A DNA stretch of 16,211 nucleotides from an uncultured Desulfurobacterium sp. (GTDB taxonomy: Bacteria; Aquificota; Aquificia; Desulfurobacteriales; Desulfurobacteriaceae). A program made the position numbers and the translations under genes. How positions within the stretch are numbered: the stretch's first letter is position 1; every line of letters starts with the position of its first letter. This document shows positions 1 through 16,211 of this stretch, piece after piece. The stretch spans positions 1-16,211 of the forward strand of contig CAJXJV010000009.1 in NCBI GenBank assembly GCA_913055135.1. The letters run 5' to 3'. The notes below the pieces were generated by a model that ran no database searches, was not told the origin of the DNA, and was given only the letters and a program-made list of their open reading frames with translations.

Positions 1-80
1 ACAATAAACATAGCTCCTCAACTGTCCCCCCACACGTCTAAAATTCACTATAGAAGCAGGAACCCATATCCGGAGGAGAG

Positions 81-2378
81 ATGAAAAAGATTACTGTCGT
101 TAAGAGAAAAGGTGTTAGAGAACCTCTTAACATAGAAAAGATAAGGAAGGTCATAAACTGGGCAGCGAAAGGACTAAACATAAACACCCTAAAACTGGAG
201 GCAAAGCTCAAACTTCACTTCTTTGATGGAATTACAACCAGACAGATTCACGAATCCGTTGTGAATACAGCTCTCCAACTTACAACTCCAGAAGAGCCAG
301 ACTGGAGAATACTTGCTGGAAGGCTTTTTATCTTTAACCTCTACAAAGAGGTCTCTATCAGGAGGGGAACTTCAAAATTAGCTTATGTTGGTGGTGGAAA
401 GGAGTATTTAAAGGTTGTAAAAGATCTCGTAGAAAAGGGACTTTATACCGACGAAATTCTTAAAAGTTACTCAGAAGAAGAGCTCATTGAGGCTGGAGAC
501 TATCTAAAACTCGAGTACGACTTCCTCTACGACTATGCAGGAGCAAATCTCCTTGCCAAACGCTATCTCTGTATATATGAGGACTTCCCGATTGAACTTC
601 CTCAGGAAATGTACATGTCTATTGCTCTCATGCTCGCAAAAAATGAACCTAAGGAAACAAGGCTCAAAACTGCTAAAAGATTCTATGACCTGATTGCTGG
701 AAAGAAGCTCTCCCTTGCAACCCCAATTCTCATTAACCTCAGACGTCCTAATGGAAATCTCTCCTCCTGTTTCATTACAGCAATGGATGATAACCTTGAT
801 TCAATTATGTACACAGCAAACCAGGTTGCGCAAGTTTCAAAGAGAGCTGGAGGTGTTGGAGTTAATCTCTCAAGAATCAGAGCTCAGGGTTCCTGGATTA
901 AAAAGGTCTTCGGCGCAAGTGGCGGTGTTGTTCCATGGATAAGAATCCTGAACGATATAGCCGTTGCGGTAAACCAGGAAGGCAAAAGAGCTGGTGCCGT
1001 TACCGTTGCCCTTGACGTCTGGCATCTCGATATCTTCGATTTTCTTGAACTAAAGACAGAGAATGGTGACCTGAGAAGAAAAGCTTTCGACATTTTCCCA
1101 CAGGTGGTCATTCCAGATCTTTTCATGGAGAGGGTTAAGTACGACCAGGATTGGCTTCTTGTTGATCCCTATGAAGTTGAGAAGAAGTTCGGATTTAAGC
1201 TCTATGAACTCTGGGGAGATGAGTTTGAGAAGGCTTACATGCAGATCGAAAACGAGAGCTCCAAACTGAAGCTGAAAAAGAAAGTAAGAGCCAAAGAGCT
1301 CCTGAAAGAGATTCTGAAAACTCAGGTTGCCACAGGTCTTCCATACATCTTTTTCAAGGATACTGCAAACAGACTAAACCCACTTAAGCACGACGGCTAT
1401 ATTGGAAATGGAAATCTCTGTATGGAAAGCTTCTCAAACTTCAAGCCATCTAAAAGCTTCAAGACCTACATGAAGGATGGAAAGGTTATCAGTGAAGTTG
1501 AAGAACCGGGACTTGTCCACACCTGTAACCTCCTCTCAATCAACCTTGCAAACATAGAGAACGATGAGGAACTGGAAGAAGCTGTAAGAACTGCCGTTAG
1601 AATTCTTGACAACACGATAGAGCTTACAGCTCCTCCAATCCCTGAAAGCAAGCTCCACAACGACAGATACAGAACAATCGGAATTGGAACACTCGGACTT
1701 GCGGATTATCTTGCAAAGAGAGAAATACCTTACGGCAGACAATCCCTCGATGTAATAGATGAACTCTACGAGAAGATAGCCTACTACGGAATTGATGAAA
1801 GCATAAATCTTGCAAAAGAGAGAGGAAAATTCCCTGCTTATGAAGGATCAGACTGGAGTAGGGGAATAATCATTGGCAAGGACAGAGAATACCTTTCAGA
1901 AAAGACAAATCTAAAGGAAAAGTGGCTAAATCTCTTAGAAAAGCTTGAAAAGTATGGCATCAGAAACGGCCAACTCCTTGCAATAGCCCCCAACACAAGC
2001 TCTGGACTTCTTCAGGGAGCAACTCCTGGAGTTCTGCCACCGTTCAGCAGGTTCTACATCGACAAGAACCAGAAACAGGCTGTACCAATATGCCCTCCAT
2101 ACCTACGGGAGAGATTCTGGTTCTACAGAGAGAGCAAATACATGGATCAGAAAGAGGTTGTAGAGGTCATCTCAACAATCCAGAAGTGGGTCGATAGCGG
2201 AATTAGCATGGAGCTCCTCTTCAACCTCAACCTTGGAATAAGAGCAAAAGACATCTACGAAACCGTCATGTACGCATGGGAAAAAGGTGTAAAAACAATC
2301 TACTACATCAGAACTGTTCAGAAGGACAGCGAGGCAGAGCTCTCAAAGAAAGAAGAATGCATAGCCTGTGCAAATTAA
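81..2378 (+). CDS. nrdA: Ribonucleoside-diphosphate reductase, class I alpha (large) subunit
   Basis: Catalytic subunit that reduces ribonucleoside diphosphates to deoxynucleotides in the cytosol, working with the radical-generating NrdB. The 765-residue protein begins with an ATP-cone allosteric domain (about residues 1-95), followed by the ten-stranded barrel. Visible catalytic residues are Cys230 (in LSSC), the thiyl-radical Cys447 with Asn445 and Glu449 (NLCMES), and the partner Cys482 (HTCNLL). The PNTSSG phosphate-binding loop is present, as is the radical-transfer pair Tyr741-Tyr742 (TIYY). The tail ends in CIACAN, giving the Cys760/Cys763 pair that is re-reduced by thioredoxin or glutaredoxin. 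The ATG at 81 follows a strong GGAGGAGAG ribosome-binding site. nrdB follows 41 bases downstream. The active-site motifs are contiguous, so there is no intein. No convincing promoter or NrdR box was found in the 80 bases upstream, but the promoter may lie outside the window. Confidence 0.97.
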   Translation: MKKITVVKRKGVREPLNIEKIRKVINWAAKGLNINTLKLEAKLKLHFFDGITTRQIHESVVNTALQLTTPEEPDWRILAGRLFIFNLYKEVSIRRGTSKLAYVGGGKEYLKVVKDLVEKGLYTDEILKSYSEEELIEAGDYLKLEYDFLYDYAGANLLAKRYLCIYEDFPIELPQEMYMSIALMLAKNEPKETRLKTAKRFYDLIAGKKLSLATPILINLRRPNGNLSSCFITAMDDNLDSIMYTANQVAQVSKRAGGVGVNLSRIRAQGSWIKKVFGASGGVVPWIRILNDIAVAVNQEGKRAGAVTVALDVWHLDIFDFLELKTENGDLRRKAFDIFPQVVIPDLFMERVKYDQDWLLVDPYEVEKKFGFKLYELWGDEFEKAYMQIENESSKLKLKKKVRAKELLKEILKTQVATGLPYIFFKDTANRLNPLKHDGYIGNGNLCMESFSNFKPSKSFKTYMKDGKVISEVEEPGLVHTCNLLSINLANIENDEELEEAVRTAVRILDNTIELTAPPIPESKLHNDRYRTIGIGTLGLADYLAKREIPYGRQSLDVIDELYEKIAYYGIDESINLAKERGKFPAYEGSDWSRGIIIGKDREYLSEKTNLKEKWLNLLEKLEKYGIRNGQLLAIAPNTSSGLLQGATPGVLPPFSRFYIDKNQKQAVPICPPYLRERFWFYRESKYMDQKEVVEVISTIQKWVDSGISMELLFNLNLGIRAKDIYETVMYAWEKGVKTIYYIRTVQKDSEAELSKKEECIACAN

Positions 2379-2419
2379 CTAAAACCGATTTTACTGTGAA
2401 CAATTTTATGGAGGTAACA

Positions 2420-3478
2420 ATGTCTGACATAAGAAAAGAACTCATGAAACCAAGACCTATCTTTAATCCAGAAGGAAACGACGATCCCGCAAAACTGGGA
2501 ATCCTTTACGGTGACACAACAAACATTTTTAACCTTAACGTTATAAAGTACGAATGGGCGCCAAAGCTCTACAGAGTTATGATGGCAAACTTCTGGATTC
2601 CTGAGACGGTTGACCTGACTCAGGACGTTCAGGATTACAAAGAGTTAACAGATGATGAAAGACAGGCTTACGATGAAATCCTCTCCTTCCTGGTCTTTCT
2701 TGATTCCATTCAGACAACAAACATCCCAAACATTGCAGCTTACGTGAAAGCACCCGAGATAACAATTGATCTCTCCATCCACGCCTACCAGGAAGCAATC
2801 CACTCCCAGAGCTACGGTTACACAATAGAATCTGTTGTTCCTCCAGAACACAGGGAAGAGGTCTATTACTGGTGGAGAAAAGACCCTATACTCTTTGAAA
2901 GGAACAAATACATAGCTGACATCTATCAGAAGTTCCTTGAAGAACCAACAATGGAAAACTACGGAGAAGTTCTCGTTGGAAACTATCTCCTTGAAGGACT
3001 TTACTTCTACAACGGCTTTATGTTCTTCTACAACCTTGCATCCCGTAACCTTATGCAGGGAACAGCAGACATAATCCGTTATATCAACAGGGACGAACTG
3101 ACACACGTCATTCTCTTTGAACACTTCATGAAAGACCTGACAGATGAGAACTTCAAGAAGTACCTGCCGAAAGACAAAATCTATGAGATGTTCAAAATTG
3201 CAGTTGATCAGGAACAGAGGTTCAGCAAAAAAGTTATTGGAAATAAAATCCTTGGAATGAACGAAAAGTCTATTGAGGATTACACATACTACATCGCAAA
3301 TAAGAGACTGAGAGCTCTCGGACTTGAACCCATATTCCCCGATAGACCAAACCCCTACGAGCACTTAGAAAGAATCGCCGACACCGGCGGAGAGGGCAAC
3401 GTAAAAGCCAACTTCTTTGAGGCGACGGTGACTTCCTACAATCAGGCTTCTGCAGTTGAAGGATGGGATGAGATATAG
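2420..3478 (+). CDS. nrdB: Ribonucleoside-diphosphate reductase, class I beta (small) subunit
   Basis: Ferritin-like radical-generating subunit (352 residues) that passes a radical to NrdA. The dinuclear metal ligands can be read by alignment to E. coli R2: Asp95 (LDSIQ), Glu125 and His128 (QEAIHSQSY), Glu192 (LLEGLYFY), Glu226 and His229 (RDELTH). The radical tyrosine is Tyr132, so this is the tyrosyl-radical type and not a class Ic enzyme with Phe at this position. The C-terminal tail contains Tyr340, a candidate for the radical-relay tyrosine that docks on NrdA. I chose the ATG at 2420 because GGAGG (2410-2414) sits 5 bases upstream and the protein then has the usual family length. The open frame extends back to 2276, but that part only overlaps nrdA in another frame. 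The stop codon touches the terminator hairpin shared with rpoC. Confidence 0.96.
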   Translation: MSDIRKELMKPRPIFNPEGNDDPAKLGILYGDTTNIFNLNVIKYEWAPKLYRVMMANFWIPETVDLTQDVQDYKELTDDERQAYDEILSFLVFLDSIQTTNIPNIAAYVKAPEITIDLSIHAYQEAIHSQSYGYTIESVVPPEHREEVYYWWRKDPILFERNKYIADIYQKFLEEPTMENYGEVLVGNYLLEGLYFYNGFMFFYNLASRNLMQGTADIIRYINRDELTHVILFEHFMKDLTDENFKKYLPKDKIYEMFKIAVDQEQRFSKKVIGNKILGMNEKSIEDYTYYIANKRLRALGLEPIFPDRPNPYEHLERIADTGGEGNVKANFFEATVTSYNQASAVEGWDEI

Positions 3479-3501
3479 AAAAACCCCGCCAGACGGCGGG
3501 G
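3479..3501 (-). terminator. Intrinsic terminator of the rpoBC operon, between convergent operons
   Basis: A perfect 7-bp GC stem (CCCCGCC at 3484-3490 with GGCGGGG at 3495-3501, loop of 4) is followed on the minus strand by five T residues (plus-strand A run at 3479-3483). It starts 24 bases past the rpoC stop. On the plus strand the same stem would follow nrdB immediately, but the bases after it are CTCGAATGG before a TTTT run at 3511-3514, so it is a poorer terminator for nrd transcripts. Confidence 0.9.
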
Positions 3502-3525
3502 CTCGAATGGTTTTACTGGCTAAGT

Positions 3526-6500
3526 TTACTGATTCTCTTCAGCTTTTTCGCAGTAGTCCCAGGTAACTTTTCTGTACTCTTTCCTTCCTGTTCCAGCAGG
3601 GATAAGTCTTCCGATAATTACGTTTTCCTTGAGACCTCTCAGGTAATCACGTTTACCTGCAATTGCAGCTTCTGAGAGAACTCTTGTTGTCTCCTGGAAG
3701 GAAGCTGCAGAGATGAATGAGTCTGTGGAAAGTGCAGCTTTTGTTATACCTGTAAGAACGGGTCTTGCTTTCGGAGGTCTCTTGCCCTCTTTAAAGAGTT
3801 GATCTCTAACCTTCTCAAACTCCTCTCTATCAACAACCTCTTCAACAAGGAAGTTGCTGTCTCCAGAGTCCTCAATTCTGACCTTGGAGAGCATCTTTTT
3901 GATGATTACCTCGAAGTGTTTGTCGTTGATATCAACACCCTGAGCTCTATAAACAGATTGAACTTCGTCAAGGAGGAACCTTGCAACAGCTCTTTCTCCA
4001 AGGATTGTAAGGATGTCGTGTGGATTGAGCTGTCCATCTGTTAGTGGTTCTCCAGCTTTAACATAGTCTCCAGTTCTTACGTAGATGTACTTACCCTTTG
4101 GAACTTCGTACTCCCTCTTGACACCTGTTTCTGGATCAAGAATTGTGATTATCTTCTTGTTTTTCTCAGTTTCGATATAAACCTTACCGCTAATCTCTGC
4201 AAGGATAGCAGTATCTTTTGGTTTCCTTGCCTCAAAGAGTTCTGCAACCCTTGGAAGACCACCTGTAATGTCCTTTGTTCCTCCAATCTTCCTTGGAAGT
4301 CTCGCAAGCTGAACTCCAATTTCGACCTCTTCGCCCTCTTTAACCATTATCCTTGCACCGACTGGAAGAGGGTAGAAGTCAACGACGTTTCCTTCTTCAT
4401 CTAAAAGTTCTATAGTTGGTTCGTAAGGCAGTGTTCTGTACTCAAGGACAACAGGTTCTGTCTCAGAAATTGTTAGTCCAGGAATGATATCCTTGAACTT
4501 AACAGTTCCCTTCCTGAGGGCGAGAATTGGAATGGCGTGAGGATCCCATTCTGCAAGGATCTGTCCTTTCTCGACTTTCTCTCCATCCTTAACTTTGAGA
4601 ATTGCAGCGTATGGAAGGTCGTACCTTTCAAGGTGCTTACCGCTCTTTTCATCAACAACTGCAATCTTTCCAGCTCTATTGATAACAACTGGATTTCCTT
4701 CCTTATCAGTAATAGTGTTGACATCAAATATCCTTACAATACCGTCGTGCTTAGCTCTGTACTCGGAGATTTCCGCACCGCGCATAGCGATACCACCGAT
4801 GTGGAACGTACGCATCGTCAGCTGAGTACCCGGTTCACCGATGGACTGTGCAGCGATGATACCGACAGCTTCACCAAGCTGAACAGGTCTTCTCCTTGCA
4901 AGGTCTCTACCGTAACACTTTGCACAGACTCCAAATGGTGCACGGCAGGTAAGGACAGACCTTATCTTAACTGAGTCAATTCCGAGGTCTTCAATTCTCT
5001 CTGCAATTTCGTCTGTAATCTCTTCATTCTTTCTAACCAAAATTTCTCCTGTTACAGGATCAACAATATCTTCTGCTGCATACCTTCCAGCAATCCTCTT
5101 GGAGAGAGGAATAACGATTTCGCCAGCCTCAATCAGCGCAGAGACTTCAATTCCATCATCACATCCACAGTCTTCCATCGTAACGATAACATCCTGTGCA
5201 ACGTCTGCAAGTCTTCTTGTTAGATAACCAGCGTCAGCAGTCTTTAATGCAGTATCTGCAAGACCTTTTCTTGCACCGTGGGTTGAGATGAAGTACTCCA
5301 GAACTGTCAGACCTTCACGGAAGTTGGAAATAATTGGTGTTTCAATAATTTCACCGGAAGGCTTAGCCATAAGACCTCTCATACCGGCAAGCTGTCTGAT
5401 CTGTGTCTGGCTACCACGAGCTCCGGACTGGAGCATCATGAATACCGGGTTGAAAGTTCCATCGTTTGGAAGTCTTCCACGGGAGTCAAGGTCGTGACTC
5501 TTCATGTACTCCATCATGTCTTTTGTAAGCTGCTCTGTAACCCTTGTCCATATGTCAACAATCTTGTTGTAACGCTCATCTTTAGAAAGAAGCCCTTTTC
5601 TGTATCCTTCTTCAATTTCGGCAACTTCTTTTTTGGCTTTCTCGATAACCTCCTTCTTGGATGGTGGTATGTGAAGGTCATCAATTCCGATTGAAAGTCC
5701 GCCGAGTGTAGCCTGAATGAAACCAGCTTCTTTGATCCTGTCAAGCATATCAACCGTAATCTCGTTTCCGAGCTTCTTGTGGATGTCTGCAATAAGCCCG
5801 GCAACGGCTTTCTTGGTCATTACTTTGTTTACGAATGGATAATTCTCTGGAAGGAGTGTATTGAACTTAACCCTTCCAACTGTAGTTGTGATTATCTCTG
5901 GCTTTCCTGAGCTGGTCTTATTTCCTGGAATTCTTACTTTAATCCTTGCGTGGAGTTCAACTTCTCCAAGGGCAAGAGCTTTTAGAACTTCATCTATGGA
6001 AGCAAATGCTTTACCTTCGCCTTTAGCTCCGGGCTTTTCAAGGGTCATGTAGTAGAGACCCAATACCATGTCCTGTGATGGAACTGCCAGTGGCTTTCCA
6101 TGAGCTGGTGAGAGGATGTTCTGTGTTGAGAGCATGAGTGTGTAAGCTTCAAGCTGTGCCTCCAGGGAGAGTGGAACGTGGACAGCCATCTGGTCACCGT
6201 CAAAGTCTGCGTTGAATGCAGTACAGACAAGTGGATGGAGCTTGATAGCTTTACCTTCAACAAGAACTGGTTCAAATGCCTGAATTGATACCCTGTGGAG
6301 TGTTGGAGCACGGTTCAGAAGAACCGGATGTTCTTTGATAACCTCTTCGAGGCACTCCCAGACCTCCGGCTCCTGCCTTTCAACCATCTTCTTGGCTTGC
6401 TTTACTGTGTTGGCGTAACCCTTTTCTTCAAGTCTTCTATAGATGAAAGGCTTAAAGAGTTCAAGAGCCATTACCTTTGGAAGACCGCACTGGTGCATTT

Positions 6501-7938
6501 CAAGTTCAGGACCGATAACGATGACAGCACGACCTGAGTAGTCAACCCTCTTACCTAAGAGGTTCTGTCTGAACCTACCCTGCTTACCCCTTAGAACGTC
6601 GGAAAGGGACTTAAGTGGATGACCTTTTGAGCTCTTAACAGGTCTTCCTCTTCTGCCGTTATCTATGAGAGTGTCAACAGCTTCTTGAAGCATACGCTTT
6701 TCGTTTCTGATAATGATGTCTGGAGCATCAAGTTCAATGAGCCTTTTAAGCCTGTTGTTCCTGTTTATAACCCTTCTGTAGAGATCGTTAAGGTCAGAAG
6801 TTGCAAATCTTCCACCTTCAAGAGGAACAAGTGGACGGAGTTCCGGTGGAAGAACCGGAAGGACTTCGAGAACCATCCACTCAGGCTTGTTGTTTGAGTT
6901 GAGGAAGGACTCAACGGTTTTAAGCCTTCTAACTAACTTTTTAAGTTTGGCTTCTGTTGTGTCTTTTCTCGTTGCTCTTCTTATCTCTTCTTTGAGGAGT
7001 TCCTTGCTCTGGATCTTACCCTGTTCAACTAAGAAGTCAACGTACCAGTCAAGAGCTCTTCCGCCCCTCTCAACTTCGATGTTTACTTTATCCTTTAAAA
7101 CTTTGTATTCGTTGTACTCAATTATCTGTCCCTTCTCTAAGTTTGAATCGCCCGGATCTGTAACGACGACAAGGACGTTCTTTACAATACCAACGATTGT
7201 ATCTTCAGAGAGCCCTGTATAGTAGGAAATTGTTTCAACCGCAGCCTTAAATACGTTTGGAAGTCTTTTCTGGAGGTCTGCGTTGATGGAGCTAATCTCA
7301 CCGGAGTACATCTTTATCTCTTCGCGGAGCTCCTCAGCAAGCTCCTCAATGTCAACCCTCTTTAGAGCTTCTTTTATGCCGGCAGCGCCGATGCCAACTT
7401 CAAAGGCATCTTCACCTAATTCTTCTACTTTTTCTCTGTACTCCTCTTCTGTAAGGATCTGGAATTTCTTGAGACCGGTTTCCTCTTCGTCACCTGGATC
7501 AAGAACGATATAACTCTCAAAATAGACGACCCTTTCCACTTCCCTGACAGAAAGCCCTAAGAGAGCACCAATCTTACTGGGAACAGATTTCACATACCAG
7601 ATGTGAGTACAAGGAGCGGCAAGCTCAATATGTCCGAATCTCTTTCTTCTCTCCTTGGAAAGTGTTACTTCAACACCACATCTATCACAGATAACCCCCG
7701 CATATTTAGAACCTCTGTACTTTCCACAGAGACACTCCCAGTCTCTGATTGGACCAAAGATCCTTGCACAGAAAAGACCATCTCTTTCTGGCTTTAGTGT
7801 TCTATAGTTAAGAGTTTCGGGAAGCTTTACCTCACCGTAGGAACACTCTCTGATTTTCTCAGGTGAAGCAAGTCCAATTTCTATTGCATCAAAGTCAAAA
7901 GTTTTTGGCTCTTCAGAGAAGACAATTTCTTTCTTCAC
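3526..7938 (-). CDS. rpoC: DNA-directed RNA polymerase beta-prime subunit
   Basis: Largest catalytic subunit of RNA polymerase; it holds the active-site magnesium and the clamp. With the GTG start the protein is 1470 residues. The N-terminal zinc ribbon has Cys69, Cys71, Cys84 and Cys87 (E. coli 70, 72, 85, 88). The catalytic NADFDGDQ motif has Asp578, Asp580 and Asp582. The second zinc site is Cys924, Cys998, Cys1005 and Cys1008. A bridge-helix segment ([14 protein letters not shown]) and the trigger-loop His1046 (TFHIGG) are present. An insertion of roughly 160 residues follows the trigger loop before GGTKDITGG, corresponding to the SI3 insertion of proteobacteria. The frame is open back to a TTG at 8004 inside rpoB, but I prefer GTG at 7938: GAGGAGGA sits 8 bases upstream and the numbering then matches E. 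coli almost exactly, while the extra 22 residues resemble no RpoC start I know. It is the last gene of the operon and ends before a strong terminator. Confidence 0.96.
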
Positions 7939-7944
7939 TACCGA

Positions 7945-7953
7945 TTCCTCCTC
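7945..7953 (-). promoter_or_regulatory. Ribosome-binding site that decides the rpoC start
   Basis: On the minus strand the bases read GAGGAGGAA, with 8 bases between the GGAGG core and the GTG at 7938. The TTG at 8004 has no comparable site. The neighbouring ATG overlapping this element is out of frame and stops after five codons. Confidence 0.8.
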
Positions 7954-7965
7954 ATGGGGTTTAAA

Positions 7966-7982
7966 AGCCCCCGAAAGGGGCT
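7966..7982 (-). promoter_or_regulatory. Hairpin in the rpoB-rpoC spacer, attenuator-like
   Basis: In the 49 bases between the rpoB stop and the rpoC GTG, the minus strand forms AGCCCC, a 5-base loop (TTTCG) and GGGGCT, followed by TTT. This resembles a weak intrinsic terminator or an RNA-processing stem. The G run could instead pair with the CCCC at 7956-7959 next to the rpoC ribosome-binding site, giving a mutually exclusive 4-bp fold. The function is inferred; only the structure is seen. Confidence 0.55.
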
Positions 7983-7987
7983 GGAAA

Positions 7988-10900
7988 TTACTCTTCCTCT
8001 TCAAGCTGCTTTATGAACTTAACATCAAGGGCTAATGCTTTAAGCTCTCTTACGAGAACATTGAAGGATTCAGGAAGGCCCGGTTCAAAGGAGTATTTAC
8101 CTTTAACGATTGCCTCATAAACTCTTGATCTACCTTCAACGTCATCAGATTTAACAGTTAGCATCTCCTGGAGTGTATAAGCAGCGCCGTACGCTTCAAG
8201 TGCCCACACTTCCATCTCACCAAATCTCTGTCCACCAAACTGTGCCTTACCGCCAAGCGGCTGCTGCGTGATAAGGGAGTAAGGACCTGTTGACCTTGCA
8301 TGGATTTTATCGTCAGCAAGGTGGATGAGTTTAAGCATGTACATGTAACCAACAGTTACATCTTGATCAAAAGGTTCGCCTGTTAGACCGTCGTAAACCT
8401 TAAGTCTTCCGGTTTCAGGAAGTCCGGCGCGCCTTAATAGTTCTTTAATCTCTTCTTCTTTAGCACCGTTGAATATTGGAGATTCAAACCTGATACCCTT
8501 GCTTAGCTTTTTGGCAACCGCCTTGAGTTCATCGTCAGAAAGGGAGTCAATGAGTTTACTGATTCTTTCATCATTGTAGATAGCCTTAATCTCCTCTCTG
8601 ACCTTGTCAAGTCCGGCTTTCATCAGCTTTTCAATTTTTTCACCAAGAGCCTTTGCAGCAAGTCCAAGGTGAACTTCAAGTATCTGTCCAACGTTCATAC
8701 GGGATGGCACACCAAGTGGGTTGAGGACAATATCAACAGGTGTACCATCCTCAAGGAATGGCATGTCCTCGACAGGTCTGATTTGAGAGATAACACCTTT
8801 GTTACCGTGGCGACCCGACATCTTGTCGCCGACCGTGAGTTTTCTCTTTGTAGCTATGTAAACCTTAACCTTCTTGTTAACTCCTGCCGGGAGGTCATGT
8901 CCCATTTCAAGGGCAGCCTTTTTCTCCTCGTAGATGTTCTCAACGAGGGCAATCTTGTCAACAGCTCTGAGTCTTATTCTCTTGAGCTCCTCAGCGGCTT
9001 TCTCATCATCGATGATTGAAGGCTTCCTGAGGGCAAAGAAAACCATTTGTTCAACCTTTCCTTCTGTAACTGTATCGCCAGCAGAGAGGATGAGGTTTCC
9101 TGCCGCATCAAAAACGTCCTCTTTAACTTTCTTTCCAAGGATAATCTCAGCAGCTTTTCTGTCCCTATCTTTCTTGATGAGAGCAATCTCTTCCTGCTTC
9201 TCTCTTTCAAGTCTCGCTTTTTCCTCAGCTTCTATGAGCTGGGTTCTTGGATCTTTCTTCTCACCCTTTCTTGAGAGGATCTTGACATCTATTACAACCC
9301 CTTCAACACCATGTGGAACGTAAAGAGAAGAATCCTTAACTCCCTTAGCTTTCTCACCAAAAATTGCCTGGAGGAGCTTCTCTTCTGGAGTTAAAACCTG
9401 TTCTCCCTTAGGAGTAACTTTTCCGACAAGGATGTCTCCAGGTTTAACGTAGGTACCGATTCTTACAATTCCGGATTCATCAAGGTTTCTGAGGAGAGAT
9501 TCAGAAACGTTAGGAATATCCCTTGTGATTTCCTCTCTACCGAGCTTTGTCTCTACAGCTTCACACTCAAATTCCTGTATGTGAATAGATGTATAGACAT
9601 CGTCTTTAAGGAGTCTTTCACTAACAAGAATAGCGTCCTCAAAGTTGTAACCTCTCCATGGCATGAAGGCAACTAAAACGTTCTTTCCAAGAGCCAACTC
9701 ACCATTATCCATAGAAGGACCATCGGCAATTATCTGACCTTTCTTAACCCTTTCACCCTTCCTGACAATAGGTCTCTGGTTAATACAGGTCTTCTGGTTG
9801 GACTTCTGGAACTTCTTGAGTTCGTAAACGTCAAACCCAGTATCTACAGAGATTCCACCTTCCTCTATCTCTTCAGGGTCAACCCTTACGATAATCTTGT
9901 CTGCAGTTACGCTCTCAACGACTCCGGATCTTCTGGCAACTACAGCACTACGACTGTAGAGAGCAACCTCTTTTTCCATTCCGGTTCCGACAAATGGCGC
10001 CTCTGTCTTTATGAGAGGCACAGCCTGACGCTGCATGTTTGAACCCATGAGGGCACGGTTAGCGTCGTCATGCTCAAGGAACGGAATCAGAGATGAAGAA
10101 ACAGAGAATACCTGCTTTGGAGAAACGTCCATAAACTGGACTTCCTCTCTTTTCACAAGCTTAAACTCTGCCTTGTGCCTTGCCATTACAGTATCGGCAG
10201 CAATGTAGCCGTTTTCATCAACAGGAGCGTTAGCCTGAGCAATTACAAAGTTTTCCTCTTCTTCAGCAGTCATATAGACTATTTCATCTGTAACCTTTCC
10301 GTTTACAACCTTTCTGTAAGGTGTTTCAAGGAAGCCAAGCCAGTTTATCCTTCCGTAGGTCGTCAGTGAGTTGATAAGACCGATGTTCTGTCCTTCTGGT
10401 GTCTCGATTGGACAGATACGGCCGTAGTGGGATGGGTGAACGTCACGAACTTCAAACCCTGCCCTTTCCCTTGTGAGACCACCAGGACCAAGAGCAGAAA
10501 GTCTTCTCTTGTGAGTTGTCTCAGCAAGTGGGTTTGTTTGATCCATGAATTGACAGAGGGAAGTAAGTGTGAAGAACTCCCTGAGTGGATTGAGGGCAGT
10601 TCTTGGATTGATGAGATCCTGTGGCATTACAGAATCAATGTCGGCAATGGCAAGTTTCTCTTTTACAGCTTTTTCTAACTTAAAGAGACCGGATTTAAAT
10701 GCAATTTCTGCAAGTTCTCCAACACCTCTAACCCTTCTGTTTCCAAGGTGGTCAATATCGTCATATTCTCTTAAGCCTGCATGAACCTCAAGGAGTGCCT
10801 TAACTGCACCTACAATATCAGCCTTATGGAGAATTCTTCCTGCATCGTCGTAGTCGGGCTCAACAGGAATTTCATCTATGTCAAGGGATGCAAGTTTTAG

Positions 10901-12304
10901 AGCAACTTCTGTGTTAATAAGCGTTCCCTTAGGAACGACAATGTCTCCATCTTCGTTATAAATATCCTCGGATACTCTAAGAGGTAATAACCATTCTATA
11001 GACTTCAGATCCTCCTTTGTAAGCTTTGAGAGTTTTTCTTTCGGATAGATTTTCTCGTTTATTTTAGCTCTACCGACCCTTGAGAGGTCGTAGTTCTTTG
11101 TGCTGAAGAACATATTTTCAAAGAGTCTCTTTGCACCTTCAACAGTAGCAGTGTCTCCTGGTCTCACTTTCCTGAATATTTCAACGTAAGCTGCAATAAG
11201 AGGATCTTCAATTTTCTCCCTTACTCTGTCTCTCCTCTCCTTTCTAAGGGTATTAACGATAACTGCACCATAGGGAGTAGCTTTTGCATGAATCGCTCTA
11301 AACTCAGCTCCTTCTGGAAGTTTTCTGGAGCTGGTGGAAAGCTCTTCATAGGCTTCCTGAATTACCTCTCCTGTCTCTGGATCGACAACATCGGTAACTA
11401 AGTAATATCCGTTGAGTTCTTCTGGAGATTTGATTTCTCCAGTTTTAGTATTTACAACTTCTCCGTTTTCCACTTTGAATGTCTCAATAGCATCACCGTA
11501 GAAAAGGTTAAGAATCTCCTCGTCTGTTCTTATTCCAAAAGCTCTTAATAGATAAGTTCCAATAAACCTTCTCTTCCTGTCTATTTTGGCGTAGAGAATT
11601 TCGTTGTGGGGAATCTCAAACTCAAGCCACGATCCCATTGCAGGAATGATACTCGCAATGTCGATAATCCTTGCTACAGTAGTAGTCTTTGATACTTCGC
11701 TTTTAAAGAAAAGACCAGGAGATCTATGGAGCTGGCTTACAACAACTTTCTCTGTTCCGTTTATAATAAATGTTCCCCTTTCTGTCATAAGGGGAATTTC
11801 ACCAAAGTACATTTTGTTTTCTTTGATAATCGGAGCTATTTTTTCACCTGTCTTTGGGTCTTTCTGCCATACGTGGAGTTCAAAAAGAACTCTTAATGGA
11901 GCGCTGTAGTCAATTCCCCTCTCTTTACATTCATCAGGGGTGTATTTTGGTCTAAATACGACTTCCATACCACACTTTGGACATACAACTCCTTTTCCAC
12001 CAAGTCCCTGAAACTTTCCACACTTGCAGTACCAGTCTCCTATCTCATAACCTTTATAGTGAATTTCCACACCGCTTTGTTCGTCAATGATTGGAAATGC
12101 CTGTCTGAACGCAGACTCCAGTCCGATGTTTTCTCTCTTATCTGGAGCTTTGTTTAACTGGAGAAATCTTTCGTAGGACTCAAATGGAAATTGGAGCAGG
12201 TCTGGAATTGGAAATGTCTCTTTTCTCTTTGCAAAACTTTTTCTTGGAAGAGATTTGATTGTTTTTGTTTCTACAGAAGGGATAGCTTTTTGGATTTTTC
12301 CCAT
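7988..12304 (-). CDS. rpoB: DNA-directed RNA polymerase beta subunit
   Basis: Second large subunit of RNA polymerase (1438 residues; E. coli has 1342). Family motifs include [16 protein letters not shown] near residue 170, the rifampicin region around [10 protein letters not shown] (Asp588, His598, Ser603), [26 protein letters not shown] and [12 protein letters not shown]. Extra segments account for the length. A four-cysteine insertion lies at residues 90-117. A proteobacterial SI1-like segment is at about 270-370, an additional insert at about 425-493, and an SI2-like insert with a charged helix at about 1010-1140. The ATG at 12304 is preceded by AGAGGT. The gene follows rplL after 110 bases containing a strong hairpin, and its stop lies 49 bases before rpoC. 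The rifampicin region differs from the usual consensus at three positions. Confidence 0.97.
11954..12037 (-). other. Inserted Cys4 zinc-ribbon segment within RpoB
   Basis: Residues 90-117 of RpoB contain Cys93, Cys95, Cys108 and Cys111 (C-x-C-x12-C-x2-C). Aligned to E. coli RpoB, this block lies between the YEIG and RPKYTPDEC stretches (E. coli YRLG and EPVFDVQEC), where E. coli has nothing. Its cysteine spacing and flanking residues match the beta-prime zinc ribbon at 7660-7740, with 13 of 27 residues identical and no gaps. Zinc binding is inferred from this likeness. Confidence 0.85.
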
Positions 12305-12347
12305 ATTTGACCTCTTCTCTAAGAGTTTTTGTGTTTAAATGCGAGAA

Positions 12348-12374
12348 GGGAGACTACCCCCCTGGCAGTCTCCC
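12348..12374 (-). promoter_or_regulatory. Strong hairpin in the rplL-rpoB spacer
   Basis: A perfect 8-bp stem (GGGAGACT with AGTCTCCC, loop of 11) lies 44 bases upstream of the rpoB ATG and 40 bases after the rplL stop. On the minus strand it is followed by TTCTCGC and not a T run, so it is not a complete intrinsic terminator. E. coli has an attenuator and an RNase III site in the same interval, which lowers polymerase output relative to L7/L12. A comparable role here is an inference from position and structure. Confidence 0.65.
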
Positions 12375-12414
12375 AGCCGAGAATTATATTCCTATTAAAG
12401 AGAAGTTTCAAGAG

Positions 12415-12798
12415 TTACTTAACTTCTACTTCAGCACCAGCTTCTTCAAGCTTCTTCTTGATCTCCTCAGCTTCTTCCTTGGAAATTCCCTCTTTAACTG
12501 GGCTTGGAGCGTTGTCAACGAGAGCTTTTGCTTCCTTGAGTCCCAGTCCTGTGATTTCTCTGACAACTTTGATTACCTGAATTTTCTTGGCACCCGGAGA
12601 CTTGAGGATAACATCAAACTCTGTCTTTTCCTCAGCAGCTGCAGCACCAGCACCTGGAGCAGCAACAGCACCAGCAGCAACTACAGGCATGTCAGATACA
12701 CCAAACTCTTCCTTAATTGCGTTGATGAGATCAACGAGCTCGAGAACTGTCATGTTCTTGATAGCTTCGATGATTTGCTCTTTTGTGATTTCTGCCAT
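12415..12798 (-). CDS. rplL: 50S ribosomal protein L7/L12
   Basis: Stalk protein that recruits and stimulates translational GTPases such as EF-Tu and EF-G. The 127 residues show an N-terminal dimerisation domain (about 1-36), an Ala/Gly/Pro-rich flexible hinge (about 38-56) and the C-terminal factor-binding domain. The C-terminal domain includes the conserved [20 protein letters not shown] helix region (71-90). The ATG at 12798 has GAGGAGG just upstream. It lies 46 bases after rplJ, consistent with co-transcription and with L10 and L12 forming one complex. Length and composition are typical. Confidence 0.97.
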
Positions 12799-12844
12799 TT
12801 TTCGCCTCCTCTTTGATTAAAAATTCTGAAATTTTTCACCTAAG

Positions 12845-13378
12845 TTAAGCACTAACTTCCTCTTTCTCAGCTTTAACGTTTTCAAGAACTGTAACCAACT
12901 TCTGGAATAGATTGTCAAGAGACCATGCAACAGCGTTGACAGGATACTTGAGGGTAAATGCAAGTTGACCAAGGAGCTCTTCTCTGCCTGGAAGAGAAGC
13001 GAGCTGTTTAACCATCTCATAGTCAGTAACCTTGCCTTCAACAACAGCAGCTTTAAACTGAAGCTTGGCATCCTTTTCTTCAAGGAATTCCTTGAGAGCT
13101 TTAGCGGCAGCTACAATATCCTCAAAGGCAAGAACAATTCCCGTAGGACCAACAAAAGCATCCTTAATCTGCTCTACAGGGGTACCGGGGTAAGCATATC
13201 TCATAAGGGTGTTCTTTACTACCTTGTACTCAGCTCCTGCTTCCCTGAGTTTCCTTCTGAGAGCGTTACTTTCTGCAACTGTCATTCCATTAAAGTCAGT
13301 AAGTATAACAAGGGAAGCTTTCTCAAACTTTTCTTTAAGCTCCTTAACTATTTGTTCTTTAGCTTTTCTCGTTTTCAA
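12845..13378 (-). CDS. rplJ: 50S ribosomal protein L10
   Basis: Base of the ribosomal stalk; it binds 23S rRNA through its N-terminal domain and L7/L12 dimers through its C-terminal helix. The 177-residue protein contains VVKNTLMRYA and the DAFVGPTGIVLAF segment typical of the family. It is slightly longer than the 165-residue E. coli protein. Thermophile L10 proteins often carry a longer C-terminal helix that binds three L12 dimers, but I cannot count binding sites from sequence alone. The start is TTG at 13378, supported by GGAGGT seven bases upstream; no ATG or GTG sits in a better place. The gene is preceded by a promoter and an L10-type leader, and L10 (with L12) probably represses its own translation there. 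Confidence 0.96.
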   Translation of the reverse strand: MKTRKAKEQIVKELKEKFEKASLVILTDFNGMTVAESNALRRKLREAGAEYKVVKNTLMRYAYPGTPVEQIKDAFVGPTGIVLAFEDIVAAAKALKEFLEEKDAKLQFKAAVVEGKVTDYEMVKQLASLPGREELLGQLAFTLKYPVNAVAWSLDNLFQKLVTVLENVKAEKEEVSA

Positions 13379-13403
13379 AGGAGTTACCTCCGCTAAGGAT
13401 TTT

Positions 13404-13516
13404 CGGTGGGATGTAGAGGGAGGGCATAGGTGGAGGGAGAGATGAATACCGCTCTCGGTCTCAGTAGGCTGCCTTTTCAGGCATTTAAGCTATGCACCTA
13501 CCCTCTACGACCACCG
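13404..13516 (-). promoter_or_regulatory. L10 leader (ribosomal protein autoregulatory mRNA element)
   Basis: The region upstream of rplJ folds into a long interrupted stem. CGGTGG (13404-13409) pairs with 13511-13516, GTAGAGGG (13413-13420) with 13501-13508, and GCATAG (13424-13429) with 13490-13495, with internal loops between. Inside, 13470-13483 forms a 5-bp hairpin closed by a GAAA tetraloop on the transcript. A long interrupted stem just before the rplJ ribosome-binding site is the arrangement of the L10 leader family, where the L10-L12 complex binds a kinked stem and blocks translation. The assignment rests on location and fold, not on a covariance search. Confidence 0.82.
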
Positions 13517-13531
13517 CAAATTGCAGCCGTA

Positions 13532-13559
13532 ATTCTATTCAAATTTCTACAGTTGTCAA
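13532..13559 (-). promoter_or_regulatory. Sigma-70-type promoter for rplJ-rplL-rpoB-rpoC
   Basis: The minus strand carries a perfect -35 TTGACA (13554-13559), a 16-bp spacer and a -10 TAGAAT (13532-13537; five of six consensus bases). It begins 10 bases after the rplA stop. Transcription would start near 13525, just before the leader stem, so the whole L10 leader would be at the 5' end of the transcript. This parallels the E. coli rplJ promoter. Confidence 0.8.
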
Positions 13560-13568
13560 CCCCATTTG

Positions 13569-14291
13569 CTACTCACTCAATTGAGCTCTGTTTATTGCAT
13601 CAAATATATCAACCTTAACACCGGGATCCATTGTAGCTGAAACTGCAATGCTCTTTACATACTGTCCCTTAGCTCCAGATGGCTTTGCAGCAAGAATTGC
13701 TTTGAGGAGAGCAACTGCGTTCTCAAGAAGCTTTTGCTCATCAAAAGAAACCTTTCCTATTGGAGCGTGAACAATACCAGCTTTTTCAACCTTAAAGTCA
13801 ACTTTACCGCTTTTAGCATCCTTAATAGCCTTCGCAATATCAAAAGTTACAGTTCCTGTTTTTGGGTTTGGCATGAGTCCTCTTGGACCAAGGATTCTAC
13901 CAAGTCTACCAACCTTGCCCATCATGTCAGGAGTAGCAATCAGAACATCAAAATCAAGCCATCCCCGCTGAATCTTCTGAATGAGATCATCCCCACCAAC
14001 GTAATCTGCACCAGATTCCTGAGCTTCCTGTAGTTTTTCACCCTGGGCTATTACTGCAACTTTTCTCTCTTTACCGAGACCGTGAGGAAGAACAACGCTA
14101 CCTCTTACCATTTGATCCTGGTATTTTGGATCAACGTTGAGTCTTACTGCCATCTCTACAGTTTGATCAAAGTTTCTCTTTGTCACATCAGCCATTTTCT
14201 TTACAAGGCTGATAGCTTCATCAAGTGGATAGAGCTTACTTCTTTCAACGAGAGCGAGAGCGTTCATGTACTTCTTTCCATGCTTTGGCAT
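13569..14291 (-). CDS. rplA: 50S ribosomal protein L1
   Basis: Protein of the mobile L1 stalk that helps release E-site tRNA; in many bacteria it also represses its own operon by binding mRNA. The 240-residue sequence begins [11 protein letters not shown] and contains the family segments [17 protein letters not shown] and [16 protein letters not shown]. Length is close to the E. coli protein (234). The ATG at 14291 follows AGGAGGAG. It lies 77 bases after rplK. That spacer contains a hairpin, while only 20 bases separate nusG and rplK, so any L1-binding site is more likely before rplA than before rplK; this last point is inference. Confidence 0.97.
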
Positions 14292-14330
14292 CTTCTCCTC
14301 CTATCGGCACATTTTTTTTTGAAATGCCTC

Positions 14331-14344
14331 CCACCGCTCGGTGG
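14331..14344 (-). promoter_or_regulatory. Hairpin in the rplK-rplA spacer
   Basis: The minus strand forms CCACC, a 4-base loop (GAGC) and GGTGG, about 40 bases upstream of the rplA ATG. Between it and the ribosome-binding site is a run of nine A residues (plus-strand T run at 14312-14320). That run lies in the loop of a second bulged stem, GGCATTT with AAATGTGCC. This may be a translational control element, possibly for L1, but no known motif is matched exactly. Confidence 0.4.
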
Positions 14345-14365
14345 TCAGTTAATTCACCTATTCAA

Positions 14366-14791
14366 CTACTCAACTACTTTTACTCCCATATTCTTAGCAG
14401 TTCCAGCAATGATTTTCATTGCTGATTCAATGTCATAGCAGTTGAGATCCTGCATTTTCTGCTCGGCAATCTGTCTGAGCTGTTCCTTTGTAATCTGTCC
14501 AACCCACTCTTTCTTTGGCTGATGAGCACCTTTTTCAATTCCTGCAGCCTTCTTAATGAGAACAGATGCAGGTGGAGTTTTGAGAACGAAAGAGAAGGAT
14601 CTGTCTGCGTAGATTGTGATAACCACAGGGATTACAAGTCCTTTCTTGTCAGCTGTAGCTGCATTAAACGCCTTTACAAACTCCATAATGTTTACACCAT
14701 GTTGACCAAGTGCTGGTCCAACAGGTGGTGCAGGTGTAGCTTCACCGGCAGGCAACTGCAGCTTTACTTCAGCTACAACTTTCTTTGCCAT
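14366..14791 (-). CDS. rplK: 50S ribosomal protein L11
   Basis: Component of the GTPase-associated centre of the large subunit, next to the stalk base formed by L10 and L12. The 141-residue protein has the N-terminal proline-rich family signature [20 protein letters not shown] (residues 14-33) and a C-terminal RNA-binding domain with [15 protein letters not shown]. Length matches the family. The ATG at 14791 has GGAGG upstream and the gene follows nusG by 20 bases, so the two are co-transcribed and no leader element fits between them. Confidence 0.97.
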
Positions 14792-14811
14792 TTCTTCCTC
14801 CGTTTATCTCC

Positions 14812-15549
14812 TTAACTTATTTTCTCGATCTGATCAAACTCCAGTTCAACTGGAGTCTGCCTGTCGAAAATGTTAACCAGAACTATAATCTTTTCTCTTT
14901 CTGGGTCAATCTCTGAAATGGTACCTTCAAATCCAATAAATGGTCCTTCTTTAATTTTCACTTTATCTCCAATTTCAAACTTAAGTTTTTTAACTTTTGG
15001 TACACCTTTCTTAAGTCTTTCTATCATTGCTTTGATTTCAGATTCAGGAACGATAACCGGCTTCCCTGCAGCACTGACAAATCCAAGTACTCTTGGTACA
15101 CGTCTTACTGTACTTTGAACGTTCTTGTCTAACTCTGCCTTGATAAAAATGTATCCCGGATAAAGTCTATCTCTTAACTCAATCTTAGCTTCTACTTTGT
15201 TCTCTGGACACTTTATCTTCTGACCAATTTTTTCAATCGGTTTATCGGGAGTGCACTTTTTCTTTTCACATTCGCAGGATTCCACCCATACTCTGCCATC
15301 TTCGATTCGAAAAACGACCTTTTTTCCCTCTTCACCTTCAACTTCATGAATACGAGGTTCTCCGTGTAGAGGCACTTCACCTTTTTCTTTTCCAGCTACT
15401 TTAAAGACAACTTTTTCCACCGCAGGAATGAAAATTTCCTCTACCTTACTTTCTAAACCTTCTTCCTTCAGAGCTTTTAAAATGTTGGCTTTCACCCTGT
15501 GCTCAAATCCTGACTGAACATGAAGGGAATACCACTTTTTCTCTTCCAT
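14812..15549 (-). CDS. nusG: Transcription antitermination/elongation factor NusG
   Basis: Binds RNA polymerase across the cleft through its NGN domain and links it to Rho or the ribosome through its KOW domain. The 245-residue protein starts with KKWYSLHVQSG (NGN strand 1). The second half of NGN follows at RLYPGYIFIKAEL (about 129-141), and the KOW domain lies at about 193-243 (GDKVKIKEGPFIGFEG). An inserted domain of about 75 residues (roughly 45-120) splits the NGN. A similarly placed insert is known in Aquifex NusG, which supports an Aquificota origin. The insert here has Cys92, Cys94, Cys99 and Cys114, a possible metal site. The gene follows secE by 12 bases. Confidence 0.96.
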   Translation of the reverse strand: MEEKKWYSLHVQSGFEHRVKANILKALKEEGLESKVEEIFIPAVEKVVFKVAGKEKGEVPLHGEPRIHEVEGEEGKKVVFRIEDGRVWVESCECEKKKCTPDKPIEKIGQKIKCPENKVEAKIELRDRLYPGYIFIKAELDKNVQSTVRRVPRVLGFVSAAGKPVIVPESEIKAMIERLKKGVPKVKKLKFEIGDKVKIKEGPFIGFEGTISEIDPEREKIIVLVNIFDRQTPVELEFDQIEKIS

Positions 15550-15561
15550 TGAATCTACCCC

Positions 15562-15744
15562 TTATTTTTCTATTATCATTTTTAAAGCTTCAGAAAATAC
15601 AAAATCGAGTGCCCAGAAATAGATAGCAATGAAGGCACAGAAAACTACAACACCGAAAGTGGCTTCTATTACCTCTTCCCTGGAAGGCCAGGTCACTCTG
15701 TTAAGCTCTTCTTTGACTTCCTTTAAAAATGTTACTGGTAGCAT
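15562..15744 (-). CDS. secE: Preprotein translocase subunit SecE
   Basis: Small membrane subunit that stabilises SecY in the SecYEG channel. The 60-residue protein is the minimal single-span type. A short cytoplasmic amphipathic helix with the family motif VKEELNRVTWPSREEV (residues 10-25) is followed by one transmembrane segment at about 29-50. E. coli SecE has two extra N-terminal spans, which are missing here as in most bacteria. The ATG at 15744 has GAGGT five bases upstream. The adjacency to nusG is a widely conserved pair. Confidence 0.93.
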   Translation of the reverse strand: MLPVTFLKEVKEELNRVTWPSREEVIEATFGVVVFCAFIAIYFWALDFVFSEALKMIIEK

Positions 15745-15771
15745 ATTTACCTCACTTCTTTTTTTTCAATG

Positions 15772-15809
15772 AATCCAAAAATATTTCCTACTATTTTGGT
15801 TTTTGGATT
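15772..15809. repeat. AT-rich inverted repeat upstream of secE
   Basis: A perfect 10-bp inverted repeat (AATCCAAAAA at 15772-15781 and TTTTTGGATT at 15800-15809) with an 18-base spacer lies between tRNA-Trp and secE. It may be an RNA stem at the tRNA 3' processing boundary or an operator. Because it is AT-rich, chance is a real alternative. Confidence 0.35.
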
Positions 15810-15846
15810 TTAAACTTTAGAGAAAAGACGAAAATAAAACAATAAA

Positions 15847-15922
15847 TGGCAGGCCAGGAGGGACTCGAACCCCCAACCGCCGGATTTGGAGTCCGGAGCC
15901 CTGCCAATTGGGCTACTGGCCT
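15847..15922 (-). tRNA. tRNA-Trp (anticodon CCA)
   Basis: A complete 76-base cloverleaf reads on the minus strand. It has a 7-bp acceptor stem (AGGCCAG with CTGGCCT), a D stem (GCCC with GGGC), an anticodon stem (CCGGA with TCCGG) with loop CTCCAAA, a 5-base variable loop and a T arm with TTCGAGT. The anticodon CCA is at 15887-15889. The discriminator base is G and the 3' CCA is encoded. It sits between rpmG and secE with 26 bases after rpmG, so it is probably cut out of the tuf-rpmG-secE-nusG transcript; this position is also seen in other bacteria. Confidence 0.97.
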
Positions 15923-15948
15923 ACCTAAAACTCCCCCAAAAATATAAC

Positions 15949-16113
15949 CTATTTTACCTCTCTGTGCAAGGTGTGTTTGTTACACCATGGACAATACTTA
16001 CGGAGTTCTAATCTATCAGGAGTATTCCTTTTATTCTTTGTGGTTGAGTAATTTCTTCTTTTACATTCTGTACAGGCAAGCTGTATTATCTCACGAGGTC
16101 CTTTCTTAGCCAT
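15949..16113 (-). CDS. rpmG: 50S ribosomal protein L33, zinc-binding form
   Basis: Small large-subunit protein of 54 residues, beginning [18 protein letters not shown] and ending in HREVK. Two CxxC pairs, Cys14/Cys17 and Cys41/Cys44 (CPWC), form the zinc ribbon of the cysteine-containing L33 type. The ATG at 16113 has GAGGAG upstream. It lies 35 bases after tuf and 26 bases before tRNA-Trp, in the conserved tuf-rpmG-tRNA-secE order. The presence of all four cysteines contrasts with the cysteine-free L33 paralogues that some bacteria express under zinc limitation. Confidence 0.95.
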
Positions 16114-16146
16114 TTCTATCTCCTCATCTATGGTATTAAACTCTCA

Positions 16147-16211
16147 TCAGTCCAATATTTCCGTAACAACACCAGCACCTACAGTTCTACCACCCTCACG
16201 GATAGCAAACC
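16147..16211 (-). CDS. tuf: Elongation factor Tu, C-terminal end (partial)
   Basis: The window edge cuts this gene, leaving 20 full codons plus a TGA stop. The translation [20 protein letters not shown] matches the very end of EF-Tu domain 3 (E. coli [20 protein letters not shown]). EF-Tu delivers aminoacyl-tRNA to the ribosome. Its place directly upstream of rpmG is the usual order. Whether this is the only tuf copy cannot be told from here. Confidence 0.95.
   Translation of the reverse strand, partial: [20 protein letters not shown]

Follow-up and report, generated by a model that had tools for sequence, protein, structure and literature searches.

Insert domains confined to particular lineages, such as SI1 and SI2 of E. 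coli, are a familiar feature of the beta subunit of RNA polymerase. A 2024 survey of beta insert domains (BEAN, PMC11515920) describes five sites of insertion in its section 2.2, none of which lies in the first domain, and the word zinc is absent from its main text; the uD1 of this survey appears to be the protrusion. The accessible part of a review of RpoB signature indels (PMC3417386) lists a large insert, two 3-residue inserts and a 4-residue deletion, along with a 25-residue insert in Rhodospirillales and a 6-residue insert in Thermotoga, which are distinct from the ribbon analyzed here; in the accessible parts of two other articles (PMC3444138 and PMC2474590), the only RpoB insert mentioned is one of 3 residues. 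No description of a zinc ribbon in the beta protrusion was recognized in the literature searched, outside which fall Iyer et al. 2004 and the catalogue of inserts by Lane and Darst 2010, where an insert at the ribbon site may well be listed.

The window, i.e., the entire stretch of 16,211 nucleotides analyzed here, comes from an uncultured Desulfurobacterium sp. (phylum Aquificota). It encodes both large subunits of RNA polymerase on the minus strand, together with genes that we take to be nusG, rplK, rplA, rplJ and rplL; the open reading frames of the plus strand include two genes that presumably are nrdA-like and nrdB-like. The features on which the analysis centers are the following.

7988..12304, minus strand: rpoB, RNA polymerase beta subunit (open reading frame, 1438 aa), the host protein of the ribbon
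3526..8004, minus strand: rpoC, RNA polymerase beta-prime subunit (open reading frame and Pfam)
11954..12034, minus strand: putative beta zinc ribbon, RpoB W91-F117 (alignment to RpoC and comparison with PDB chains)
12035-12037, minus strand: RpoB D90, which together with W91-F117 makes up the 28-residue insert
12020..12028, minus strand: first cysteine pair of the RpoB ribbon, C93-x-C95 (sequence)
11972..11983, minus strand: second cysteine pair of the RpoB ribbon, C108-x2-C111 (sequence)
7660..7740, minus strand: beta-prime zinc ribbon, the counterpart in RpoC (gapless alignment and profile searches)

An insert in the beta protrusion that resembles the beta-prime zinc ribbon

The RpoB protein of the window matches six Pfam Rpb2 families, including PF00562 with E 2.2e-137. 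Its residues W91-F117, with the cysteine spacing C-x-C-x12-C-x2-C, align without gaps to the ribbon of RpoC (residues 89-115 counted from the TTG start, 67-93 in the GTG numbering), with 13 of the 27 residues identical. The BLOSUM62 score of this alignment is 86, as opposed to 8 for the runner-up among the 27-mers of RpoC, and none of the 100,000 shuffles in which the cysteines were fixed in place reaches 86 (the maximum is 73). The gapless match reported in the first-pass annotation is therefore real, and the alignment bears out the cysteine spacing that it had assigned to both segments.

Comparison with solved beta chains upholds the further claim that the segment is a clean 28-residue insertion in the protrusion. 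In 7f0r_C, the match ends at query residue 90 (chain residue 83) and restarts at query residue 119 (chain residue 84), so that RpoB of the window has 28 extra residues, and with the E. coli chain 10ma_I, alignment picks up again at query residue 119 and chain residue 78. The ribbon is located in the protrusion, adjoining the position of residue 78 of E. coli beta. The beta chains among the best 60 of the 74 PDB matches to RpoB skip the ribbon residues. The coordinates 11954-12037 originally proposed for the insert fit this delineation, the difference from W91-F117 alone being D90. AlphaFold2 predicts strands at RpoB residues 90-93 and 116-118, with a mean pLDDT of 93 in every ten-residue block of residues 91-120; the alignment behind this prediction combines the window with 40 loci, thinned at 90% identity from the 80 that the scan of named genomes described below retained (the best 80 of 130 relatives). 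Foldseek and VIA-align searches with the ribbon piece alone yield no significant match.

As a separate observation, the end of contig C74 of the same genome (locus L002) carries a fragment of a second rpoB, 73% identical to the first, which is probably a foreign contig in a fragmented assembly.

Distribution, variant forms and age

In a sample of 136 Aquificota genomes, a query with the N-terminal part of RpoB finds matches in 122 (weak in G020, G037 and G074, and behind the ribbon site only in G130). All 29 readable RpoB N-termini, that of the window included, carry the four cysteines (30 loci were fetched, of which 29 reach the site), and the relatives of known name that share these sequences belong to the Desulfurobacteriaceae and Aquificaceae. 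Families f1 and f2, the window among them, possess the CxC-x12-CxxC form (hereafter the CxC form), and families f3, f4 and f5 a form with CxxC and a longer loop (the CxxC form). Within the order to which the window belongs, identity averages 92% at the ribbon site versus 85% in the rest of RpoB (11 sequences); among the CxC carriers outside this order, the respective values are 60% and 66% (56 sequences), so that the site is not unusually conserved in these carriers.

Outside Aquificota, the insert is present at the same site in at least 6 of 45 genomes, namely in the CxC form (G140, G155, G165 and G166), as a double ribbon (G137) and in a divergent form (G168). The scan of named genomes, from which the best 80 of 130 relatives were kept, yields 65 CxC sequences, 4 CxxC sequences and 11 without the cysteines; 46 of these 80 are labelled Nitrospina, Nitrospinaceae, Nitrospinota or similar, and the other carriers among them include Tectomicrobia (Entotheonella among these), Desulfurobacteriaceae, Aquificaceae, and MAGs labelled Nitrospirae, Aquificota, Deferribacteres, Thermodesulfobacteriota and Verrucomicrobiota. 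In the Nitrospina phylum, the insert profile is matched in full in 62 of 77 genomes and in one more where the match is split over two contigs; 11 of the 77 give no match and 3 match in RpoC only. A broader set of 290 genomes around G155, in which most families are represented by one or two, gives 24 full-length matches of at least 90 bits and one match cut by a contig end; the set is biased towards carriers, given that 2 of these 25 are Aquificota and 9 apparently belong to the own group of G155. The insert is absent from 39 RpoB sequences in the alignment, most of which were included on account of a match located behind the site. Thus, the event did not take place within the window's own lineage, since the same insert is common to several phyla. 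The first-pass annotation had raised the possibility of a common beta insertion that is already described: common it proved to be, and no prior description was recognized in the literature searched. Genome G432 has two RpoB matches (contigs C42 and C14), one with the ribbon and one apparently without it, which is probably contamination.

A tandem pair of zinc ribbons with eight cysteines occupies the same RpoB site in at least 6 genomes (G137, G219, G225, G328, G360 and G365); these were found by reading odd partial matches, so that others may have been missed. The divergent form is represented by two RpoB proteins (G168 and G320). In the large phylum of G365, for which 99 genomes were drawn evenly from a larger group, the double ribbon of 81 residues is matched in 90 genomes in full or over 80 residues, with 8 of the remaining genomes giving no match and 1 giving only a match with stops; all 20 double-ribbon loci that were read, out of these 90 matching genomes, have the eight cysteines. 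The double-ribbon loci are L037, L163, L164, L166-L168 and L230-L249. In G425 and G426, both from the Nitrospina phylum, an extra CxC ribbon is located in the beta lobe, about 300 residues downstream of the first one (at W380 of RpoB in L224 and at W441 of the open frame in L223), a position that is empty in ten RpoB proteins aligned with these two. The lobe ribbons share at best 14-15 of 24 residues with beta ribbons and at best 11-13 of 24 with beta-prime ribbons. This apparent copy is the clearest sign of ribbon duplication within the enzyme, a segment of 24 residues being too short to prove the donor.

Across 51 distinct genomes, the beta ribbon is identical to the beta-prime ribbon of its own genome in a mean of 12.80 of 27 residues and to those of other genomes in 12.79. 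Because the beta ribbons are no closer to their own beta-prime ribbons than to foreign ones, the probable kinship would be ancient, in agreement with the initial view that the event would be old. The window's form, with its 13 of 27 identities, is among the more beta-prime-like ones, which might suggest that its group acquired the ribbon recently from rpoC, by copying or gene conversion. However, this ribbon matches the beta-prime ribbons of other genomes at least as well (mean 13.9, maximum 15) as its own (13), the DNA of the two segments is identical at 44 of 81 positions, and orthologs reside at the same site in other phyla; such a recent event is scarcely credible.

The RpoB alignment comprises 135 distinct sequences of 1000 aa or more. 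Two trees were built without the ribbon site: the first from 86 rows (one per class at 80% identity, with L127 omitted) and the second from 53 hand-picked rows under a mixture model; the class labels of the divergent L165 and L169 were assigned by hand. Presence and absence of the ribbon take 3 changes on the 86-row tree and 4 on the 53-row tree, for which 500 shuffles take at least 11. A tree in which all single-ribbon carriers are held together is not rejected (p-AU 0.539), being 2.46 log units better. The trees do not separate one gain with losses from several gains or transfers, and the number of gains is not fixed by them because deep branches shift between the two models.

Relationship to the beta-prime ribbon

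A profile-against-profile comparison with hhalign matches the CxC beta ribbons to the RpoC ribbons at 98.4%, with E 5.5e-15. The RpoC and the CxC beta profiles are both matched at 96-97% by the first ribbon of the doubles; against RpoC, the second ribbon reaches 59% and the CxxC form 14%. The CxxC form is linked to the CxC beta form by a profile match of 96% and also by position and flanks. The profiles (A4-A7, A10 and A11) were built from hand-picked rows. In all 12 CxC genomes searched, some of which contributed rows to the profile, RpoB is the top match of the CxC beta profile, RpoC follows in second place (E 3.6e-6 to 4.5e-4), and the best further match is at E 0.31. In the reciprocal search with the RpoC profile, E for the beta ribbon is at most 0.03 in 8 of the 12 and 8.7 in 1; the ribbon is unmatched in the other 3 and in all of 8 CxxC genomes. 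In the PDB, the best 60 of 81 matches of the CxC profile are all bacterial beta-prime or gamma chains (best E 4.9e-4); two of these, 3iyd_D and 9n07_J, are named beta by the depositors, yet have the length of beta-prime and its match position. The top PDB match of the CxxC form (e.g., L041-L048, alignment A7) is archaeal Rpo12/RpoP, with E 1.1e-5, no beta-prime chain is among the best 60 of its 69 matches, and its likeness to beta-prime is not significant. Likewise, the 12 PDB matches of the first ribbon of the doubles include no beta-prime chain, the best being eS27 with E 0.025.

On these sequence comparisons, the likeness of the CxC form to beta-prime is specific and goes beyond that expected of generic zinc ribbons, and a common origin of the two with later drift is probable. 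The main rival explanation is convergence, whereby an unrelated zinc ribbon in beta would have grown beta-prime-like under the demands of the same short fold. The shortness of the matching segment is compatible with convergence, as are the affinity of the CxxC form to Rpo12, the 59% reached by another ribbon (the second of the doubles) and the failure of the reciprocal search in 4 of the 12 CxC genomes. It does not readily account for the absence of any protein near RpoC as the second match in all 12 CxC genomes, or for the exclusive presence of beta-prime-type chains among the best 60 of 81 PDB matches of the CxC profile. Furthermore, the CxCG first pair, the tryptophan and the x12 spacing, which the two ribbons share, are not known to be demanded by the zinc ribbon fold. 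Convergence is, on balance, unlikely.

The best overall explanation is that the beta insert goes back to an old copying event that placed the beta-prime zinc ribbon in the beta protrusion, to which we assign a probability of about 0.6. The first-pass annotation had proposed that the module was copied from rpoC into rpoB or that the two converged strongly; the resemblance of the CxC form to beta-prime stands, whereas copying and its direction are not proven, given that the signal is carried by 26-27 residues only. In a tree of 26 columns, of the kind envisaged in that annotation, the beta-prime ribbons form one group (96/99; the bootstrap has not settled), separate from the beta ribbons.

A bolder extension of the copying scenario, to which we give somewhat less than even odds, is that the zinc ribbon is a mobile building block that was copied from beta-prime to the protrusion early in the evolution of bacteria, doubled in tandem in most of the large phylum of G365, copied once more, to the lobe, in two Nitrospinota and elsewhere reduced to a zinc-free hairpin. 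If so, the enzyme of these phyla would have ribbons on both large subunits, that of beta facing upstream DNA as a clamp or platform not found in the models from E. coli and Thermus. Kinship to the beta-prime ribbon would mean that a module moved between the two large subunits and then multiplied.

Metal site, possible role and comparison with known systems

Among 105 distinct ribbon regions (four out-of-frame double ribbons were not counted as single), the single ribbons with four cysteines comprise 73 of the CxC and 15 of the CxxC type, 10 single ribbons have no cysteine and 3 have one, and none has two or three. Thus, the four cysteines are retained or missing as a set, in support of a metal site, and the beta ribbon is predicted to bind zinc. 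Of the 11 loci without the cysteines among the best 80 of 130 relatives, 7 contain rpoC, and all 7 retain the beta-prime cysteines. Loops such as EY.GLGGPGV persist in the cysteine-less ribbons, so that the hairpin appears useful beyond the metal site; given that it outlasts the loss of the cysteines in some lineages, zinc would serve its stability. One zinc ion would then staple a short beta-hairpin that extends the protrusion.

In place of the basic loop of beta-prime, the beta ribbon has a nearly neutral, glycine-rich loop, e.g., GEYKGLGGPGV. The mean loop charge is -0.6 in beta (61) versus +4.6 in beta-prime (78), and the mean net charge of the 27-mer is -1.4 versus +2.8 in the same sets. 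With the basic loop lost, the ribbon is more likely to brace the enzyme or contact a protein than to clamp nucleic acid; it might contact another element of RNA polymerase, sigma or NusG, a role that we put forward tentatively, at odds well short of even. According to the accessible parts of two articles, upstream DNA, NusG-type factors and Mfd dock beside the protrusion in E. coli, the protrusion running along upstream DNA in the complexes (PMC11001881, PMC7864632). Together with the kinship to the beta-prime ribbon, this arrangement would suit a nucleic acid contact, in which the beta ribbon grips upstream duplex DNA or the upstream edge of the bubble during initiation or elongation, but the charges do not, and we consider this role doubtful; the objection is weaker for the species of the window than for the mean because its own loop has two lysines and no acidic residue. 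That the ribbon helps Mfd or CarD to dock, by way of the RNAP-interacting domain with which they bind this protrusion, is very improbable: PF02559 is absent from 6 of 36 tested genomes (G023, G026, G030, G039, G087 and G127), and the ribbon is present in all six, so that Mfd and CarD are unlikely partners in general.

Two side observations concern the neighboring elements. The loop of RpoB that binds Mfd and CarD, which we take to be the IKE-type loop, is lost in the f4 RpoB N-termini (Aquificaceae, e.g., L043-L047), a loss that accompanies the absence of PF02559 in the six tested f4 and f5 genomes. The NusG protein of the window (14812-15549, minus strand) contains an extra domain with the cysteine cluster CECEKKKC...KC, possibly another metal site, as does that of L112, and NusG of the Aquificaceae locus L130 has an extra domain with two cysteines. 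Among the eight NusG proteins read, the extra domain is found only in Aquificota, being absent from the five from Nitrospinota, Tectomicrobia and one unlabelled MAG.

Although few enzymes have been studied as thoroughly as RNA polymerase, the solved beta chains matched here (within the best 60 of 74) are without the ribbon. The ribbon provides a natural experiment on the reasons for retaining or losing a zinc site, and may be of use as a marker of deep bacterial groups.

Three described systems come closest to the beta ribbon. Archaeal Rpo12/RpoP is the best PDB match of the CxxC beta form, but it is a separate small subunit, unlike the beta ribbon, which sits inside RpoB, and it is absent among the best 60 of 81 PDB matches of the CxC form. 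The BEAN insert domains are, like the ribbon, lineage-restricted inserts in beta; the ribbon differs in that it comprises 28 residues with four cysteines, lies in the protrusion and apparently coincides with none of the five listed sites. The zinc-binding domain (ZBD) of beta-prime is the best profile match of the CxC beta form, with which it shares the C-x-C-x12-C-x2-C spacing, the W/Y-E-C-x-C-G start and the C-x2-C-G-x-E-V end; this cysteine pattern is present in the window and absent from the CxxC and cysteine-less beta forms. In contrast to the beta-prime ZBD, which lies near the RNA exit path, the beta ribbon resides on the other large subunit, in the protrusion, its loop is not basic, and its cysteines are lost in some lineages, whereas beta-prime keeps its own in all 7 of the cysteine-less loci that contain rpoC.
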